A DNA stretch of 64,000 bases, from contig NZ_JACKUK010000034.1 of assembly GCF_025822765.1 (NCBI RefSeq), positions 1-64,000 of the forward strand, given 5' to 3'. The notes under the pieces were generated by a model, which saw nothing but the letters and a program-made list of their open reading frames with translations, had not been told where the DNA came from and made no database searches. Below, piece after piece: positions 1 to 64,000 of this stretch. Both the position numbers and the translations under genes were made by a program. The stretch's first letter is position 1. Every line of letters starts with the position of its first letter. The DNA comes from Mycobacterium barrassiae (GTDB taxonomy: Bacteria > Actinomycetota > Actinomycetes > Mycobacteriales > Mycobacteriaceae).

Positions 1-95
1 GCATCCTCCACGGCTGCCTGCGCCACCGCACCGCATACGACGAGCAGACAGCATGGTCGCACCGCCAAAACATCCCCACCGCAAAGGCCGCTTGA
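1..95 (+). mobile_element. C-terminal end of an IS110-like transposase (cut by window start)
   Basis: An open frame enters from the left edge (codons in phase from base 3) and stops at TGA 93-95. The visible tail includes ILHGCLRHRTAYDEQTAWSH, then a short basic stretch. This looks like the extreme C-terminus of actinobacterial IS110-family (DEDD) transposases, which often end in a ...HGCL..G..YDE.TAW.H.. segment. That is a recalled family pattern and has not been searched. The frame stops about 13 bases before the DUF4396 reading frame begins, so the right end of the element probably lies around 96-112. Another transposase family is possible. Confidence 0.45.
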
Positions 96-107
96 CAACT
101 TGCGCAC

Positions 108-683
108 TTGGGATGTCTAACCGGCTGTGCCATCGGCGAGATCGTCGGCCTCATTATCGGCACGGCGCTTGGCTTGTCGAATCTGGCCACCATCGCCTTG
201 GCGATAGCACTGGCCTTCGTCTTTGGGTATTCACTTTCGACGCTTCCCCTGCTCAAAGCAGGTTTGACTTTGGGCGCCGCACTCGGCGTGGTTCTCGCAG
301 CGGATACATTGTCGATTCTGACGATGGAACTCGTCGACAACCTTGTGATGGCGGTCATTCCCGGAGCGATGAATGCCGGCCTGGTGAATCCGATCTTCTG
401 GGTGGGCATGATGATTGCGCTCGCCGCTGCCTTTTTTGCCGCCTATCCCGTCAATCGGGTGCTATTGCAGCGCGGCAAGGGGCATGCACTGACCCACCAA
501 TACCATGGCGCCGAGGGAACAGCCACGGGCGCAAGGCGATTCATTCCGTCGTTCAGCACCGGCGCACTGGTAGCCGTCATCGTGGCATTCATGCTAGGTG
601 GATTAGTGGTGTCGGTCGCTGATGAGTTAACGCAAGCAAGCCCAGGACCAAGCCATGCGAAAGCGCTTGTGCCGCAGGTCTAG
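108..683 (+). pseudogene. DUF4396 membrane protein, 5' end apparently removed by the IS
   Basis: The 191-residue frame opens directly at the conserved CLTGCAIGE motif of DUF4396 proteins. It has about four hydrophobic segments (roughly residues 8-40, 48-68, 95-118 and 148-168). Intact family members carry a further N-terminal stretch before this motif. Here an in-frame TGA at 93-95 ends the neighbouring transposase, and no ATG or ribosome site lies between. The only in-frame start is TTG at 108, with no Shine-Dalgarno sequence. The simplest reading is that an insertion sequence removed the promoter and first codons. The remainder has no internal stop, so the event may be recent or the shortened protein may still be made. 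The family's function is unknown; the copper-type operators at 1096-1167 hint at metal-related DNA here. Confidence 0.6.
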
Positions 684-1095
684 GAATACGAGCGAGGGCG
701 TTTGTCGCGTCCGGCGTTGAAAGTTTGACAGGCGCGCCACGAAATAGCCCCCGCTATCAGTACCGCTCAGGCGCCCATTAACTGTCGGCGCTCCGTCTGC
801 CAGGCCCTCATTCCGCTGCGACGCTCCACGAGGCCTGCATAACGAAGGTCCGTTTGAAAGTTCACTGCAAAATCGCGCTCATGGGAACCCGAACGGCAAT
901 GGACCGCTAGGCCGGTTCGTCGGTCGGCCAGGCAAACGATCCGATTGTGCAACGAGCTGTTCAATGGCACGGACAAGTCACTGCCCCCAATTACACCTGC
1001 TCGTTGATCGTTAAGGGGGGCGGGCGACACGACGCCACGGACCGCTGCCCGTCCTGGCAACGGCGAGGCACGCGCGGTTTTGATTCCTCCGCAAA
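684..1095. other. About 410 bp with no supported gene
   Basis: Downstream of the DUF4396 remnant neither strand has a frame with a credible start, ribosome site and protein-like composition. A minus-strand frame crossing 767-1000 reads a basic tail, but it continues as antisense of the DUF1326 gene and is not called. The stretch is probably decayed mobile DNA. Confidence 0.4.
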
Positions 1096-1110
1096 TACCC
1101 CCCGGGGGTA
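1096..1110. promoter_or_regulatory. CsoR-like operator 1
   Basis: TACCCCCCGGGGGTA is a C-run/G-run near-palindrome flanked by TA. It matches the TAC4-6/G4-5TA form of copper-sensing CsoR operators in Actinobacteria. It lies about 77 bp upstream of the DUF1326 start codon and is one of two such sites. Regulation by CsoR is inferred; no csoR gene is in the window. Confidence 0.6.
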
Positions 1111-1152
1111 CTTGCGGCGAGGGTTTCTGATGGTTACTGTCCAAATACCGGG

Positions 1153-1167
1153 TACCCCCCAGGGGTA
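1153..1167. promoter_or_regulatory. CsoR-like operator 2
   Basis: TACCCCCCAGGGGTA is a second copy of the same operator type, centred 57 bp from the first and ending 19 bp before the DUF1326 start codon. Binding here would overlap the promoter or early transcript, so copper-dependent derepression is the likely mode. Confidence 0.6.
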
Positions 1168-1186
1168 TATAAATGAGGAGACGGTT

Positions 1187-1900
1187 ATGACAACCCCAAC
1201 AACGGCTATCGACTGGCATCTCCAGGGCGATTGGTTCGACGTCTGCAGCTGCAAGTTGCCCTGCCCCTGTAGCTTCGCCCAAGAGCCGACGCACGGCGAC
1301 TGCCTGTTCACCCTCGTCTGGCATGTGCGTGACGGCCACTTCGGCGGCGTCGACCTCAGCGGATTGAACGTCATATCCCTCGGCGAGTTCACCGGCAATA
1401 TGTGGGTCGGTGACCCGAACGCCAAGATGCGACTTATGTTCTACGTCGACGAACGCGCTGACGACGTGCAGCGAGATGCCCTGGAGCGCATCTTCACCGG
1501 GAAGGAGGGCGGCTGGCCAGCTCAATTCGCCTCACTCATCGAGGATTTGCGCGGAATCGAATACGCCCCCATCTCCTTCGAAGCCGCTGATGATCTGGCT
1601 TACTGGAGGGCCGAAATTCCCGGAAAGGTCGACCTGCATGTTGCCGCGCTTACTGGGCCGACAGCAGATCCCGACCGGCGGGTCACGACAACGAATGCCC
1701 CAGGCTCCGAGGTCGGTCCGGGACAGGTCGCCACATGGGGTGTCGTCGAGAAGGACGAGGCAACCGGCTTCGATTGGTCACACCAGCATCGAGGCGGTTC
1801 GAGCAAGCACTTCCCCTTCGACTGGCGACCGGAGAACGCTGCAACGTCAGCGAGCGACTCCTTTTTGTCAAGCGAGTCATCGTGTAAGTGCCACGCCTGA
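1187..1900 (+). CDS. DUF1326 protein with Cys-rich metal-binding motif
   Basis: The 237-residue protein starts at ATG 1187 behind GAGGAG (about 1176-1181); a longer upstream frame lacks a ribosome site and crosses the operators. Residues 10-40 carry the DUF1326 signature with C20, C22, C26, C28 and C39, in the order VCSCKLPCPC. The extreme C-terminus has a second thiol pair, CKC at 233-235. There is no signal peptide or membrane segment, so it is probably cytosolic. The family is uncharacterised biochemically. The dense cysteines and two CsoR-like operators just upstream suggest binding of Cu(I) or a similar soft metal, which is inference. A strong hairpin follows the gene. Confidence 0.85.
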   Translation: MTTPTTAIDWHLQGDWFDVCSCKLPCPCSFAQEPTHGDCLFTLVWHVRDGHFGGVDLSGLNVISLGEFTGNMWVGDPNAKMRLMFYVDERADDVQRDALERIFTGKEGGWPAQFASLIEDLRGIEYAPISFEAADDLAYWRAEIPGKVDLHVAALTGPTADPDRRVTTTNAPGSEVGPGQVATWGVVEKDEATGFDWSHQHRGGSSKHFPFDWRPENAATSASDSFLSSESSCKCHA

Positions 1901-1944
1901 TCCAATGGTCGGCAATCGACACCAAGTTCGTTGAACAAACGAAG

Positions 1945-1974
1945 GGCGGCACCCTCCCGACAGAGGGTGCCGCC
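1945..1974. terminator. Intrinsic-type terminator after the DUF1326 gene
   Basis: GGCGGCACCCTC, a 6-base loop and GAGGGTGCCGCC form a perfect 12-bp stem followed by TTCT. It lies 45 bp past the stop codon. The gene to the right converges on it, so it may act in both directions. Confidence 0.75.
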
Positions 1975-2196
1975 TTCTAGTGAAACAGCTGTACGACGAG
2001 GCCTCTCGAGGCTCTGTATGCCCCGGAGGGCAACAGATCACGGTCAAGGGCGTCGACTACCTTCACAGATCTGGGAGACGAAGGCGACTCAAGGCGGCCC
2101 GAGCCCCTTACCCGGACACCTGGACGGTCAGCCGGGTGCTGCCTGAGATCTAGCGCAGGTAGCGAAGGCGACTCGAACTTGCGGGGAGCACGCCAA
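1975..2196. other. Intergenic DNA, no gene seen
   Basis: This lies between the terminator and the 3' end of the secreted-protein gene. The 11-mer GAAGGCGACTC occurs twice, near 2083 and 2165. No protein-like frame was found on either strand. Confidence 0.4.
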
Positions 2197-2781
2197 TCAG
2201 CATCCACGCCAATGGCCACGAACACGTGTGCCATCTCTCCTCGTGTAACCGTCGACCCAAGTGCAGCTGCTGCTAGGGGCATTGAGGCTAGGGGCGGGTA
2301 TGTAAGGGACGTAGGGCGTATCAACCACAACCGGAGGCGGCATAACTGGCGGCGGCGCAACAGGCGCAGGGGTGGCGGAACACGGAACGACGTAGTCGGG
2401 AGGGTGCACTCTGTCAAGCCACTTGCCGTAGGCACGACCGCCCTCAGTCCTGACAGCAGCACAAATGTCAGCTTCGGTGTAACCGGCCACGCGGTACACC
2501 GCGTAAATCGGATCACCGGTCTCGGTGGCTTGGCGCAGCGACGGACAAGACTGATCCGTCCGCAACCACAGCGCTCCGGGGTGAGCATCAAGGAGTCGGT
2601 CTACTTCGGCGGGATAGCTGCCCGGCGTGTACACCGATTCAATAACGACGATTCCGACTGGCGGCTCACACGCCTGGTAAACGGGCGGCGGTGTGGCTAG
2701 TGCCGGCGCGGGAACAACGGCGGCTCCCGTCCCTAAAGCGGCTAACAGTCCCGCCGTCGCCAGCACCGGTTTGATCCCCAT
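2197..2781 (-). CDS. Small secreted protein with Pro-rich linker and C-terminal GYTRxDGT motif
   Basis: The 194-residue protein starts at ATG 2781 behind GGAAGAG; a longer frame (223 aa) has no ribosome site. Residues 1-30 form a Sec signal peptide ending APALA, followed by a PPP stretch. The mature part carries five or six cysteines, a Pro-rich linker (about residues 138-160, PVAPPPVMPPP) and a compact C-terminal segment, CTWVDGYTRRDGTRVRGHWR. That GYTRxDGTxVxxHxR motif recurs in otherwise unrelated secreted and phage-associated proteins, so it is a module and does not indicate a function. No catalytic motif is recognised. The gene stands alone in accessory DNA. Confidence 0.7.
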   Translation of the reverse strand: MGIKPVLATAGLLAALGTGAAVVPAPALATPPPVYQACEPPVGIVVIESVYTPGSYPAEVDRLLDAHPGALWLRTDQSCPSLRQATETGDPIYAVYRVAGYTEADICAAVRTEGGRAYGKWLDRVHPPDYVVPCSATPAPVAPPPVMPPPVVVDTPYVPYIPAPSLNAPSSSCTWVDGYTRRDGTRVRGHWRGC

Positions 2782-2949
2782 ACCACTCTTCCCCCGGTCT
2801 CCCCGACCCACGTCCTCCGCTTCCAGGTGATTCCCAGCAGTATCACAGGCGCTTGTTTGGTCGTGCAAGTTTGCTGCACGCCTGTCACGACAGTGCCAGC
2901 CCTAGACATCGCCTTTGTACGAGCCTCGTGCCTTGCATCAGAAGCAAAC

Positions 2950-3194
2950 CGGGGATCACTGCGAAAGCGGATCCTCACGCGAGATCCCGAGTGTCAGATC
3001 CGTGGTGATCGTTGTGCAGGTCGAGCACAGAAGTTGACCACATCAACGGCACCTCGATCACTCCGAAGCGAACCTTCGTGGTGTTGTGTGCTCCGCGCCA
3101 CGCGTCACGGACCAGTCGGCAACGACTGGCTGCGAAAGCGGCAATGCGTACGAAGCGGTATCGGCTTCAGGATAAGCACCCCGGCAGCATCTGA
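2950..3194 (+). pseudogene. Frameshifted HNH endonuclease remnant
   Basis: Frame 1 reads RKRILTRDPECQIRGDRC, the zinc-knuckle start of small phage-type HNH nucleases, up to about 3026. The continuation is in the next frame: TEVDHINGT, then VVLCAPRHASRTSRQ, ending HPGSI-stop at 3194. Restoring one base near 3026-3027 gives CAGRATEVDHI, the expected join. The second zinc pair is also damaged: the usual CxxCH is CAPRH. Frameshift plus a lost Cys argue for a dead gene. Such nucleases usually sit beside phage terminase genes, so this is a likely prophage relic. Confidence 0.7.
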
Positions 3195-3212
3195 GGGTGC
3201 GCCACAGGGAGC

Positions 3213-4190
3213 TCAACACCACTCCCCCGGGGTATTGGTTATGTCGTGTCGCACAACCAATTCTGTGTGCGCGGGGGGATCCCATGACCTTATGTAACTG
3301 TTGAGATCTTCACCCTCCAAACTCATCGCCTTCCCTCGGCAGGCATGATGCGGCCCGAAGGCTTCACCGCTGAAGCCCGTCTCGGGCACGAACATGAAAG
3401 ACGGTCTGTCATCAGCCAAACTGGGCGTTGAAACGTTTGTCAGGAGCGTCTCACCCTTCGGGTCGTCATACGAGAGCCTCGGGAGGGACATGACCATGGC
3501 GTCCAGTCCTACGCGCGAAACGAGACCGGGCTCATTCGGGTCGGCGCGCTCGCTGATGGCTCGCTGGACTTTAATCATGAGGCGAACCCATCCGTCCCAA
3601 TTTTGGTCGTGATACAACCGCGGACCGAGTTTCTTTATGAGACGCATGTCGTCAAACGCGAAGGGGTGACCGCTTGTGCGGTGGATAAATGCCACGTCTG
3701 CGTCAACGGCGCCCGAATATCGGTTGATGTAAGTTTCGAACTCAGGGAAGGCATGCGGGTAGATTTTCACCCCGTCGTCTTCGCTTCGTTCGTAGTTCGA
3801 GATGCAGTAGCAGACAGATGTGATGCCGTCTCCGGGTATGTCGGGAAACTTCGCGAATCCTGACATCGTTACGGTCATCCGCTTATCCCAACGGTGCGGG
3901 AGCATGCCGACTCGATGGTCCAGCGATGCCTGAAGCATTTCGACGACAGCCGTCACGTCCCCGGCAGCATCGCCGTTTCGGGCCAGTGTGGCAGCAATCC
4001 ACTCGCTGGTGGGGAGTTCCGACGCTCGGTGATCCATAAAGGCGGGGCCGGTAAACGCGACAAAGAACTTGCCGCACCATGACACCACCTTGTTGGTGCT
4101 GTCGCTGACCGGTTCGCCCTCTTTGGTCAACCGTCGGTCTGAGACCTGCAGGATTCGGGTAGGACTCAGGAGGGTCTGAATCAGCGTCAC
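3213..4190 (-). CDS. Proteasome/HslV-like Thr-nucleophile (Ntn) hydrolase, unclassified family
   Basis: The protein has 325 residues with GTG 4190 as start. An upstream in-frame GTG (4217) is open but is rejected because the internal start gives MTLIQTLL. After Met removal, Thr1 is followed by Asp17 (SDRRLT), Lys33 (DSTNK) and Gly47 (FVAFTG), the spacing of the catalytic Thr1/Asp17/Lys33 and Gly47 of proteasome beta subunits and HslV. This match was counted by hand. The C-terminal about 200 residues match nothing I recognise; the whole is longer than HslV (about 180) or Anbu (about 240). There is no signal peptide. It lies 13 bp downstream of the kinase gene on the same strand, so it is probably co-transcribed. 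A peptidase or amidase role, perhaps controlled by the kinase, is inference. Confidence 0.65.
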   Translation of the reverse strand: MTLIQTLLSPTRILQVSDRRLTKEGEPVSDSTNKVVSWCGKFFVAFTGPAFMDHRASELPTSEWIAATLARNGDAAGDVTAVVEMLQASLDHRVGMLPHRWDKRMTVTMSGFAKFPDIPGDGITSVCYCISNYERSEDDGVKIYPHAFPEFETYINRYSGAVDADVAFIHRTSGHPFAFDDMRLIKKLGPRLYHDQNWDGWVRLMIKVQRAISERADPNEPGLVSRVGLDAMVMSLPRLSYDDPKGETLLTNVSTPSLADDRPSFMFVPETGFSGEAFGPHHACRGKAMSLEGEDLNSYIRSWDPPAHTELVVRHDITNTPGEWC

Positions 4191-4203
4191 AGAACTTGCC
4201 CAA

Positions 4204-5463
4204 TCATGCTGGGGCACCTATTGGTTCGGTCTCAAGATTCTCTATCGCCTCGATGACCTTCAGTACCGTCTGATACCGCTGCGTCGGATCTGAATGGGAG
4301 CACTTCTGGATGATCTCACCGAGGGAACTGAAATCCGAGATGAGCCGGTTGACGCCCTTGAATATGTACGTCAGCACAAAGCCCACCACGTAGATGTCGT
4401 TGACAGGCTCGAATTCCTTGAACTTGTCCAGGGCCGGGTCCACGATAGTTCCCTTGATCTCGGTCTCCGACTTCGTGAACTCGGACTCTCGTGGCTTCGC
4501 CAGGCCGAAGTCTGAAAGCTTTACCTGGACCGCCCCGTTCGAGAACACGCGAAGAAGAATGTTCTTCAGACTCAGGTCGCGGTGGCAGATCCCCTTCCTG
4601 TGAAGGTAGTTGAGGCCGTATAGGAATTGGAGTGCGATCCTGCGCCGAACGCTGAAGTCGAACTGCGGCTGATTGTTTCGCCGCTTGATGTGCTCCTCAA
4701 GGGTCGTCTCGCAGAACTCCATCGTGTAGGAGTTCTCTTCCTCGTCGTACTTGTGGACCTTGAGGATGTACGGGAAGTCGAGCCCCTTCATGATCTCGAA
4801 CTCACGGCGGAACCGTGCAATGTCACGCTCGTCAGCGTCCCGCTTCAGCTTCTTCCTGGCGAAAGTGATGTCGTAGTTGGGATCCACGAACTTGTGGACT
4901 ATCGCGAAGGCCCCCTCGCCGACGAGGGTGAGGGATACCTGCGAGCTGTCGGCCAGGACGACGGCGGCGTCGGCCAACCCAAACACCGTGTCGTACTTCT
5001 CCACGAGAACCGGCGCGAAGCCATCGGGAATCGTGCTCCCACCGCTGTCGACCACCCATGTCTTGGCACCCTCGAGGACCCGCTGATATTCCGGTGCCAC
5101 CGTGAGCGATTTTCCGACCTTCGCCAATGCCAGCTCCAGTTCGGCGACCTCTTCGATGAGAGCGAGCAGATTGCGGCTGTTGTCGGCGTTGAAGTGCCCG
5201 CCTCCATACAGCCCACCGCTGCGGGCTTTCTGGTTCATGAAGTCGAATTCGGCGTCCAACCGCGAGTGGATCGCCGCGAATGCCCACTCCAGTGGATCGA
5301 CAAGCTGGAGAGAGTTAGGGGTGCGGTACATGTCGAAATAGTCGGGATCGACATACTTGTCCTTGTACTGCCTTAAAACCCGCTCTAGCCGTCTCTCCTC
5401 TGGTGAAGCCACAGGGTCCATTGTGTCATCGAGCGCCGACCGCCCAGCCGCATCGTCACGCAA
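4204..5463 (-). CDS. Ser/Thr protein kinase with novel N-terminal domain
   Basis: The 419-residue protein starts at TTG 5463; ATG 5421 (residue 15) is an alternative and neither has a strong ribosome site. Residues 1-175 form an uncharacterised domain with GGGHFNADNSRNLLALIEE (about 87-105) and SGGSTIPDGF (about 140-149), motifs I associate with bacterial defence-type multidomain proteins. Residues 178-410 are a complete kinase: Gly loop GEGAFA (182-187), Lys204, alpha-C Glu near 221, HRDLSLKN (294-301, catalytic Asp296) and DFG (318-320). It has no transmembrane or PASTA domain, unlike mycobacterial PknA/B types, so it is cytosolic. It heads a two-gene unit with the proteasome-like hydrolase. 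Targets are unknown. Confidence 0.85.
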   Translation of the reverse strand: MRDDAAGRSALDDTMDPVASPEERRLERVLRQYKDKYVDPDYFDMYRTPNSLQLVDPLEWAFAAIHSRLDAEFDFMNQKARSGGLYGGGHFNADNSRNLLALIEEVAELELALAKVGKSLTVAPEYQRVLEGAKTWVVDSGGSTIPDGFAPVLVEKYDTVFGLADAAVVLADSSQVSLTLVGEGAFAIVHKFVDPNYDITFARKKLKRDADERDIARFRREFEIMKGLDFPYILKVHKYDEEENSYTMEFCETTLEEHIKRRNNQPQFDFSVRRRIALQFLYGLNYLHRKGICHRDLSLKNILLRVFSNGAVQVKLSDFGLAKPRESEFTKSETEIKGTIVDPALDKFKEFEPVNDIYVVGFVLTYIFKGVNRLISDFSSLGEIIQKCSHSDPTQRYQTVLKVIEAIENLETEPIGAPA

Positions 5464-5470
5464 CGAGAAC

Positions 5471-5497
5471 GTCCCCGGCCCTATTAGGACCGGGGAC
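5471..5497 (-). terminator. groEL1 terminator hairpin
   Basis: GTCCCCGGCC and GGACCGGGGAC flank a 6-base loop, giving a stem of about 10 bp 22 bp past the groEL1 stop. It separates the chaperonin operon from the kinase gene that follows on the same strand. Confidence 0.7.
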
Positions 5498-5518
5498 GCC
5501 TAGCACTGAAACTAGTGG

Positions 5519-7147
5519 TCAGTGGTGGTGATGACCGTGCCCATGGCTGTGACCGTGGTCATCCTCATCCTGGCTTACCGCTTCGACAACCGCGGTCTCG
5601 GTGGTCAGCACCATCCGCGCGACGGATGCCGCGTTCAGCACCGCCGACCGGGTGACCTTGACGGGGTCGACGACACCGGCGGCGGCCAGATCGCCGTACT
5701 CGAGCGTCGCGGCGTTGAAGCCCTGCCCGGCGGGCAGTTCGGCGACCTTGCTCACCACCACCGAGCCGTCGAGCCCGGCGTTGGTGGCGATCCAGTACAG
5801 CGGCGAACTCAGCGCAGAGGCGAACACGTCGACGCCCAGTGCTTCATCACCCGAGAGTGATTCGCGCAGCTTGGCGAGCACCGAGCCGGCCTGTACGAGT
5901 GCCGAGCCGCCACCGGCGACGATGCCCTCCTCCACGGCCGCCTTGGCTGCCGACACGGCATCCTCGACGGCTTCCTTGCGCTTCTTGAGGTCGGTTTCGG
6001 TGGCCGCGCCGACCTTGATGACGGCGACGCCGCCGGACAGCTTGGCCAACCGCTCCTCGAGCTTCTCGCGATCCCAGTCGGAATCGCTGACTTCGATCTC
6101 GGAGCGCAGCTGGGCCTTACGCGCCTCGATGGCGTCCTGCGTACCACCGCCGTCGACGATGACCGTGCTGTCCTTGTCGACGACGATGCGGCGGGCGGTG
6201 CCCAGCACGTCGAGGCCGACCTCGCGCAGCAACAGGCCTACGTCGGGGTTGACGACCTGTCCGCCGGTGACCACGGCCAGATCCTCGAGGAACGCCTTGC
6301 GGCGGTCACCGAAGAACGGCGCCTTGACAGCAACGGCCTTGAGCGTCTTGCGAATCGCGTTGACCACGAGCGTCGAAAGCGGCTCGCCCTCGACGTCCTC
6401 CGCCACGATCAGCAGCGGCTTGCCAGCCTCGGCGACCTTCTCCAGCAGCGGAAGAAGATCGGGCAGCGAGCTGATCTTCTCGCGGTGCAGCAGGACCAGT
6501 GCGTCCTCGAGCACGGCTTCCTGCGAATCGAAGTCGGTGATGAAGTACGCGGAGATGAAGCCCTTGTCGAAGCCCACACCCTCGGTGACCTCGAGCTCGG
6601 TGTTCAGCGTCGAGGACTCCTCGACCGTCACGACGCCGTCGGCGCCGACGGCGGTCATCGCCTCGCCCACCAGCTCGCCGACCTGCTCGTCGCGCGAGGA
6701 GACGGTCGCGACCTGAGCGATGCCGGTCTTGTCGCTGACGGGAGTCGCCGCCGCCAGAAGCGCTTCGGAGACCGCGTCGGCGGCCTTGCTGATGCCCGAG
6801 CCGAGTGCGATCGGGTTGGCGCCCGCTGCCACGTTGCGCAGACCCGCCTTGATGATCGCCTGCGCGAGCACCGTCGCCGTGGTGGTGCCGTCGCCTGCGA
6901 CGTCGTTGGTCTTGGTCGCGACCGACTTCACCAGCTGGGCACCCAGGTTCTCGAACGGATCCTCCAGGTCGATCTCGCGGGCGATGGTGACGCCGTCGTT
7001 GGTCACCACGGGGCCGCCGTACGCCTTGGCCAGCACCACGTGCCGCCCGCGCGGGCCAAGCGTGATCCGCACGGCGTCGGCGAGCTTGTCGACCCCGGCT
7101 TCCATTGCCCGGCGCGCAGTTTCGTTGAACTCAATCTGCTTGCTCAT
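5519..7147 (-). CDS. groEL1: Chaperonin GroEL1 (60 kDa), His-rich tail
   Basis: This 542-residue cytosolic chaperonin has the canonical ATPase segment [14 protein letters not shown] (about residues 85-98) and full-length equatorial, intermediate and apical domains. The tail ends [14 protein letters not shown], where typical GroEL (mycobacterial GroEL2) has GGM repeats. The His-rich tail and linkage to groES identify GroEL1, which in mycobacteria is dispensable and tied to biofilm mycolate synthesis and metal binding. Start ATG 7147 follows AGGAAG. It lies 90 bp downstream of groES, with a hairpin between them, in a CIRCE-controlled operon. Confidence 0.97.
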
Positions 7148-7183
7148 GGATGTGCTTCCTGACTAAAGGGGGATGTACGAGTG

Positions 7184-7226
7184 CCGCCCCGGAACTCACC
7201 CGTGGATACGGGAAGCTCCGGGGCGG
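7184..7226 (-). promoter_or_regulatory. Hairpin between groES and groEL1
   Basis: CCGCCCCGGA and TCCGGGGCGG flank a 23-base loop that itself contains CCCGTATCCACGGG. Placed just after the groES stop, the structure could be a partial terminator, an mRNA processing site or a stabiliser that sets the GroES:GroEL1 ratio. The role is inferred from position. Confidence 0.5.
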
Positions 7227-7237
7227 GACACGGGTGC

Positions 7238-7540
7238 TTACTTGTTGACGACAGCCAACACGTCGCGGGCGGAGAGAATCAGGTACTCCTCGCCGTTGTA
7301 CTTGATCTCGGTGCCGCCGTACTTGCTGTAGATGACGGTGTCGCCTTCGGCAACATCCAGGGGGATGCGCTTCTCGCCCTCGTCGTCCCACCGGCCGGGG
7401 CCGACTGCGACGACGGTGCCCTCCTGGGGCTTCTCCTTGGCGGTGTCGGGGATGACCAGACCGGAAGCGGTCGTGGTCTCGGCCTCGTTGGCCTGAACGA
7501 GGATCTTGTCCTCGAGTGGCTTGATGTTCACGCTCGCCAC
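7238..7540 (-). CDS. groES: Co-chaperonin GroES (10 kDa)
   Basis: The 100-residue protein starts at GTG 7540 ([12 protein letters not shown]), preceded by GGAGGG; an 18-residue upstream extension of the frame has no ribosome site. It shows the mobile-loop region ([19 protein letters not shown]) and the conserved C-terminal [13 protein letters not shown]. It caps GroEL rings as a heptamer. It is the first gene of the groES-groEL1 operon, about 130 bp downstream of a CIRCE element. Confidence 0.97.
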
Positions 7541-7671
7541 GATGGAGCCCTCCACTAATTCGGGTGTCGGACCCGGGGGATTCCGGGTTCTCAATTACCA
7601 GGTGTTCGGCATAGCGTCCGTACCTTGCGACGTCGTCGCGGGTGCCGGCGCAGGGGTTGGCCGCCTGCCAC

Positions 7672-7698
7672 CTAGCACTCTATACATGAGAGTGCTAG
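7672..7698 (-). promoter_or_regulatory. CIRCE element (HrcA operator) of groES-groEL1
   Basis: CTAGCACTC, a 9-base spacer and GAGTGCTAG form a perfect inverted repeat with CIRCE consensus arms (TTAGCACTC-N9-GAGTGCTAA). On the minus strand it overlaps a possible -10 (TAGAGT), so HrcA would block initiation until heat shock. A further CACTC follows at 7699-7703. Confidence 0.9.
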
Positions 7699-7740
7699 CA
7701 CTCAAGACTGCCCTACTGCCTATCGCGGGGGGCGAACAGG

Positions 7741-8193
7741 TCAGAAGTTCGGCGGATCGACCATCAGATGATCAGAGACGTTGCCGATCATCTGGATCTC
7801 GACCTTGCGCTCGGTGAAATGCCAGGTCAAGCCGTCGCGGCCGAACGCGTCGAAATACCGTCCGACCACGATCGGCTGGATCGGCACGGTTTCGGTGTCC
7901 TGCAGGACGCAGAAGGTGGACCGCGCGACCGCGGTACCGCCGCTGACCTCGACGATCGGGTTGAGCACGAGGTGACGTGTCCGCGGCGTGTTGCCGTGGT
8001 CGGGGAAGCGGCGGGTCGTGGCGGCGAACAGGTTGGCGATGTTCTCCGCACCGGAGACGCCCGCCGGGCCGGTGCCGCCGAACGTCGCCCGGGACAGCAG
8101 CGCACCGACGCCGTCGAAGTCACCCGCATCGATCAGCTCGGCATAGCGGTAGAGCAGCTCGATGATCTCCAGCTTGTCCTCGACGGTGCTCAT
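7741..8193 (-). CDS. SnoaL-like / NTF2-fold protein
   Basis: The 150-residue protein has the pattern of the NTF2-like SnoaL_4 family: an N-terminal helix ([21 protein letters not shown]), a central pocket and a C-terminal strand segment ([19 protein letters not shown]). Family members include small hydrolases, isomerases and dehydratases; the substrate cannot be told. Its ATG overlaps the tsaD stop by 4 bp (ATGA), so it is the last gene of the tsa operon and translationally coupled. It ends 42 bp before the CIRCE element of the next operon. Confidence 0.8.
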
Positions 8194-9215
8194 GCGACCT
8201 GGCCTTTCACCACCGGTAGGCCCGGGTCACTCGCCGCGTCCAGCGGCGATGGCGACGCGTCCGCCGCGATCAGGTGGGCGGCGAACGACGCGATCATCGC
8301 GCCGTTGTCGGTGCAGAGCCGGGGCCGCGGAATGCGCAGCGTCAGCCCCGCCTCGGCGCAGCGCTCCTCGGCGAGCTCACGCAGCCGCGAATTGGCCGCC
8401 ACCCCACCGGCGATCAACAGCGTCGACACTCCCAGCGCCTTGGCGGCGCGGACGGCCTTCATGGTCAGCACATCGGCGACGGCCTCCTGGAAGCCGGCGG
8501 CGACGTCGGCCTGCGACGCCTCCGGATGACTCTCGACGTAGCGCGCCACCGCTGTCTTGAGCCCGGAAAAGCTGAACGCGTACGGATCATCGCGGGGCCC
8601 GCTCATGCCGCGGGGGAAGACGATCGCGTCGCGGTCGCCGGTCCGGGCGAGATCGTCGAGCACCTTGCCCCCCGGATAGCCGAGGCCCAGCAGGCGCGCC
8701 ACCTTGTCGTAGGCCTCACCCGCGGCGTCGTCGACGGTGCTGCCGAGCTCGATGATCGGCTCGCCCAGCGAGCGCACGTGCAGCAGGTGGGTGTGTCCGC
8801 CGGACACCAGCAGCCCGACGCTTTCCGGCAGCGGACCGTGGTCGTAGACGTCGGCGGCCAGGTGTCCGCCGAGGTGGTTGACGGCGTAGAACGGCACCTG
8901 CCACGCCGCCGAATACGCCTTGGCGGCAGCCACTCCCACTAACAGGGCTCCGGCCAGGCCCGGGCCGATGGTCGCGGCGACGATGTCCGGCTTGTTCACG
9001 CCCGCCGTCTCGAGGGCGCGACGCATCGTCGGCCCTAGGGCCTCCAGGTGGGCGCGCGACGCGATCTCGGGGACCACCCCGCCGAATCGGGCATGCTCGT
9101 CGACGCTGGAGGCCACCTCGTCGGCGAGCAGCGTCACCGAGCCGTCTGCGCCCAGTTCGGCGATGCCCACGCCGGTTTCGTCGCAGGAGCTCTCAATGGC
9201 CAGGATGATTGTCAT
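8190..9215 (-). CDS. tsaD: tRNA N6-adenosine threonylcarbamoyltransferase TsaD
   Basis: The 341-residue ASKHA-fold protein transfers threonylcarbamoyl to A37 of ANN-decoding tRNAs to make t6A. The metal ligands H114 and H118 lie in NHLGGHLA, followed by the glycine motif SGGHTHLL and C-terminal [11 protein letters not shown]. Length is normal. It overlaps rimI by 4 bp (ATGA) and sits with tsaB and tsaE, its partners in the bacterial t6A complex. Older names are gcp and ygjD. Confidence 0.97.
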
Positions 9216-9664
9216 GTCGGATCTCGACGCATCGTATAGGCGTCGGCGCCACTGGCGCGGTAATAGCGCCGACGCAGACCGACGTTGACGAATCCGAAGC
9301 TCTCGTAGAGTGCGATCGCGGGTGCGTTGTCGGTGCGTACCTCAAGGAAAACCACGCTGTCGGAAGCAATTTCGAGGAGTTCGTGCACCAGACGGCGGCC
9401 GATGCCCTGCCCCTGATATTCCGGATCGACGCCGATGGTGTGGATTTCGTATTCGTAGGGCCGGGTCCGGCCCAGCCGTGCGATCCCCGCGTAGCCGACG
9501 AGCTTGTCGTCGGCGCGCGCAGCGACATAGTGGATGTGCTTGGCCTTGAGTTCGGCCAGGAACGCCCGCTCCGGCCACGGATCATCGCCCTTGAACAGTT
9601 GGGCTTCCAGTTCGGCACATCGCGCGGCGTCAGACGGTTTCAGCTTCCCGTAGACGACGGTCAT
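9212..9664 (-). CDS. rimI: Ribosomal-protein-alanine N-acetyltransferase RimI (GNAT)
   Basis: The 150-residue GNAT acetyltransferase has the acetyl-CoA motif [15 protein letters not shown] (about residues 80-94) and the following [20 protein letters not shown], both typical of RimI. The enzyme acetylates the N-terminus of ribosomal protein S18 in E. coli and has broader N-terminal activity in mycobacteria. It is coupled by 4-bp overlaps to tsaB upstream and tsaD downstream. Confidence 0.93.
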
Positions 9665-10263
9665 CGAGCGGCGGCCTCCCGTTCGGCCAGCGTCTTGGCG
9701 TCGGGACGGCGGAGGTAGAGCGGCACCAGCGGCGCAGGTGGCGAGGTCCAGTCGGCGACGGCACGAACCAGGCCCTCGGCGGTGGGATACAACGGCGGCC
9801 GCGCCAGCGCCTCGTCCGCGCCGGGGACGTCTGCGGGGGCGGCGACGCCCGGGCCCTCGATCCGCACACCGTCGCGGTAGCGCGCCCAGTACACCTCACG
9901 CCTGCGCGCATCGGTGACGGCTAGCAGGTTGCCACCGGCCATGATGCCGATGGCGTCCAGACTGCACACGCCGTACACCGGCAGACCCAGCGCATGGCCA
10001 TAGGCCGCCGCGGTGGCCATGCCGACGCGCAATCCGGTGAACGGCCCCGGTCCGCATCCGACGACGACCGCCGCCAGATCGTCCACCCCGACCTCGGCGT
10101 CGGCGAGTGCGGCGACCGCGTTGGGTGTCAGCTGCTCGGCGTGCGCACGGGCATCGAGCGTGACCCGTTCGGCCAGCACCTCGATCGTGTCGCCGTCCCG
10201 ACGGACCACACCGGCGGTGACCGCAGGCGTGGCGGTGTCGATCGCCAGGATCAGCCCGTTCAC
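9661..10263 (-). CDS. tsaB: TsaB, t6A complex scaffold
   Basis: The 200-residue protein starts at GTG 10263 (VNGLILAIDTATPAV). This start overlaps the tsaE stop as GTGA and follows GTGGAG; a start 6 codons earlier is possible but has no ribosome site. It has the N-terminal ASKHA fold (ILAIDTATP, GCGPGPFTGLRVG) and lacks TsaD's metal histidines. It dimerises with TsaD to activate threonylcarbamoyl transfer. Confidence 0.95.
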   Translation of the reverse strand: MNGLILAIDTATPAVTAGVVRRDGDTIEVLAERVTLDARAHAEQLTPNAVAALADAEVGVDDLAAVVVGCGPGPFTGLRVGMATAAAYGHALGLPVYGVCSLDAIGIMAGGNLLAVTDARRREVYWARYRDGVRIEGPGVAAPADVPGADEALARPPLYPTAEGLVRAVADWTSPPAPLVPLYLRRPDAKTLAEREAAAR

Positions 10264-10727
10264 GGTGTGCTCCACTGCCACATAGCGGTGCGCACCTCGC
10301 TGTCGATGCCGCGTTCGAGGCGGATGTCGAGATGGCTGTCGGACAGCCGCTCGGCCACTCCTTCACCCCACTCCACCACGACGACCGCGTCCTCGAGGTC
10401 GGTGTCGAGGTCCAGCGAGTCAAGTTCGGCGAGCAGGTCCACCGCGCTGTCGTCCAGAAGCCGGTAGAGGTCGACGTGGATCATGGCCGGGGCATCAGGT
10501 TTACGCGGCCGGTGGACGCGAGCCAACACGAACGTCGGCGAGGTGACCGGTCCCTCGACATCCATGGCCTGCGCGATCCCCTTGGCCAACACGGTTTTTC
10601 CGGCGCCGAGTGGACCCGCCAGCACGACAACGTCGCCTGCGCGCAGCTGGCTGCCCAACCGCTCACCCAGCGCGATGGTGTCGGCGGCGGTCGGCAGCTC
10701 CGCGGCACCTGCGGCGCGCTCAGCCAT
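10260..10727 (-). CDS. tsaE: TsaE, ATPase of the t6A complex
   Basis: The 155-residue P-loop protein has Walker A GPLGAGKTVLAKG, switch TSPTFVLA and the IHVDLYRL segment typical of TsaE/YjeE. Start ATG 10727 (MAERAAG) overlaps the preceding hydrolase gene by 8 bp; a start 8 codons upstream would overlap by 32 bp. TsaE binds the TsaB-TsaD dimer and drives catalytic turnover with ATP. Confidence 0.95.
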   Translation of the reverse strand: MAERAAGAAELPTAADTIALGERLGSQLRAGDVVVLAGPLGAGKTVLAKGIAQAMDVEGPVTSPTFVLARVHRPRKPDAPAMIHVDLYRLLDDSAVDLLAELDSLDLDTDLEDAVVVVEWGEGVAERLSDSHLDIRLERGIDSEVRTAMWQWSTP

Positions 10728-11811
10728 GGTCCCGAATCCGTTCCCGGACACGGCGGGTCAGCGCGACGAGCTTGGAGGGAGTGGCGCGCTCGACCAACCG
10801 AACCAGCGCATCGTCGATGATCTCCGGCTGCTCAAGCTCCACGAGATGTCCTGCGCCCTCGACGATCACGAGTTCGGACTTCGGCAGGGCGTCGGCCATG
10901 TCCTGCGAATACTCCATCGGGGTGAGCAGATCCTCGTCACCGCACGCGATCAGCGTCGGCACTTTCGCCAGGGTGCTCAGCCCTTCGGTCTCGTCGTGAA
11001 CTTCGAGCGCGTGCAGGAATTCGACCAGTGTCTCGATCGGGGTGTCGTGCATCATCTTCTCGGAGAATTCGACGACGCTCGGGCTGATCTTCTCGTCGCC
11101 GTAGGAGGCCGCACGCAGGATGGGCGCAATCACCGATTTGGCGGCACCGCGGGTGCGATGCACAGTCTTCGGTGCGTAGCGGACGGCGAAGCGGACCGCC
11201 TCCAGCGCGGGGTTCTTCAGGATCTCCCCCAGCGGGGAGCGTGAAACCCCTTCCGCCGCAGACGCAATCAGCGCTGCACCCACGACGCGGGTCGGATAAC
11301 GCTGGGGATACTGCCGCGCGTGCGACAACACCGTCATGCCGCCCATCGAATGGCCCACCAGCACGACCGGCCCGCGCGGTGCCATCACCGCCAGGACGGT
11401 CTCCAGGTCCCTGCCCAGTTGCTCGACCGTGTAGGTGTCCGGTGGCGCCTGACCGGACTGCCCGTGCCCACGCTGGTCGTAGAACACCATCCGCACCTGC
11501 GAGCCCCACTCCTCGGTCAGGCGGGCACGCTGGAAATGGAAAGCGCCCATGCGGAGACAGAAGCCGTGCGCGAAGACGACCGTCAGCCGGGCATCCTTGT
11601 CGCCCACCTCGCGAACGGCGAGGTCGACACCGTCCGGGGTGGTGATGACGACGCTGCGGTCGGCGTCGAGAAGGCCGAAATCCTCGTATTCGTAAGGGTC
11701 GTCGCTACTGACGCGGCGCCGCAGCGACCTGGCGACCGACACCGCGGTCGCGGTGCCGACAGCGGTCACACCCGCCGCGCCCGCCAGCCAACGAGCCCCT
11801 TGATCGCTCAA
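10720..11811 (-). CDS. Alpha/beta hydrolase
   Basis: The 363-residue protein has a hydrophobic N-terminus (residues 8-28) that may be a membrane anchor or signal. It shows [18 protein letters not shown] (oxyanion HG), DQRGHGQSG and the nucleophile elbow VGHSMGGMT, with an acid and His near the C-terminus ([16 protein letters not shown]). Lipase or esterase activity is likely and the substrate unknown. The TTG start overlaps the alr stop as TTGA, so translation is coupled to alr. The gene bridges alr and tsaE in the operon. Confidence 0.9.
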
Positions 11812-12986
11812 CGCTGCGACCCGCGGTAGGTCCGGACGACGCGACCGCGTGGACTCGTGACGACCTCATAGTTGATGGTGCCCAGCAGCTCCGCCCAGTC
11901 CTGCGCGGTGGACTCACCTCGGCTGCCCGGCCCGAACAGGATCGCCTCGTCGCCCTCGGAGACATCACCGTCAGTGCCGACGTCGACCACGAGCTGGTCC
12001 ATGCAGACGCGTCCGGCGATGCGTCGCAGCCTGCCGTTGATCAACACGTCGATGCGGCCGCTGAGGTTGCGGAAGACACCGTCGGCGTAGCCGATGGGAA
12101 GCAGCGCCAGGGTAGTGGCGCGCTCGGCGATCCAGGTGTGCCCATAGGACACGCCGTCGCCCGCCTGCACCGGCCGCACCAGCGCCACAGGGCATTTCAG
12201 CGTCATCGCCGGCTTCAACCCCATATCGCCGCGCTCAGGGATCGGCGTCTGCCCGTATACCGCGATGCCTGGCCGGACCATGTCGAACACCAGATCAGGG
12301 CGAGTCAACACCGACGGCGAGTTCGACAGGTGCACCACTTCGAAGTGCACACCCGCATCGCGCGCCTGGCCGACCATCTCCTTCAGCCGTTGCGCCTGAA
12401 CGTCATTGAACGGATTGTCGGGGTCGTCGCCGTGCACCAGATGCGACATGAGGCCACGCACCGTGAACGCGTCGTCGGCGAGAGCGCGCTTCAGCGCCGT
12501 CAGCATCTCGAGATACTCGGCGGGGCTTGCGCCGTTGCGACTCAGCCCGGTGTCGACCTTGACGGTGACGTTCGCGGTGCTGCCCGTGCGTTCGACGGCG
12601 TCGCGGAGTTCGCCGATCTGACCCAGCGATGACACGGCGATCTGCACGTCGGCGTCGAGCGCGGGCGCGAAGTCCGTCCCCGGTGGATGCAGCCAAGCGA
12701 GCACCGGGGCGGTGATGCCGTCACGGCGCAGCGCGAGCGCCTCGTCGATGGTGGCGACACCCAGCTCCGCCGCACCCGCGGCCAGCGCGGCGCGACCCGT
12801 CTGGGTGGCTCCGTGGCCGTAGCCGTCGGCCTTGACAACGGCCATCACCTGAGCCGGACCCGCATGATCGCGCAGCAGCGCCACGTTGTGCGCCACGGCG
12901 TCGAGGTCGATGACCGCCTCGGGGGTCGCGGACGGCGGCACTGCCGTTGCCGGCGTCGTCGTCGCTCTGGTCGGTTGCATGGTCAT
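11808..12986 (-). CDS. alr: Alanine racemase
   Basis: The 392-residue PLP enzyme interconverts L- and D-alanine for peptidoglycan and is the target of D-cycloserine. Lys52 in [13 protein letters not shown] is the PLP Schiff-base lysine. The catalytic-Tyr region YGHTW and C-terminal [11 protein letters not shown] are present. Start ATG 12986 ([11 protein letters not shown]) is preferred; an upstream in-frame start at 13043 would add 19 residues. The gene lies 148 bp downstream of gadB and heads a tightly overlapping run to tsaD. Confidence 0.97.
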
Positions 12987-13134
12987 GTCACCAGAGCCGA
13001 TTCTCCCAGACCGGGAGCATGTGTCGCCGACGGCAACAGCCAACAGCGCGCTTCGAGCACCGCCTACACCGGCTGACCTAGGGTTTCATCCGCTTCTCGA
13101 GGCGGGTGTTTCCGGCCACAGTCACCGGTCCTGG

Positions 13135-14517
13135 TCAGTGAGCGAACGGCTCCAGTTCGTTGAAGTGTCCTTGCGGCTTCAGCGCGTCGAGGTGGGACAG
13201 CACGGTGACGGTGTCGTCATACAGGGCTCTGGCCAGGTCGGCCGAGAACCCCTCGCGGACCACGATCCGCAGCATGGTGATGTCCTCGGCACCCTCGGGC
13301 ATGGTGTACGCGGGCACCTGCCAGCCGTACGAGCGCAGCGCGTGGGACACGTCGAACTCGGTGTAGCCGAAGTCGCCCTTCAGCCGGAAGCTGACGACCG
13401 GGATGGCCGAGCCGTCCGCGACCACGTCGAAGTGTTCGCTTTCCCGTAACTGGTCGCCGAGCCAGCGCGCCGTTGACGACAGACAATGCATCACCTTGCC
13501 GTAGCCGCCGCGGCCGAGCCGCAGGAAGTTGTAGTACTGGCCGACCACTTGGTTGCCCGGCCGGGAGAAGTTCAGCGTGAAGGTCGGCATGTCGCCGCCG
13601 AGGTAGTTGACGTGGAAGACGAGATCCTCGGGTAGATACTCCTTGCTGCGCCAGACCACGAATCCGACGCCGGGGTAGGTGAGCCCGTACTTGTGGCCGC
13701 TGACGTTGATCGAGACCACGCGGGGAAGGCGGAAGTCCCACACCAGGTCGGGGTGCAGGAACGGGACCACGAAGCCGCCACTGGCCGCGTCGACGTGGAC
13801 CGGGACGTCCACTCCCCCGTCCGCCGCTACCTTGTCGAGTGCCGCGCAGATCTCGCCGATCGGTTCGAGTTCCCCGGTGTACGTGGTGCCCAGGATCGCC
13901 ACCACGCCGATGGTGTCCTCGTCGATGTTCTCCACCACCTGTTCGGGGGTGATGACGTACCGGTCCTCGGCCATCGGAAGGTAGCGCGGTTCGACGTCGA
14001 AGTAGCGGCAGAACTTCTCCCACACCACCTGAACGTTGGCGCCCATCACCAGGTTTGGGGTCCGGTTCTTCCAGTCTTTTCCGACCTTTTCACGCCACCG
14101 CCACTTCATCGCGAGGCCGGCGAGCATCACGGCCTCGCTGGAGCCGATGGTGGAGACGCCGACCGCGCTGGACGGGTCGTCGTCGCGCAGATCCTCGGCG
14201 TGGAACAGGTCGGCCACCATGCATACGCAACGCTGCTCGATCGCTGCGGTCGCCGGGTATTCGTCCTTGTCGATCATGTTCTTGTCGAACGTCTCGGCCA
14301 TCAGCCGCTCGGCTTGGGGATCCATCCAGGTGGTCACGAACGTCGCCAGGTTGAGCCGCGAGCTGCCGTCGAGCATCAACTCGTCGTGGATGAACCGGTA
14401 CGCGGCGTCGGGATCCATCGCATCGTCCGGCAATCGCAGCGACGGGACGGGCGCCATTTCGAACCGGCACGTGTATGCCGGCTCGACGTGTTGTGCCTGA
14501 GTGTGCTTGCGCTTCAC
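13135..14517 (-). CDS. gadB: Glutamate decarboxylase
   Basis: The 460-residue PLP-dependent group II decarboxylase converts glutamate to GABA and consumes a proton. Motifs are HVDAASGGFVVPF and the PLP lysine in INVSGHKYGL. Length matches GadA/B (about 466). The GTG start follows GGAAGGA and lies 12 bp after the nnr stop, so the two genes are co-transcribed. This arrangement, with nnr upstream and alr downstream, matches M. tuberculosis Rv3432c. Confidence 0.96.
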   Translation of the reverse strand: MKRKHTQAQHVEPAYTCRFEMAPVPSLRLPDDAMDPDAAYRFIHDELMLDGSSRLNLATFVTTWMDPQAERLMAETFDKNMIDKDEYPATAAIEQRCVCMVADLFHAEDLRDDDPSSAVGVSTIGSSEAVMLAGLAMKWRWREKVGKDWKNRTPNLVMGANVQVVWEKFCRYFDVEPRYLPMAEDRYVITPEQVVENIDEDTIGVVAILGTTYTGELEPIGEICAALDKVAADGGVDVPVHVDAASGGFVVPFLHPDLVWDFRLPRVVSINVSGHKYGLTYPGVGFVVWRSKEYLPEDLVFHVNYLGGDMPTFTLNFSRPGNQVVGQYYNFLRLGRGGYGKVMHCLSSTARWLGDQLRESEHFDVVADGSAIPVVSFRLKGDFGYTEFDVSHALRSYGWQVPAYTMPEGAEDITMLRIVVREGFSADLARALYDDTVTVLSHLDALKPQGHFNELEPFAH

Positions 14518-14529
14518 GGCAAGTCCTTC

Positions 14530-15951
14530 CTATAGAGAGGCGATGGCGGATCGAACATGGGCGAGGATGCGTGATGCCGACGTCGGCACGGGGCGCGGCC
14601 CGGGATCGGCCGCAGACAGGTTGGCGGCCCGCGCGTGGACGTAGGCGGCCGCGGCGGCGGCCTTGCCGGGCGGTAATCCGGCCGCGAGCAGCGCACCGAC
14701 GATCCCGGACAGCACGTCACCGGAACCGGCTGTGGCGGCCCACGATTGGCCTGCGGAGTTGAGGTATACCGGCCCCCCGGGCTCCGCGATGACGGTGATG
14801 TTGCCCTTCAGCAACACGGTGACGCCGAGGTGGTCGGCGAGCTTGCGGGTTGTTCCGACGCGGTCGTCACCGGGTGGCGAGCCGGCCAACCGTGCGAATT
14901 CCCCTGCGTGAGGGGTCAACACCGTCGGCGCGGCGCGATTGGCGACGAGGTCGCGATGGGCGGCGAGGATGGTCAGCGCATCGGCGTCCACGATCACCGG
15001 CAGGTCCGTCCCGAGTGCGAACCACAGTGCGGATGCTCCCGCTTCGTCGATTCCCAGCCCCGGGCCGACCGCCCATGCCTGCACACGTCCCGCCGCGGAA
15101 ACGGTCGGCGTGGCGATGACCTCCGGCCACTGTGAAAGAACCTGCTGCGCGGCACTTCCCGCGTAGCGCACCATGCCCGAAGTGGCAGCGACCGCCGCAC
15201 CCGTACACAGCACCGCTGCACCCGGGTAGGTCGCCGATCCGGCCAGGATGCCCGTCACGCCCTGGGTGTACTTGTCGTCCTTAGGGCCGGGAACCGGCCA
15301 CAGGGCGGCGACGTCGGCGGCCTCGAGCTCGAACACGTCGGACTGCGGCAGGTCCAGGCCGATGTCGACCAGCTCCACGCGTCCGCAATCGCCCAGTGCG
15401 TGAGCCGGTTTGAGGCCGCCGAAGGTGACAGTGAGCGCAGCGTGCACGTGCGGACCGTCGGTGGCGCCGGTGTGTACGTCGATGCCGCTGGGGATATCGA
15501 CGGCGACCACGGGGATGCCGTCAGCGTCGACGGTGCCGAAGACCTCGGCAGCGTTCGGCCGCAGCGGTCCGGAGCCGGAAATTCCCACCACCCCGTCGAT
15601 CACCAGATCGGTTGAGGCCGGGATGCTTTCGACGACCCGTCCGCCCGACGCGGTGAACGCGGCCAACCCCTTCGCGTGTGCGCGTTCCGGATTCAGCAGT
15701 ACCGCGGCGGCAGTCGTTCCGCGGCGGCGCAGGAAGGTGGCCGCCCACAGCGCATCGCCGCCGTTGTCGCCGGAGCCGACGACCGCGCAGATCCGCCGGC
15801 CGGACACCCCGCCGGTGCGCATGGTGAGTTCACGGGCTATCGCGTTGGCCAGGCCGTGGGCGGCGCGGCGCATCAAGGCACCGTCGGGGAGGCTCGCCAA
15901 CAGCGGCGCTTCTGCCTCGCGGATTTGGTCGGCGGTGTAGTAGTGCCGCAT
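14530..15951 (-). CDS. nnr: Bifunctional NAD(P)H-hydrate repair enzyme (epimerase + ADP-dependent dehydratase)
   Basis: The 473-residue fusion has two parts. The N-terminal about 210 residues are the YjeF_N epimerase (NnrE; CAVVGSGDNGGDALW). The rest is the ribokinase-like dehydratase NnrD with DADAL, LTPHAGEFARL, LLKGN and the ATP-site NSAGQSWAATAGSGDVLSG. Together they repair hydrated NADH and NADPH. Fusion is the usual bacterial form. It is followed 12 bp later by gadB. Confidence 0.95.
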   Translation of the reverse strand: MRHYYTADQIREAEAPLLASLPDGALMRRAAHGLANAIARELTMRTGGVSGRRICAVVGSGDNGGDALWAATFLRRRGTTAAAVLLNPERAHAKGLAAFTASGGRVVESIPASTDLVIDGVVGISGSGPLRPNAAEVFGTVDADGIPVVAVDIPSGIDVHTGATDGPHVHAALTVTFGGLKPAHALGDCGRVELVDIGLDLPQSDVFELEAADVAALWPVPGPKDDKYTQGVTGILAGSATYPGAAVLCTGAAVAATSGMVRYAGSAAQQVLSQWPEVIATPTVSAAGRVQAWAVGPGLGIDEAGASALWFALGTDLPVIVDADALTILAAHRDLVANRAAPTVLTPHAGEFARLAGSPPGDDRVGTTRKLADHLGVTVLLKGNITVIAEPGGPVYLNSAGQSWAATAGSGDVLSGIVGALLAAGLPPGKAAAAAAYVHARAANLSAADPGPRPVPTSASRILAHVRSAIASL

Positions 15952-15997
15952 CGCTCCCTACGTTACGTGTCGAACCGGCCCATCGGACGCGGTTTCA

Positions 15998-16897
15998 TCA
16001 TCCGCGAGCCTGGCCGTCGACCCGATCCCAGAATGCCGCGGTTGTCGCGGCGATCCTTTCAGGAAACTCGCCGTTGATCGCATGCGACGCGTCGGGCCAC
16101 AACTCGACTTGGCCCCTCGGCAGCAGCCCCCGTGCAGTCCCAGCGGCCCGCTCGGCGTCATGGAACACGCTACGGCCTGCGATCAGGGCAAGGACCGGGA
16201 TGTCGAGCTCCCGCAATTGGTCGGCGGTGAAACGCGTAGGCGGAGGCTGCCGCAAGGCGAAGTCCTTGGTGCCCGCGGCGATAAGCGCCGCCACCGGGAC
16301 GGAATCGTCGACGTCGGCACCCCCGGTGATCCATTTCAGCACCCGGCGACGCACCGATTCCGGAACCCCGGGAAGGCCCATCGGCAGCACCATCAGAATG
16401 GCCCGGAGCGGAATCGCCGCGAACGTCATCACCGGATCGAGCAATGTCAGCGACGCGACCGACCCGGGTCTGCGGACGGCGTAATTGGTGGCCGACCATC
16501 CGCCGAAGGACACCCCCATGAGATGCGGCGATGACAGCCCCAGCCCGGTGAGCATCTGGTCGAACCACTGTGCCTGGTCCTCGGCGTCCCTGAGCGGACG
16601 CTTCTGCACCGACAACCCCGGCTCGCCCAGCAAGTCGACTGAGAACACCGTGCGATGGGCGAGCAGGCCGGGAAGGTTGGTGCCCCACATCGGTGTCGAC
16701 GCGTTGCGGCCGGGCAGTAACACGACCGGACGCCCGTCGGGGCCCGGGAAGCGATACACCCGCACAGTGCCGAAATCCGTTGGAATGTCGAATGACTCGT
16801 CGTAGGGCGGCAGCTCGGCCAGACAGGCGTCATACGTGGCGACGAAGTGCGCACGGGCAGCCTCGCTCCGGAAGTGTCCAACCCCGGAGCCCGGCAC
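15998..16897 (-). CDS. Alpha/beta hydrolase
   Basis: The 299-residue alpha/beta hydrolase has LLPGRNASTPMW (oxyanion region), the nucleophile elbow GVSFGGWSA and a C-terminal DASHAINGEFPE with the catalytic His. There is no signal peptide. The GTG start overlaps the glmS stop as TAGTG, so translation is coupled to glmS. Substrate is unknown; carboxylesterase or a related activity is a reasonable general call. Confidence 0.88.
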   Translation of the reverse strand: MPGSGVGHFRSEAARAHFVATYDACLAELPPYDESFDIPTDFGTVRVYRFPGPDGRPVVLLPGRNASTPMWGTNLPGLLAHRTVFSVDLLGEPGLSVQKRPLRDAEDQAQWFDQMLTGLGLSSPHLMGVSFGGWSATNYAVRRPGSVASLTLLDPVMTFAAIPLRAILMVLPMGLPGVPESVRRRVLKWITGGADVDDSVPVAALIAAGTKDFALRQPPPTRFTADQLRELDIPVLALIAGRSVFHDAERAAGTARGLLPRGQVELWPDASHAINGEFPERIAATTAAFWDRVDGQARG

Positions 16898-18765
16898 TAT
16901 TCGACGGTGACGGACTTGGCGAGGTTGCGCGGCTTGTCGACGTCATAGCCGCGGGCCTGCGCCACTCCCGCCGCGAAAACCTGCAGCGGAATGGTCGACA
17001 GCAGCGGCTGGAAAAGCGTTGACACCGCAGGGATCTCGAACAGGTGATCGGCGTACGGACGGACGGTGTCGTCGCCCTCTTCCGCGATGACGATGGTGAT
17101 CGCGCCCCGCGCCTGGATCTCGCGGATGTTCGACAGCAGCTTGGCGTGCAGCGTCGGCGCGTTCTTCGGCGACGGCATGACCACGATGACCGGCAGATCG
17201 TCCTCGATCAAAGCGATCGGTCCGTGTTTGAGTTCGCCCGCCGCAAAACCCTCGGCGTGCATGTACGCCAATTCCTTGAGTTTGAGCGCACCCTCGAGCG
17301 CAACCGGGTAGCCGACGTGGCGCCCGAGGAACAGCACGGTCTGCGACTGCGCGAACCGGCGGGCCAGCTCGAAAACGGGCTCGACCGACTCGAGTACGCG
17401 GGCCACCAAGTCCGGCATCGCCTCGAGGGAGCGGTACTCACGCTCGACCTCGTCGGGGTACTTGGTGCCGCGCGCCTGCGCAAGGGCCAGCCCGACAAGG
17501 TAGTTGGCGGCGATCTGGGCGAGGAAGGTTTTGGTCGACGCGACGCCGATCTCCGGTCCGGCGCGGGTGTAGAGCACGGCATCGCATTCGCGCGGAATCT
17601 GTGAGCCGTTGGTGTTGCAGATGGCCAGGACCTTGGCCTTCTGCTCCTTGGCGTGGCGCACCGCCTCCAGCGTGTCGGCCGTCTCGCCGGACTGCGAGAT
17701 GGCGACGACGAGCGTGTGCTGGTCCAAAACCGGGTCGCGGTAACGGAATTCGCTGGCCAGCTCGGCCTCCACCGGCAGCCGCGTCCAGTGCTCGATCGCA
17801 TACTTGGCCAGCAGACCGGAGTGGAAAGCGGTGCCGCAGGCCACCACGAACACCTTGTCGATCTCGCGGAGTTCCTGATCGGAGAGGCGCTGTTCGTCGA
17901 GCACGATGCGGTTGTCGACGAAGTGGCCGAGCAGCGTGTCGGAGACGGCGGCGGGTTGCTCGGCGATCTCCTTGAGCATGAAGTACTCGTAGCCGCCCTT
18001 TTCGGCGGCCGAGATGTCCCAGTCGATGTGGAAGGTGCGCGCGTTGGCGGAGTCGTCGATACCGTTGAAGTCGGTGATGCGGTACCCGTCGGCGGTCACG
18101 ACGACCGCCTGGTCCTGACCCAGTTCGACGGCATCGCGGGTGTATTCGATGAACGCGGCGACGTCCGAGCCGACGAACATCTCGCCCTGGCCCACCCCCA
18201 GCACCAACGGCGTGGAACGCCGCGCGGCGACGATCGTGCCGGGATCGTCAGCGTTGGCGAACACCAGGGTGAAGTGGCCCTCCAGCCGGCGCAGTACGGA
18301 CAGCACCGACGCCGGGAAGTCGCCCGCGGTCTCACCGTCGCGGTATGCGCGGGCAACCAGGTGCACGGCGACCTCAGTGTCGGTGTCGCTGGCGAACTCG
18401 ACGCCGACGGCCTCCAGTTCGGCCCGCATGACGGCGTAGTTCTCGATGATGCCGTTGTGGACGACCGCGATCTTCTCGGCAGCGTCACGGTGCGGGTGGG
18501 CGTTGCGGTCGGTCGGCCTGCCGTGGGTCGCCCAGCGGGTGTGCCCGAGGCCGGTGCTGCCCACCAGGCTGGCGGCGTCGGACTCGGCCAGCGCGGCCGC
18601 AAGGTTGTCCAGGCGCCCGGCCCGCCGGCGCACCGTCAGGTGACCCTTGCCGTCGAGCAGGGCAACGCCCGACGAGTCGTATCCGCGGTACTCCATCCTG
18701 CGTAGAGCGTCGACGACAACGTCGCAGGCAGGACGCTGCCCCACGTAGCCGACGATTCCGCACAT
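16897..18765 (-). CDS. glmS: Glucosamine-fructose-6-phosphate aminotransferase
   Basis: The 622-residue enzyme makes glucosamine-6-phosphate from fructose-6-phosphate and glutamine, the first step to UDP-GlcNAc. ATG 18765 is chosen so that Cys2 (MCGIVGYVGQ) becomes the N-terminal glutaminase nucleophile; a start two codons upstream would bury it. The class II glutaminase domain is followed by two SIS domains and the C-terminal KSVTVE typical of GlmS. No glmS ribozyme was seen upstream. glmM, the next pathway enzyme, is about 7 kb away on the same strand. Confidence 0.97.
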   Translation of the reverse strand: MCGIVGYVGQRPACDVVVDALRRMEYRGYDSSGVALLDGKGHLTVRRRAGRLDNLAAALAESDAASLVGSTGLGHTRWATHGRPTDRNAHPHRDAAEKIAVVHNGIIENYAVMRAELEAVGVEFASDTDTEVAVHLVARAYRDGETAGDFPASVLSVLRRLEGHFTLVFANADDPGTIVAARRSTPLVLGVGQGEMFVGSDVAAFIEYTRDAVELGQDQAVVVTADGYRITDFNGIDDSANARTFHIDWDISAAEKGGYEYFMLKEIAEQPAAVSDTLLGHFVDNRIVLDEQRLSDQELREIDKVFVVACGTAFHSGLLAKYAIEHWTRLPVEAELASEFRYRDPVLDQHTLVVAISQSGETADTLEAVRHAKEQKAKVLAICNTNGSQIPRECDAVLYTRAGPEIGVASTKTFLAQIAANYLVGLALAQARGTKYPDEVEREYRSLEAMPDLVARVLESVEPVFELARRFAQSQTVLFLGRHVGYPVALEGALKLKELAYMHAEGFAAGELKHGPIALIEDDLPVIVVMPSPKNAPTLHAKLLSNIREIQARGAITIVIAEEGDDTVRPYADHLFEIPAVSTLFQPLLSTIPLQVFAAGVAQARGYDVDKPRNLAKSVTVE

Positions 18766-18808
18766 AGCCATTCAGGGTAGTGCAAGAGCGTCTGGCGACC
18801 GCCTGCGC

Positions 18809-18814
18809 TACGGT
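18809..18814 (+). promoter_or_regulatory. Possible -10 of a leaderless transcript
   Basis: TACGGT fits the mycobacterial TAnnnT -10 and lies 6 bp before the GTG start of the next gene, which has no Shine-Dalgarno sequence. A leaderless mRNA starting at the GTG is inferred. Confidence 0.4.
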
Positions 18815-18820
18815 CGTCTC

Positions 18821-19666
18821 GTGGCGCGAACGGCGAAGCTATTCAACCAGTTGAAGCGTCGCGGGCCGCATCGTGTTTTACGTGGTGACCTGGCCTTTGC
18901 CGGATTGCGCGGCGTCGTGTTCACCCCGGAGTCAGGCCGCAATCTCGCAGGCGTGGCCTTCGGTCACGATTGGCTCACGAGTGACGACCGTTACTACGGG
19001 ACGCTCGACCATCTGGCGTCGTGGGGCATCGTTGCCGCGGCGCCCGCCACCGAGACCGGGCTCGCGCCGTCAGTGCTCAATCTGTCCTACGACCTCGGCA
19101 CCGCGCTGGACATCATCGCCGGGGTGCGGTTGGGACCAGGCAAGATCAGCGTGCATCCCACGAAGCTCGGCGTGGCCGGACACGGTTTCGGCGCGTCCGC
19201 GGCGGTGTTCACGGCGGCAGGCATGCCCAGCAGGATCAAGGGCGTCGTGGCGGCTTTTCCGACGGTCACCAAGCCCCGCGCCGAAGAACCCGCGGCGACG
19301 CTGAAGGTGCCCGGGTTGATCCTGTCCGATCCGGGCGATCCGATGTCGTTGCGTTCCAACGCCGTCGAGCTCGCGCGTGTGTGGAAGACCGGGACGCTGC
19401 GGGCCGTGAGCAAGGTGAAAGCGGGTGGGCTCATCGAGGGCCGTCGCCTGGCGAAGGTCGTCGGACTGCCGGGTGCCAATCGCGGCACGCAGAAGATCGT
19501 GCGGGCGTTGATGACCGGATACCTGCTGCACACGCTGACCGGCGACAAGGCCTATCGCGACTTCTCCGATCCCGAAATCGTGCTGCCGAAGGCCCCGACG
19601 CTCGACCCGTTCGCCGACGATCCGGTGGATCTCGAGAACAAGGTCGTCGCGTTGTTGAAGCCCTGA
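18821..19666 (+). CDS. Degenerate dienelactone-hydrolase-like protein (Rv3438-like)
   Basis: The 281-residue protein resembles M. tuberculosis Rv3438 in length, position beside glmS and alpha/beta-hydrolase layout. The nucleophile elbow reads GHGFGAS, with Phe where GxSxG hydrolases have Ser and no Cys in its place. It is therefore probably not a standard serine hydrolase; it may have a different catalytic residue or be a non-catalytic binding protein. It is transcribed away from glmS, and the GTG start has no ribosome site. Confidence 0.75.
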   Translation: MARTAKLFNQLKRRGPHRVLRGDLAFAGLRGVVFTPESGRNLAGVAFGHDWLTSDDRYYGTLDHLASWGIVAAAPATETGLAPSVLNLSYDLGTALDIIAGVRLGPGKISVHPTKLGVAGHGFGASAAVFTAAGMPSRIKGVVAAFPTVTKPRAEEPAATLKVPGLILSDPGDPMSLRSNAVELARVWKTGTLRAVSKVKAGGLIEGRRLAKVVGLPGANRGTQKIVRALMTGYLLHTLTGDKAYRDFSDPEIVLPKAPTLDPFADDPVDLENKVVALLKP

Positions 19667-19676
19667 GGGCAACCAA

Positions 19677-19688
19677 CCAACCGGTTGG
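19677..19688. promoter_or_regulatory. Palindromic operator upstream of the F420-type oxidoreductase gene
   Basis: CCAACCGGTTGG is a perfect 12-bp palindrome, extending imperfectly to AACCAACC/GGTTGGGT. It lies 15 bp upstream of the start codon, where bound protein would block initiation. The shape is like TetR-family operators; the cognate regulator is not identified. Confidence 0.5.
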
Positions 19689-19703
19689 GTGTATAACTTC
19701 CCC

Positions 19704-20762
19704 ATGTCCTCTGCGCCGTCTATGCGAACCGGGATCTTCCTCAACTACGCGGGCGGCTTCCTGGAGGCCGTCGAGCAGGTCGTCGACATGGAGAAACTCG
19801 GTATCGACATCGCGCTGGTCGCCGAGGCCTATTCCTACGACGCAATCAGCCAGCTGGGGTTCCTGGCGGCCAAGACGTCGACGATCGAGCTCGGAACGGG
19901 CGTCGTCCCGATCTACATCCGCACCCCGACCCTGCTGGCGATGACGGCGGCCGGCCTGGACTATGTGTCCGACGGCCGATTTCGGCTCGGCATCGGCACC
20001 TCCGGCCCACAGGTGATGGAGGGCTTTCACGGCGTACCGTTCGACGCCCCGCTCGGTCGTACCCGTGAGGTCATCGACATCTGCAGGCAGGTGTGGCGTC
20101 GCGAGCGGGTGACCTACGACGGCAAGTACTACCAGATTCCGTTGCCCGCCGATCAGGGCACCGGCCTCGGCAAACCTCTGCATTTGATCAATCACCCTGT
20201 GCGGGAGCGGATTCCGATCACGATTGCGGCGCTCGGACCGAAGAACGTCGAGCTCACCGCGGAGATCGCCGAGGGCTGGCAGCCGGTGTTCTTCTTTCCG
20301 GAAAAGGCCGACGACGTCTGGGGCGATTCGCTGCGGGCCGGGTACGCCAAGCGCGACCCTTCCCTTGGCCCGCTCGACATCATGGTGAGCGCGCCGCTGG
20401 CGATCGGCGATGACGTCGACGACCGATTGGCTTGGGTGAAGCCACAATTGGCGCTGTACATCGGCGGTATGGGCGCCCGCGGGCAGAACTTCTACCACAA
20501 ACTGGCGACCCGTTACGGGTTCGGCGAGGTGGCCGATCACATCCAGAATCTCTACCTCGACGGAAAGAAGGCCGAGGCGATCGAGGCGGTGCCCGACGAC
20601 CTGGTGCGGTCCGTCTCGCTGGTGGGTCCGCGCGGGTTCGTCAAGGAGCGGCTGGCCGCGTTCAAAGAGGCGGGTGCCACCACGCTGTTGCTGCAACCGC
20701 TTTCAGGCGACCGCGGCGAAACGTCGAAATTCGTCGAGGAACTTCTGGGCCTGCTGCCGTAG
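19704..20762 (+). CDS. LLM-class F420-dependent oxidoreductase
   Basis: The 352-residue luciferase-like monooxygenase-fold protein starts at ATG 19704; a GTG five codons earlier lies next to the palindrome and is less likely. Family features are FLAAKTSTIELGTGVVP, GRFRLGIGTSGPQVMEGFHG and TIAALGPKNVELTAEIAEGW. It is the Rv3520c-like subgroup of F420-dependent enzymes, which reduce or oxidise unknown, often lipid or aromatic, substrates. It stands alone behind a palindromic operator, which suggests ligand-responsive control. Confidence 0.87.
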   Translation: MSSAPSMRTGIFLNYAGGFLEAVEQVVDMEKLGIDIALVAEAYSYDAISQLGFLAAKTSTIELGTGVVPIYIRTPTLLAMTAAGLDYVSDGRFRLGIGTSGPQVMEGFHGVPFDAPLGRTREVIDICRQVWRRERVTYDGKYYQIPLPADQGTGLGKPLHLINHPVRERIPITIAALGPKNVELTAEIAEGWQPVFFFPEKADDVWGDSLRAGYAKRDPSLGPLDIMVSAPLAIGDDVDDRLAWVKPQLALYIGGMGARGQNFYHKLATRYGFGEVADHIQNLYLDGKKAEAIEAVPDDLVRSVSLVGPRGFVKERLAAFKEAGATTLLLQPLSGDRGETSKFVEELLGLLP

Positions 20763-20789
20763 CGATTAAGGAAATCGCCCATACCCCTG

Positions 20790-20795
20790 TAGACT
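20790..20795 (+). promoter_or_regulatory. Possible -10 for the DEAD-box helicase gene
   Basis: TAGACT fits TAnnnT. A start about 7 bp downstream would give a 5' UTR of roughly 110 bases, typical of cold-regulated DEAD-box mRNAs. Prediction only. Confidence 0.35.
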
Positions 20796-20911
20796 GGGTA
20801 CAGCGGCATCGTCTGTTCTGCCTTTTGCCGCTTCTCGATCGTCAAACCGAGCGCCGCGGGATCACCCGCGCCGGGCAGGACGACCACACTCAATCTTTCG
20901 GAGCTTCAATC

Positions 20912-22216
20912 TTGTCTGTTCAAATCCCTGGTGGCTCAACCGTGCCCACCTTCGCCGAACTCGGTCTGCCGCAGGCCGTCGTCGACGTGCTCGCCGACAA
21001 CGGCATCGATACGCCCTTCCCCATCCAGGCGGCCACGCTGCCTGATTCGTTGGCGGGCCGTGACGTCCTCGGCCGCGGCCGCACCGGATCCGGTAAGACT
21101 TACGCGTTTCTGTTGCCGATGGTGACGCGACTCACAAACAATCCCAGCAAGCCTCTTCCCGGCCAGCCCCGGGCGCTCATCCTGGCCCCGACACGCGAGT
21201 TGGTGGCTCAGATCCAGGAGTCGCTCGCTCCCCTGGCTGCCGCCACGAATCTGCGCTCGGTCATCGTGTTCGGCGGTGTCGGGTACCAACCGCAGATCGA
21301 CAAGCTGCGTGCCGGTGTCGACATCGTCATCGCCTGCCCCGGTCGCCTCGAAGACCACGTACAGGCAGGCCATGCTGACCTGTCGGCAGTGGAGATCACC
21401 GTGCTGGATGAGGCCGACCACATGGCCGATCTCGGATTCCTGCCTCCCGTCAAGCGTCTGCTCGACAAGACACCCCGCGACGGTCAGCGAATGCTGTTCT
21501 CCGCCACGCTGGATCGCGGTGTGGACGTTCTAGTCAAGCGCTATCTGAACAATCCGGTCGAGCACAGCGTCGACTCGGAGCAGTCGCCGGTCACCGCAAT
21601 GGACCACCACGTTCTGCATGTCGAGAAGGCGTCGCGCATCAACGTGTTGGCCGACCTCGCCGCTTCACCCGGTCGGACCATCGTTTTCACCCGGACCAAG
21701 TTCGGTGCCAAGAACCTTGCCCGGCAGTTGAATTCGCGGGGTGTGCCTGCGGTGGAACTGCACGGCAATCTGTCGCAGAACGCCCGCACCCGTAATCTCG
21801 CGGCGTTCTCCGATGGCACGGCGTCGGTCTTGGTTGCGACTGACATCGCGGCACGCGGCATTCACGTCGACGAGGTCAGCCTCGTCGTACACGCGGATCC
21901 ACCGGTCGAGCACAAGGCGTACCTGCACCGGTCCGGTCGGACGGCACGCGCCGGAAACGACGGCACGGTGGTGACGCTGATGCTCGACGAGCAGGTGTCG
22001 GATGTGCGGCAACTGACCCGTCGGGCCGGGGTGAAGCCGACGATCACCCGCTTCAGCGGTCCGTCGCATCCGGTGCTTCATGAGATCGCGCCCGGCGAGC
22101 GCACCTTCGGGAAGCCGATCGTGCCGGCCACGCCCAGTCGACCCGCGCCGGCCAAGCCGGCCCAGGCGCGCCGTCGTCGCTCGAACAACCGCCGTAGGCG
22201 GCCCGCCAACGCCTAG
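20912..22216 (+). CDS. DEAD-box RNA helicase (RhlE-like)
   Basis: The 434-residue protein starts at TTG 20912, 8 bp after GGAG; GTG 20942 is an alternative. All core motifs are visible: Q-motif FPIQAATLP, GRGRTGSGKT (I), APTRELVAQ (Ia), VLDEADHMADLGF (II), FSATL (III), IVFTRTKFGAKNLA (IV), VLVATDIAARGIHVD (V) and HRSGRTARAG (VI). The C-terminal tail is basic (KPAQARRRRSNNRRRR), for RNA binding. It unwinds RNA in ribosome assembly or mRNA decay. The preceding 149 bp act as a long 5' leader. Confidence 0.93.
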   Translation: MSVQIPGGSTVPTFAELGLPQAVVDVLADNGIDTPFPIQAATLPDSLAGRDVLGRGRTGSGKTYAFLLPMVTRLTNNPSKPLPGQPRALILAPTRELVAQIQESLAPLAAATNLRSVIVFGGVGYQPQIDKLRAGVDIVIACPGRLEDHVQAGHADLSAVEITVLDEADHMADLGFLPPVKRLLDKTPRDGQRMLFSATLDRGVDVLVKRYLNNPVEHSVDSEQSPVTAMDHHVLHVEKASRINVLADLAASPGRTIVFTRTKFGAKNLARQLNSRGVPAVELHGNLSQNARTRNLAAFSDGTASVLVATDIAARGIHVDEVSLVVHADPPVEHKAYLHRSGRTARAGNDGTVVTLMLDEQVSDVRQLTRRAGVKPTITRFSGPSHPVLHEIAPGERTFGKPIVPATPSRPAPAKPAQARRRRSNNRRRRPANA

Positions 22217-22473
22217 CTTGTTGGGCTGTGGACGGAGCCGCTTGTCGACTGCATTGTCGAGGGCGCTTGCCCACCCGCTCGTCCCGTATTGGGCGGACCC
22301 GCAGCAAACGGACGAAGTTCACTCTCGATTAATTCGCCGCTGCGCAGGCGTCGAACATGCCGCGAAGAGCACATCGACCCGTTGTTCCACCTCAAGTGCC
22401 GTAGTTGGCTGCGACATGTCGCAGGCCAGTGTTGTACTACCTCGACTGAGCACGACAGTGCGGAGAGGAAGTT
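22217..22473. other. Intergenic region before the HhH-type gene
   Basis: This 257 bp holds no gene. The notable element is the 16-bp palindrome at 22409-22424, followed by TGTACT/TACTAC, a possible -10 region. Base composition is less GC-rich than the flanking core genes, as is the gene that follows. Confidence 0.4.
22409..22424. promoter_or_regulatory. Perfect 16-bp palindrome upstream of the HhH-type gene
   Basis: CTGCGACATGTCGCAG is its own reverse complement. It lies 49 bp upstream of the ATG, just ahead of a -10-like sequence, so it is placed for an operator. It is not the mycobacterial LexA box (TCGAAC-N4-GTTCGA). Confidence 0.5.
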
Positions 22474-23262
22474 ATGGCCGAGGAATACAACCACGACGAA
22501 CTAGCGCGGCTTATCGCGGCAATCGAAGAGGAGCTTGGAGACCCCGCACTTTGGGCAACGCCTGACGGCTACCCGGCCAGCCTCGCACTCTGCGTCATCG
22601 ATTCAATCTTCTCCATCGGTGTGAATTACTCCGGGGTCGTCAATGTGATAGGTCGATACCGATCGCACCGCATTGCGCAGAGCGGCAACGCTGATGCTGA
22701 TGGTCTCCTGGAGCTCATGGGCACGTTCGAATACCTGGGCGGCCCCGAACGCTGGGCAGATGAGATTGGAAACAAGCAGCGCACGTCGACCAAGAGCGGG
22801 ATCCTCAAAGCTGAGGCGGTGCTCCAGGAGGCCCATGTACTTGCCGCGCAGGGTGTCTGGACAGTTCGCGATCTTCAGGAAGCTCAGCTAGTGGGTCGGC
22901 TACCTGAGATCAAGGCTGGTTGGAGGTCGGTCCGCGGGCAGAAGTCAGGAATTTCGTGGAATTACTTCCTGATGCTTGCCCGCGTACTTCCAGAGGGTGG
23001 CGATGTCGGTGAGAAGGCCCGATTAGAAGCGCGTCCCCGACCCAGTGGCGACGACGCGGTAGCCGGCGTGAAACCAGATCGGATGATCAAACGCTATGTC
23101 GCCGGAGCGATCGGCGCAGATGTTGGCAGGCTGACGGAACGGAAGGCAGCCGCGTTGGTAAAGGCAGCGGCGGAGGCAAAAGTATTGGAAGTTGTCGCCC
23201 TCGATCATGCAATCTGGCGTTTCGAGTCGGGCCGGTCAAGCCTGGCCGACTCCGATGAATGA
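22474..23262 (+). CDS. Accessory HhH / endonuclease-III-like protein
   Basis: The 262-residue protein starts at ATG 22474 behind GAGAGGAAG. The middle part reads SVRGQKSGISWNYFLMLA, then GVKPDRMIKRYV, the pattern of HhH-containing proteins distantly related to endonuclease III-type DNA glycosylases. I see no catalytic Lys/Asp pair of the active glycosylases with confidence. A hydrophilic insert of about 26 residues (near 171-196, VLPEGGDVGEKARLE) separates the two motifs. It is a single gene of accessory character between core genes, and its partners are unknown. DNA binding is the best-supported guess. Confidence 0.55.
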   Translation: MAEEYNHDELARLIAAIEEELGDPALWATPDGYPASLALCVIDSIFSIGVNYSGVVNVIGRYRSHRIAQSGNADADGLLELMGTFEYLGGPERWADEIGNKQRTSTKSGILKAEAVLQEAHVLAAQGVWTVRDLQEAQLVGRLPEIKAGWRSVRGQKSGISWNYFLMLARVLPEGGDVGEKARLEARPRPSGDDAVAGVKPDRMIKRYVAGAIGADVGRLTERKAAALVKAAAEAKVLEVVALDHAIWRFESGRSSLADSDE

Positions 23263-23264
23263 GC

Positions 23265-23280
23265 GCCGGCACTCGCCGGC
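23265..23280. terminator. Short hairpin after the HhH-type gene
   Basis: GCCGGC-ACTC-GCCGGC, 2 bp past the stop codon, can fold into a 6-bp GC stem. There is no T-run, so termination is uncertain. Confidence 0.4.
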
Positions 23281-23408
23281 CGACAAGTCGTCATCAGAAA
23301 CAAAACACGGAACGGTACCAACTGCAATATCATGACGCCCTGCCGAAGCACGCGCGGCCACCTACATCAAAACCGAACGCAAACAGAATATTTCGGTAAT
23401 CTCCGATT

Positions 23409-24080
23409 CTAGACGGGGGCCTTCGAGGGTTGCCGTTCCTTGGCAAGGATTTCTGCGAGCATCGCAGCAACGACGCCAAACGCGAAATACAGTGGGACGA
23501 GCCATGGTCCGACACCAAACAGTCCGTCGGAGTCGGCGTTGTATGCGAACACGTCGGACTTGGCGAGCACGATCTCGACGATCGGTCCGAAGATCGCGGC
23601 CAGTACACCGCAAACGATCGACGGCTTGTCGCCAAGCACGCACCAGATGATGACCGCCATCGCGATGATGAGGGCTGTGCTCGGCACTGTCGGTGCGCTG
23701 TGCACCAAGGCAGTAGTGACGTAGGTACCGATAACCGCGGCGATACCTGCCAGCCCCTGCCGCGCAGTGACAGTGGTACGCGGATCAGGCAGATGCAGCC
23801 GCAGTTCGGCTAACGAGACCGTCGCAGCGCCAACCATTATCGGGAACCAGATGGGGCTGCTCCACACGAACGGCACCGCATCCGTGAAGTACTCCGTTGT
23901 GCCGGTGACGACGTGGCTGTGATCGCCGACGAGCGATGCCACCGCACCCAGTAGGAATAGGAAAAGAGCTTCAGGCACGCGCAACTTCACGAAGCGGACG
24001 TTACTCTCGCCAGCCCACCGATCGTGCCCAAGCTGCAACCCCTTCGTGGGTAGCGAGGTCGTCGGGTCGAGCGTCAGCAC
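23409..24080 (-). CDS. Six-helix membrane protein resembling mycobacterial INSIG homologues
   Basis: The protein has 223 residues from GTG 24080; the true start may be later, near the motif FVKLRVPEALFLF. There are six hydrophobic segments (about 38-60, 78-97, 108-125, 132-150, 155-175 and 193-213). The order PIWFPIMVG, a loop, then SIVCGVLAAIFGPIVEIVLA and PWLVPLYFAFG resembles the INSIG fold (human INSIG: WWVPPCCG ... RSWLPCIFFSGG). A mycobacterial INSIG homologue (MvINS of M. vanbaalenii) has a published structure. Homology here is by eye only. The alternative is an unrelated six-helix protein. It is the next minus-strand gene after the alanine/proline-rich gene. Confidence 0.45.
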   Translation of the reverse strand: MLTLDPTTSLPTKGLQLGHDRWAGESNVRFVKLRVPEALFLFLLGAVASLVGDHSHVVTGTTEYFTDAVPFVWSSPIWFPIMVGAATVSLAELRLHLPDPRTTVTARQGLAGIAAVIGTYVTTALVHSAPTVPSTALIIAMAVIIWCVLGDKPSIVCGVLAAIFGPIVEIVLAKSDVFAYNADSDGLFGVGPWLVPLYFAFGVVAAMLAEILAKERQPSKAPV

Positions 24081-24133
24081 CGTGTGCCCTGGACGTTCCT
24101 TGAGGTTGACGAGTCATCTGCCCAGTCACCTGT

Positions 24134-25486
24134 TCATTCGCCCACCTGTGGCAGTTCGTCGGCTGCAATTTCACACGGCGTCCCCGCGGAGTCCGATGGC
24201 GCTGCGAGCGGCTCTATCGGCGGTGGTACGGCAGAGATGGGTGGCGGCGGCTCGATCGGTGTTTCGGTCGCCGCAGGTGGCGGGGGATCTGCCGGCCGCT
24301 CGGCGGCCGCCTCCTCGTCAACCGCCGCGGGATCGGCCTCGGCTGCGTCTGCGCTCTCTTCGTCGTCGACGATTTCTTCGTCTAACTCGCCCTCGTCGTC
24401 GGGCTCATCGAGTTCCTCTGGATTGTCTAGCTCATCTGGCTCGTCGACCTCGGGCAGATCCGCCAGTGCGTCCTGCTCGCTGCTCGACGTCCCCAGTAGA
24501 CCGCCCAGAAGGTCGGCGAGCTGCCCCCCGAACCCCGACAGTCCGCTTCCGATGTCGGGCATTCCTCCCCCGAGCGACGGCATCGACGACGGCGCCATCG
24601 CCGCGGGTTCGACTGGCGGCGTAGCCGGTGGCGTGGGCAGAGGCGGGGGCGGTGGCCCCGGCAGCGGTGACTGCGCCACCGGTGGTGTCGACCACGGCGT
24701 CGACGCGCCCAGCGGCAAACTCATCCCCCCGCCACCACTCGAGTTCACCCCCGCTGGCGCGGTTCCCACGGCGTCATCCGTTGGACCAGACCACGCCGGA
24801 CCGAAATCGCCGGGCACCTCGAACGCAACGGCCGACTGCGATGTCAGCTCGGCCACCGCGGCATCGTAGGCGTCCGTCACGGCGGCCACCGCCGAGCGCA
24901 TTGCCGTCAGCCACTCGCCCCGAATATCGTTCTCTACGAACGGTTTTACCTCGAGTTCGACGAGTTCACTGGCCGTCGCACGATCACCCGCTCCGGTGGT
25001 GACCGTCTGCACAGCGGCACGCCAATCCGGGTTGGCGGCTCGGCTCTCCACCGCAACGGCCGCCGCGACCTTCCCATCGATGCTGCGCCACAACCGATCC
25101 CGCAGCGAGGTCAATGATTCAACCGCCGTGCGGACCGCGCTCACCACCGTCGCCGACGTCTCACCGTGACGGCGCAGGAACTCCCGCGACGCCCGCGCAC
25201 CCTGCCCACGCCACACCACGGGCATCAAGACCAGCTGGGCCTCCTGACGAGCGAGCACCCCTTCGACCGCGGTGGCAGCGGACCGCAACGCCTCGCAGTC
25301 GGCATCGAGCGCACGCAAGTCGATACCGTCCTCGCTGCCGTACCAATCGCGCACTTGCGATGCGTGCAGGGTCAGATCCGCGTCCTGGTAGCCGACCAGA
25401 TGGCAGGCCCATACATAGTCCTGCACCGTCTCGGTGGCAGGCTGGCCCTCGGCCAATCGTGAACCAGCGTCGTATGTTTCGGCCAT
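24134..25486 (-). CDS. Ala/Pro-rich protein, Rv3439c-like, probable type VII-linked
   Basis: The protein has 450 residues. Residues 1-220 are mainly helical, with VVWRGQGARASREFLRRHGET, a W-x-G helix-turn-helix reminiscent of WXG/PE-PPE-type secretion partners. Residues 240-330 are Pro/Gly-rich. The next segment is very acidic (PEVDEPDELDNPEELDEPDD), and a Pro tail follows. Position next to glmM and composition match M. tuberculosis Rv3439c. The ATG at 25486 follows the stop of the 101-aa partner within 4 bp (TGAGTGATG), so the two are translationally coupled. Function is unknown; a secreted or envelope role is inferred. Confidence 0.7.
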   Translation of the reverse strand: MAETYDAGSRLAEGQPATETVQDYVWACHLVGYQDADLTLHASQVRDWYGSEDGIDLRALDADCEALRSAATAVEGVLARQEAQLVLMPVVWRGQGARASREFLRRHGETSATVVSAVRTAVESLTSLRDRLWRSIDGKVAAAVAVESRAANPDWRAAVQTVTTGAGDRATASELVELEVKPFVENDIRGEWLTAMRSAVAAVTDAYDAAVAELTSQSAVAFEVPGDFGPAWSGPTDDAVGTAPAGVNSSGGGGMSLPLGASTPWSTPPVAQSPLPGPPPPPLPTPPATPPVEPAAMAPSSMPSLGGGMPDIGSGLSGFGGQLADLLGGLLGTSSSEQDALADLPEVDEPDELDNPEELDEPDDEGELDEEIVDDEESADAAEADPAAVDEEAAAERPADPPPPAATETPIEPPPPISAVPPPIEPLAAPSDSAGTPCEIAADELPQVGE

Positions 25487-25489
25487 CAC

Positions 25490-25795
25490 TCAGCCCACCA
25501 GGCGGCTGGTGCGAAGATCAGCCTCGTCGTAACGGTGCGCGGTGGTACGCAACGTCGCCGCGATCTCCGCCGATGCCCGCGCCCACTCCCGGAGTTGGTC
25601 AGCAATACCGTCGATGGCGGCACGTACCGCTCCACCGCGTGCCACGTGCATCCGGCCAGCCGCCGCGCCACCGAACTGCAGCCCGGCAAGCCGGGTGCGG
25701 ACAACGGCATCGATGGCGTCAGCAGCGGCCTGGTATTCGTCTGCGACATGCAGCAGTGCGGCGACGTCGACGTGCGCGACGTCTCGTTCTCCCAT
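25490..25795 (-). CDS. Small helical protein, Rv3440c-like, EspC/Esx-type
   Basis: The 101-residue protein has a two-helix composition: VDVAALLHVADEYQAAADAID, a Gly-rich turn (LQFGGAAAGRMHVARGG) and a second helix (IADQLREWARASAEIAATLR). This resembles small type VII secretion targets of the EspC/DUF2580 kind. It matches Rv3440c in size and place. The partner gene starts at its stop codon. An export role is inferred; no experiment on the family is known to me. Confidence 0.7.
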   Translation of the reverse strand: MGERDVAHVDVAALLHVADEYQAAADAIDAVVRTRLAGLQFGGAAAGRMHVARGGAVRAAIDGIADQLREWARASAEIAATLRTTAHRYDEADLRTSRLVG

Positions 25796-25804
25796 GTAGA
25801 GCTA

Positions 25805-25821
25805 GGACGCTATACGCGTCC
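25805..25821. repeat. Inverted repeat between glmM and the Rv3440c-like gene
   Basis: GGACGC-TATAC-GCGTCC lies 18 bp beyond the glmM stop and 10 bp ahead of the next start codon. It could be a weak glmM terminator or an operator for the following pair. Confidence 0.4.
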
Positions 25822-25839
25822 CGCCGGTTCCCACCGGTT

Positions 25840-27177
25840 TCAGGGTTGTTCGCTGACCGATTCCGCCACCCGTGCGGCGAGCCTGCGAGCGGTGTCCTCG
25901 TCGGCGGCCTCCACCATCACACGGACCACCTGCTCAGTCCCCGAGGGGCGCAACAGGATTCGACCCGAGTCGCCCAGCGCACGTTCGGCCTCAGCCACCG
26001 CGGTACGTACCGACGGCGCTTCCGCGACCGTCGCCTTGTCCGCCACCTGGACGTTGATCAGCACCTGCGGCATCGTCTGCATCGGCTCGGCGAGCGTGGC
26101 CAGCGACGAACGCGTCTGCGCCATCCGCGACATCAAGCGCAGACCGGTCAGAATGCCGTCTCCCGTCGTGCCGAACGCCGGCATGACGATGTGCCCCGAC
26201 TGCTCGCCGCCCAACGAGTACTCGCCCGCGCGTAATTCCTCGAGTACATAACGGTCGCCGACGCCGGTGGTGCGTACCTCGATGGAGGCCGCGCGCATCG
26301 CAAGGTGTAGACCGAGGTTGCTCATGACCGTCGTGACCAGCGTGTTGGACGCCAGTTCGCCGGCCTCCTGCATCGCGAGCGCCAGGATCACCATGATCGC
26401 GTCGCCGTCGACCGTCCGGCCGCTCGCGTCGACCGCCAGGCAGCGGTCGGCGTCTCCGTCGTGCGCGAGGCCGAGATCCGCACCGTGGGCTACGACTGCG
26501 GCCTGCAGCGTCTCCATGTGCGTGGAGCCGCAAGCCTCGTTGATGTTCAGACCGTTGGGCTCCGCATTGATCACGATGACGTTGGCGCCCGCTGCGCGAT
26601 AGGCACGGGGTGCGGCGGACGAGGCCGCGCCGTGGGCACAGTCGACGACAACGGTGATTCCGTCGAGGCGGGTCGTCACGCCCTTGCCGACGTGGCGGAG
26701 GTAGCGGTCCAGGGCGTCCTCGCCGTCGACCACGCGGCCGATGCCCGCACCGGTCGGGCGGCGGCCGGGTCCTTCGTGAACGAGCTCCTCGATGCGGTCC
26801 TCTGCCGCATCGTCGAGCTTGTGACCACCCGGCCCGAAGATCTTGATGCCGTTATCCGGCATCGGATTGTGCGACGCGCTGATCATCACGCCGAAGTCAG
26901 CGTCATATGCGCCGGTGAGGTAGGCCACCGCCGGGGTCGGCAGCACCCCGACCCGCAGCGCGTCCACGCCCTCGCTGGTGATACCGGCGATCACCGCTGC
27001 TTCGAGCATCTCCCCGCTGGCCCTGGGATCGCGGCCGACCACGGCCACCCGGCGCGCATGACCGCCGACACTGCCAAGCCGTCGAGCAGCCGCCGAACCA
27101 AGCGCCATGGCCAGTTCAGCGGTCAGATCCTGGTTGGCGACGCCGCGCACCCCATCGGTGCCGAACAGTCGACCCAT
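25840..27177 (-). CDS. glmM: Phosphoglucosamine mutase
   Basis: The 445-residue enzyme converts glucosamine-6-phosphate to glucosamine-1-phosphate for UDP-GlcNAc. The start ATG 27177 ([12 protein letters not shown]) follows GAGAAG; a 27-residue upstream extension is rejected. The phospho-serine is S102 in [12 protein letters not shown], the same position as in E. coli GlmM. The metal loop DGDADR and the phosphate-binding [12 protein letters not shown] near the C-terminus are present. Confidence 0.97.
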
Positions 27178-27273
27178 GCCGACAAACTTCTCATAAATGG
27201 CGTCCAAAGAGCCAACCGCGGACACCGCGCGCCGTGCCGCCACCGAACCGGTACTCAAATGCGACCAGAAGCA

Positions 27274-27309
27274 CTCACCGCCCGTATCCGGGCGGATACG
27301 GGCGGTGAG
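27274..27309 (-). terminator. Strong terminator between the secreted-protein gene and glmM
   Basis: CTCACCGCCCGTATCC and its exact complement flank a 4-base loop GGGC, forming a perfect 16-bp stem. It lies 10 bp after the stop of the secreted-protein gene and 97 bp before the glmM start on the same strand, so glmM likely has its own promoter. Confidence 0.85.
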
Positions 27310-27319
27310 GTCGCTTCAT

Positions 27320-27775
27320 TTAGCTGCCGTGCTCAGCGGACGGCTGCTGCGGGGTTGCGGGCGCCGTGGTCGGAACCTCGTCCCCGGACGTCTGACCAGG
27401 GGTGCTCTCAGGCTGGCCGGGAGTGCCCTGGATGTGGCCAGGGGCGCTCTCAGACTGGCCCGGGCCGTTCTGCTGGATCAGGACCGATCCGAGGCTGTTG
27501 TTGCACACCGACTGCTCGGTGCCCTCAGTGTCGGTGGACTCCACCAGCTGGGTCACTCGATCCACCTCGAGGTCGCAGACACCGGCTGCGATCGTCGCGG
27601 CGTCGGTGGCCTTCACGTCCTCAAGGACTCCAGCGCTGCCGAGGGTCACATTGACCAGGCCGTCGGGCGCGGGAGCGTTGTCGGGCTGCGCAGCCGCGAT
27701 GCCCAGGCCCGCAGTGAAGAGCAGCGACCCACCGAGGACGGTGCCGGCTGCGACGTTCTTCATGACGTTCCTCAT
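27320..27775 (-). CDS. Secreted low-complexity protein
   Basis: The 151-residue protein starts at ATG 27775 behind AAGGAG; a longer frame is rejected. Residues 1-29 are a Sec signal peptide ending GIAAAQ. The mature part has two cysteines (GVCDLEV, SVCNNS), probably a disulfide, in a conserved about 70-residue region. A disordered tail rich in Pro, Gln, Gly and Ser follows, with repeats of the type GQxESxPGQ. No enzyme motif is seen. It is an exported mycobacterial protein of unknown role. Confidence 0.75.
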   Translation of the reverse strand: MRNVMKNVAAGTVLGGSLLFTAGLGIAAAQPDNAPAPDGLVNVTLGSAGVLEDVKATDAATIAAGVCDLEVDRVTQLVESTDTEGTEQSVCNNSLGSVLIQQNGPGQSESAPGHIQGTPGQPESTPGQTSGDEVPTTAPATPQQPSAEHGS

Positions 27776-28076
27776 CCAATTGCTCCTTTTCAGTCGAGGA
27801 GGCGACAACCGGTCCCCAACGGCATGACTGCCGTACCGGTGGCCCGTGGGGCCTATCCGCGCATGCAGGACCGCCACCTCCGAAGACGCTGTATTCACGA
27901 TTCACGATCGGGCCAGCCTCTAAACGAAAAGCACCGAATTGTGAACTGGTCGACCTTGTATGCAAACCCGCCGATAACGGCCAAATTGCCTATTTACCTG
28001 CTGCGGACCAGTCGAGATCGTCGCTGCCCACGGCGAATGGATATGTCATGCGCAGCGACCTGCTCTCCCCACTAAG
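27776..28076. other. Intergenic DNA upstream of the secreted-protein gene
   Basis: About 300 bp between the secreted-protein start and the rpsI terminator, holding the promoter of the former. An AT-richer stretch spans about 27890-27990. No gene or RNA motif was recognised. Confidence 0.4.
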
Positions 28077-28115
28077 CATTCCGCCCGGTGCGCGTGATGC
28101 ACACCGGGCGGAATG
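28077..28115 (-). terminator. rplM-rpsI operon terminator
   Basis: CATTCCGCCCGGTG and CACCGGGCGGAATG flank an 11-base loop, giving a perfect 14-bp stem 9 bp past the rpsI stop. Confidence 0.85.
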
Positions 28116-28124
28116 AGAAACAGA

Positions 28125-28628
28125 TCAGCGCTTGCTGTACTGAGGCGCCTTACGGGCCTTCTTGAGGCCATACTTCTTGCGCTCGATGGCCCGCGGATCG
28201 CGGGTCAGGAAGCCGGCCTTCTTGAGCGCAGGCCGATCCTCGGGCTGCACCAGGATCAGCGCGCGGGCGATCGCCAGGCGCAGTGCACCGGCCTGCCCGG
28301 ACGGGCCGCCACCGTCGAGGTGGGCGTAGATGTCGAAGGAGTCAACCCTGTCGACCGTCACCAGCGGCGCCTTGATGAGCTGCTGGTGCACCTTGTTCGG
28401 GAAGTAGGCCTCCAGGGAGCGGCCGTCCAGATGGAACTGGCCGGTGCCCGGCACCAGACGCACCCGGACCACGGCCTCCTTGCGGCGCCCGACGGTCTGG
28501 ATGGGACGGTCGATGATGACCGGCTCGCGCACGGCTGCTGCTTCAGGCGCAGCGGTCTCGGTCTCGGTCGCGGTCTCCTCGACGGGAGCCTCGGTCACTT
28601 CTTCGGTCGTATCGGTCGATTCGGTCAC
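28125..28628 (-). CDS. rpsI: 30S ribosomal protein S9
   Basis: The 167-residue S9 has an acidic Thr/Glu/Ala-rich N-terminal extension of about 35 residues, usual in mycobacteria. The conserved core runs from [14 protein letters not shown] to the C-terminal KAPQYSKR, whose end reaches the P-site tRNA. The ATG overlaps the rplM stop (ATGA). Confidence 0.97.
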
Positions 28629-29068
28629 TGGGCCACCTGCTTGATCTCATACGGAATGGGCTGCTGGGCGGTGTGCGGATGATCCGGCCCCGCGTAGACC
28701 CGCAGTTTCTTCTGGATCTGGTGGCCGAGCTTGGTGTGCGGGATCATGCCGAGGATCGCCCGCTCGACGACCCGGTCGGCGTGCTTTGCCATCTCGTCAC
28801 CGAGCGCACGTGCCCGCAGACCGCCGGGATAACCCGAGTGGCGGTAGGCGAACTTCTTCGAAAGCTTGTCGCCGCTGATGGCGACCTTGTCTGCGTTGAT
28901 GACAATGACGAAATCGCCACCGTCGACATTCGGCGTAAATGTCGGCTTGTGCTTGCCACGCAGCAGATTCGCTGCTGCGACGGCGAGCCGGCCGAGCACC
29001 ACGTCCGTGGCGTCGATGACGTACCACGAACGCGTGGTGTCACCCGCCTTTGGCGTGTACGTAGGCAC
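28625..29068 (-). CDS. rplM: 50S ribosomal protein L13
   Basis: The 147-residue L13 has the standard length when started at GTG 29068 ([19 protein letters not shown]), behind AGAGG. Signature segments are [19 protein letters not shown] and [14 protein letters not shown]. It is an early 50S assembly protein and the first gene of the rplM-rpsI operon. Confidence 0.97.
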
Positions 29069-29408
29069 AGCGCTACCTCTCATCTATCGGGTTGGATCCC
29101 GGAGCGACCCGGGGGCCGGTCAGGTGTGCGGTGGGGAACCCTCGGCGACCGACGTTGACCCGAGGCCCCGGCGTTACCGCACGCCAACGGAGCAGCTTAC
29201 CTGTGCACGTCCTCGCAGGTCAAAACGCCTTCGGCAGGGGCTGACCTGGCCTGATCGGCCGGGGTCGGCTGCCCCTCGGCCCCGCGCGGGTCAAAACATA
29301 GGGAAACACCTGATTTCTCCGCCCACCAAGCCGCCGTAGCTTCGTCTGCGTCGGCGAGCGGTGTTAGCCAGGGCCCGATCCAAATATCAAGATCACAACG
29401 GAGAACAG
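29069..29408. other. Divergent promoter region, rplM / Excalibur gene
   Basis: This 340-bp gap holds the leader and promoter of rplM (leftward) and of the small secreted gene (rightward). GGTCAAAAC occurs twice, near 29219 and 29289. No open frame with protein-like composition or known RNA was recognised. Confidence 0.4.
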
Positions 29409-29603
29409 ATGTTTCGCACTCTCATCGCCGGGGCTTTGGTTGCCGCGGCGGCCGCTGTCGGCGCCGCTTCGGTCGCCAACGCCGAGACCTACTACAAGAA
29501 CTGCACTGCGGCGCGCGACGCCGGTGTAGCGCCGATCATGCAGGGCGAGGACGGCTACGCGCCGCACCTCGACCGCGACGGCGACGGCATCGCCTGCGAA
29601 TAG
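29409..29603 (+). CDS. Small secreted Excalibur-domain protein
   Basis: The 64-residue protein starts at ATG 29409 behind ACGGAG. A signal peptide (residues 1-25, ending ANA) precedes a minimal Excalibur domain: YYKNCTAARDAG, then DRDGDGIACE, with two cysteines and the DxDxDG calcium-loop-like motif. Excalibur domains occur at the cell surface and probably bind Ca2+. It is inserted between rplM and esxT on the opposite strand. Confidence 0.9.
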   Translation: MFRTLIAGALVAAAAAVGAASVANAETYYKNCTAARDAGVAPIMQGEDGYAPHLDRDGDGIACE

Positions 29604-29619
29604 CCGCAGCTCAAGCTGG

Positions 29620-29663
29620 GTTTGCGCCACCGTGGCCATCTCCCGCACCACGGTGGCGCAAAC
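29620..29663. terminator. Bidirectional terminator between the Excalibur gene and esxT
   Basis: GTTTGCGCCACCGTGG and its exact complement flank a 12-base loop, forming a 16-bp perfect stem between two convergent genes. Confidence 0.85.
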
Positions 29664-29720
29664 CTTCTCCTGGCGAATCCCCTGGCTCCCCTCCAAACGG
29701 GACCGCGCAGAGTCTGCGGG

Positions 29721-30017
29721 CTACCGGCCCCAGGCGTTCGCCGCCATCCGGTCCATCGCCGCGACCTCGTCGGAGCCGTCGCGGACAGCGTTACCCAACC
29801 TGATCAGGATGTCGTTCAGCGCCGCCGCGGCCTGCTCCCAGCGTGCCTGCTCGATGCGGTACGCCTCGGCGGCCTGTCGCGTCCAGATCTCCTGTAGCGG
29901 CGCGATCTGAGCGCGCAGCTCGTCCAGCGCCGTGTTCAGTCGCGCCGACGTGGTGTGTATCTCCTGCCGGACGGTGTACTCGATCTCGCCGAAGTTGTAC
30001 GAGAGCACGTTTTCCAT
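29721..30017 (-). CDS. esxT: ESX-4 WXG100-type protein EsxT
   Basis: The 98-residue helical-hairpin protein resembles M. tuberculosis EsxT in LSYNFGEIEYTVRQEIHTT and AQIAPLQEIWTRQAAEAY. The turn is W-T-R where other members have W-x-G, as in known EsxT. It pairs with EsxU as an ESX-4 substrate. The start follows GAGGAG, 9 bp after esxU. Confidence 0.93.
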   Translation of the reverse strand: MENVLSYNFGEIEYTVRQEIHTTSARLNTALDELRAQIAPLQEIWTRQAAEAYRIEQARWEQAAAALNDILIRLGNAVRDGSDEVAAMDRMAANAWGR

Positions 30018-30026
30018 GCGGACTCC

Positions 30027-30350
30027 TCAGAGGTTGTTGGCGACGGCGCTGATCTGATGCGAATGGCTCTCCGCTGCTTCGCGAAGCGTCTGCTGATTCA
30101 GGCGGATCGTTTCGGCGATCCTTTGCAGAGAACCGTGGAGCCTTACGGATTCGGTGTTCCATCGGTCCACGACATCGTGGAAGCGGGCAGCTGCCACGCC
30201 TCCCCACACCGATGCGGGCACTCCGCCCATGCGCCCGATGAAGGACGACAGCATCGCGCGGATCTCCTCGTTTCGCGCGTCGGTCTTGGCGGCGATTGCA
30301 GTCATCAGGTCGAAGTCGGTGTTGAGTGCGCCACCTGCCGGTGTGGTCAT
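30027..30350 (-). CDS. esxU: ESX-4 WXG100-type protein EsxU
   Basis: The 107-residue partner of EsxT starts at ATG 30350 ([14 protein letters not shown]) behind AAGGAC; a longer frame is rejected. It shows [20 protein letters not shown] and the turn [13 protein letters not shown] (W-G-G). The EsxT-EsxU heterodimer is exported by ESX-4. Confidence 0.93.
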
Positions 30351-30432
30351 CGATGTCCTTCCGTCCGTGCGTGCTGTCATGAAGGTTCGACGCAAGGGCG
30401 TGCCATTCGGTTCCACCGTTCTTGCGCCTGAT

Positions 30433-31596
30433 TCACCGCACCGCGTGTGCGGATCGGATCGCGCGATCGCATGCATCGCGAATGAGGTGTTCGCGGCCGA
30501 GCGTGCTCTGGCAGCCGATGGCGATGCGAACGGCGCCGTCGACCACCACCGCCCACTCGATACGCCGCTCTTGTCGAATCTCTCGATATGTCACCGCCGA
30601 TCTGCCTGCACGGTGATCGGACGGGTTGAACTCGACGAAGGCGCCGTCGACGCCCTCGGCCATCGCTGTCCGCAGAGAGTCCGCGGTCTGCGCCAGGGTG
30701 GACGGAAAGGGGGCGAGGGACTGTGTGATGTGCACAGCGATATCGCCGTCTGTCGGTGAAACCACCTGCACCCTTGCCGATCCGGGTCCAGACGTGATGC
30801 GTCGCGCTGTCCAGGTCGCAGGCACCATCACCCCGACCCTGCCCTCCACCAGCAGCGTCATCGGCATGTTGTCGACACGTGAACCCGAACCGCTGTCATG
30901 CGCCGCCACGAAACCGCCGGCCACGGCCAATGTGAGCAGCAAACCGGACAACACAGCCAAGGGCCTGCGGTGCCGAAAGTTGCCCTGTACAACGACGTCC
31001 GTCGGTTGCGCTGTGGCCGCGCGCTGTACCCAGTCGTCGTCGAGGATCCTGGCCGGTACGCCTATGGCACGCAGGCGACTCATGATCATCGATGCGAGCG
31101 CATCGGCGCCGAAGACCGCCGCCGGAGCGTCCACCACCACCCCTGCCGCAACCCCAACGGCCGTCACCACCGCGTCCGCGGTGGCCACCGGCTCCTCCCC
31201 TCGCGGCACCACAGCGGTGATCGTTCCGAAGGCGGTCACCACGACGATATCCGGAGCGATTTCGACGACCGAGTCTTCGACCGGTATCCCCTGTCTCAGC
31301 AGTGCAATTCGCTCCAGGACCACAACATCGGTCGCCGCGTTGCATGCGGCCTGTCGTGCCCTTTGGAGTCTGGCCGACGACCACCAAGCGGGGCAGACCA
31401 GGACAGCGGTGTCGACCTCTGAGCCCACGACCACACTCATGAGGTCGTCCCATACCTGTTGGACGGTCACTGGGCGATCGGCGAGCAAGGCGATGTCGTC
31501 ATCAACGTAATCGAGTGCGACGGAGATCAATTCAGGGCGGGCATCGTTGGCTCCTCGAATCGTTCCCGGGCCGATCTCGACCACGACTTCAGTCAC
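30433..31596 (-). CDS. ESX-4-associated protein, Rv3446c-like
   Basis: The 387-residue protein starts at GTG 31596, overlapping the eccC4 stop as GTGA; the frame remains open far upstream, but that part is antisense-frame noise inside eccC4. It resembles Rv3446c (type VII secretion-associated family): an N-terminal actin/ASKHA-like half ([23 protein letters not shown]), a transmembrane helix near residues 215-235 ([20 protein letters not shown]) and an extracytoplasmic C-terminal half. It sits between eccC4 and esxU. It is assumed to aid ESX-4 assembly or substrate handling; the mechanism is unknown. Confidence 0.88.
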
Positions 31597-34500
31597 GGCG
31601 GGTCGGTCCAGGCAACCTGGATGAGCTGATCCCCATCGCCTCGGGTGATGAGCGTTCCCCGTCCGGGTGGCAGCGGCGATGATCGGACGGTCCCGAGCAG
31701 CACACCGTCGTCGGGGCGGGCGCTCATCATCAACCCCACGCAGCCCAGTTCGCGCATCCCCGCCAGGACCGGATCGAACATCGCGCGTGCGGCACCGCCG
31801 GAGCGGCGGGCCACGACGACGTGCAGCCCGAGATCCTTGGCATGAGGCAGGAAGTCGGCCAGCGGAGCCAGCGGATTGCCGGTCGACCCGGCTGCGAGGT
31901 CGTAGTCGTCGATGACGAGATAGACGTCGGGCCCCGACCACCAAGAGCGGGTGCGCAACTGCTGCTGAGTGACGTCTTCGCCGGGCATCCGAGCTTCGAG
32001 ACGTTGCACCAGCGCCGTCACTCGCGACGTCAGCGAGGCCGGTGACATCACGTATCCGCTGAGATGGTCGGACTCGACGACACCGAGCAGACTTCTGCGG
32101 AAGTCGACAATCTCGAGTTGAGCCTCGTCGGCGGTGTTGGTCCGAATCAGCTCGCGGCACAGGAGCCGCAGCAGCGCGGTCTTCCCGCAGCCAGATTCAC
32201 CGAGCACCAAGAGATGGGACTGTTCGGCGAAATCGACGCGTAGGGACGTCAATTCGCGTTCGCCGATGCCGATCAGAACCCGCGATCCGTGGTCAGCGCT
32301 GACACCGAGGGCATCACGGTGGATCTTGGTCGGCAGCAGCTGGACCTGAGGTGCAGTGCCGGGGGCCCATCGGTCACGCAGACGTTGGACGTTGACGACG
32401 ATCACGTCGGCGAGCCCATCCGCCGTGGGCTCGCCGTCCCACCGCGGCAGGGCAATGGCGAACTCCCGGCCGCTAGTCGAGATGCCGCGTCCGGGTGGCC
32501 GAAGGGACAGTTCGCGCGCACGTTTACGGTCTATCTCCGATTCAGCGGGGTCACCGAGCCGGAGTTCGATGCGCGTGGCGATCTGATCCTTCAGCGCGGG
32601 CCGCAGTTCTGCCCAGCGCGATGCGGTCACGACGACGTGGACGCCGAATGAAAGGCCCTGGGCGGCAATCGCAGTGATCGTCGCCTCGAGGAAGTCAAAC
32701 TCCTGACGCAACGTCGCCCACCCGTCGATGACCAGGAACACGTCGCCGAACGGATCGTCGACCGTCTCACCGGTGGCTCTGCGGCGGCGATATTCGGCCA
32801 TCGAGTCGATACCCAGGCGACGGAACGTCGACTCCCGCTTCCTTATCACCGAACTCGCCATCGCGACGGTGCGGCGGCACAATTCCGCGTCTTGACGGGC
32901 CGCCATCGATCCCACGTGCGGCAGGTGCCGCAGTGAGGACAGGACCCCTCCGCCGAGGTCGAGACAGTAGAACGCGACAGTCGCCGGGGCATGGCGTTGG
33001 GCCAGGGCCAGCATTATCGTGCGCAGCGCCGTCGACTTTCCTGACCTCGGAGCGCCGACGATCGCGACATTGCCTGCCGAGCCGTCCAAGTCGACGATGA
33101 GCAGGTCGCGGCGCTGTTCGTACGGGTTGTCGACCACTCCGATCGAGACCGCGAGACTAGGCCCCCCGGCGGGCGCCGCCGCCACCATGTCGAGCGTCGG
33201 CGATTCGGTCAGCGGCGGCAGCCACACCTGATGTGCGCGTGGGCCGCGGCCCGCCAGACGGTCCAGCATGGTGTCCAGCACGGTGCGGTCCGGCTGTTGC
33301 AGGCGGTCGCCAGCGACCTGCTCAACGAGCGATCCCACCCGCGACGCCGTGAACACCAGTGGCCGCGTAGGCCTCCTCGGTACGGGCGCGCTGCGCCGCG
33401 GCCTGCCCTGACCGGAGACGTATGCGGTCTGGAATCGCACGAGTTCGCCCTCCGCCGATTTCAGATAGGCCGCGCCGGGTGTGCTCGGCAGGTTGTAGGC
33501 GTCGGGAACACCCAGAACCGCACGAGATTCCGCAGCGGAGAAAGTCTTGAGGCAGATCCGATACGACAGGTGTGTCTCCAGCCCGCGCAACCGGCCTTCG
33601 TCCAGGCGCTGGCTGGCGAGCAACAGATGTATGCCCAGCGATCGACCCAATCGACCGATCGCCACAAACAGCTCCGCGAACTCCGGGTGCTGGCTGAGCA
33701 ATTCGGAGAACTCGTCCACCAGAATGAACAACGCGGGCAGAGCCGCCAGACTCGGATTCTTCGCCCGCGCCCGTCGGTACTCACCGAGGTTGGCGCATCC
33801 GCCCGCCCGAAGCAGCTGCTGGCGCCTGTTCATCTCGCCGGTCAGCGCATCGTTCATCCGGGTCACAAGGGGTGCCTCTGCGGCCAGATTGGTGATGACG
33901 GCGCCGACATGCCTGGCGCGCTCCAAACCGAGAAACGTTGCGCCCCCCTTGAAGTCCACCAGGATGAGGTTGAGGACATCCGGTGGATGCGACGTGATCA
34001 TCCCGAGCGCCAAGGTGCGCAGCAGTTCAGACTTGCCGGAGCCGGTGGCGCCGACGCACAGCCCGTGCGGCCCCATTCCGTTGTGTGCCGCTTCGTTGAT
34101 GTCGAGAGTTACCCGGATTCCATCCTGCGCGACGCCGATGGGCACCGGCTTGATGTGACCATCGGTTGTCGCCCAGAGCTTCTCGATATCAACGCCGTCG
34201 ATCGCCATCAGGTTCAGCCAGTCGAGTGACTCTGTCGTCCTGCGGTCCGCCTCGGTCACGCGGTATGGCGCGAGGCGACGAGCGCACACCGACGCCTGCA
34301 CCACGGTGAGAAGGTCGGGCTCAGCGATCACCTTGTCGCTGTCCTGCTCGCGAACGGCGTCGGCACTGACGTGCAGCCCTTGGCCCTGCACCAAACCGTC
34401 CAGCGATGCGCCAATGTCGATAATGGTGGCGTCGGGGCCCACGCACACTCCTGCCGAATCACCACCGTCCAGGACCATCACGACGTGACGTGAGTCGGCA

Positions 34501-35354
34501 TCTGAGTCTGCATTGGCCAGCCTCGCCGGGCCCGCCTCGTCGGCAGCAAGCCAATGCTGATGATGGGGAAGCCATTTCAACCAGTCCCACTCGACGCCTG
34601 TCTCGGCGCCGACGACGGCGCATATCGTGAGATCGTCAGGGCCGTGCCATACCGCCAGCTGGCAGATCATCGCGCGAACCAACGCCCTCGCGACGTCCAC
34701 GTCACCGTAGACGGTGAGCACTGAGAATGATCTCAGAGGCACCACAAACGGCGCACTGGCAACCGTCGACCGCTCTTGGATCAACCTGCGCATCGCAGTC
34801 ACCGTGACGGGATCGATTTCGTCCTCTGCGCCCAGCTCCGGTGCGATGAATTCAGTGTTCAATTGTTGGTCGCCGACGCCGATGCGCACAGCGCAAAAAT
34901 CCGGATCATCGGGGCGTCGCTCCCACATCCGTGCGTCACCGGCCAGAGTCCACAGCCTGCGCGGCTCAGGGTGATTCCACCGCGACGACTCCCGTTGGGT
35001 ATCGGCTGCTTTCGCGGTCGTCTGATCAAGCGTGTCGAGGTAGTCGAGATACTTTCGCCGCTCCGTGTTGAGGTCAGCGGTGCGGTTGGCACCTCGCGAG
35101 TAGACCAGCGTGCCGAGGACCGATGTCAACATCATCACGGGAAAGAACGCGTACATCGGGTGGCGCATCGCCTGCGAACCCGATGTGAAGTACACCGCCA
35201 TCATCCCGACGGCCGCGACGAGCATGGCTATCGGCATCAGGCGGGCCAGCGGGTTGGCCGGCGGCGACGCCGGAATCGGTGGCGGCGCATCGACGGCAAT
35301 GGCACCGCGCGCCGCCGTCGGCACCGGCACCCTCGACTCGCGGGTGAAGTCCAT
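31593..35354 (-). CDS. eccC4: ESX-4 secretion ATPase EccC4
   Basis: The 1253-residue FtsK/SpoIIIE-type motor of ESX-4 is a single polypeptide. The N-terminus has two transmembrane helices (about residues 35-75). Three P-loops follow: GATGSGKSELLR (about 434), GAPRSGKSTALRT (about 771) and GESGCGKTALLR (about 1054). The first domain is the active one in studied EccC proteins. Length fits Rv3447c (1236). It is divergent from eccD4 across 116 bp and translationally coupled to the Rv3446c-like gene. Confidence 0.97.
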   Translation of the reverse strand: MDFTRESRVPVPTAARGAIAVDAPPPIPASPPANPLARLMPIAMLVAAVGMMAVYFTSGSQAMRHPMYAFFPVMMLTSVLGTLVYSRGANRTADLNTERRKYLDYLDTLDQTTAKAADTQRESSRWNHPEPRRLWTLAGDARMWERRPDDPDFCAVRIGVGDQQLNTEFIAPELGAEDEIDPVTVTAMRRLIQERSTVASAPFVVPLRSFSVLTVYGDVDVARALVRAMICQLAVWHGPDDLTICAVVGAETGVEWDWLKWLPHHQHWLAADEAGPARLANADSDADSRHVVMVLDGGDSAGVCVGPDATIIDIGASLDGLVQGQGLHVSADAVREQDSDKVIAEPDLLTVVQASVCARRLAPYRVTEADRRTTESLDWLNLMAIDGVDIEKLWATTDGHIKPVPIGVAQDGIRVTLDINEAAHNGMGPHGLCVGATGSGKSELLRTLALGMITSHPPDVLNLILVDFKGGATFLGLERARHVGAVITNLAAEAPLVTRMNDALTGEMNRRQQLLRAGGCANLGEYRRARAKNPSLAALPALFILVDEFSELLSQHPEFAELFVAIGRLGRSLGIHLLLASQRLDEGRLRGLETHLSYRICLKTFSAAESRAVLGVPDAYNLPSTPGAAYLKSAEGELVRFQTAYVSGQGRPRRSAPVPRRPTRPLVFTASRVGSLVEQVAGDRLQQPDRTVLDTMLDRLAGRGPRAHQVWLPPLTESPTLDMVAAAPAGGPSLAVSIGVVDNPYEQRRDLLIVDLDGSAGNVAIVGAPRSGKSTALRTIMLALAQRHAPATVAFYCLDLGGGVLSSLRHLPHVGSMAARQDAELCRRTVAMASSVIRKRESTFRRLGIDSMAEYRRRRATGETVDDPFGDVFLVIDGWATLRQEFDFLEATITAIAAQGLSFGVHVVVTASRWAELRPALKDQIATRIELRLGDPAESEIDRKRARELSLRPPGRGISTSGREFAIALPRWDGEPTADGLADVIVVNVQRLRDRWAPGTAPQVQLLPTKIHRDALGVSADHGSRVLIGIGERELTSLRVDFAEQSHLLVLGESGCGKTALLRLLCRELIRTNTADEAQLEIVDFRRSLLGVVESDHLSGYVMSPASLTSRVTALVQRLEARMPGEDVTQQQLRTRSWWSGPDVYLVIDDYDLAAGSTGNPLAPLADFLPHAKDLGLHVVVARRSGGAARAMFDPVLAGMRELGCVGLMMSARPDDGVLLGTVRSSPLPPGRGTLITRGDGDQLIQVAWTDPP

Positions 35355-35470
35355 CGAACAATGGACGCCGCGGTCGCCGATTCCGTTCCATCCCCAGCCG
35401 GTGGAGTTGCCGCGATTGCGTTGTCCCGAGCGGCGTTACGGTGAACCCGGTCAGTATCGAGGGGGGATCG

Positions 35471-36748
35471 ATGCGAGATTCGCTGTGCCGGCTCACGGTT
35501 GCGGCCTGCGCCGACGACATACATCGAATGGTCGATCTGGCGCTGCCGACCGATATCCACATTGCCCAGCTCCTGCCGCTGATCGTCGACATCGTTCACC
35601 CCCATGGCACGAACGGTCGTGACTGGAGATTGTCGCGACTCGGTGATCTGCCGCTCGACGACTGTTCGACCCTGAACGACAACGATGTCCGCCACGGTGA
35701 AGTCTTGCTGCTCACCGCCATTGACCCGCCCATCACGGAATGGGTCGGCTGCGATCCCTGTCTCGCCGTGGCCGCGGGAGTCACTCAAGGCAGCGCCCCA
35801 GTCCTACGGATCCTGCCGACGGTCTGCTGCGTATTACTCGGTGGACTCGGCGCGTTGATGTTGACACGGTCGGCGGGCACCGGCGATGTCCTTGTCGGAT
35901 CGTGTTTGGCCGTCGCTGCGGCGACGGGGGCGGCTGTCTCTTGGCGGCTTCGCGCCGATCCCCGGATATGTGTGCCGTTGAGTCTGGTCACAATCCTCTA
36001 TGCGGGCGCCGTGGGATTTGTCAGCGTCCCACCGGGGCCTACCGCTTCGGGACTGTTGCTCGCGTCTGCGGCCGTCCTCGCCGCGGCGGTTGTCCTGTCG
36101 CGGATAACCCGCTGCGGTACACCGTATTTGACGGCAATCGCGACCCTCAGCGCGCTGATCGTCGCGGTAGCGGCCGCCGCGGCGACATGGCGATTGCAGC
36201 TCGCGGCGGGCGGCGCGGCGCTGGTCACGCTGTCACTCGCGCTGCTGGGAGGGGCGCCCAGGCTGTCGATGATGCTCAACCGTATGCCAGTCGACTCCGC
36301 GGTGCCTGACGTGGGGAGCTGTCATCAAACGTTGACGGGGCTGGTGATGGGGTCATCGGCCGCCGCGGCCCTCGGCGCCGCATCGGTCGCCGCGGGGGAT
36401 GGATCTGCGCTACGGGGTACCGCGTTCGCGGCCGTCGTCGCGCTGGTGCTCGTCCTGCGGATGCGGACTCATGTTGATCCGGCTCGTCGCGTCGGTCTGG
36501 CGGCGGCGGCAATGCTCGCTGCCGCCGCAGGTTTCGCCATCGCCGCCGCGTCGGCTCCGCACCACATCCCTGTCATCAGCGCACTCGCCACGGTCTCGGG
36601 TGCCGCCACGTTGACCTGCCTGGCCCCGCCAGCGTTGAGCCCCATGGTGATACGTGCCGTCGAGATCATCGAGTACGTCGCACTCGCGGCGGTGGTCCCG
36701 TTGGCATGTTGGGTGGCCGGCGTCTTTGGATTGGTTCGCGGACTATGA
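35471..36748 (+). CDS. eccD4: ESX-4 membrane channel component EccD4
   Basis: The 425-residue protein starts at ATG 35471 behind GAGGGGGG. A cytoplasmic ubiquitin-like domain (residues about 1-85, with DLALPTDIHIAQLLP) precedes about 11 transmembrane helices. EccD lines the type VII membrane pore. Its stop overlaps the mycP4 ATG (ATGA). Confidence 0.95.
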   Translation: MRDSLCRLTVAACADDIHRMVDLALPTDIHIAQLLPLIVDIVHPHGTNGRDWRLSRLGDLPLDDCSTLNDNDVRHGEVLLLTAIDPPITEWVGCDPCLAVAAGVTQGSAPVLRILPTVCCVLLGGLGALMLTRSAGTGDVLVGSCLAVAAATGAAVSWRLRADPRICVPLSLVTILYAGAVGFVSVPPGPTASGLLLASAAVLAAAVVLSRITRCGTPYLTAIATLSALIVAVAAAAATWRLQLAAGGAALVTLSLALLGGAPRLSMMLNRMPVDSAVPDVGSCHQTLTGLVMGSSAAAALGAASVAAGDGSALRGTAFAAVVALVLVLRMRTHVDPARRVGLAAAAMLAAAAGFAIAAASAPHHIPVISALATVSGAATLTCLAPPALSPMVIRAVEIIEYVALAAVVPLACWVAGVFGLVRGL

Positions 36749-38079
36749 CGACTGCCGCAGCGAAGGCTTCTCGGATGGCGGGCGCGGCGGCGCTCGCGAT
36801 CGTGCCGCTGTGGGTCGCGCCCACGGCGGCGGCGGTCACGCCGCCGGTGGTCGATATGTCGATGCTGCCCGAGCCGGAATCACCGCATCCTTCGCGGCGT
36901 ACGGAACAGCAGGGTCAGTGTCTCGCCTCCACTGATCGCACTGTCGACTCCAAAGGCCCCGACTTGCAGGATGTCTGGCGGCTGACGCGTGGCGCGGGCC
37001 AGACGGTCGCTGTCATCGACACCGGCGTGTCGCGGCACCGCCTGCTCCCCCACCTCGTCCCCGGCGGCGACTACGTGTCAACCGGGGACGGCACCGCGGA
37101 TTGCGACGGTCACGGCACCGTTGTCGCCGGGATCATCGGCGCATCCCCGGATGACAGCGGGTTCAGCGGCATCGCCCCCGATGCCACCATCATCGGAATC
37201 AGACAGTCCAGTAACAAGTTCCGTGCTGCGGACGACCCGTCCGGTAGCGGCTTCGGCGATGTCGACACCCTCGCGATGGCAGTGCGCACGGCCGCGGATC
37301 TGGGCGCGACCGTGATCAACATATCCACGGTCGCATGTGTGTCGACCGGTGACGGGTTGGACGACCGCGCGCTGGGGGCCGCGCTGGCCTATGCCGTCGA
37401 CATCAAGAACGCAGTCGTGGTGGCCGCCGCGGGAAACGTCGGCTCGGTCGGCCAGTGCTCCGAGCAGAACCCGACATCCGCCGGTGATCCGGACTGGTCT
37501 GACGTCGAAACCGTCGTGAGCCCCGGCTGGTATGACGACTACGTGCTGACCGTCGGTTCGGTGGGCCGCGACGGCACGCCCTCGGCGTACAGTCTCGCCG
37601 GGCCGTGGGTCGACGTCGCAGCGGCGGCCGAGGACGTCGTCTCGCTGGACCCCGACGGCGAGGGTCTGATCAACAGCCTCACGGCTGACGAGACGCCGAT
37701 CTCCGGGACGAGTTACGCCGCTCCCGTCGTCAGCGGGATCGTCGCACTGGTGCGGTCACGGTCACCGGAGCTGACCGCTCGGCAGGTCATGCAGCGCATC
37801 GAGGACACCGCCCGTCGCCCTTCCGCGGGTTGGGATCCCGTCGTCGGACACGGGGTGGTCGACGCAGCGGCATCGGTGAGCGCCGGTCCTCGTCGCCCGG
37901 ACGGCGAGCACCGGCCGCTGCCTCTGCCGGTTCCTGCGTCCACTCCGCCGGACGACCGACCCACCCGATTCGCTGTGCGAGGGGCCGCGGTCTGCGTTGG
38001 GGTATCGGCCGCGCTGGTTGCGATTGCGGCGTCGACGAATCGGCTACGGCGTCGGTCCGACGCTGTCCCTCCCCACTGA
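36745..38079 (+). CDS. mycP4: Mycosin MycP4, subtilisin-like protease of ESX-4
   Basis: The 444-residue membrane-anchored serine protease starts at ATG 36745. It has a signal peptide (about residues 1-31), catalytic triad D92 (VIDTGVSRH), H123 (DCDGHGT) and S323 (SGTSYAAP), oxyanion N231 (AAAGN), and a C-terminal transmembrane helix (about 415-435). It stabilises and matures the type VII apparatus on the periplasmic side. Its last 36 bp overlap the 3' end of eccB4 on the other strand. Confidence 0.96.
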   Translation: MTTAAAKASRMAGAAALAIVPLWVAPTAAAVTPPVVDMSMLPEPESPHPSRRTEQQGQCLASTDRTVDSKGPDLQDVWRLTRGAGQTVAVIDTGVSRHRLLPHLVPGGDYVSTGDGTADCDGHGTVVAGIIGASPDDSGFSGIAPDATIIGIRQSSNKFRAADDPSGSGFGDVDTLAMAVRTAADLGATVINISTVACVSTGDGLDDRALGAALAYAVDIKNAVVVAAAGNVGSVGQCSEQNPTSAGDPDWSDVETVVSPGWYDDYVLTVGSVGRDGTPSAYSLAGPWVDVAAAAEDVVSLDPDGEGLINSLTADETPISGTSYAAPVVSGIVALVRSRSPELTARQVMQRIEDTARRPSAGWDPVVGHGVVDAAASVSAGPRRPDGEHRPLPLPVPASTPPDDRPTRFAVRGAAVCVGVSAALVAIAASTNRLRRRSDAVPPH

Positions 38080-39390
38080 TGCGCCTTCGACGCTGAGCTC
38101 GGGACCGCGTGGCAGCCGAGCCAGCAGCGGCCACGGTGCAGGCACCGGGTCCGACAGACCGAGTCGGCCCGCGGCCTCCTCGTCGCGTATCCCGAACACC
38201 ACACCGGAATCGTCGACGAGATACAATGCACCGGTTTCGGCGCCCTCACCGGACAAGCCTGTCGCCCGGACGAATGCACTGCGGCCGGTAGGCATGACAA
38301 AGCCGTCGACACCGGGACCCGCGCCGTCGGCCTGCGCCAGTTGCACGAGATCGCTGTCCAGGGACAGTGTTTCCGACGTGAGCACAGCGTCCGGCCGAAC
38401 ACAGAGCGCCGAACTCTCGGCGACGCCGCCACGATCGGGAAAGGTGGCCACGGGGAGCGCGTTCACAATCGGCACGTTTCCGATGAGCCCCGGTGCGACA
38501 GTGACGATGTCACGTCTGTGCGCATAGGCGAAGTTGATGAGGTCGGCCGCCACCTCACCGACGCGCTGGACACCGTGTCCGAGCACCACGTAGTGCTCCC
38601 CGGAATCGGCGCGAGTCGACCGCACCACGGTGCCGACCGGAAGCCCCGGCAGCACCGACGGCGTTCCGACATGCGCAATGACGGGGGTGGCTATCTCGGG
38701 TACCTCCGGCACTGCGTCGAGCAGCGCCCGCGACACCTGCTGTGGTGTAACACCATCGATCTTCAGCGCGCGAACAACGGCCGGGTTGCGCAAGTCGACT
38801 CGCGCCTTGCGTCCGTCGTAGAGCAGGTACGCTGTCGCCGCGCTCTCACCACGCGCGGCAACAAGGCTGTTGGCGCCCGAATCCATTGGCGGGGGCGCTG
38901 TTCCGGCCAGCACGGTGGTGATCCCGTTGTCGTCTTCGCAGACCGTCCAGACCAGTTCGGCTGTCCCGAGCGGAGCCCCGATCGTATCCGGGGCACCCGG
39001 AATGCCGACGAGAGGTCCACGCCTGGCCCGTGCCAGCGCCGACGCGCTGACGAGCTCGGGCTTGTCCGTCGCGCCGGTGATCAACCGTGCGGAAGCGAGA
39101 TTCATCGCGGGGTGCATGGTGTCGCCGATGCGCACATACAAGGCGCCAGATTCTCGGACCATGACGATCGTAGCGTTGCCGACGTCACCTCGGGGTTGCA
39201 GGAACGCGAGGACCGCGCATACCGCGATCGCTATGACCGTTAGAACGGCTCCGGCCATCAACGAAAGTGATTGTGCACGTAGGGGATCATCGAGCATCCG
39301 CGCGTCGGCGCGCACCAGCGCATGTTCCATTCGCCGCATCAGGAATCGATGCGCGCTGACCTGGATCCTGGTTGTCGCCCGTCCAGCCAT
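38044..39390 (-). CDS. eccB4: ESX-4 core component EccB4
   Basis: The 448-residue protein has a cytosolic N-terminus RIQVSAHRFLMRRMEHALVR and one transmembrane helix (about residues 42-66). A large periplasmic domain with the repeat folds typical of EccB follows. It is one of the core EccB/C/D subunits. It converges on mycP4 with a 36-bp antisense overlap of the two coding ends. No eccE was seen anywhere in the locus. Confidence 0.95.
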   Translation of the reverse strand: MAGRATTRIQVSAHRFLMRRMEHALVRADARMLDDPLRAQSLSLMAGAVLTVIAIAVCAVLAFLQPRGDVGNATIVMVRESGALYVRIGDTMHPAMNLASARLITGATDKPELVSASALARARRGPLVGIPGAPDTIGAPLGTAELVWTVCEDDNGITTVLAGTAPPPMDSGANSLVAARGESAATAYLLYDGRKARVDLRNPAVVRALKIDGVTPQQVSRALLDAVPEVPEIATPVIAHVGTPSVLPGLPVGTVVRSTRADSGEHYVVLGHGVQRVGEVAADLINFAYAHRRDIVTVAPGLIGNVPIVNALPVATFPDRGGVAESSALCVRPDAVLTSETLSLDSDLVQLAQADGAGPGVDGFVMPTGRSAFVRATGLSGEGAETGALYLVDDSGVVFGIRDEEAAGRLGLSDPVPAPWPLLARLPRGPELSVEGASVGRDSVGPTP

Positions 39391-39443
39391 CCCTCCCCCG
39401 CGGCCAGCCTAACGGCGCGCGGGTGGTGGCGGCGTCACGAATT

Positions 39444-40007
39444 TCAGTCGGCCTTGGCGCGGCGTTCGCGATAGGCGGCGACGTGTTGACGGTTGCCGCA
39501 ATTGCCGGTGTCGCAGAACTTTCCGGAGCGGTTGCGCGAGAGGTCCACCAACACTGCGTCGCAATCCGATGCGGCACACACCTTGAGCCGGCGCAGCTCA
39601 CCGATGCGGATGAGGTCGGCCAGCGCCATCGCCATCTCTGCTCCCATCCGCTGCCACAGCGGGTCGTGCACGGACGCCAGGTGCAGATGCCACTCCGGCA
39701 TCTCCGGGTGGCGGGTCAGCCACGGGGCGGCCTCGGTGTCGCTCAGTAGAGCGTTCACCTGCCCAACCGCGCGCTCCTCGTCACCGGCGACGGCCCAGAT
39801 CTTGCCGAGCCGTTCCCGCAGGCGATGGACGGAGTCGAGCTCGGCGGCGTCGTGGTCGCGCCTGCCGGTCCACCCGAACCCGTCCAAATAGGCATCGAGC
39901 GCCGGGAGGTCGGCGAGCTGCTCACCGTCCACCCGATCGCTGTTGACCAGGACACATGCCGCACGCAGCGTGAGCTCCGTGTCATGACTGAAAAGCATTT
40001 GACTCAT
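39444..40007 (-). CDS. CGNR zinc-finger regulator (ABATE domain)
   Basis: The 187-residue protein has an N-terminal ABATE helical domain (RAACVLVNSDRVDGEQL). The C-terminal zf-CGNR finger is complete: VCAASDCDAVLVDLSRN, then KFCDTGNCGNRQHVAAYRER, i.e. C-x4-C and C-x4-CGNR. The family is predicted to be DNA-binding and its members often neighbour the genes they control. ATG 40007 or ATG 39998 could be the start; the latter is better spaced from GGGGG. It is divergent from the EamA transporter, with an inverted repeat between. Confidence 0.9.
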   Translation of the reverse strand: MSQMLFSHDTELTLRAACVLVNSDRVDGEQLADLPALDAYLDGFGWTGRRDHDAAELDSVHRLRERLGKIWAVAGDEERAVGQVNALLSDTEAAPWLTRHPEMPEWHLHLASVHDPLWQRMGAEMAMALADLIRIGELRRLKVCAASDCDAVLVDLSRNRSGKFCDTGNCGNRQHVAAYRERRAKAD

Positions 40008-40029
40008 GACCCCCTTTCCCGCTAGCGTC

Positions 40030-40053
40030 ATGAGCAAAGTTCATTTTACTCAT
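40030..40053. promoter_or_regulatory. Inverted repeat in the CGNR / EamA divergent promoter
   Basis: ATGAGCAAA, a 6-base spacer and TTTACTCAT form arms matching at 8 of 9 positions. It lies 23 bp upstream of one start and 21 bp of the other, the expected place for an operator controlling both genes. Confidence 0.5.
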
Positions 40054-40073
40054 TACATCCCGGAGGTGTCCCC

Positions 40074-41108
40074 GTGACCGCGAATCAGCTCGGCGTGCAC
40101 GCGTCCGCCAGTCACTTCCGGCTCGGCTTGCTGCTGGCCGTCGGCTCGGCATTCTCGTTCGGGTCATCGGGACCGTTCGCCAAGGCACTGATGGAGGCCG
40201 GCTGGAGCCCGACGGCCGCCGTGGTCGCCCGCTTGGCCGGCGGCGCCCTGGTGATGGCGGTGTTCGCGACGATCGTGCGACCCGGCTGGGTTCGTGAAGC
40301 GTTGCGCCATGCGAAGACCGTCGTCCCGTACGGCGTGATCCCGATCGCCGGGGCGCAGCTCTTCTACTACTGCGCGGTCTCGCACCTGTCCGTCGGCGTC
40401 GCGCTGCTGCTGGAGTACACCGCGCCGATCCTCGTCGTGGCGTGGGTCTGGACCACCACACGACGCAGGCCGACCAACCTGACGTTGGCAGGAGTCACCA
40501 TCGCGGTGGTTGGAATCATGTTGGTGCTCAACGTGTTCAGCGACGCGCACATCAATCTCATCGGCGTCGGTTGGGCCTTGGCCGCCGCGGTCTGCGCCGC
40601 GTGCTACTTCGTGATGTCGGCCAACGTCGGCAAGCACGCCGACGACAGCGATGGCGTCCACCCCGTCACGCTGGCCGCGGGCGGCCTGGTCGTCGGCGCC
40701 GCAGCCGTCACGCTGCTCGGCGTCGGCGGCATCATGCCGCTGACCTTCACCGCCAACGACACCGTCATCGCGGGGGTGACGACGTCGTGGGTCGTGCCGG
40801 TCGTCGCACTGGGCGTGGTCGCCACCGCGATCGCCTACACGCTCGGCATCATGGGCATCGCGCGGCTGCGTCCCCGGTTCGCATCGCTGGTCGGCCTGTC
40901 CGAGGTGATGTTCGCGGTCCTGGCCGCGTGGGTCCTGCTCGGTGAGGCGATGACGATGATTCAGGCCGTCGGCGGGGTCATCGTGCTCGCGGGCTTGGCG
41001 ATGGCACGTCAGGGCGACCGCTCCGAGGAGTCCGCCGATGTGACCTTGCCCGAGGGCGTGCCCTCGGCTCCGCTGACCTCGGTAATTGACGCAACCGTCG
41101 AAAAGTAA
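40074..41108 (+). CDS. EamA/DMT-family transporter
   Basis: The 344-residue protein has ten predicted transmembrane helices and two EamA repeats (GSAFSFGSSGPFAKALMEAG and GWALAAAVCAACYFVMSANVG). Family members export amino acids, metabolites or drugs. The GTG start follows GGAGG. The divergent CGNR regulator is likely its controller. Substrate is unknown. Confidence 0.9.
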   Translation: MTANQLGVHASASHFRLGLLLAVGSAFSFGSSGPFAKALMEAGWSPTAAVVARLAGGALVMAVFATIVRPGWVREALRHAKTVVPYGVIPIAGAQLFYYCAVSHLSVGVALLLEYTAPILVVAWVWTTTRRRPTNLTLAGVTIAVVGIMLVLNVFSDAHINLIGVGWALAAAVCAACYFVMSANVGKHADDSDGVHPVTLAAGGLVVGAAAVTLLGVGGIMPLTFTANDTVIAGVTTSWVVPVVALGVVATAIAYTLGIMGIARLRPRFASLVGLSEVMFAVLAAWVLLGEAMTMIQAVGGVIVLAGLAMARQGDRSEESADVTLPEGVPSAPLTSVIDATVEK

Positions 41109-41141
41109 GCGGCTGGCTGCGGCCCCCGCAGATATGCGAAA

Positions 41142-41900
41142 ATGGCCGACGTGACTTTGCTCCGGATGCCATTACGGCTGGCTACGGTTACTTCGGCCGT
41201 TGTCTGCGCCGCCATGACACTCGTCGCTGCCCCGCTGGCGGTGGCGCAGCCTGGCCATTCGCCGGGACCTGCGCCAGGGCCGGGGGTTGCGCCGGGGCCT
41301 GACCCGTCGGCCTCGTCACCGTCGTCGACGTCGTTATCGTCGTGCCCCGACATCGAGGTGATCTTCGCCAGGGGAACCGACGACACCCCGGGGCTCGGCA
41401 CGCCCGGCACGGCGTTCGTCAACGCGTTGCGCCCGCTGGTCGGGGGTCGGACCGTCAACGCCTACCCGGTCAACTACCCCGCCTCGTATGACTTCCTGGC
41501 GGCCGCCGACGGCGCCACCGACGCGGAGAACCGCGTCGCGCTGATGTCGCAGCAATGCCCCTCGACCAAGCTCGTGCTCGGCGGCTACTCGCAGGGCGCG
41601 GCCGTCATCGACATGCTGGCCGGTGTCCCCCCGTTGGGCAACAAGATCGGCGACATCGGGTCGGCGCCGCCGTTGCCCGCGAGCCTGCAGGACAACATCG
41701 CCGCCGTGGCCGTGTTCGGCAACCCCGCAGCGAAGTTCAGCAATCCGCTGACCAGTTCGGTCTTCGGCGGCAGGGCCATCGACCTCTGCAAGGACGGCGA
41801 CCCCATCTGTTCGCGGGGCAGGAATCCGTTCGCTCACAACGATTACGTGTCCGCGGGGCTGGTTCAGCAGGCGGCGAGCTTCGTCGCCGGAAGGGTCTGA
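41142..41900 (+). CDS. Cutinase-like serine esterase 1
   Basis: The 252-residue secreted protein has a signal peptide (ending PLAVAQ), then a Pro/Gly/Ser linker of about 30 residues (GPAPGPGVAPGP) not found in the two genes after it. The cutinase domain has CPDIEVIFARGTDD, the nucleophile GGYSQGAAV, the catalytic Asp in CKDGDPICS and His in FAHNDYV, and four cysteines for two disulfides. It corresponds to the mycobacterial Culp family (Rv3451/Rv3452 region), which hydrolyses lipids and esters at the envelope. It is first of three in tandem. Confidence 0.93.
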   Translation: MADVTLLRMPLRLATVTSAVVCAAMTLVAAPLAVAQPGHSPGPAPGPGVAPGPDPSASSPSSTSLSSCPDIEVIFARGTDDTPGLGTPGTAFVNALRPLVGGRTVNAYPVNYPASYDFLAAADGATDAENRVALMSQQCPSTKLVLGGYSQGAAVIDMLAGVPPLGNKIGDIGSAPPLPASLQDNIAAVAVFGNPAAKFSNPLTSSVFGGRAIDLCKDGDPICSRGRNPFAHNDYVSAGLVQQAASFVAGRV

Positions 41901-41928
41901 CGGCAATTGCCGCTACCCTGTTGATCTT

Positions 41929-42594
41929 GTGACGTTAGATCGACTCCGTAACCTGCTGATCGCCACCTCCATCGCTGCGGCTGCGCTTGTCGCCTCTGCC
42001 CTGTCCCCCTCGCCGATCGGCGGCCTCGGAACCGCGTCGGCCCAAGGGTGCCCGGACATCGAGGTCGTCTTCGCCCGCGGCACCAACGACGCACCGGGCC
42101 TGGGCAATGTGGGCGGCGCCTTCGTCGACGCGTTGCGCGGCAAGGTCGGCGGCAGGTCCGTCGGCGCGTACGCGGTCGACTACCCCGCGACGTTCGACTT
42201 CCTCAAAGCGGCCGCCGGCGCCAACGACGCCAGTGGCCACATCCAGTACATGGTGAACAACTGCCCCAACACCCGTCTGGTGCTCGGCGGGTACTCCCAG
42301 GGCGCCGCGGTGATCGACGTGATCAGCGCCGTACCAGTGCCAGGCATCGGGTTCGACAATCCGTTGCCACCCAACGTCCCCGACCACGTCGCGGCGATCG
42401 CCGTATTCGGCAATCCGTCGGCGAAGCTCGGGCTGCCGCTCACCGTGAGCCCGACGTGGGGCGGCAGGTCCATCGACCTGTGCAACCCGGGCGATCCCGT
42501 CTGCCAGACCAACGGCGAGGACGTCGCCGCGCATCGCGCATACGTGGGTGGCCCCACCAACCAGGCCGCCGATTTCGTCGCTTCGCGCCTCTGA
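41929..42594 (+). CDS. Cutinase-like serine esterase 2
   Basis: The 221-residue secreted cutinase starts at GTG 41929, 28 bp after the first copy. It has a signal peptide ending ASAQG, CPDIEVVFARGTNDAPG, nucleophile GGYSQGAAV, Asp in CNPGDPVCQ and His in AAHRAYV. It is closely similar to copy 1 in the core, so the two arose by tandem duplication. An operon with its neighbours is likely. Confidence 0.93.
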   Translation: MTLDRLRNLLIATSIAAAALVASALSPSPIGGLGTASAQGCPDIEVVFARGTNDAPGLGNVGGAFVDALRGKVGGRSVGAYAVDYPATFDFLKAAAGANDASGHIQYMVNNCPNTRLVLGGYSQGAAVIDVISAVPVPGIGFDNPLPPNVPDHVAAIAVFGNPSAKLGLPLTVSPTWGGRSIDLCNPGDPVCQTNGEDVAAHRAYVGGPTNQAADFVASRL

Positions 42595-42627
42595 CCTGGC
42601 CCTACACCATTATCTGCGAGGCCGTTA

Positions 42628-43320
42628 ATGCTTTCTATTAACATCCGTGTGGTGATCCGCCGTCACTTGCTCACCGGTCTCATCGTGGCGCTCGTTCTCG
42701 GCACCGCACTCATCACGCCCCAAACTGTCGCGTCGCTGACGCCGTCTGCGAATGCCCAATCGTGCCCTCCCGTCGAGGTGATCTTCGCCCGCGGCCGGCT
42801 GGAATCGCCGGGGGTCGGCAATCTCGGCAATGCGTTCATCAACGCGCTGCGGTCGAAGTCGAAGAAGAACATCGGTGTCTATGCGGTGAAGTACCCGGCC
42901 GACAACGAGATCGACATCGGCGCCAACGACATGAGCGGCCATATCCAGTACATGATGAACAACTGCCCGGACACACGACTGGTGCTCGGCGGCTACTCGC
43001 TTGGCGCCGCGGTCACCGACGTGGTGCTCGCGCTGCCGTTCGACTTCTTCGGGTTCAAGGCCCCGCTGCCGCCCGGCGCGGATCGCCACATCGCCGCCGT
43101 GGCGCTGTTCGGCAACGGCGTCGCCTGGGTCGGACCGATCACCAACTTCAACCCGGTGTACCGCGATCGGACCATCGAGTTGTGCCACGGCGCCGACCCG
43201 ATCTGCAACCCGGCCGATCCGAACACGTGGGAAGAGAACTGGCCCGCCCACCTCGCCAGCGCGTACATCAACGCGGGGATGGCGAATCAGGCGGCCGACT
43301 TCGTCGCGGCCCGCATCTAA
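42628..43320 (+). CDS. Cutinase-like serine esterase 3 (divergent)
   Basis: The 230-residue secreted cutinase has a signal peptide ending ANAQS, CPPVEVIFARGRLESPG, nucleophile GGYSLGAAV (Leu where copies 1 and 2 have Gln), Asp in CHGADPICN and His in WPAHLASAY. The Q-to-L change next to the nucleophile, and an insertion after the first strand, suggest altered lipid specificity. It ends at a bidirectional terminator before truA. Confidence 0.92.
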   Translation: MLSINIRVVIRRHLLTGLIVALVLGTALITPQTVASLTPSANAQSCPPVEVIFARGRLESPGVGNLGNAFINALRSKSKKNIGVYAVKYPADNEIDIGANDMSGHIQYMMNNCPDTRLVLGGYSLGAAVTDVVLALPFDFFGFKAPLPPGADRHIAAVALFGNGVAWVGPITNFNPVYRDRTIELCHGADPICNPADPNTWEENWPAHLASAYINAGMANQAADFVAARI

Positions 43321-43328
43321 CTCGGCGG

Positions 43329-43373
43329 TTTCGGCGTGCTAAGTCTCGCTGAGCGTGACCCAGCACGCCGAAA
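43329..43373. terminator. Bidirectional terminator, cutinase 3 / truA
   Basis: TTTCGGCGTGCT and AGCACGCCGAAA flank a 21-base loop. The stem lies between two convergent genes, directly against the truA stop. Confidence 0.75.
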
Positions 43374-44243
43374 TCACAACACTCGCAAGTCGCGCGTCAT
43401 CTTGGTCCGCGCCTCGAGCTCGGCGTCGGGCGGATAGTCGACACCCACGAGCGTCAGGCCCTGCGCCGGCGCCGCCGCGAAATCGCTCGACCGGCTGGTC
43501 GCCTTCAACAGCGTGGCGCACCAGCCTGGTTCGCGGCGATGCTCGCCGATCGCCAGCAGCGCGCCCACCAGCGACCGCACCATGGACCAGCAGAAGGCAT
43601 CCGCGGTGACGTACGCGGTGACCCGGTCGCCGTCGCGCACCCAGTCGAACCGCTGCAGGTCCCGGATGGTGGTGGCGCCGTCGCGATGGCGACAGAAGGC
43701 CGCGAAGTCGTGCAGCCCCACCAGATCCCGCGACGCGGTCGCCATGGCGTCGACGTCCAGCGGTCGCGGCCACGGAGTGACGAAGCGCGCCTCCTGCGGT
43801 TCGACGCCGTACGGCGCGGTCGACAACCGGTATTCGTAGTGTCGCCGAAGCGCCGAGAACCGTGCGTCGAAACCCGGTGCCGCGCGGGCGATGTCGAGCA
43901 CCCGCACGTCTCGGGGCAGGAACCGGCCCAGTCGTTGCACCAGCGGACGGAACTCGCTCTCGCCGGGACGGGTCGTGCGTGGATAGGCGTGCGGCAACGC
44001 TTCCACCGGCACATCGACATGGGCGACCTGACCGGTGGCGTGTACGCCGGTGTCGGTGCGGCCGGCCGCGCGCAGCTGCACCGGGGTGCGGAACACCGTC
44101 GAGAACGCTTCGTCGAGCACACCGGCTACGGTGCGCTGACCCGCCTGCACCGCCCAGCCCGCGAATTCGGTGCCGTCATAGGCGATGTCGAGGCGAAGAC
44201 GAACGAGCCCGCCACCGTTGTCGATGGCGGGCTCGTCGCTCAT
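43374..44243 (-). CDS. truA: tRNA pseudouridine synthase A
   Basis: The 289-residue enzyme makes pseudouridine at tRNA positions 38-40. Start ATG 44243 ([10 protein letters not shown]) is chosen; the longer frame upstream is antisense-like noise in rplQ. The catalytic Asp lies in [15 protein letters not shown], and [16 protein letters not shown] is the N-terminal signature. It follows rplQ by 4 bp as the last gene of the ribosomal/rpoA operon. Confidence 0.96.
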
Positions 44244-44247
44244 GTCG

Positions 44248-44847
44248 CTAGGACTTGTCGGCATCCTCGTCGGAGTCGGCCTTCTCCTCGGCGGCCTCCT
44301 CAGAGACCTCGGCCTCGGCTTCCGCCTCCTGAGCCTCCTCGATCGCGGCGTCCTCGGCCTTGACCTCGTCGACGCTCTCCTCGGCACCGACCGCGGCCTC
44401 GGGCTCGACCGCGGCCTGCGGCGCCGCGGCGGCCGCGACCTTCTGCGATGAGGCCGCACGGCGGGCCCGGTTGGCCTCCGAGGTCACGGTCCTCTCCCGC
44501 ACCAGCTCGATGACGGCCATCGGGGCGTTGTCGCCCTTACGAGGCTCCACCTTGATGATGCGGGTGTAGCCGCCCTCGCGGTCGGCGAAGAACGGACCGA
44601 TCTCGGCGAACAGCGTGTGCACCACGTCCTTGTCGCGGATCTTCTTCATCACCTCACGCCGGTTGTGCAGCGTGCCCTTCTTGGCATGGGTGATGAGCTT
44701 TTCCGCATAGGGCCGCAACGCCCGCGCCTTGGGCTCTGTCGTCTTGATCCGGCCGTGCTCGAAGAGCGACGTGGCCAGGTTGGCCAGCAGCGCCTTCTGG
44801 TGTGAGGACGACCCGCCGAGGCGAGGGCCCTTGGTGGGCTTAGGCAT
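44248..44847 (-). CDS. rplQ: 50S ribosomal protein L17
   Basis: The 199-residue L17 has a conserved core (residues 1-120, [20 protein letters not shown]) plus an Ala/Glu-rich acidic tail of about 75 residues. This tail is longer than in most bacteria and common in mycobacteria. It lies 75 bp downstream of rpoA. Confidence 0.96.
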
Positions 44848-44922
44848 TTTGAACCTCAGGCATTGCGACTATCTCCTATGTGGGGCCGACCCCCGTATCA
44901 GGTAGGGCCGGGACGGACTTTC

Positions 44923-46002
<1,080 letters not shown>

Positions 46003-46051
46003 CTATTTGATGCCGCGCAACCCGGCCGTCATCCGGACGGCCAAGCAAGTC

Positions 46052-46657
46052 TTACTTCGAGTAGAGCTCGACGATCAGCTGCTCCTGCAGCGGGATGTCG
46101 ATCTGCGCGCGCTCCGGCAACTGGTGCACGAGGATGCGCTGACGCTCGCCGACAACCTGCAGCCAGGCCGGGATCGGGCGCTCGCCCGCGGTTTCCCGCG
46201 CGACTTCGAACGGCAGCGTGTTCAGCGACTTCTCCTTGACATCGATGATGTCGTACTGCGACACCCGATAGCTCGGGATGTCGACCTTGACACCGTTGAC
46301 GAGGAAGTGGCCGTGGCTGACCAGCTGACGCGCCATCCGGCGGGTGCGCGCAAGGCCCGCACGGTAGATGACGTTGTCCAGCCGGCTCTCGAGGATGCGC
46401 AGCAGGTTGTCACCGGTCTTGCCGGGCTGCCTGTTGGCCTCTTCGTAGTAACGGCGGAACTGCTTCTCCATCACGCCGTAGCTGAAGCGGGCCTTCTGCT
46501 TCTCCTGAAGCTGCTGGCGGTATTCGCTCTCCTTGATCCGCGCGCGGCCGTGCTGACCGGGCGGGTAGGGGCGCTTCTCGAAGGACTGATCTCCGCCGAC
46601 CAGGTCGACGCCGAGGCGGCGTGACTTGCGGGTCGCGGGTCCGGTGTAACGAGCCAT
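46052..46657 (-). CDS. rpsD: 30S ribosomal protein S4
   Basis: The 201-residue S4 starts at ATG 46657 (MARYTGPATRKSRRLG). It has the S4 RNA-binding domain around RQLVSHGHFLVNGVKVDIPSY. It is a primary 16S binder and assembly initiator, between rpsK and rpoA in the alpha operon. Confidence 0.98.
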   Translation of the reverse strand: MARYTGPATRKSRRLGVDLVGGDQSFEKRPYPPGQHGRARIKESEYRQQLQEKQKARFSYGVMEKQFRRYYEEANRQPGKTGDNLLRILESRLDNVIYRAGLARTRRMARQLVSHGHFLVNGVKVDIPSYRVSQYDIIDVKEKSLNTLPFEVARETAGERPIPAWLQVVGERQRILVHQLPERAQIDIPLQEQLIVELYSK

Positions 46658-46671
46658 CTGTTCTATACCTC

Positions 46672-47088
46672 CTAGACCCTGCGTCGCTTCGGCGGACGGC
46701 AACCGTTGTGCGGCTGCGGCGTGACGTCGGCGATCGCGCCGACCTCGAGGCCGGCGGCCTGCAACGAGCGGATGGCGGTCTCGCGGCCCGAGCCCGGGCC
46801 CTTGACGAAGACGTCGACCTTCTTCACACCGTGCTCCTGCGCCTTGCGGGCAGCGTTTTCCGCGGCCAACTGCGCGGCGAACGGGGTCGACTTACGCGAA
46901 CCCTTGAAGCCGACGTGTCCCGAGGACGCCCATGCGATGACGTTGCCCTGCGGGTCGGTGATCGACACGATCGTGTTGTTGAACGTGCTCTTGATGTGCG
47001 CGGCGCCGTGCGGGACGTTCTTCTTTTCCCGGCGACGGGTCTTCTGCCCCTTCTTCGGAGCGCCTGCTGCCTTCTTTGCGGGTGGCAT
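46672..47088 (-). CDS. rpsK: 30S ribosomal protein S11
   Basis: The 138-residue S11 has a basic N-terminus ([15 protein letters not shown]) and the signature [20 protein letters not shown]; it ends PPKRRRV. Its ATG overlaps the rpsM stop by one base (TAATG). Confidence 0.98.
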
Positions 47089-47462
47089 TACTTGGCCTTC
47101 TTCTTACCGGCGATGGTGCGCTTCGGGCCCTTGCGGGTGCGCGCATTGGTCTTGGTCCGCTGGCCGCGCACCGGCAGGCCACGGCGGTGCCGCAGGCCCT
47201 GGTAGCAGCCGATCTCGATCTTGCGGCGGATATCGGCCTGCACCTCACGGCGCAGATCACCCTCCACCTTGAGGTTGCCCTCGATGTAGTCGCGCAACTG
47301 GGTGACCTGATCATCGGTCAGGTCCTTGGTGCGCAGGTTCCGGTCGATGCCGGTGGCGTCCAGGATCTCCTGGGAGCGGGTACGGCCGACGCCGTAGATA
47401 TAGGTCAGCGCGATCTCCATGCGCTTATCGCGCGGGAGGTCGACGCCCACTAGACGTGCCAC
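47088..47462 (-). CDS. rpsM: 30S ribosomal protein S13
   Basis: The 124-residue S13 has the helix-two-turn-helix segment [14 protein letters not shown]-terminal [20 protein letters not shown] and basic tail AGKKKAK. It contacts the 30S head and P-site tRNA. It lies 209 bp downstream of rpmJ. Confidence 0.98.
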
Positions 47463-47671
47463 AGTGGTGTGTTCCTTCTCGTTGCGGAGGTCTGCTCCCA
47501 GTCCGTTCCCGACGGCGTCGGGGTCCAGCCTCCGTACCGGACGTTCAGAGTCTTCGGCTTGTCGCCTAACGGCTCATCTCAAGCGGCCTATCCGCTCAGT
47601 GGTACTGGGATTTCATCATTCAGTTGTGTTGCGATCCAAGGTGGTTGGCCAGGTCCTGGCGGAAGCCTTGA

Positions 47672-47785
47672 CTAACCCTGTCGCTGCTTGTGGCGAGGAT
47701 CGGAGCAGATCACCATGACCCGCCCATGCCGACGGATCACCCTGCATTTATCGCAAATGGGCTTGACGCTCGGGTTCACCTTCAC
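47672..47785 (-). CDS. rpmJ: 50S ribosomal protein L36
   Basis: The 37-residue protein starts at GTG 47785 and ends at TAG 47672-47674. It reads [20 protein letters not shown], then [17 protein letters not shown]. The zinc ligands C11, C14, C27 and H32 are all present, so this is the zinc-containing (C+) form. The gene is easily missed for size. It lies between infA and rpsM as in M. tuberculosis. Confidence 0.96.
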
Positions 47786-47824
47786 GACTGTGTCGATCCT
47801 TCTGTGTTTCTCGTTTGCTTCTGA

Positions 47825-48046
47825 TTACTTGTACCGGTAAACGATGCGGCCCCGAGTCAGGTCGTATGGAGACAACTCCACGACGACGCGGTCCTCGGGC
47901 AGGATGCGGATGTAGTGCTGCCGCATCTTGCCGCTGATGTGGGCGAGAACCTTGTGACCGTTCTCCAGCTCAATGCGAAACATCGCATTGGGCAGGGGTT
48001 CGACCACGCGACCCTCGACCTCGATGGCACCGTCTTTCTTGGCCAT
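47825..48046 (-). CDS. infA: Translation initiation factor IF-1
   Basis: The 73-residue OB-fold protein [20 protein letters not shown] ... [11 protein letters not shown] has the invariant IF-1 length. It binds the 30S A-site during initiation. It is the first gene of the leftward infA-rpmJ-rpsM-rpsK-rpsD-rpoA-rplQ-truA run. Confidence 0.98.
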
Positions 48047-48352
48047 TATGTTTCGGAGATCCTCCGTGTCCTGCGAATCGTTGGCGCCTTCTTTGGCGCA
48101 GCTACACTCCGACTACAAAACGTGAGCCTGTAGCCAGAAATTCCAGCAATTCGAGGACAGAGAGCACGCAAGAGCCGGCGCGGAAGCCGCACCGTTGGTC
48201 AATACTACCCGCTTCGCTCCCGCTCCCAAAATCGCTGAACGCCCAGCTCAGCCTCTCAACCGCACGCTGAACTGGTCCAGCTCGTTCCGCTCATGGCGAA
48301 CCGGTCGCCTGACCCTGATATCCGCTGGACGACGGGCGCATACTTAGAACCG
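48047..48352. other. Divergent promoter region, infA / receiver-flavoprotein gene
   Basis: About 306 bp without a gene. It holds the infA promoter (leftward) and that of the redox signalling pair (rightward), where TACTTA sits 6 bp before the ATG and may be a -10 of a near-leaderless mRNA. No inverted repeat of note was seen. Confidence 0.4.
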
Positions 48353-50056
48353 ATGACCGCCCCCGTCGCGCAGTCCCGAAAACCCGTCATTCTCACCGTC
48401 GACGACGACCCGGCAGTTTCGCGCGCCGTCGCTCGTGACCTCCGCCGCCACTATGGCGAGAGATACCGCATCGTGCGCGCCGAATCAGGCGCCGACGCCA
48501 TCGACACGTTGAAGGAGCTCAAGCTGCGCGGCGACGCCGTCGCAGTCTTCGTCGCCGATTACCGGATGCCGCAGATGAGCGGCATCGAGTTCCTCGAGAA
48601 GGCGATGGACTTCTTCCCCTTGGCGCGCCGGGTGCTGCTGACGGCATACGCCGACACCCACGCCGCCATCGACGCCATCAACGTCGTCGACCTCGACCAT
48701 TACCTGCTCAAGCCGTGGGATCCGCCAGAAGAAAAGCTCTATCCGGTGATCGACGGTCTGCTGGAGGGCTGGCGTGCCGTCGGCGACCGAGCCATGCCCT
48801 ACACCAAGGTGATCGGTCACCGGTACAACGACCGATCCTGGGAGGTGCGCCAGTTCCTGGCCCGCAACGAGTACTCGTTCCGCTCCATCAACGCCGACGA
48901 ACCCAAGGGCAGGCAGCTACTGGAAGCCGCAGGGGTGGACGACACCCGGCTGCCGGTCGTCATCACCGAGAAGGGCGAGACCCTCGTCCAGCCCTCGGAT
49001 GTCGAATTGGCCACCCTCCTCGGCCTGTCCACCAGCCCGCAGCTGGAGATGTACGACCTCGCGGTCATCGGCGGTGGCCCCTCAGGCCTGGCCGCCGCGG
49101 TGTACGGAGCGTCGGAGGGCCTCAAGACGGTCTTGATCGAGAAGGCCACCACCGGCGGGCAGGCCGGCCGCAGCTCCAAGATCGAGAATTACCTGGGGTT
49201 TCCCACCGGCATCTCGGGCGCCGAGCTCACCACGTCGGCGCGCAGGCAGGCCGAACGCTTCGGAGCCGAGGTCATCACGACCCAGGAAGCCGGCAGGCTC
49301 GAGATCAACGGTGTCGGCGCGGCACATTCCGTCCGTCTCAACGACGACACCACCATCGGCGCGCGGGCGGTCATCCTGGCCACCGGTGTGGACTATCGCC
49401 AACTGCAGATCACCGGCTGCTGGGACGATCCCGCGGATCCGAGCTGCAACTACATCGGCCGCGGCGTCTACTACGGGGCCTCGGTCTCGGACAACAGCGA
49501 GTGCGCGGGTGAAGACGTCTACATCGTGGGCGGCGCGAACTCGGCCGGCCAGGCGGCGATGTTCATGTCGCAGACCGCCAAGTCGGTCACCATGCTGATC
49601 CGCGGCGCCTCGCTGGAGGCCGGGATGTCCCAGTACCTGGTCGACCGAATCCTCAGGACCCCGAACATCACGGTCCGCACCTGCACCGAGGTCGTCGACA
49701 CGGTCGCCGAGGACGGCCACCTGTCCGGGCTGGTGCTACTGGACAAGCGCACCGAACAGACCGAGACCGTCACCTGCGATCGGATGTGCTGTTTCATCGG
49801 CGCGACACCACGCACCGATTGGCTGGAGGAAGCGGGAATAGCCCGCGATGATCACGGTTTCATCCTGTCGGGACCCGATCTGCGTGACAAAGTCGGGTGG
49901 ACGCTCGATCGCCCGCCCCATCACTTGGAAACAAGTGTGCCGGGTGTGTTTGTTGCAGGTGATGTGCGTTCGGAATCCGCGAAGCGGGTTGCGGCCGCGG
50001 TCGGCGAAGGGTCGATGGCGGTGATGCTGGTGCACAGGTATCTGGCCGAGGCATAG
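48353..50056 (+). CDS. Receiver domain fused to thioredoxin-reductase-like flavoprotein
   Basis: The 567-residue protein starts at ATG 48353. Residues 8-125 form a response-regulator receiver: acidic pocket VDDD (16-19), phospho-Asp D69 (VADYRMPQ), T97 and K120. Residues 150-228 look like a glutaredoxin/thioredoxin-like fold without an obvious CxxC. Residues 234-567 are a TrxR-type flavoprotein with FAD motif GGGPSG (240-245) and NADPH motif GGANSAG (393-399). The TrxR redox site CATC is replaced by GASV (375-378), so it cannot act as a disulfide reductase in the usual way. It may reduce another acceptor, or signal redox state. It is followed 50 bp later by its probable sensor kinase. Confidence 0.85.
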   Translation: MTAPVAQSRKPVILTVDDDPAVSRAVARDLRRHYGERYRIVRAESGADAIDTLKELKLRGDAVAVFVADYRMPQMSGIEFLEKAMDFFPLARRVLLTAYADTHAAIDAINVVDLDHYLLKPWDPPEEKLYPVIDGLLEGWRAVGDRAMPYTKVIGHRYNDRSWEVRQFLARNEYSFRSINADEPKGRQLLEAAGVDDTRLPVVITEKGETLVQPSDVELATLLGLSTSPQLEMYDLAVIGGGPSGLAAAVYGASEGLKTVLIEKATTGGQAGRSSKIENYLGFPTGISGAELTTSARRQAERFGAEVITTQEAGRLEINGVGAAHSVRLNDDTTIGARAVILATGVDYRQLQITGCWDDPADPSCNYIGRGVYYGASVSDNSECAGEDVYIVGGANSAGQAAMFMSQTAKSVTMLIRGASLEAGMSQYLVDRILRTPNITVRTCTEVVDTVAEDGHLSGLVLLDKRTEQTETVTCDRMCCFIGATPRTDWLEEAGIARDDHGFILSGPDLRDKVGWTLDRPPHHLETSVPGVFVAGDVRSESAKRVAAAVGEGSMAVMLVHRYLAEA

Positions 50057-50106
50057 GAGCCGACACCGCCGGCGGGGCATGATTGGCCCAAGAAAGGAAG
50101 GCGCCA

Positions 50107-51609
50107 ATGAGCACGCAAGAAGAGGAATGCGTGCGCGACGAGCTGCGGACGCTCTTCCTGTTCGAGAAATTGTCCGATGAGCAGCTCGACATCCTCTGCG
50201 CCGCCGGACACATCGAGAACTTTCCCGCGGGCCCGATAGTTCGCGAGGGCGACCCTGCCACCTGCTTCTACGTGATGATCGACGGTGAACTTGTCATGTC
50301 GAAGCGCTCCGGCGGTGTCGACATCCAGACCAACCGCACATCTCAGCGTGGCGTGTACTTCGGTGCCTGGTCCGCGTACATCCCGGGTGAAGAGCAGACC
50401 TACCAGGCCTCGGTGCGGCTGACCAAGCCCGCCCGCTGCTTCGTACTGGACTCCAACGACTTCGCGGAATTCATGCGGACCCAGTTCCCCATGGCCGTCC
50501 ACCTGCTCGAGGGCCACCTCGTCGGCGGACGCCGTCAGACCCAGATCATCGGCCAGCGCGAGAAGCTGCTCGCACTCGGCACGATCACCGCAGGCCTGAC
50601 CCATCAGCTCAACAACCCCGCCGCGGCCACCGCCCGTGCGGTCGCCGACCTCCGCGAAAGCGTCGGCCATATGCGACACAAGCTCGCCATGGTGGCCGAG
50701 GCCCAGTTCACCCCGGAGGCGCTGCGCGTCCTGGTGAACATTCAGGACCAGGTCGCCGAACAGGTCGCCAAGTCCCGCGATCACGAGCTGACCGCACTGG
50801 AGGCCTCCGATCGCGAGGACCAGATCGGCGAATGGCTGGAGGATCACGGTATCGCCAGCGCCTGGGACTACGCGCCGACGTTCGTCGACGCGGGACTGGA
50901 CACCGACTGGCTGGAACGCGTCTCGGCGTTGGTCGACGACGTCGATGCCTCCGCGTCGCTGCAGAGCGCGATCGGGTGGTTGAAATACACGATCGACAAC
51001 GAAATGCGGATGAACGAGATCGCCGAGGCCAGCAAGCGCATCTCGGCACTCCTCGCCGGCGCCAAGCAGTACTCGCAGATGGACCGGGGCGCCTACGGCA
51101 GCGCCGACGTGCACGAGCTGCTGCGGAGCACGCTCATGATGTTCGGCGACAAGATCGGCATGGAGGGCAAGGGCAAGCCGGTCACCCTGATCAAGGACAT
51201 GGACAAGACGTTGCCCGAATTACAGTGCTACCCAGGCGATCTCAACCAGGTGTGGACCAACATCATCGACAACGCCATTCAGGCGATGGACGGGCACGGC
51301 ACCTTGACCATCCGGACCGCCCGCGAGAACGACGAGATGATCCGCGTCGAGATCTGCGACGACGGACCGGGGATCCCCGAGGAAATCATCGACCGGATCT
51401 TCACGCCCTTCTTCACCACCAAACCGTTCGGTGAGGGCACCGGCCTAGGCCTGGATCTGGCGTGGCGCATCGTCGTCGAGAAGCACGGCGGAAACCTGTC
51501 GGTGCAGTCCCAACCGGGCGATACCCGCTTCAGCGTGTGCCTGCCGTTGGTGGCACCGGCGCCCATCGCACCGACGCCCGGCGAGCTTTCGGCCGCAGGA
51601 ACGGAATAG
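50107..51609 (+). CDS. Histidine kinase with N-terminal cyclic-nucleotide-binding domain
   Basis: The 500-residue soluble kinase starts at ATG 50107 behind AAGGAAGG. Residues 15-130 are a Crp-type cyclic-nucleotide-binding fold (FPAGPIVREGDPATCFYVMIDGEL). Residues 150-180 carry the phospho-acceptor H166 in LGTITAGLTHQLNNP. HATPase_c boxes are NIIDNAIQAM (N), DDGPGIP (G1), FTTKPFGEGTGLGL (F/G2). No transmembrane segment is present. It is the natural partner of the receiver-flavoprotein encoded just upstream; phosphotransfer to D69 is inferred. The input could be a cyclic nucleotide or another ligand of the fold. Confidence 0.88.
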   Translation: MSTQEEECVRDELRTLFLFEKLSDEQLDILCAAGHIENFPAGPIVREGDPATCFYVMIDGELVMSKRSGGVDIQTNRTSQRGVYFGAWSAYIPGEEQTYQASVRLTKPARCFVLDSNDFAEFMRTQFPMAVHLLEGHLVGGRRQTQIIGQREKLLALGTITAGLTHQLNNPAAATARAVADLRESVGHMRHKLAMVAEAQFTPEALRVLVNIQDQVAEQVAKSRDHELTALEASDREDQIGEWLEDHGIASAWDYAPTFVDAGLDTDWLERVSALVDDVDASASLQSAIGWLKYTIDNEMRMNEIAEASKRISALLAGAKQYSQMDRGAYGSADVHELLRSTLMMFGDKIGMEGKGKPVTLIKDMDKTLPELQCYPGDLNQVWTNIIDNAIQAMDGHGTLTIRTARENDEMIRVEICDDGPGIPEEIIDRIFTPFFTTKPFGEGTGLGLDLAWRIVVEKHGGNLSVQSQPGDTRFSVCLPLVAPAPIAPTPGELSAAGTE

Positions 51610-51638
51610 GGCCGGCCGAATCGCAGGTTAGGTAGATC

Positions 51639-52484
51639 ATGGCGACTCCTGATCTCGGCAAGTACGGCGTCTTCGGGCACTTCTTCCACTGGCGAAAGTT
51701 CTCCCCCCAGCAGTTCAAGGACATCGAGGCGCTCGGCTACGGCGCCCTCTGGGCCGGTGGCTCACCGCCTGCCGAGCTCGACTGGGTCGACCCCATCCTC
51801 GAGGCCACCCAGAAGCTGCAGGTCGCGACGGGGATCGTCAACATCTGGACCGCGGAGGCAGGTCCGGTCGCCGAGTCCTTCCACCGGCTCGAGAAGAACT
51901 ACCCGGGTCGATTCCTGCTCGGGATCGGCGTCGGCCATCCCGAGGCGCATCAGGAGTACAAGAAGCCGTACGACGCCTTGGTCGAGTACCTCGACAAGCT
52001 CGACGAGTACGGAGTGCCGAAGGACCGCCGAGTGGTCGCCGCACTCGGGCCGCAAGTGCTCAAGCTGTCGGCGCGGCGCTCGGCAGGTGCGCATCCCTAC
52101 CTGACGACACCTGAGCACACCGCCGAGGCGCGCAAGCTCGTCGGACCCGGCGTGTTCATCGCACCCGAGCACAAGGTCGTGCTGACCACCGACGCGGACA
52201 AGGCGCGCACCGCCGGACGCAAGTACCTCGACGTCTACCTCGGCCTGAAGAACTACCTGAACAACTGGAAGCGGCTGGGGTTCACCGATCAGGACGTCGC
52301 CAAGCCGGGCAGCGACCGGCTCGTCGACGCCGTCGTTGCCTATGGCACTGTCGAAGACATCGCGGCACGGTTGAAGGAGCACCTCGGCGCGGGCGCCGAC
52401 CACGTCCCCGTGCAGGTGCTGACCGAACCGGACAAATTGGTCGACGCGCTGGCCCAGCTGGCGGGGCCGCTCGGCCTGCAGTGA
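51639..52484 (+). CDS. LLM-class F420-dependent oxidoreductase, Rv3463-like copy 1
   Basis: The 281-residue luciferase-like protein matches the family and position of Rv3463 (between infA and rmlB). Features are KLQVATGIVNIWTAEAGPV, PGRFLLGIGVGHPEAHQEY and RSAGAHPYLTTPEHT. F420 is the expected cofactor; the substrate is unknown. It lies 29 bp after the sensor kinase gene, so it may share its transcript. Confidence 0.88.
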   Translation: MATPDLGKYGVFGHFFHWRKFSPQQFKDIEALGYGALWAGGSPPAELDWVDPILEATQKLQVATGIVNIWTAEAGPVAESFHRLEKNYPGRFLLGIGVGHPEAHQEYKKPYDALVEYLDKLDEYGVPKDRRVVAALGPQVLKLSARRSAGAHPYLTTPEHTAEARKLVGPGVFIAPEHKVVLTTDADKARTAGRKYLDVYLGLKNYLNNWKRLGFTDQDVAKPGSDRLVDAVVAYGTVEDIAARLKEHLGAGADHVPVQVLTEPDKLVDALAQLAGPLGLQ

Positions 52485-52506
52485 ACTCGCAACGGAAGGA
52501 TCTCCG

Positions 52507-53349
52507 ATGACTGAGCTCAAACCCGATCTCGGCCGCTACGGCGTATGGACGTTCGGTGCGCCCAAACCCGAACAAGCCGTCGAGATCGAGAAACTCGGTT
52601 ACGGCGCGGTGTGGATCGGCGGGTCACCCGCGGGCGACCTGAACTACGTCGAGCCCATCCTCGAGCGCACCGAGACGCTGCAGGTGGCCACGGGCATCAT
52701 CAACGTCTGGACGGCACCGGCGGAGCAGGTCGCGGAGGCCTATCACCGGATCGAGGACAAGTTCCCTGGCCGATTCCTGCTCGGGATCGGGATCGGTCAT
52801 CCGGAGCACACCGAGGAGTACCGCAAGCCCTACGACGTGCTGGTCGAATATCTCGACGTGCTCGACAGCGCCAAGGTGCCGACGAGCCGGCGCGTCATCG
52901 CCGCCCTCGGACCCAAGGTGCTCAAGCTGTCGGCCCAGCGCAGCGCGGGCGCCCACCCGTATCTGACGACCCCGCAGCACACCGGGGAGGCCCGAAACAT
53001 CCTGGGGCCGACGGTGTTCCTGGCACCCGAACACAAAGTGGTGCTGGCACGCGACGCGGAAGCCTCCCGCAAGATCGGCCGTGAGACCGTCGATTTCTAC
53101 CTCAACCTGTCGAACTATCTGAACAACTGGAAGCGGCTGGGGTTCACCGACGACGACATCGCAAAGCCGGGCAGTGACCGGCTCATCGACGCCGTCGTCG
53201 CACATGGCACCCCCGAGGACATCGCCAAACAGCTCAACGAGCACCTCGAGGCGGGGGCCGATCACGTGGCGATCCAGGTGCTCGGCGGCTGGGACAATCT
53301 GGTGCCGACGCTGGAAGAACTCGCGGGCCCGCTCGGGCTGAAGCGCTGA
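52507..53349 (+). CDS. LLM-class F420-dependent oxidoreductase, Rv3463-like copy 2
   Basis: The 280-residue paralogue of the preceding gene starts 22 bp later, with near-identical blocks (NYLNNWKRLGFTDDDIAKPG, SAGAHPYLTTPQHT). The N-terminus differs (RYGVWTFGAPKPEQ). It is a tandem duplication; the pair may accept different substrates. Confidence 0.88.
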   Translation: MTELKPDLGRYGVWTFGAPKPEQAVEIEKLGYGAVWIGGSPAGDLNYVEPILERTETLQVATGIINVWTAPAEQVAEAYHRIEDKFPGRFLLGIGIGHPEHTEEYRKPYDVLVEYLDVLDSAKVPTSRRVIAALGPKVLKLSAQRSAGAHPYLTTPQHTGEARNILGPTVFLAPEHKVVLARDAEASRKIGRETVDFYLNLSNYLNNWKRLGFTDDDIAKPGSDRLIDAVVAHGTPEDIAKQLNEHLEAGADHVAIQVLGGWDNLVPTLEELAGPLGLKR

Positions 53350-53414
53350 CACTGCCGCGGCGCGACGCCTGGCAGCAAAGTCAAGGCGGATGCCGCCCCG
53401 AAGCGATCCTCGAC

Positions 53415-55009
<1,595 letters not shown>

Positions 55010-55025
55010 CTCCCCTCCCTTTTCA

Positions 55026-55083
55026 CCGAGACTGCGCACAGATCGCGATCCGGGCGGAAATCGCGATCTGTGAGCAGTCTCGG
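55026..55083 (+). terminator. Long hairpin after rmlC
   Basis: Two 24-base arms (55026-55049 and 55060-55083, one mismatch) flank a 10-base loop. It lies 16 bp past the rmlC stop. It is a probable terminator, unusually long. Confidence 0.75.
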
Positions 55084-55181
55084 CGCAGAGTGTTCGACGA
55101 GTTTCTGCTCGGCGTATTCGGCCCCGGCCCCACAGGCGGATGATGGGCTGCAGAGGCGTCTTGCGCGCGCCATCCGGCCAT

Positions 55182-55199
55182 TACTAGGATATCCAAGTA
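55182..55199. promoter_or_regulatory. Palindromic operator upstream of mmsA
   Basis: TACTAGGATATCCAAGTA is an 18-bp palindrome with one mismatched pair, centred on GGATATCC. It lies 22 bp before the mmsA ATG. It is placed to repress the valine-catabolism operon. The regulator is not in the window. Confidence 0.55.
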
Positions 55200-55221
55200 T
55201 CTAGCAGCGAGGGACACGATC

Positions 55222-56739
55222 ATGACCACACAGATTTCGCATTTCATCAACGGCAAGCGCACCACCGGCGATTCCACGCGCACCGGCGACGTGATGAACC
55301 CCAGCACGGGTGAGGTGCAGGCCAAGGTGCCGATGGCGTCGCGAGCCGACGTCGACGCGGCCGTCGCGGGCGCCGCCGCGGCGCAGAAGGAGTGGGCCGC
55401 GTGGAACCCCCAGCGCCGCGCCCGCGTGATGATGAAGTTCATCGAGCTGGTCAACGCCAATGTCGAAGAATTGGCCGAGCTGCTCAGTTTGGAACACGGC
55501 AAGACCGTCGCCGACTCCAAGGGCGACATCCAGCGCGGCATCGAGGTCATCGAGTTCGCGATCGGCATCCCGCATCTGATCAAGGGTGAGTACACCGAGG
55601 GCGCGGGCACCGGCATCGACGTCTACTCGATGCGCCAGCCGCTCGGCGTGGTCGCAGGCATCACCCCGTTCAACTTCCCCGCGATGATCCCGCTGTGGAA
55701 GGCCGGTCCCGCACTGGCGTGCGGCAACGCGTTCATCCTCAAGCCGTCCGAGCGCGACCCGTCGGTGCCGGTCCGGTTGGCCGAGCTGTTCCTCGAGGCC
55801 GGCCTGCCGGCTGGCGTGTTCCAGGTCGTGCACGGCGACAAGGAAGCCGTCGACGCGATCCTCGAGCATCCCGACATCAAGGCCGTCGGCTTCGTCGGCA
55901 GCTCCGACATCGCGCAGTACATCTACGGCAACGCCGCCGCCAACGGTAAGCGGGCACAGTGCTTCGGCGGTGCGAAGAACCACATGATCGTGATGCCGGA
56001 CGCCGATCTGGACAACGCGGTCGATGCACTGATCGGCGCGGGCTACGGCAGCGCTGGTGAGCGCTGCATGGCGATCAGCGTCGCCGTTCCGGTCGGCGAG
56101 CAGACCGCAGACCGGTTGCGCGCCAGGCTCGTTGAGCGCGTCAAAGGTCTGCGCGTCGGTCACAGCCTCGACCCGAAGGCCGACTACGGACCGCTCGTGA
56201 CCGAGGCCGCGCTCGCACGCGTCAAGGACTACATCAACCAGGGCGTCGAGGCCGGCGCCGAGATCGTCGTGGACGGCCGCGAACGCACCAGCGACGACCT
56301 GCAGTTCGGCGACGCGAACCTCGAGGGCGGCTACTTCATCGGCCCGACACTGTTCGACCATGTCACACCCGACATGTCGATCTACACCGACGAGATCTTC
56401 GGCCCGGTGCTGTGCATTGTGCGGGCCAAGGACTACGAAGAGGCACTCGCGCTGCCATCCGAGCACGAATACGGCAACGGCGTCGCGATCTTCACCCGCG
56501 ACGGCGACACCGCCCGCGACTTCGTGTCCCGCGTGCAGGTCGGCATGGTCGGCGTGAACGTGCCGATCCCGGTGCCGGTGTCCTACCACACGTTCGGCGG
56601 GTGGAAGCGGTCCGGCTTCGGTGACCTCAACCAGCACGGCCCACACTCGATCCTGTTCTACACCAAGACGAAGACGGTGACGCAGCGTTGGCCCGCGGGT
56701 AGCCACGGCGCCGAGTTCGTCATCCCCACCATGAAGTAG
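55222..56739 (+). CDS. mmsA: Methylmalonate-semialdehyde dehydrogenase (CoA-acylating)
   Basis: The 505-residue aldehyde dehydrogenase oxidises (methyl)malonate semialdehyde to propionyl/acetyl-CoA, the last valine-specific step. The NAD-binding region is KPSERDPSVPVRLAELFLEAG. The catalytic Cys lies in SAGERCMAISVAV (about residue 282). The Arg-containing GIDVYSMRQPLGVVAGITPF is typical of MmsA. It heads a three-gene operon behind a palindromic operator and resembles Rv0753c. Confidence 0.95.
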   Translation: MTTQISHFINGKRTTGDSTRTGDVMNPSTGEVQAKVPMASRADVDAAVAGAAAAQKEWAAWNPQRRARVMMKFIELVNANVEELAELLSLEHGKTVADSKGDIQRGIEVIEFAIGIPHLIKGEYTEGAGTGIDVYSMRQPLGVVAGITPFNFPAMIPLWKAGPALACGNAFILKPSERDPSVPVRLAELFLEAGLPAGVFQVVHGDKEAVDAILEHPDIKAVGFVGSSDIAQYIYGNAAANGKRAQCFGGAKNHMIVMPDADLDNAVDALIGAGYGSAGERCMAISVAVPVGEQTADRLRARLVERVKGLRVGHSLDPKADYGPLVTEAALARVKDYINQGVEAGAEIVVDGRERTSDDLQFGDANLEGGYFIGPTLFDHVTPDMSIYTDEIFGPVLCIVRAKDYEEALALPSEHEYGNGVAIFTRDGDTARDFVSRVQVGMVGVNVPIPVPVSYHTFGGWKRSGFGDLNQHGPHSILFYTKTKTVTQRWPAGSHGAEFVIPTMK

Positions 56740-56750
56740 AGCTGGAATCG

Positions 56751-57917
56751 ATGGACTTCTTCGGGCTCGACGACGACGAACGCGTGATCGCCGAGACGGC
56801 GGCGGCGTTCGCCGAGAAGCGGCTCGCGCCATACGCATTGGAGTGGGACGAAACCCACCACTTCCCCATCGACGTATTGCGCGAGGCCGCTGAGCTCGGG
56901 ATGGCCGCGATCTACTGCCGGGAGGACGTCGGCGGCAGCGAGCTGCGCCGGCTGGACGCCGTGCGGATCTTCGAGCAGCTGGCGATGGCCGATCCGACGA
57001 TCGCGTCGTTCCTGTCGATTCACAACATGTGCGCGTGGATGGTCGACACGTATGGCACCCAGGAGCAGCGCAAGTCGTGGTTGCCACGGCTGGCGTCGAT
57101 GGAGGCCATCGCGAGTTACTGCCTGACCGAGCCGGGCGCCGGATCGGATGCCGCGGCGTTGCGCACCAAGGCGGTCCGCAGCGGAAGCGACTATGTGCTC
57201 GACGGCGTCAAGCAGTTCATCTCGGGTGCGGGATCGTCGGACGTGTACGTGGTGATGGCGCGTACGGGGGAAGACGGTCCGCGTGGGATCTCGGCGTTCG
57301 TCGTCGAAAAGGACATGCCGGGTCTGAGTTTCGGCGCACAGGAAGTGAAGATGGGCTGGAATGCCCAACCCACCGCGCAGGTGATCTTCGAGGGTGTCCG
57401 GGTTCCGGCCGACGCGATGCTGGGCGGTGCCGAGGGTGAGGGTGGCGGCTTCGGTATCGCGATGAACGGTCTCAACGGCGGTCGCATCAACATCGCCGCA
57501 TGCTCGCTGGGCGGTGCGCAGGCCGCGCACGACAAGGCGCGCAGCTACGTGGCGGACCGGCAGGCGTTCGGCGGTTCGCTGATCGACGAGCCGACGATCA
57601 GGTTCACGCTCGCGGACATGGCGACGGCGCTGCAGGCGTCACGAATGCTGTTGTGGCGCGCGGCATCCGCGCTGGACGAGAACCATCCGGAGAAGGTCGA
57701 GCTGTGCGCGATGGCCAAGCGTTACGTCACCGACGCCTGCTTCGACGTGGCGGATCAGGCGCTGCAGCTGCACGGCGGATACGGCTATCTGCGCGAGTAC
57801 GGCCTGGAGAAGATCGTCCGGGATCTGCGGGTGCACCGAATCCTCGAGGGCACCAACGAAATCATGCGTGTGGTCATCGGTCGGGCTGAGGCGGCCCGGG
57901 CCCGCGCGTCGGCGTAA
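56751..57917 (+). CDS. Acyl-CoA dehydrogenase (probable isobutyryl-CoA dehydrogenase, FadE9-like)
   Basis: The 388-residue flavoprotein has SYCLTEPGAGSDAAALRTKA (FAD/substrate loop), the catalytic-Glu region near the C-terminus (YGLEKIVRDLRVHRILEGTNEI) and full-length ACAD layout. Between mmsA and mmsB it most likely oxidises isobutyryl-CoA to methacrylyl-CoA in valine breakdown, as Rv0752c/FadE9 is assumed to do. It starts 11 bp after mmsA. Confidence 0.92.
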   Translation: MDFFGLDDDERVIAETAAAFAEKRLAPYALEWDETHHFPIDVLREAAELGMAAIYCREDVGGSELRRLDAVRIFEQLAMADPTIASFLSIHNMCAWMVDTYGTQEQRKSWLPRLASMEAIASYCLTEPGAGSDAAALRTKAVRSGSDYVLDGVKQFISGAGSSDVYVVMARTGEDGPRGISAFVVEKDMPGLSFGAQEVKMGWNAQPTAQVIFEGVRVPADAMLGGAEGEGGGFGIAMNGLNGGRINIAACSLGGAQAAHDKARSYVADRQAFGGSLIDEPTIRFTLADMATALQASRMLLWRAASALDENHPEKVELCAMAKRYVTDACFDVADQALQLHGGYGYLREYGLEKIVRDLRVHRILEGTNEIMRVVIGRAEAARARASA

Positions 57918-57927
57918 GGGAGAGCAC

Positions 57928-58803
57928 ATGAGCACGGTCGCGTTCTTGGGGTTGGGCCACATGGGTGGGCCGATGGCGGCGAATCTCGTCGCGGCGGGCC
58001 ACACCGTGCGGGGCTTCGACCCCGTCGCCGCGCTCAAGGAGGAGGCCGTGGAGAAGGGTGCACAGGTCTTCGACAGTGGCGCCGAAGCGGTTTCGGGCGC
58101 CGAGGTCGTCATCACCTCTCTGCCCAACGGCGGCGTCGTGAAGGCCGTGTATGCCGAGGCACTGCCCGCGGCCGCGAAGGGGACGCTGTTCATCGACACC
58201 TCCACGATCTCGGTCGACGACGCACGCGCGATTCACGCGCAGGCGCTCGAGCAGGGCCACGCCCAGCTTGACGCACCGGTCTCCGGTGGGGTGAAGGGTG
58301 CGGTCGCGGGCACGCTGGCGTTCATGGTCGGCGGCGAAGCCGACGCGGTGGAGCGCGCGCGACCCATCCTGGAACCGCTGGCGGGCAAGATCATTCACTG
58401 CGGCGATTCCGGCACCGGGCAGGCCGCCAAACTGTGCAACAACATGGTTCTGGCGGTGCAGCAGATCGTCGCGGGCGAGGCGTTCGTGCTGGCTGAGAAG
58501 CTCGGCCTGTCCGCACAGTCGCTGTTCGACGTGATCACGGGCGCCACGGGTAACTGCTGGGCGATTCACACCAACTGCCCTGTGCCCGGCCCGGTTCCGA
58601 CGTCGCCGGCCAACAACGATTTCAAGCCGGGCTTCGCGACGGCGTTGATGAACAAGGACATCAGCCTCGCGATGGACGCGGTGAAGTCGACCGGTGCGTC
58701 CGCACCGCTTGGCTCTCATGCCGCGGAGATCTACGCGAAGTTCAACGAAGACAACGCCGACAAGGACTTCAGCGCGGTCATCGAACTGATCCGCAAGGGC
58801 TAG
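57928..58803 (+). CDS. mmsB: 3-hydroxyisobutyrate dehydrogenase
   Basis: The 291-residue enzyme starts at ATG 57928 behind GGGAGAG. The Rossmann motif is FLGLGHMGGPMAANLV. The substrate motif is DAPVSGGVKGAVAGTL. The catalytic Lys lies in GTGQAAKLCNNMVL. It oxidises 3-hydroxyisobutyrate to methylmalonate semialdehyde for MmsA. Its stop shares a CTAG with the convergent esterase gene. Confidence 0.96.
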   Translation: MSTVAFLGLGHMGGPMAANLVAAGHTVRGFDPVAALKEEAVEKGAQVFDSGAEAVSGAEVVITSLPNGGVVKAVYAEALPAAAKGTLFIDTSTISVDDARAIHAQALEQGHAQLDAPVSGGVKGAVAGTLAFMVGGEADAVERARPILEPLAGKIIHCGDSGTGQAAKLCNNMVLAVQQIVAGEAFVLAEKLGLSAQSLFDVITGATGNCWAIHTNCPVPGPVPTSPANNDFKPGFATALMNKDISLAMDAVKSTGASAPLGSHAAEIYAKFNEDNADKDFSAVIELIRKG

Positions 58804-60029
58804 TGCTGGGGTCGGCACCCCAGCGCGTCGCGGAACAACGCCTGGCGCAACGCGAGCTCTCTGGGGTCGCTGAAGGCGTGGTAGCCAAGCTTGTTCATCA
58901 CGTAGCCGTATCCGATACCGGTGTCCGGGTCGGCGAACCCGAACGAGCCACCCAGGCCGGGCCATCCGTAAGCCCGGTCCGTGGAACCGAATACGAACTT
59001 CGACGTGGGCTTGCCGAAGCCCAGTGAGAACGACGAGTCCAGGTACATGATCCTGTCGCGCGAGCCACGGGTGGAGGCGACGGCGGGGCCTTCCAACGCG
59101 TCGCGGACGGATTGGCTCAGGCCCAGCTTCGTATCGCCGGTGGCCGCGCTCGAGTAAAGGTTGGCGATCGACCTGGCAGTGCCGGTCCCGTTGACCGACG
59201 GTATCTCCGGAATGCGCAACTCATCGCGGTTGAAGTCGCCCGCCTCCTTGATTCCCATCGCCACCAGGAACGCTCGTGCGGTCAGACTCCTCGGGTTGAA
59301 CAGCCCCGCCACGAACAACGGCGGCATCGTGTGAAGGTGCAGCAGCATTTCGCGTCGGGTGACTGGCTCCAGAAGGGCCACCCGACTCCGGTCGACCGAC
59401 TCCGGCAGGCCGATGTAGAAATGCAGGTCGAGCGGTCCGGCGATCTCCTCGGCGAAGAACCGGCCTATTGTGCGGCCCTGTGGATCCACCTTCCGGATGA
59501 GCACGGACTGATACCACCCGAGCGTCACCGCGTGATAGCCGAATCTGGTCCCCGGCTCCCACGCGGGGACCTGCGCCTCGATCCTTGCCGCCAGCGTGTC
59601 CGGGTCGGCGATGTCGGCAAGCGTCAGTGGCGGCGTGATCGCAACGAGTCCGGCCTGGTGGCTCAGCAGCTGACGGACGGTGATCGCGCCCTTCCCGCCC
59701 TGCGCGAACTCCGGCCAGTAGTCGGCGACCTTGGCGTCGTAGTCGAGTAGGCCACGGGAGGCGGCGACCGCTACGGCAAGTGACGCAATGCCTTTCGTGG
59801 TCGAGAACACATTGACGATGGTGTCTTTCTCCCACGGCGTGTGGGTGTGCCCGTTGCGGTATCCACCCCAGAGGTCGACGACCTTGCGGCCGTCCCGATA
59901 CACCGCGATCGCCGCACCGATCTCCTGACCGCTGCTGAAATTGCGACGGAAGGCATCGGCGACCTGTCCATAACCTGTGTCGACCTCACCGCCGATGAGA
60001 TCGGTTGAGGCATGGGGCCGTTGGACCAT
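58800..60029 (-). CDS. Beta-lactamase-fold esterase (class VIII type), copy A
   Basis: The 409-residue cytosolic-looking protein has nucleophile S76 and K79 in FSTTKG and the Tyr motif FGYHAVTLGWY. The C-terminal part is VFGSTDRAYGWPGLGGSFGF. This is the family VIII carboxylesterase / EstB pattern, related to class C beta-lactamases and DD-peptidases. In mycobacteria such proteins are usually lipolytic esterases. It is a paralogue of the gene 13 bp upstream. It converges on mmsB with a 4-bp overlap. Confidence 0.9.
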   Translation of the reverse strand: MVQRPHASTDLIGGEVDTGYGQVADAFRRNFSSGQEIGAAIAVYRDGRKVVDLWGGYRNGHTHTPWEKDTIVNVFSTTKGIASLAVAVAASRGLLDYDAKVADYWPEFAQGGKGAITVRQLLSHQAGLVAITPPLTLADIADPDTLAARIEAQVPAWEPGTRFGYHAVTLGWYQSVLIRKVDPQGRTIGRFFAEEIAGPLDLHFYIGLPESVDRSRVALLEPVTRREMLLHLHTMPPLFVAGLFNPRSLTARAFLVAMGIKEAGDFNRDELRIPEIPSVNGTGTARSIANLYSSAATGDTKLGLSQSVRDALEGPAVASTRGSRDRIMYLDSSFSLGFGKPTSKFVFGSTDRAYGWPGLGGSFGFADPDTGIGYGYVMNKLGYHAFSDPRELALRQALFRDALGCRPQH

Positions 60030-60042
60030 GGCGTGCCCTTTC

Positions 60043-61281
60043 TCAGGATTGGGGCCGAGTCCCCAGGATGTCGCGGAACAGCGCCTGGCGCAGGCGTAAT
60101 CCTCGGGGATCGCTGATCAAATGGAACCCGAGCTTGTTCATCACATAGGCGAACCCGACGCCGGTGTCCGGATCGGCGAACCCGACCGAACCGCCCGCAC
60201 CTGGCGCTCCGAACGCCCGCTCCGACGAGCCGATCACGTACTTCGGATTGTTGGGGATGGGCCTGCCGAAGCCGAGTGAGAACGACGTGTTCACATGCAA
60301 AACCTTGTCGCGCAACCCTTTCGTCGGATGCACCGGCGGAGCCGTCAACGCATTGAAGACCTGCGCCGTCAGCCCGATCTCGGATCCGCCGATGGCCGCA
60401 TCGCCGTAGAGCCTGGCCACGGATTCGGCGGTGCCGGTTCCGTTGGCGGCGGGGATCTCGACGACGCGGACGTCCTCGCGATTGAAGGTCGAAAGGCCGG
60501 TGGCCCCTTCGAACGCGACACCCGCTTGCGCGGTCAACGTCGTCGGGACGAACAGGGCGGCCGCAAGACGGGGCGGCAGCACGTGCAGATTTAGCAGGGT
60601 GGCAAGCTGGGAGGGCACGTGCAGATGCGCCACCCGGTCGCGGTCGATGCTGGCCGGCAATCCGATGTGGAAGTCCAGTCCGAGCGGGCCTGCGATCTCG
60701 TCGGCGAAATATCGGCCGAGGGTGCGCCGCTGTGGGTCGACATGCCGGATGAGCTCGGAGGCGTACCAGCCGAGCGTCACACCGTGGTAGCCGTGCCGGG
60801 TGCCCGGCGACCACGCGGGGACCTGCGCCGCCAATCGCCGCGACAGTTTCTCGGGCGCGGCGATGTCGGCAAGGGTCAGCAGCGGCTTGATCACCGGCAG
60901 CCCGGCCTGGTGGCCAAGCAGCTGCCGAACCGTCACGGCCTCCTTGCCGCCCTGCGCGAATTCGGGCCAGTACTCGGCCACTCTGGCGTCGTAGTCCAAC
61001 AGCCCACGGGAGACAGCCAGCGCGACGGTCAGTGCCGCAACACCTTTCGTGGTCGAGAACGTGTTGACCAGGGTGTCCTTCGTCCACGGGGCCCGAGTGC
61101 TCCCGTTGCGGAATCCGCCCCAGAGATCGACGACCTTGCGCCCGTCGCGGTAGACCGCGACCGCAGCCCCCACCTCCGCACCGCTGGACAGGTTGAGCCG
61201 GAATGCGTCGGCGACCTTCCCGTAGCCCTCATCGACGTCACCGCACACGGCCTCGCGTGAGAAGCTGATTCTCGAAGCCAT
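60043..61281 (-). CDS. Beta-lactamase-fold esterase (class VIII type), copy B
   Basis: The 412-residue paralogue of copy A has the same catalytic positions, S76 and K79 in FSTTKG, and HGYHGVTLGWY. It is collinear over the full length, so the pair is a tandem duplication. It is upstream of copy A on the same strand, probably in one transcript. Confidence 0.9.
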   Translation of the reverse strand: MASRISFSREAVCGDVDEGYGKVADAFRLNLSSGAEVGAAVAVYRDGRKVVDLWGGFRNGSTRAPWTKDTLVNTFSTTKGVAALTVALAVSRGLLDYDARVAEYWPEFAQGGKEAVTVRQLLGHQAGLPVIKPLLTLADIAAPEKLSRRLAAQVPAWSPGTRHGYHGVTLGWYASELIRHVDPQRRTLGRYFADEIAGPLGLDFHIGLPASIDRDRVAHLHVPSQLATLLNLHVLPPRLAAALFVPTTLTAQAGVAFEGATGLSTFNREDVRVVEIPAANGTGTAESVARLYGDAAIGGSEIGLTAQVFNALTAPPVHPTKGLRDKVLHVNTSFSLGFGRPIPNNPKYVIGSSERAFGAPGAGGSVGFADPDTGVGFAYVMNKLGFHLISDPRGLRLRQALFRDILGTRPQS

Positions 61282-61378
61282 GACCTAGTTCACCGCCTAC
61301 GCGGCGGACTCAGCCAACGACACACCGCCGTGCGCACGAATTTTATCTGCGCAGACGCTGCTGAAGAAGAAATTCCGG

Positions 61379-62182
61379 CTAAGCGGCGGACGGCTTGCGC
61401 CTCGCCCACCAACGACCATGCATCAGTTGGCAATCGGCGACCCGCAGCGGCGTGTTGCCACCGAAGTCGGGACGCACGGCCACGGCCGCCGGGATGTCCG
61501 GGGCGCCCTCACCGGTGATGACGACGGTCGCGAGCCCGGCCCCGGTGGCCGCGCGCAGACCGGAGGCCGATCCGCTGATCGCGAGCGCGTTCTCCGCGGT
61601 GATCCCCAGCTCGCCGAGAGCGTAGCGATGAGCCTCCGGATTGGGCATCATCTGCTTGACGTCCTCGGCGGTCACCACCGTCTCGACGATTCCCTCGCCG
61701 ACGAGCTGTCGCACCAGCGGCTCCGCCCAGCTCCGATGGCCACTCGTCACGACGGCCACCTGCAGACCGGCCGCAAACGTGTCCACCACGAAGTCGGCGA
61801 GGCCGGGACGCGGGGCGAGATCGCGCTCCAGGATCAGCTCGTCGAACAACATGGTCTTGGTCGTGTAGATGTCGTCGGCCAGCAGCTTGGTCAGTACATC
61901 GGACTCGGTCGCCACGCCGCGCTTGCGCAGTTCGGCGGCGACGCGCTGGCGCTCGTCGGTGAGCGCGAGCAGCTGCCGGTAGCGCGTCACGGACCAGCTC
62001 AGGTCGAGTCCATGGGCCGCAAACGCGGCGTTGTACGCCTCCCGGTGACCGTCGCATTCGATGTCCGTCAAAGCATCGAGGTCGAAGATCACCGCCCGAA
62101 GCGGACATCGGGCTCCGGCGGGCGAGGCGGAATCCCACCAGAAGCGGCCGGCGCGCCAAGTCGTCTCATGCGTTGTCGGCAT
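61379..62182 (-). CDS. HAD-superfamily hydrolase
   Basis: The 267-residue protein starts at ATG 62182 (MPTTHETTWRAGRF). Motif I reads VIFDLDALTD, with Ala-Leu where phosphatases usually have Gly-Thr after DxD. Motif II is AVVTSGHRS. It has a helical cap (residues about 50-125) and DVKQMMPNPEAH in place of the usual K-P motif III. The fold is phosphoglycolate-phosphatase/beta-phosphoglucomutase-like. The substrate is unknown. It is divergent from the two-component genes. Confidence 0.85.
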   Translation of the reverse strand: MPTTHETTWRAGRFWWDSASPAGARCPLRAVIFDLDALTDIECDGHREAYNAAFAAHGLDLSWSVTRYRQLLALTDERQRVAAELRKRGVATESDVLTKLLADDIYTTKTMLFDELILERDLAPRPGLADFVVDTFAAGLQVAVVTSGHRSWAEPLVRQLVGEGIVETVVTAEDVKQMMPNPEAHRYALGELGITAENALAISGSASGLRAATGAGLATVVITGEGAPDIPAAVAVRPDFGGNTPLRVADCQLMHGRWWARRKPSAA

Positions 62183-62217
62183 GCAGCTAGGGTGGCCCAC
62201 ATCACAGTCTGCTACCT

Positions 62218-62231
62218 CCCCCATTTGGGGG
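62218..62231. promoter_or_regulatory. Short inverted repeat in the HAD / response-regulator divergent region
   Basis: CCCCC-ATTT-GGGGG lies 59 bp ahead of the regulator start. It is possibly an operator or part of the leader; there is no other evidence. Confidence 0.3.
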
Positions 62232-62289
62232 ATCGGCGATGCCAACTTCTCCTACCCGCGTAAAACACCAGGTCATTAAGGTGGTGAAC

Positions 62290-62952
62290 ATGACGTCCGG
62301 CACTCCGGTGCGGCTTGTACTGGTCGACGATCACGAGATGGTCATCGAAGGTCTCAAAGCCATGCTCGCCGCCTTCCGCGACCGCGTAGAGGTGGTCGGG
62401 CAGGCGATCGGGGCCGAACGGGCGGTCAGCGTCGTCGACGAACTCGACCCCGACATCGTGCTGTCAGACGTGCGCATGCACGGCTCGAGCGGCCTGGACC
62501 TGTGCATGGAACTTCGCGAACGCAATCCCGAGCGCAAGGTCGTGATGCTGTCGGTCTACGACGACGAGCAGTACCTCTTCCAGGCCCTGCGTGTCGGCGC
62601 GTCCGGATACCTGCTGAAGAGCATCAGCAGCGACGAACTCGTCCGGCAGCTCGAGTTCGTCCATCGCGGGGAAACCGCGATCGACCCGAGCATGGCGGCC
62701 AGAGCGGTCGATACCGCGGCGCGGATGCAGCGCGACGAGTTCTGGCCGGGAGCGCGGCAGGGGTTGACGCAGCGCGAGAGCGAGATCCTGTCGTATGTGG
62801 TGAACGGGCTGTCCAACCGGGCCATCGCAGGCAAGCTGGTGATCGGCGAAGAAACCGTCAAGACGCACCTGAGTTCCATCTACCGCAAGCTCGGAGTCAC
62901 CGATCGCACGGGCGCGGTGGCCACGGCGCTGCGGGAGGGCATCTACCAATGA
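62290..62952 (+). CDS. NarL/LuxR-family response regulator
   Basis: The 220-residue protein starts at ATG 62290 behind AAGGTGG. The receiver has VDDHEM, phospho-Asp in VLSDVRM and Lys in YLLKS. The C-terminal LuxR helix-turn-helix is LTQRESEILSYVVNGLSNRA, followed by GEETVKTHLSSIYRKLGV. It overlaps the kinase gene (ATGA), so it is the cognate partner. Confidence 0.94.
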   Translation: MTSGTPVRLVLVDDHEMVIEGLKAMLAAFRDRVEVVGQAIGAERAVSVVDELDPDIVLSDVRMHGSSGLDLCMELRERNPERKVVMLSVYDDEQYLFQALRVGASGYLLKSISSDELVRQLEFVHRGETAIDPSMAARAVDTAARMQRDEFWPGARQGLTQRESEILSYVVNGLSNRAIAGKLVIGEETVKTHLSSIYRKLGVTDRTGAVATALREGIYQ

Positions 62953-64000
62953 CATGGCCGCCCCGGCCGCCCAACGCGGTCCACGACCTCGTCGACGCCG
63001 ACCGCGAACTCGCCCTGCTGCGCGAGTTGATCCAGGCGGCGTCCTCGGGACCCGGCGTCGAACCGCTGGCCGCCGCGGCGGCACGAATGATCACCGCCGC
63101 CACCGCCAGCGACGTCTGCTTCGTCCACGTCCTCGACGACAGCGACCGGTCCCTGACGCTCGCGGGCGCCACCCCGCCGTTCGACGCCGAGATCGGCAAG
63201 ATCCGATTGCCGTTGGGCCAGGGCATTTCCGGATGGGTCGCCAGCCACCGCGAGCCCGTCATCATCACCGAGGACAAGGAGAGCGACCCCCGCTATATGC
63301 CGTTCCAGTCGCTGCGCGGCCGCGACTTCACGTCGATGGTGTCGGTGCCCATGGAGACCGACCCCGGCGGGCTGGTCGGGGTGCTCAACGTGCACACCGT
63401 CGAGCGCCGCGAGTTCACCGCGCGTGACGTCGAGCTTCTGTTGGTGATCGGCAGGCTGATCGCAGGCGCGCTGCATCAGGCCCGGCTGCACCGCCAGCTG
63501 GTGGCCCGCGAGCGGGCACACGAGAACTTCGTCGAGCAGGTGATCGAGGCGCAGGAGATCGAGCGGCGACGGCTGGCGGGCGATATTCACGACGGAATCT
63601 CGCAGCGCCTGATCACCCTGTCGTACCGGCTCGACGCGGCCAGCCGCTCGGTGTCCGACGATCCGACCGCGGCCGCCGAACAGCTGGGTAAGGCACGCGA
63701 ACTGGTCGATCTGACGTTGCAGGAGGCCCGAGCCGCGATCAGCGGGCTACGGCCGCCGGTGCTCGACGACCTCGGCCTTGCGGGTGGGCTGGCCAGCCTG
63801 GCGCGTTCCATCCCGCAGATCGGCATCGAGGTCGATCTGGTGGAGGCGCGCCTGCCCGACCACGTCGAGCTCGCGATGTACCGGATCGCGCAGGAATGCC
63901 TGCAGAACGTCGTCAAGCACGCGAAGGCCACGTCCGCGCGGCTCACGTTCGCCGTCGATGCGACGGACACCGGGAGCGTCGCACGCCTCGAAATCATCGA
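62949..64000 (+). CDS. GAF-domain histidine kinase (partial, cut by window end)
   Basis: At least 350 residues are visible, from ATG 62949 overlapping the regulator stop. A GAF domain occupies about residues 38-180 (PLGQGISGWVASHREPVII). The HisKA_3 dimerisation domain has the phospho-His in RRRLAGDIHDGISQRL. The N box of the ATPase domain is AQECLQNVVKHAKA, just before the window edge. It is a soluble NarX/DevS-like kinase; the GAF ligand is unknown. Confidence 0.93.
   Translation, partial: MTWPPRPPNAVHDLVDADRELALLRELIQAASSGPGVEPLAAAAARMITAATASDVCFVHVLDDSDRSLTLAGATPPFDAEIGKIRLPLGQGISGWVASHREPVIITEDKESDPRYMPFQSLRGRDFTSMVSVPMETDPGGLVGVLNVHTVERREFTARDVELLLVIGRLIAGALHQARLHRQLVARERAHENFVEQVIEAQEIERRRLAGDIHDGISQRLITLSYRLDAASRSVSDDPTAAAEQLGKARELVDLTLQEARAAISGLRPPVLDDLGLAGGLASLARSIPQIGIEVDLVEARLPDHVELAMYRIAQECLQNVVKHAKATSARLTFAVDATDTGSVARLEII

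Follow-up and report, generated by a model that had tools for sequence, protein, structure and literature searches.

Near one end of a 64,000-nucleotide stretch of the Mycobacterium barrassiae genome (assembly GCF_025822765.1, contig NZ_JACKUK010000034.1, positions 1 to 64,000; here called the window), a gene for a protein kinase is followed at once by a gene whose product resembles proteasome subunits. This raises the question of whether the two form one system or are separate passengers, and what they might do for the DNA that carries them. The first-pass annotation had read them as a kinase-controlled proteolytic module of defence-like layout in mobile DNA. Coordinates, the minus strand and the reading frames of positions 3213-5463 were re-checked and found to be correct, and the following features bear on the question.

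1..124, no strand assigned: repeat at the contig start, recurring at five other places in the assembly, three of which are contig starts
3021..3191, plus strand: relic of an HNH endonuclease gene (phage/satellite), convergent with the hydrolase gene
3213..4190, minus strand: gene for a predicted proteasome-like Ntn hydrolase, 325 aa counted from its GTG start, with the Thr1 codon at 4185-4187
4191..4203, minus strand: gap of 13 bases from the kinase stop codon to the hydrolase start
4204..5421, minus strand: gene for a soluble Ser/Thr protein kinase, 405 aa from the likely ATG at 5421, the frame being open from a TTG at 5463
5519..7147, minus strand: host gene groEL1, present in 60 of 60 genomes of the genus, its 3' end being the likely insertion site
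5522..5606, minus strand: 3' end of groEL1 with an exchanged tail, read as an attachment junction, with an 18-base core at 5589-5606

The GTG at 4190 is internal to a longer open reading frame, and the codon that follows it specifies Thr. As ATG or GTG was found immediately 5' of the Thr1 codon in 15 of 16 related hydrolase loci (the exception, L019, has ATC), the 334-aa frame most likely begins nine codons too early. To examine residues across homologues, three alignments were used. In the smallest (A1; seven sequences), T, D, R, K, and G were invariant at positions 1, 17, 19, 33, and 47, respectively, and in the second (A2) the same five residues were kept in all 15 rows that cover the start, with 13 invariant columns altogether. 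Most A2 loci had been retrieved with DNA patterns containing D17-R19 or K33; thus, those positions were partly selected for in A2, whereas T1 and G47 were not. In the third alignment (A3), consisting of 22 divergent homologues, T1, D17, K33, and G47 were the sole invariant columns. The genus set of hydrolases was obtained by a whole-protein search, and eight of the 22 A3 rows by a profile search. Omitted from A3 were the partial sequences L012 and L019, L017 and L018 (the same as L016), L021 (odd C terminus), G180 (a match of 25 residues only), the plasmid copy (L005/L011), L009/L048, and L049; L005 and L009 are present in A1.

Using HHalign, A3 was found to match the proteasome beta subunit PrcB with a score of 29.5 (E = 0.0013), residues 1 to 50 lying gap-free on residues 1 to 50, while the best of 50 column shuffles scored 19.8, the reversed profile scored 17.6, and no shuffle fell on the 1-50 diagonal. 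The shallower A2 gave no significant match to PrcB (17.8, with 17.8 for the best of 20 shuffles and 19.3 for the reversed profile), and its profile retrieved no proteasome chain from the PDB, with two chance matches only (E = 1.1 and 2.8). The Pfam Proteasome family (PF00227) weakly matched three of the 22 A3 members (best E = 0.073) and did not match the window hydrolase itself, which hit no family of Pfam, NCBIfam, or PADLOC at E ≤ 1 and had only chance-level matches in PHROGs (best E = 0.056). The invariant residues and the A3 profile match indicate that the product of 3213-4190(-) is very likely a proteasome-like Thr hydrolase with a putative Ntn fold. The proposal that an internal GTG places Thr1, Asp17, Lys33, and Gly47 at proteasome positions was thus borne out by the codons and the 22-sequence alignment, and Thr1, Asp17, and Lys33, for which poor conservation was a possibility, proved to be conserved among homologues.

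The kinase domain occupies residues 179 to 370 of the 419-aa frame (about 4354-4929; Pfam Pkinase, E = 2.1e-28), and its catalytic motifs (GEGAFA, the FARKK lysine, HRD, and DFG) are intact. The N-terminal region of approximately 170 aa has no match in Pfam and is common to plasmid relatives; of 101 plasmid records matching the kinase, 80 cover at least 80% of the query. Relatives are 76 to 80% identical over nearly the full length.

Similarity of the window to a near relative (G039; 93% over 3.1 kb) ends at position 5521, and the last part of groEL1 carries a different 16-residue stretch in place of the usual D/E-K-P... tail. The same kind of tail was found in two related genomes, G004 and G009, in which elements of 12 to 13 kb with a serine integrase gene lie in the groEL1 3' end and the original D-K-P tail is displaced to a position 12 to 13 kb away, past the integrase gene. 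In G004 (locus L113), TIR, head-completion, capsid (Pfam Phage_capsid, E = 2.3e-11), and serine integrase genes and the displaced tail all lie within 12.0 kb of the exchanged-tail groEL1. The displaced core has three mismatches, a quality also reached by chance (at window position 11731), and is followed by D-K-P-A codons. In G009 (locus L114), the serine integrase gene and displaced tail are within 13.2 kb of groEL1, the head genes being judged by eye; Pfam gave no match for two phage-gene candidates of G009, nor for one candidate of G004 besides its head-completion protein. In four further genomes (G034, G036, G040, and G165), groEL1 is immediately followed by slot or satellite genes yet has a tail of the native type.

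Far less of such an element is present in the window. A tblastn search with proteins predicted from 23 satellite-like or kinase loci identified no capsid, head-completion, or integrase gene, and the only matches were the hydrolase, the kinase, the HNH relic, and a weak phage-type match at 1983-2132 (E = 3.9e-4). The relic, as first annotated, was confirmed by its match at 3021-3191(+) to an HNH protein (29.8% identity, E = 1.8e-8) that is encoded beside a head-completion gene in L151 and itself matches Pfam HNH. A search for the displaced groEL1 tail in the first 20 kb returned the groEL1 core itself and, as a presumed chance match, the three-mismatch site at 11731. The contig end lies 5.5 kb from groEL1; as bases 1-124 have five further copies in the assembly, a repeat broke the contig there. 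The IS tail annotated here corresponds to this repeat, and its assignment to an IS is putative. What the window contains resembles a degraded copy of a groEL1-inserted satellite-like element, from which a former full satellite is inferred.

Elsewhere, the slot next to the head-completion gene is occupied by TIR genes, the kinase gene, or the hydrolase gene. TIR genes, which match known defence families, were found in five of the 21 genomes having a head-completion gene. On viral contig L012, a hydrolase 80% identical to that of the window over residues 71 to 312 is convergent with a head-completion gene, the product of which is 59% identical to that of G004. A search of viral contigs with the kinase retrieved only the contig of L138, where the kinase is 80% identical to that of the window and the head-completion protein is 82 to 84% identical to that of L012; in G078, the kinase adjoins a head-completion relic. 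Both hydrolase and kinase thus occur as cargo of phage-satellite-like elements. Together with the exchanged groEL1 tail and the HNH relic, this supports the annotated mobile DNA. The suggested defence setting was upheld in part: the TIR genes of the slot are defence-like company, and the hydrolase has no PADLOC match.

The hydrolase was found in nine of 248 genomes of the genus (E ≤ 1e-3). The A2 searches at order and phylum level found it in 5 of 348 and 5 of 346 genomes, each count including the window's own, showing that the family is rare. Scanning of species genomes with the window hydrolase alone gave 11 pattern matches and no relatives, and replacing this single sequence with an alignment gave 15 loci. 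Many other copies adjoin phage, integrase, plasmid, or defence genes, a statement of raw co-location. As annotated for the window, no unfoldase appears to accompany the hydrolase, none being recognised by eye at copies with listed neighbours. Its distribution and C-terminal extension fit DAH, the Distant Actinobacterial proteasome Homolog (PMC8665760), and the hydrolase is probably a member of this uncharacterised family; PMI-4 and AAH, other families with phage members, fit less well.

The explanation favoured here, with moderate confidence, is a satellite remnant at groEL1 with two separate cargo genes, for which an anti-phage benefit is likeliest. A PICI-like phage-satellite element would have inserted at the groEL1 3' end, the window being what remains of it, and its cargo slot would retain two intact accessory genes, the soluble kinase and the proteasome-like hydrolase. 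The hydrolase would be made without a propeptide, methionine aminopeptidase removing Met to expose Thr1, with Asp17 and Lys33 as putative triad partners and Gly47 forming the presumed oxyanion hole. Most likely it would need no unfoldase of its own and would cleave or modify a particular substrate. An anti-phage cargo role, by which the element and its host may be protected against other phages, is considered the likeliest because TIR genes belonging to known defence families occupy the same slot in related elements.

The genes might instead serve the satellite or phage itself, the hydrolase processing a structural or regulatory phage protein, for example, or the kinase reprogramming the lysogen. 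Proteases for head maturation are often encoded by phages, and hydrolase copies do lie beside head and tail genes in satellites and Gordonia phages, next to an excise/integrase cassette. However, the hydrolase gene is convergent to, and outside, the structural operon in L010, L012, L015, and L028, the slot neighbours in sister elements are TIR genes, and copies are also plasmid-borne or located beside AbiEii, GmrSD, or an Eco57I-type methylase/helicase pair, with no head genes seen around the latter three in the stretches listed. A role of this kind is therefore considered rather unlikely. Slightly less weight is given to the idea, compatible with cargo of anti-phage benefit, that the hydrolase is no protease but a transpeptidase/ligase or an amidase whose target would be one particular protein or small molecule. 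The catalytic set is kept with no unfoldase partner recognised, and connectase, which is proteasome-like, is reported to be a monomeric protein ligase (PMC8665760).

Under the favoured cargo explanation, kinase and hydrolase would be independent units that landed adjacent rather than a fixed system. The opposite, a dedicated system with the hydrolase gated through phosphorylation by the kinase, is consistent with the intact state of both genes, their common strand, and the annotated spacing, which is exactly 13 bases (stop codon at 4204 to GTG at 4190). Tight upstream genes also exist at some other hydrolase loci (one for a 239-aa protein lies 13 bases upstream on a Mycobacterium marseillense plasmid, and at two loci one for a 178- to 193-aa membrane-type protein overlaps by 4 bases), so partner coupling could be a habit of the hydrolase family; in L010, phage gene 31 lies 71 bases upstream. 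Against this, a same-strand gene within 100 bases upstream is absent at nine of 15 hydrolase loci (two of the nine, L012 and L015, are at or near a contig end), and the upstream neighbour varies. The kinase, present in seven of the 248 genus genomes (E ≤ 1e-30), co-occurs with the hydrolase in two, side by side in the window only. A neighbourhood search revealed no conserved gene pairing: kinase and hydrolase adjoin at one of the 15 hydrolase loci examined for a nearby upstream gene, that of the window, and at none of four other loci with a kinase 72 to 80% identical to that of the window, where the 3' neighbours are a head-completion relic, genes for a 246-aa and a 197-aa protein, and an ISL3-type transposase gene. 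The neighbourhood and co-occurrence data speak against a conserved two-gene module, and a dedicated system is judged improbable. Thus, the annotated Thr hydrolase, lack of an unfoldase, mobile DNA, and defence-like company are supported, and the joint module is not. It is just as improbable that the two genes are relics without present function, as although the remainder of the element has been lost or has degenerated and a kinase copy behind groEL1 in G034 is split into two frames, both window frames are full length with dN/dS of 0.13 to 0.18 (kinase against three relatives, 0.13 to 0.18; hydrolase against its L012 relative, 0.157), values that average over the history before the element decayed.

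Several known systems invite comparison. phiRv1 and phiRv2, mycobacterial candidate PICIs, are likewise small, integrated, and equipped with integrase and capsid genes; the words groEL1, kinase, and TIR do not occur in the main text of PMC10654092, which describes them. Bxb1-type integration, according to a reference cited in PMC3642061, shares the serine integrase and groEL1 target; however, the window has no integrase gene, and the G004 and G009 elements are 12 to 13 kb long and not full phages. The mobile anti-phage kinases Stk2, PD-T4-6, and the MADS kinase resemble the window kinase in the kinase domain (PADLOC, E down to 3.8e-37), but in the matches listed (25 of 34) only this domain is aligned and the N-terminal region is uncovered; against NCBIfam MADS6 the score was 70.8, with a cut-off of 460.

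With PrcB and HslV the hydrolase shares the catalytic positions, and with PrcB an ungapped register over the first 50 residues, but it has 325 aa compared with 222 to 226 aa for mature PrcB (seven of 12 chains; the other five were counted only to residue 230), lacks the propeptide of PrcB, and was seen with neither a paired alpha subunit nor an unfoldase. Elsewhere, the host carries a pair of adjacent proteasome genes. Connectase belongs to the same superfamily and acts without an unfoldase; it is archaeal and is described as lacking helices H1-H2 and having a two-helix insertion (PMC8665760). In a limited literature collection, with one search from 2019 on, no paper joining proteasome-like or Ntn hydrolases with phage defence was found.

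The closest counterpart is DAH, one of 22 proteasome-like families, with limited functional clues, described by Fuchs, Alva, and Lupas in 2021 (PMC8665760). DAH has Thr1, Asp17, Lys33, and Gly47, no propeptide, an extra C-terminal part, and no AAA+ partner found, and it ranges over Actinobacteria, Proteobacteria, Cyanobacteria, other bacteria, and phages, the phage occurrence already being given in Table 1 of that study. We tentatively raise a broader idea, itself rather doubtful, that DAH-type hydrolases are unfoldase-free anti-phage effectors carried on phages, satellites, plasmids, and defence islands, working alone or with exchangeable infection-sensing upstream partners (a kinase, a HEPN-like protein, or a membrane protein). 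If so, the known anti-phage effectors would come to include the proteasome fold, and further mycobacterial defence genes could be sought in the groEL1 cargo slot; as this slot also holds TIR genes matching known defence families, a concrete test of the role of the hydrolase is possible. Whereas PMC8665760 gives no function-suggestive genomic context for DAH, the satellite and defence-gene company added here gives one family of 2021, probably DAH, a repeated setting as phage, satellite, plasmid, and defence-island cargo.

The gene order groES-groEL1-tsaD at the window locus is that of a mycobacterial genome, and the genes of interest are arranged as follows.

5519-7147, minus strand, groEL1, upstream of the kinase and hydrolase genes
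4204-5463, minus strand, Ser/Thr kinase frame of 419 amino acids, for which relatives suggest a start near 5421
3213-4190, minus strand, proteasome-like hydrolase ORF, read from a likely GTG start at 4190, 13 bases past the kinase frame

The kinase and hydrolase genes are both intact, with their catalytic residues present. The GTG start is considered likely because an ATG or GTG lies immediately 5' of the same Thr in 15 of 16 related loci (ATC in L019). Following removal of the Met, which presumably occurs, Thr would become residue 1, with Asp17, Arg19, Lys33, and Gly47 on proteasome numbers; PrcB from related genomes carries T1, D17, R19, K33, and G47 in identical register. As dN/dS was 0.157 for the hydrolase (239 codons) and 0.13 to 0.18 for the kinase (groEL1, 0.08 to 0.12), both genes are under protein-level constraint.

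The hydrolase matched no Pfam, NCBIfam, or PADLOC family, even at an E value of 1, and gave chance-level matches only to PHROGs (best E value, 0.056). Homologues were identified by whole-protein search in 9 of 248 genus genomes (own genome included), by phage search in nine records, every one a Gordonia phage, and by plasmid search in one record. Alignment-derived patterns searched against one genome per species (84,980 species) gave 15 loci, viral-contig searches gave one and two loci, and a profile search matched 5 of 348 order genomes and 5 of 346 phylum genomes (own genome included in each). Across 22 homologues from several phyla, exactly four columns were invariant, Thr1, Asp17, Lys33, and Gly47, with 8 of the 22 coming from the profile search and some recovered by patterns containing D17-R19 or K33 and hence not independent. 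A profile of these sequences (to window residue 250) aligned to 12 PrcB sequences with a score of 29.5 (E value, 0.0013), residues 1 to 50 on 1 to 50 without gaps, against at most 19.8 for 50 column shuffles, none on that diagonal, and 17.6 for the reversed profile. With a shallower alignment, the score against PrcB was 17.8 and not significant (20 shuffles reached 17.8, the reversed profile 19.3), a search of PDB chain sequences turned up no proteasome, and Pfam Proteasome was touched weakly by 3 of the 22 members (best E value, 0.073). Judged from its sequence, the protein is very likely an Ntn hydrolase with a presumed Ntn fold, and its catalysis would proceed without an unfoldase.

Some homologues carry a C-terminal SEC-C zinc motif, matched by Pfam SEC-C in 3 of the 22 (best E value, 2.5e-8; by eye, loci L023, L027, and L063), and TPR repeats were seen by eye in L066, hinting that such parts may be substrate-recruiting add-ons. 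Elsewhere in the M. barrassiae genome, contig C14 holds two adjacent proteasome genes, and a third Proteasome-family piece, possibly Anbu, lies on contig C23 (683501-683692).

The first-pass annotation had proposed that the kinase and hydrolase act jointly as a two-gene system with a defence or toxin-like layout. Within the 248 genomes, the hydrolase occurs in nine (E value, ≤1e-3), the kinase in seven (≤1e-30), and both in two (M. barrassiae and G203); they are adjacent solely in the window and lie on different contigs in G203. None of the four close relatives of the kinase (72 to 80% identity) is paired with the hydrolase, the next gene being a head-completion relic in G078, a gene for a 246-amino-acid protein in G118, an ISL3-type transposase gene in G034, where the kinase is broken, and a gene for a 197-amino-acid protein in the viral contig L138. 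A conserved pair is thus not upheld by the loci examined. In G034, groEL1 is immediately followed by the kinase, an arrangement shared with the window, yet this copy is split in two frames (L044 8898-10116).

A same-strand gene was found within 100 bases upstream of the hydrolase in 6 of 15 loci (five by script, plus L010, whose phage gene 31, annotated 71 bases upstream, was counted from the annotation), with L012 and L015 beginning at or near contig ends, where the upstream neighbour is only partly judgeable. This partner is the kinase in the window, a 239-amino-acid protein in plasmid L011, a membrane-type protein in L049 and L070, and an integrase in L061; the kinase is one among several upstream neighbours. 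The L011 partner (648-1367, separated by 13 bases from the hydrolase gene on this M. marseillense plasmid) has a C-terminal R-N-x3-H, HEPN-like by eye, and matches Pfam DUF4145 at an E value of 0.1 only.

In an uncontrolled sample of 16 distinct close-family contexts, annotation, Pfam, or tblastn supported the presence, no more than approximately 6 kb away, of a gene of phage, integrase, transposase, plasmid, or defence type in 14. These neighbours comprised the HNH relic in the window; integrase, excise, and tail genes in Gordonia phages; MobF and a recombinase beside the plasmid copy; AbiEii in L016; transposase and integrase in L048; an Eco57I-type methylase and UvrD helicase in L049; GmrSD and integrase in L070; and, in L012, a head-completion match below the Pfam cut-off. 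L014, L015, L019, L028, L061, and L064 complete the 14; L013 (IS3-like relic by eye) and L027 (S49 peptidase) are less sure. By eye, no mobile genes were evident in L022 to L026 or in the distant homologues L062, L063, L065 to L067, and L069, and L068 appeared plasmid-like. Hydrolase copies from two separate families within the order lie near orn by eye (L048 9207-10103 and L061 8446-8925), both with integrase genes nearby and the former adjoining a tRNA-like stretch (by eye); the orn vicinity is perhaps a second recurrent insertion site.

DNA 3' of groEL1 is highly variable in the genus, with 26 stretches of approximately 1.5 kb falling into 18 groups when nucleotide matches of 200 bases or more are used to link them (a 27th locus stopped within groEL1). 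The match between the window and its near relative G039, whose GroEL1 is 97% identical, is at 93% from 5521 upward, whereas below 5521 no match was found within the 9 kb compared. groEL1 is a known integration target of Bxb1, according to the title of a reference cited in PMC3642061. The groEL1 tail of G004 is exchanged, and behind it come genes for a TIR protein, a head-completion protein (convergent), a capsid protein, and a serine integrase; a displaced copy of the groEL1 core, then D-K-P-A codons, lies 12.0 kb on and mismatches at 3 of 18 bases, a level that chance matches also reach. G009 has EKVSQEDE as its exchanged tail, and a displaced core with D-K-P (1 mismatch) is found at a distance of 13.2 kb, past a serine integrase; the head genes of G009 were judged by eye, two candidates having no Pfam match. 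The window tail, EAVSQDEDD, is of the same exchanged kind, found only in these three of 26 complete ends, which points to the window holding one junction of such an element. An exchanged tail is not a necessary mark, as G034, G036, G040, and G165 keep a native-type tail despite slot or satellite genes directly downstream. The HNH relic (3021-3191) matches an HNH gene adjoining the head-completion gene in L151. The DUF4396 and DUF1326 genes at 108-1900 have diverged copies (74 to 75%) close together on contig C45 of the same genome.

The head-completion protein served as marker of the cargo slot; that of L012 is Phage_HCP-like (E value, 0.0026, below the Pfam cut-off), and that of G004 is 59% identical to it, with no Pfam match. 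Among 21 of the 248 genomes with the marker, at least five neighbourhoods (G004, G035, G055, G165, and G231) have a TIR gene adjacent to the marker or elsewhere in its interval, all five matched by Pfam TIR_2 (below cut-off for G004 and G165). PADLOC, run on four of the five, assigned ThsB in G035 and G055 (E values, 7e-73 and 2e-76), TIR-TM in G004 (7.5e-41), and PDC-S66 and ThsB-type TIR in G231. Other small genes separate the TIR and head-completion genes in G055, and in G231 the two share a strand. The kinase adjoins the marker in one neighbourhood (G078), and the remainder hold unknown-family proteins, host genes, or the phage gene that comes next. Two viral contigs whose head-completion proteins are 82 to 84% identical differ in what the slot holds, namely the hydrolase in L012 and the kinase plus the 197-amino-acid protein in L138. 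Slot genes are exchanged between elements, and both kinase and hydrolase occur in a satellite setting elsewhere. A 246- to 253-amino-acid protein without a Pfam match, which follows the kinase in G118 and is the sole occupant of the G113 satellite slot (L043 8156-8896 and L148 6527-7288; similarity by eye), is a candidate further cargo gene.

Both genes may confer an anti-phage benefit. The words groEL1, kinase, and TIR are absent from the main text of PMC10654092, which surveys prophages and candidate PICIs in mycobacteria. Term searches of a literature set exclusive of subscription papers and preprints found none that links proteasome-like proteins to anti-phage terms, which is no proof of absence. 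Among the 25 of 34 PADLOC matches shown, those of the kinase to Stk2, PD-T4-6, and MADS cover the kinase domain and do not place it in these systems. A prophage-encoded kinase-phosphatase module is reported to have anti-phage activity (PMC11341870); there is therefore precedent for a kinase carried by a prophage as defence cargo. Fuchs, Alva, and Lupas described 22 new proteasome-like families (PMC8665760) and reported no genomic context pointing to function and no AAA+ partners, with phage linkage for some families (PPH and AAH). Their Distant Actinobacterial proteasome Homolog (DAH) occurs in Actinobacteria, Proteobacteria, Cyanobacteria, other bacteria, and phages, has no propeptide, and has an extra C-terminal part; because of this taxon range and architecture, DAH is the family that fits the window hydrolase best, and the protein is probably a member.
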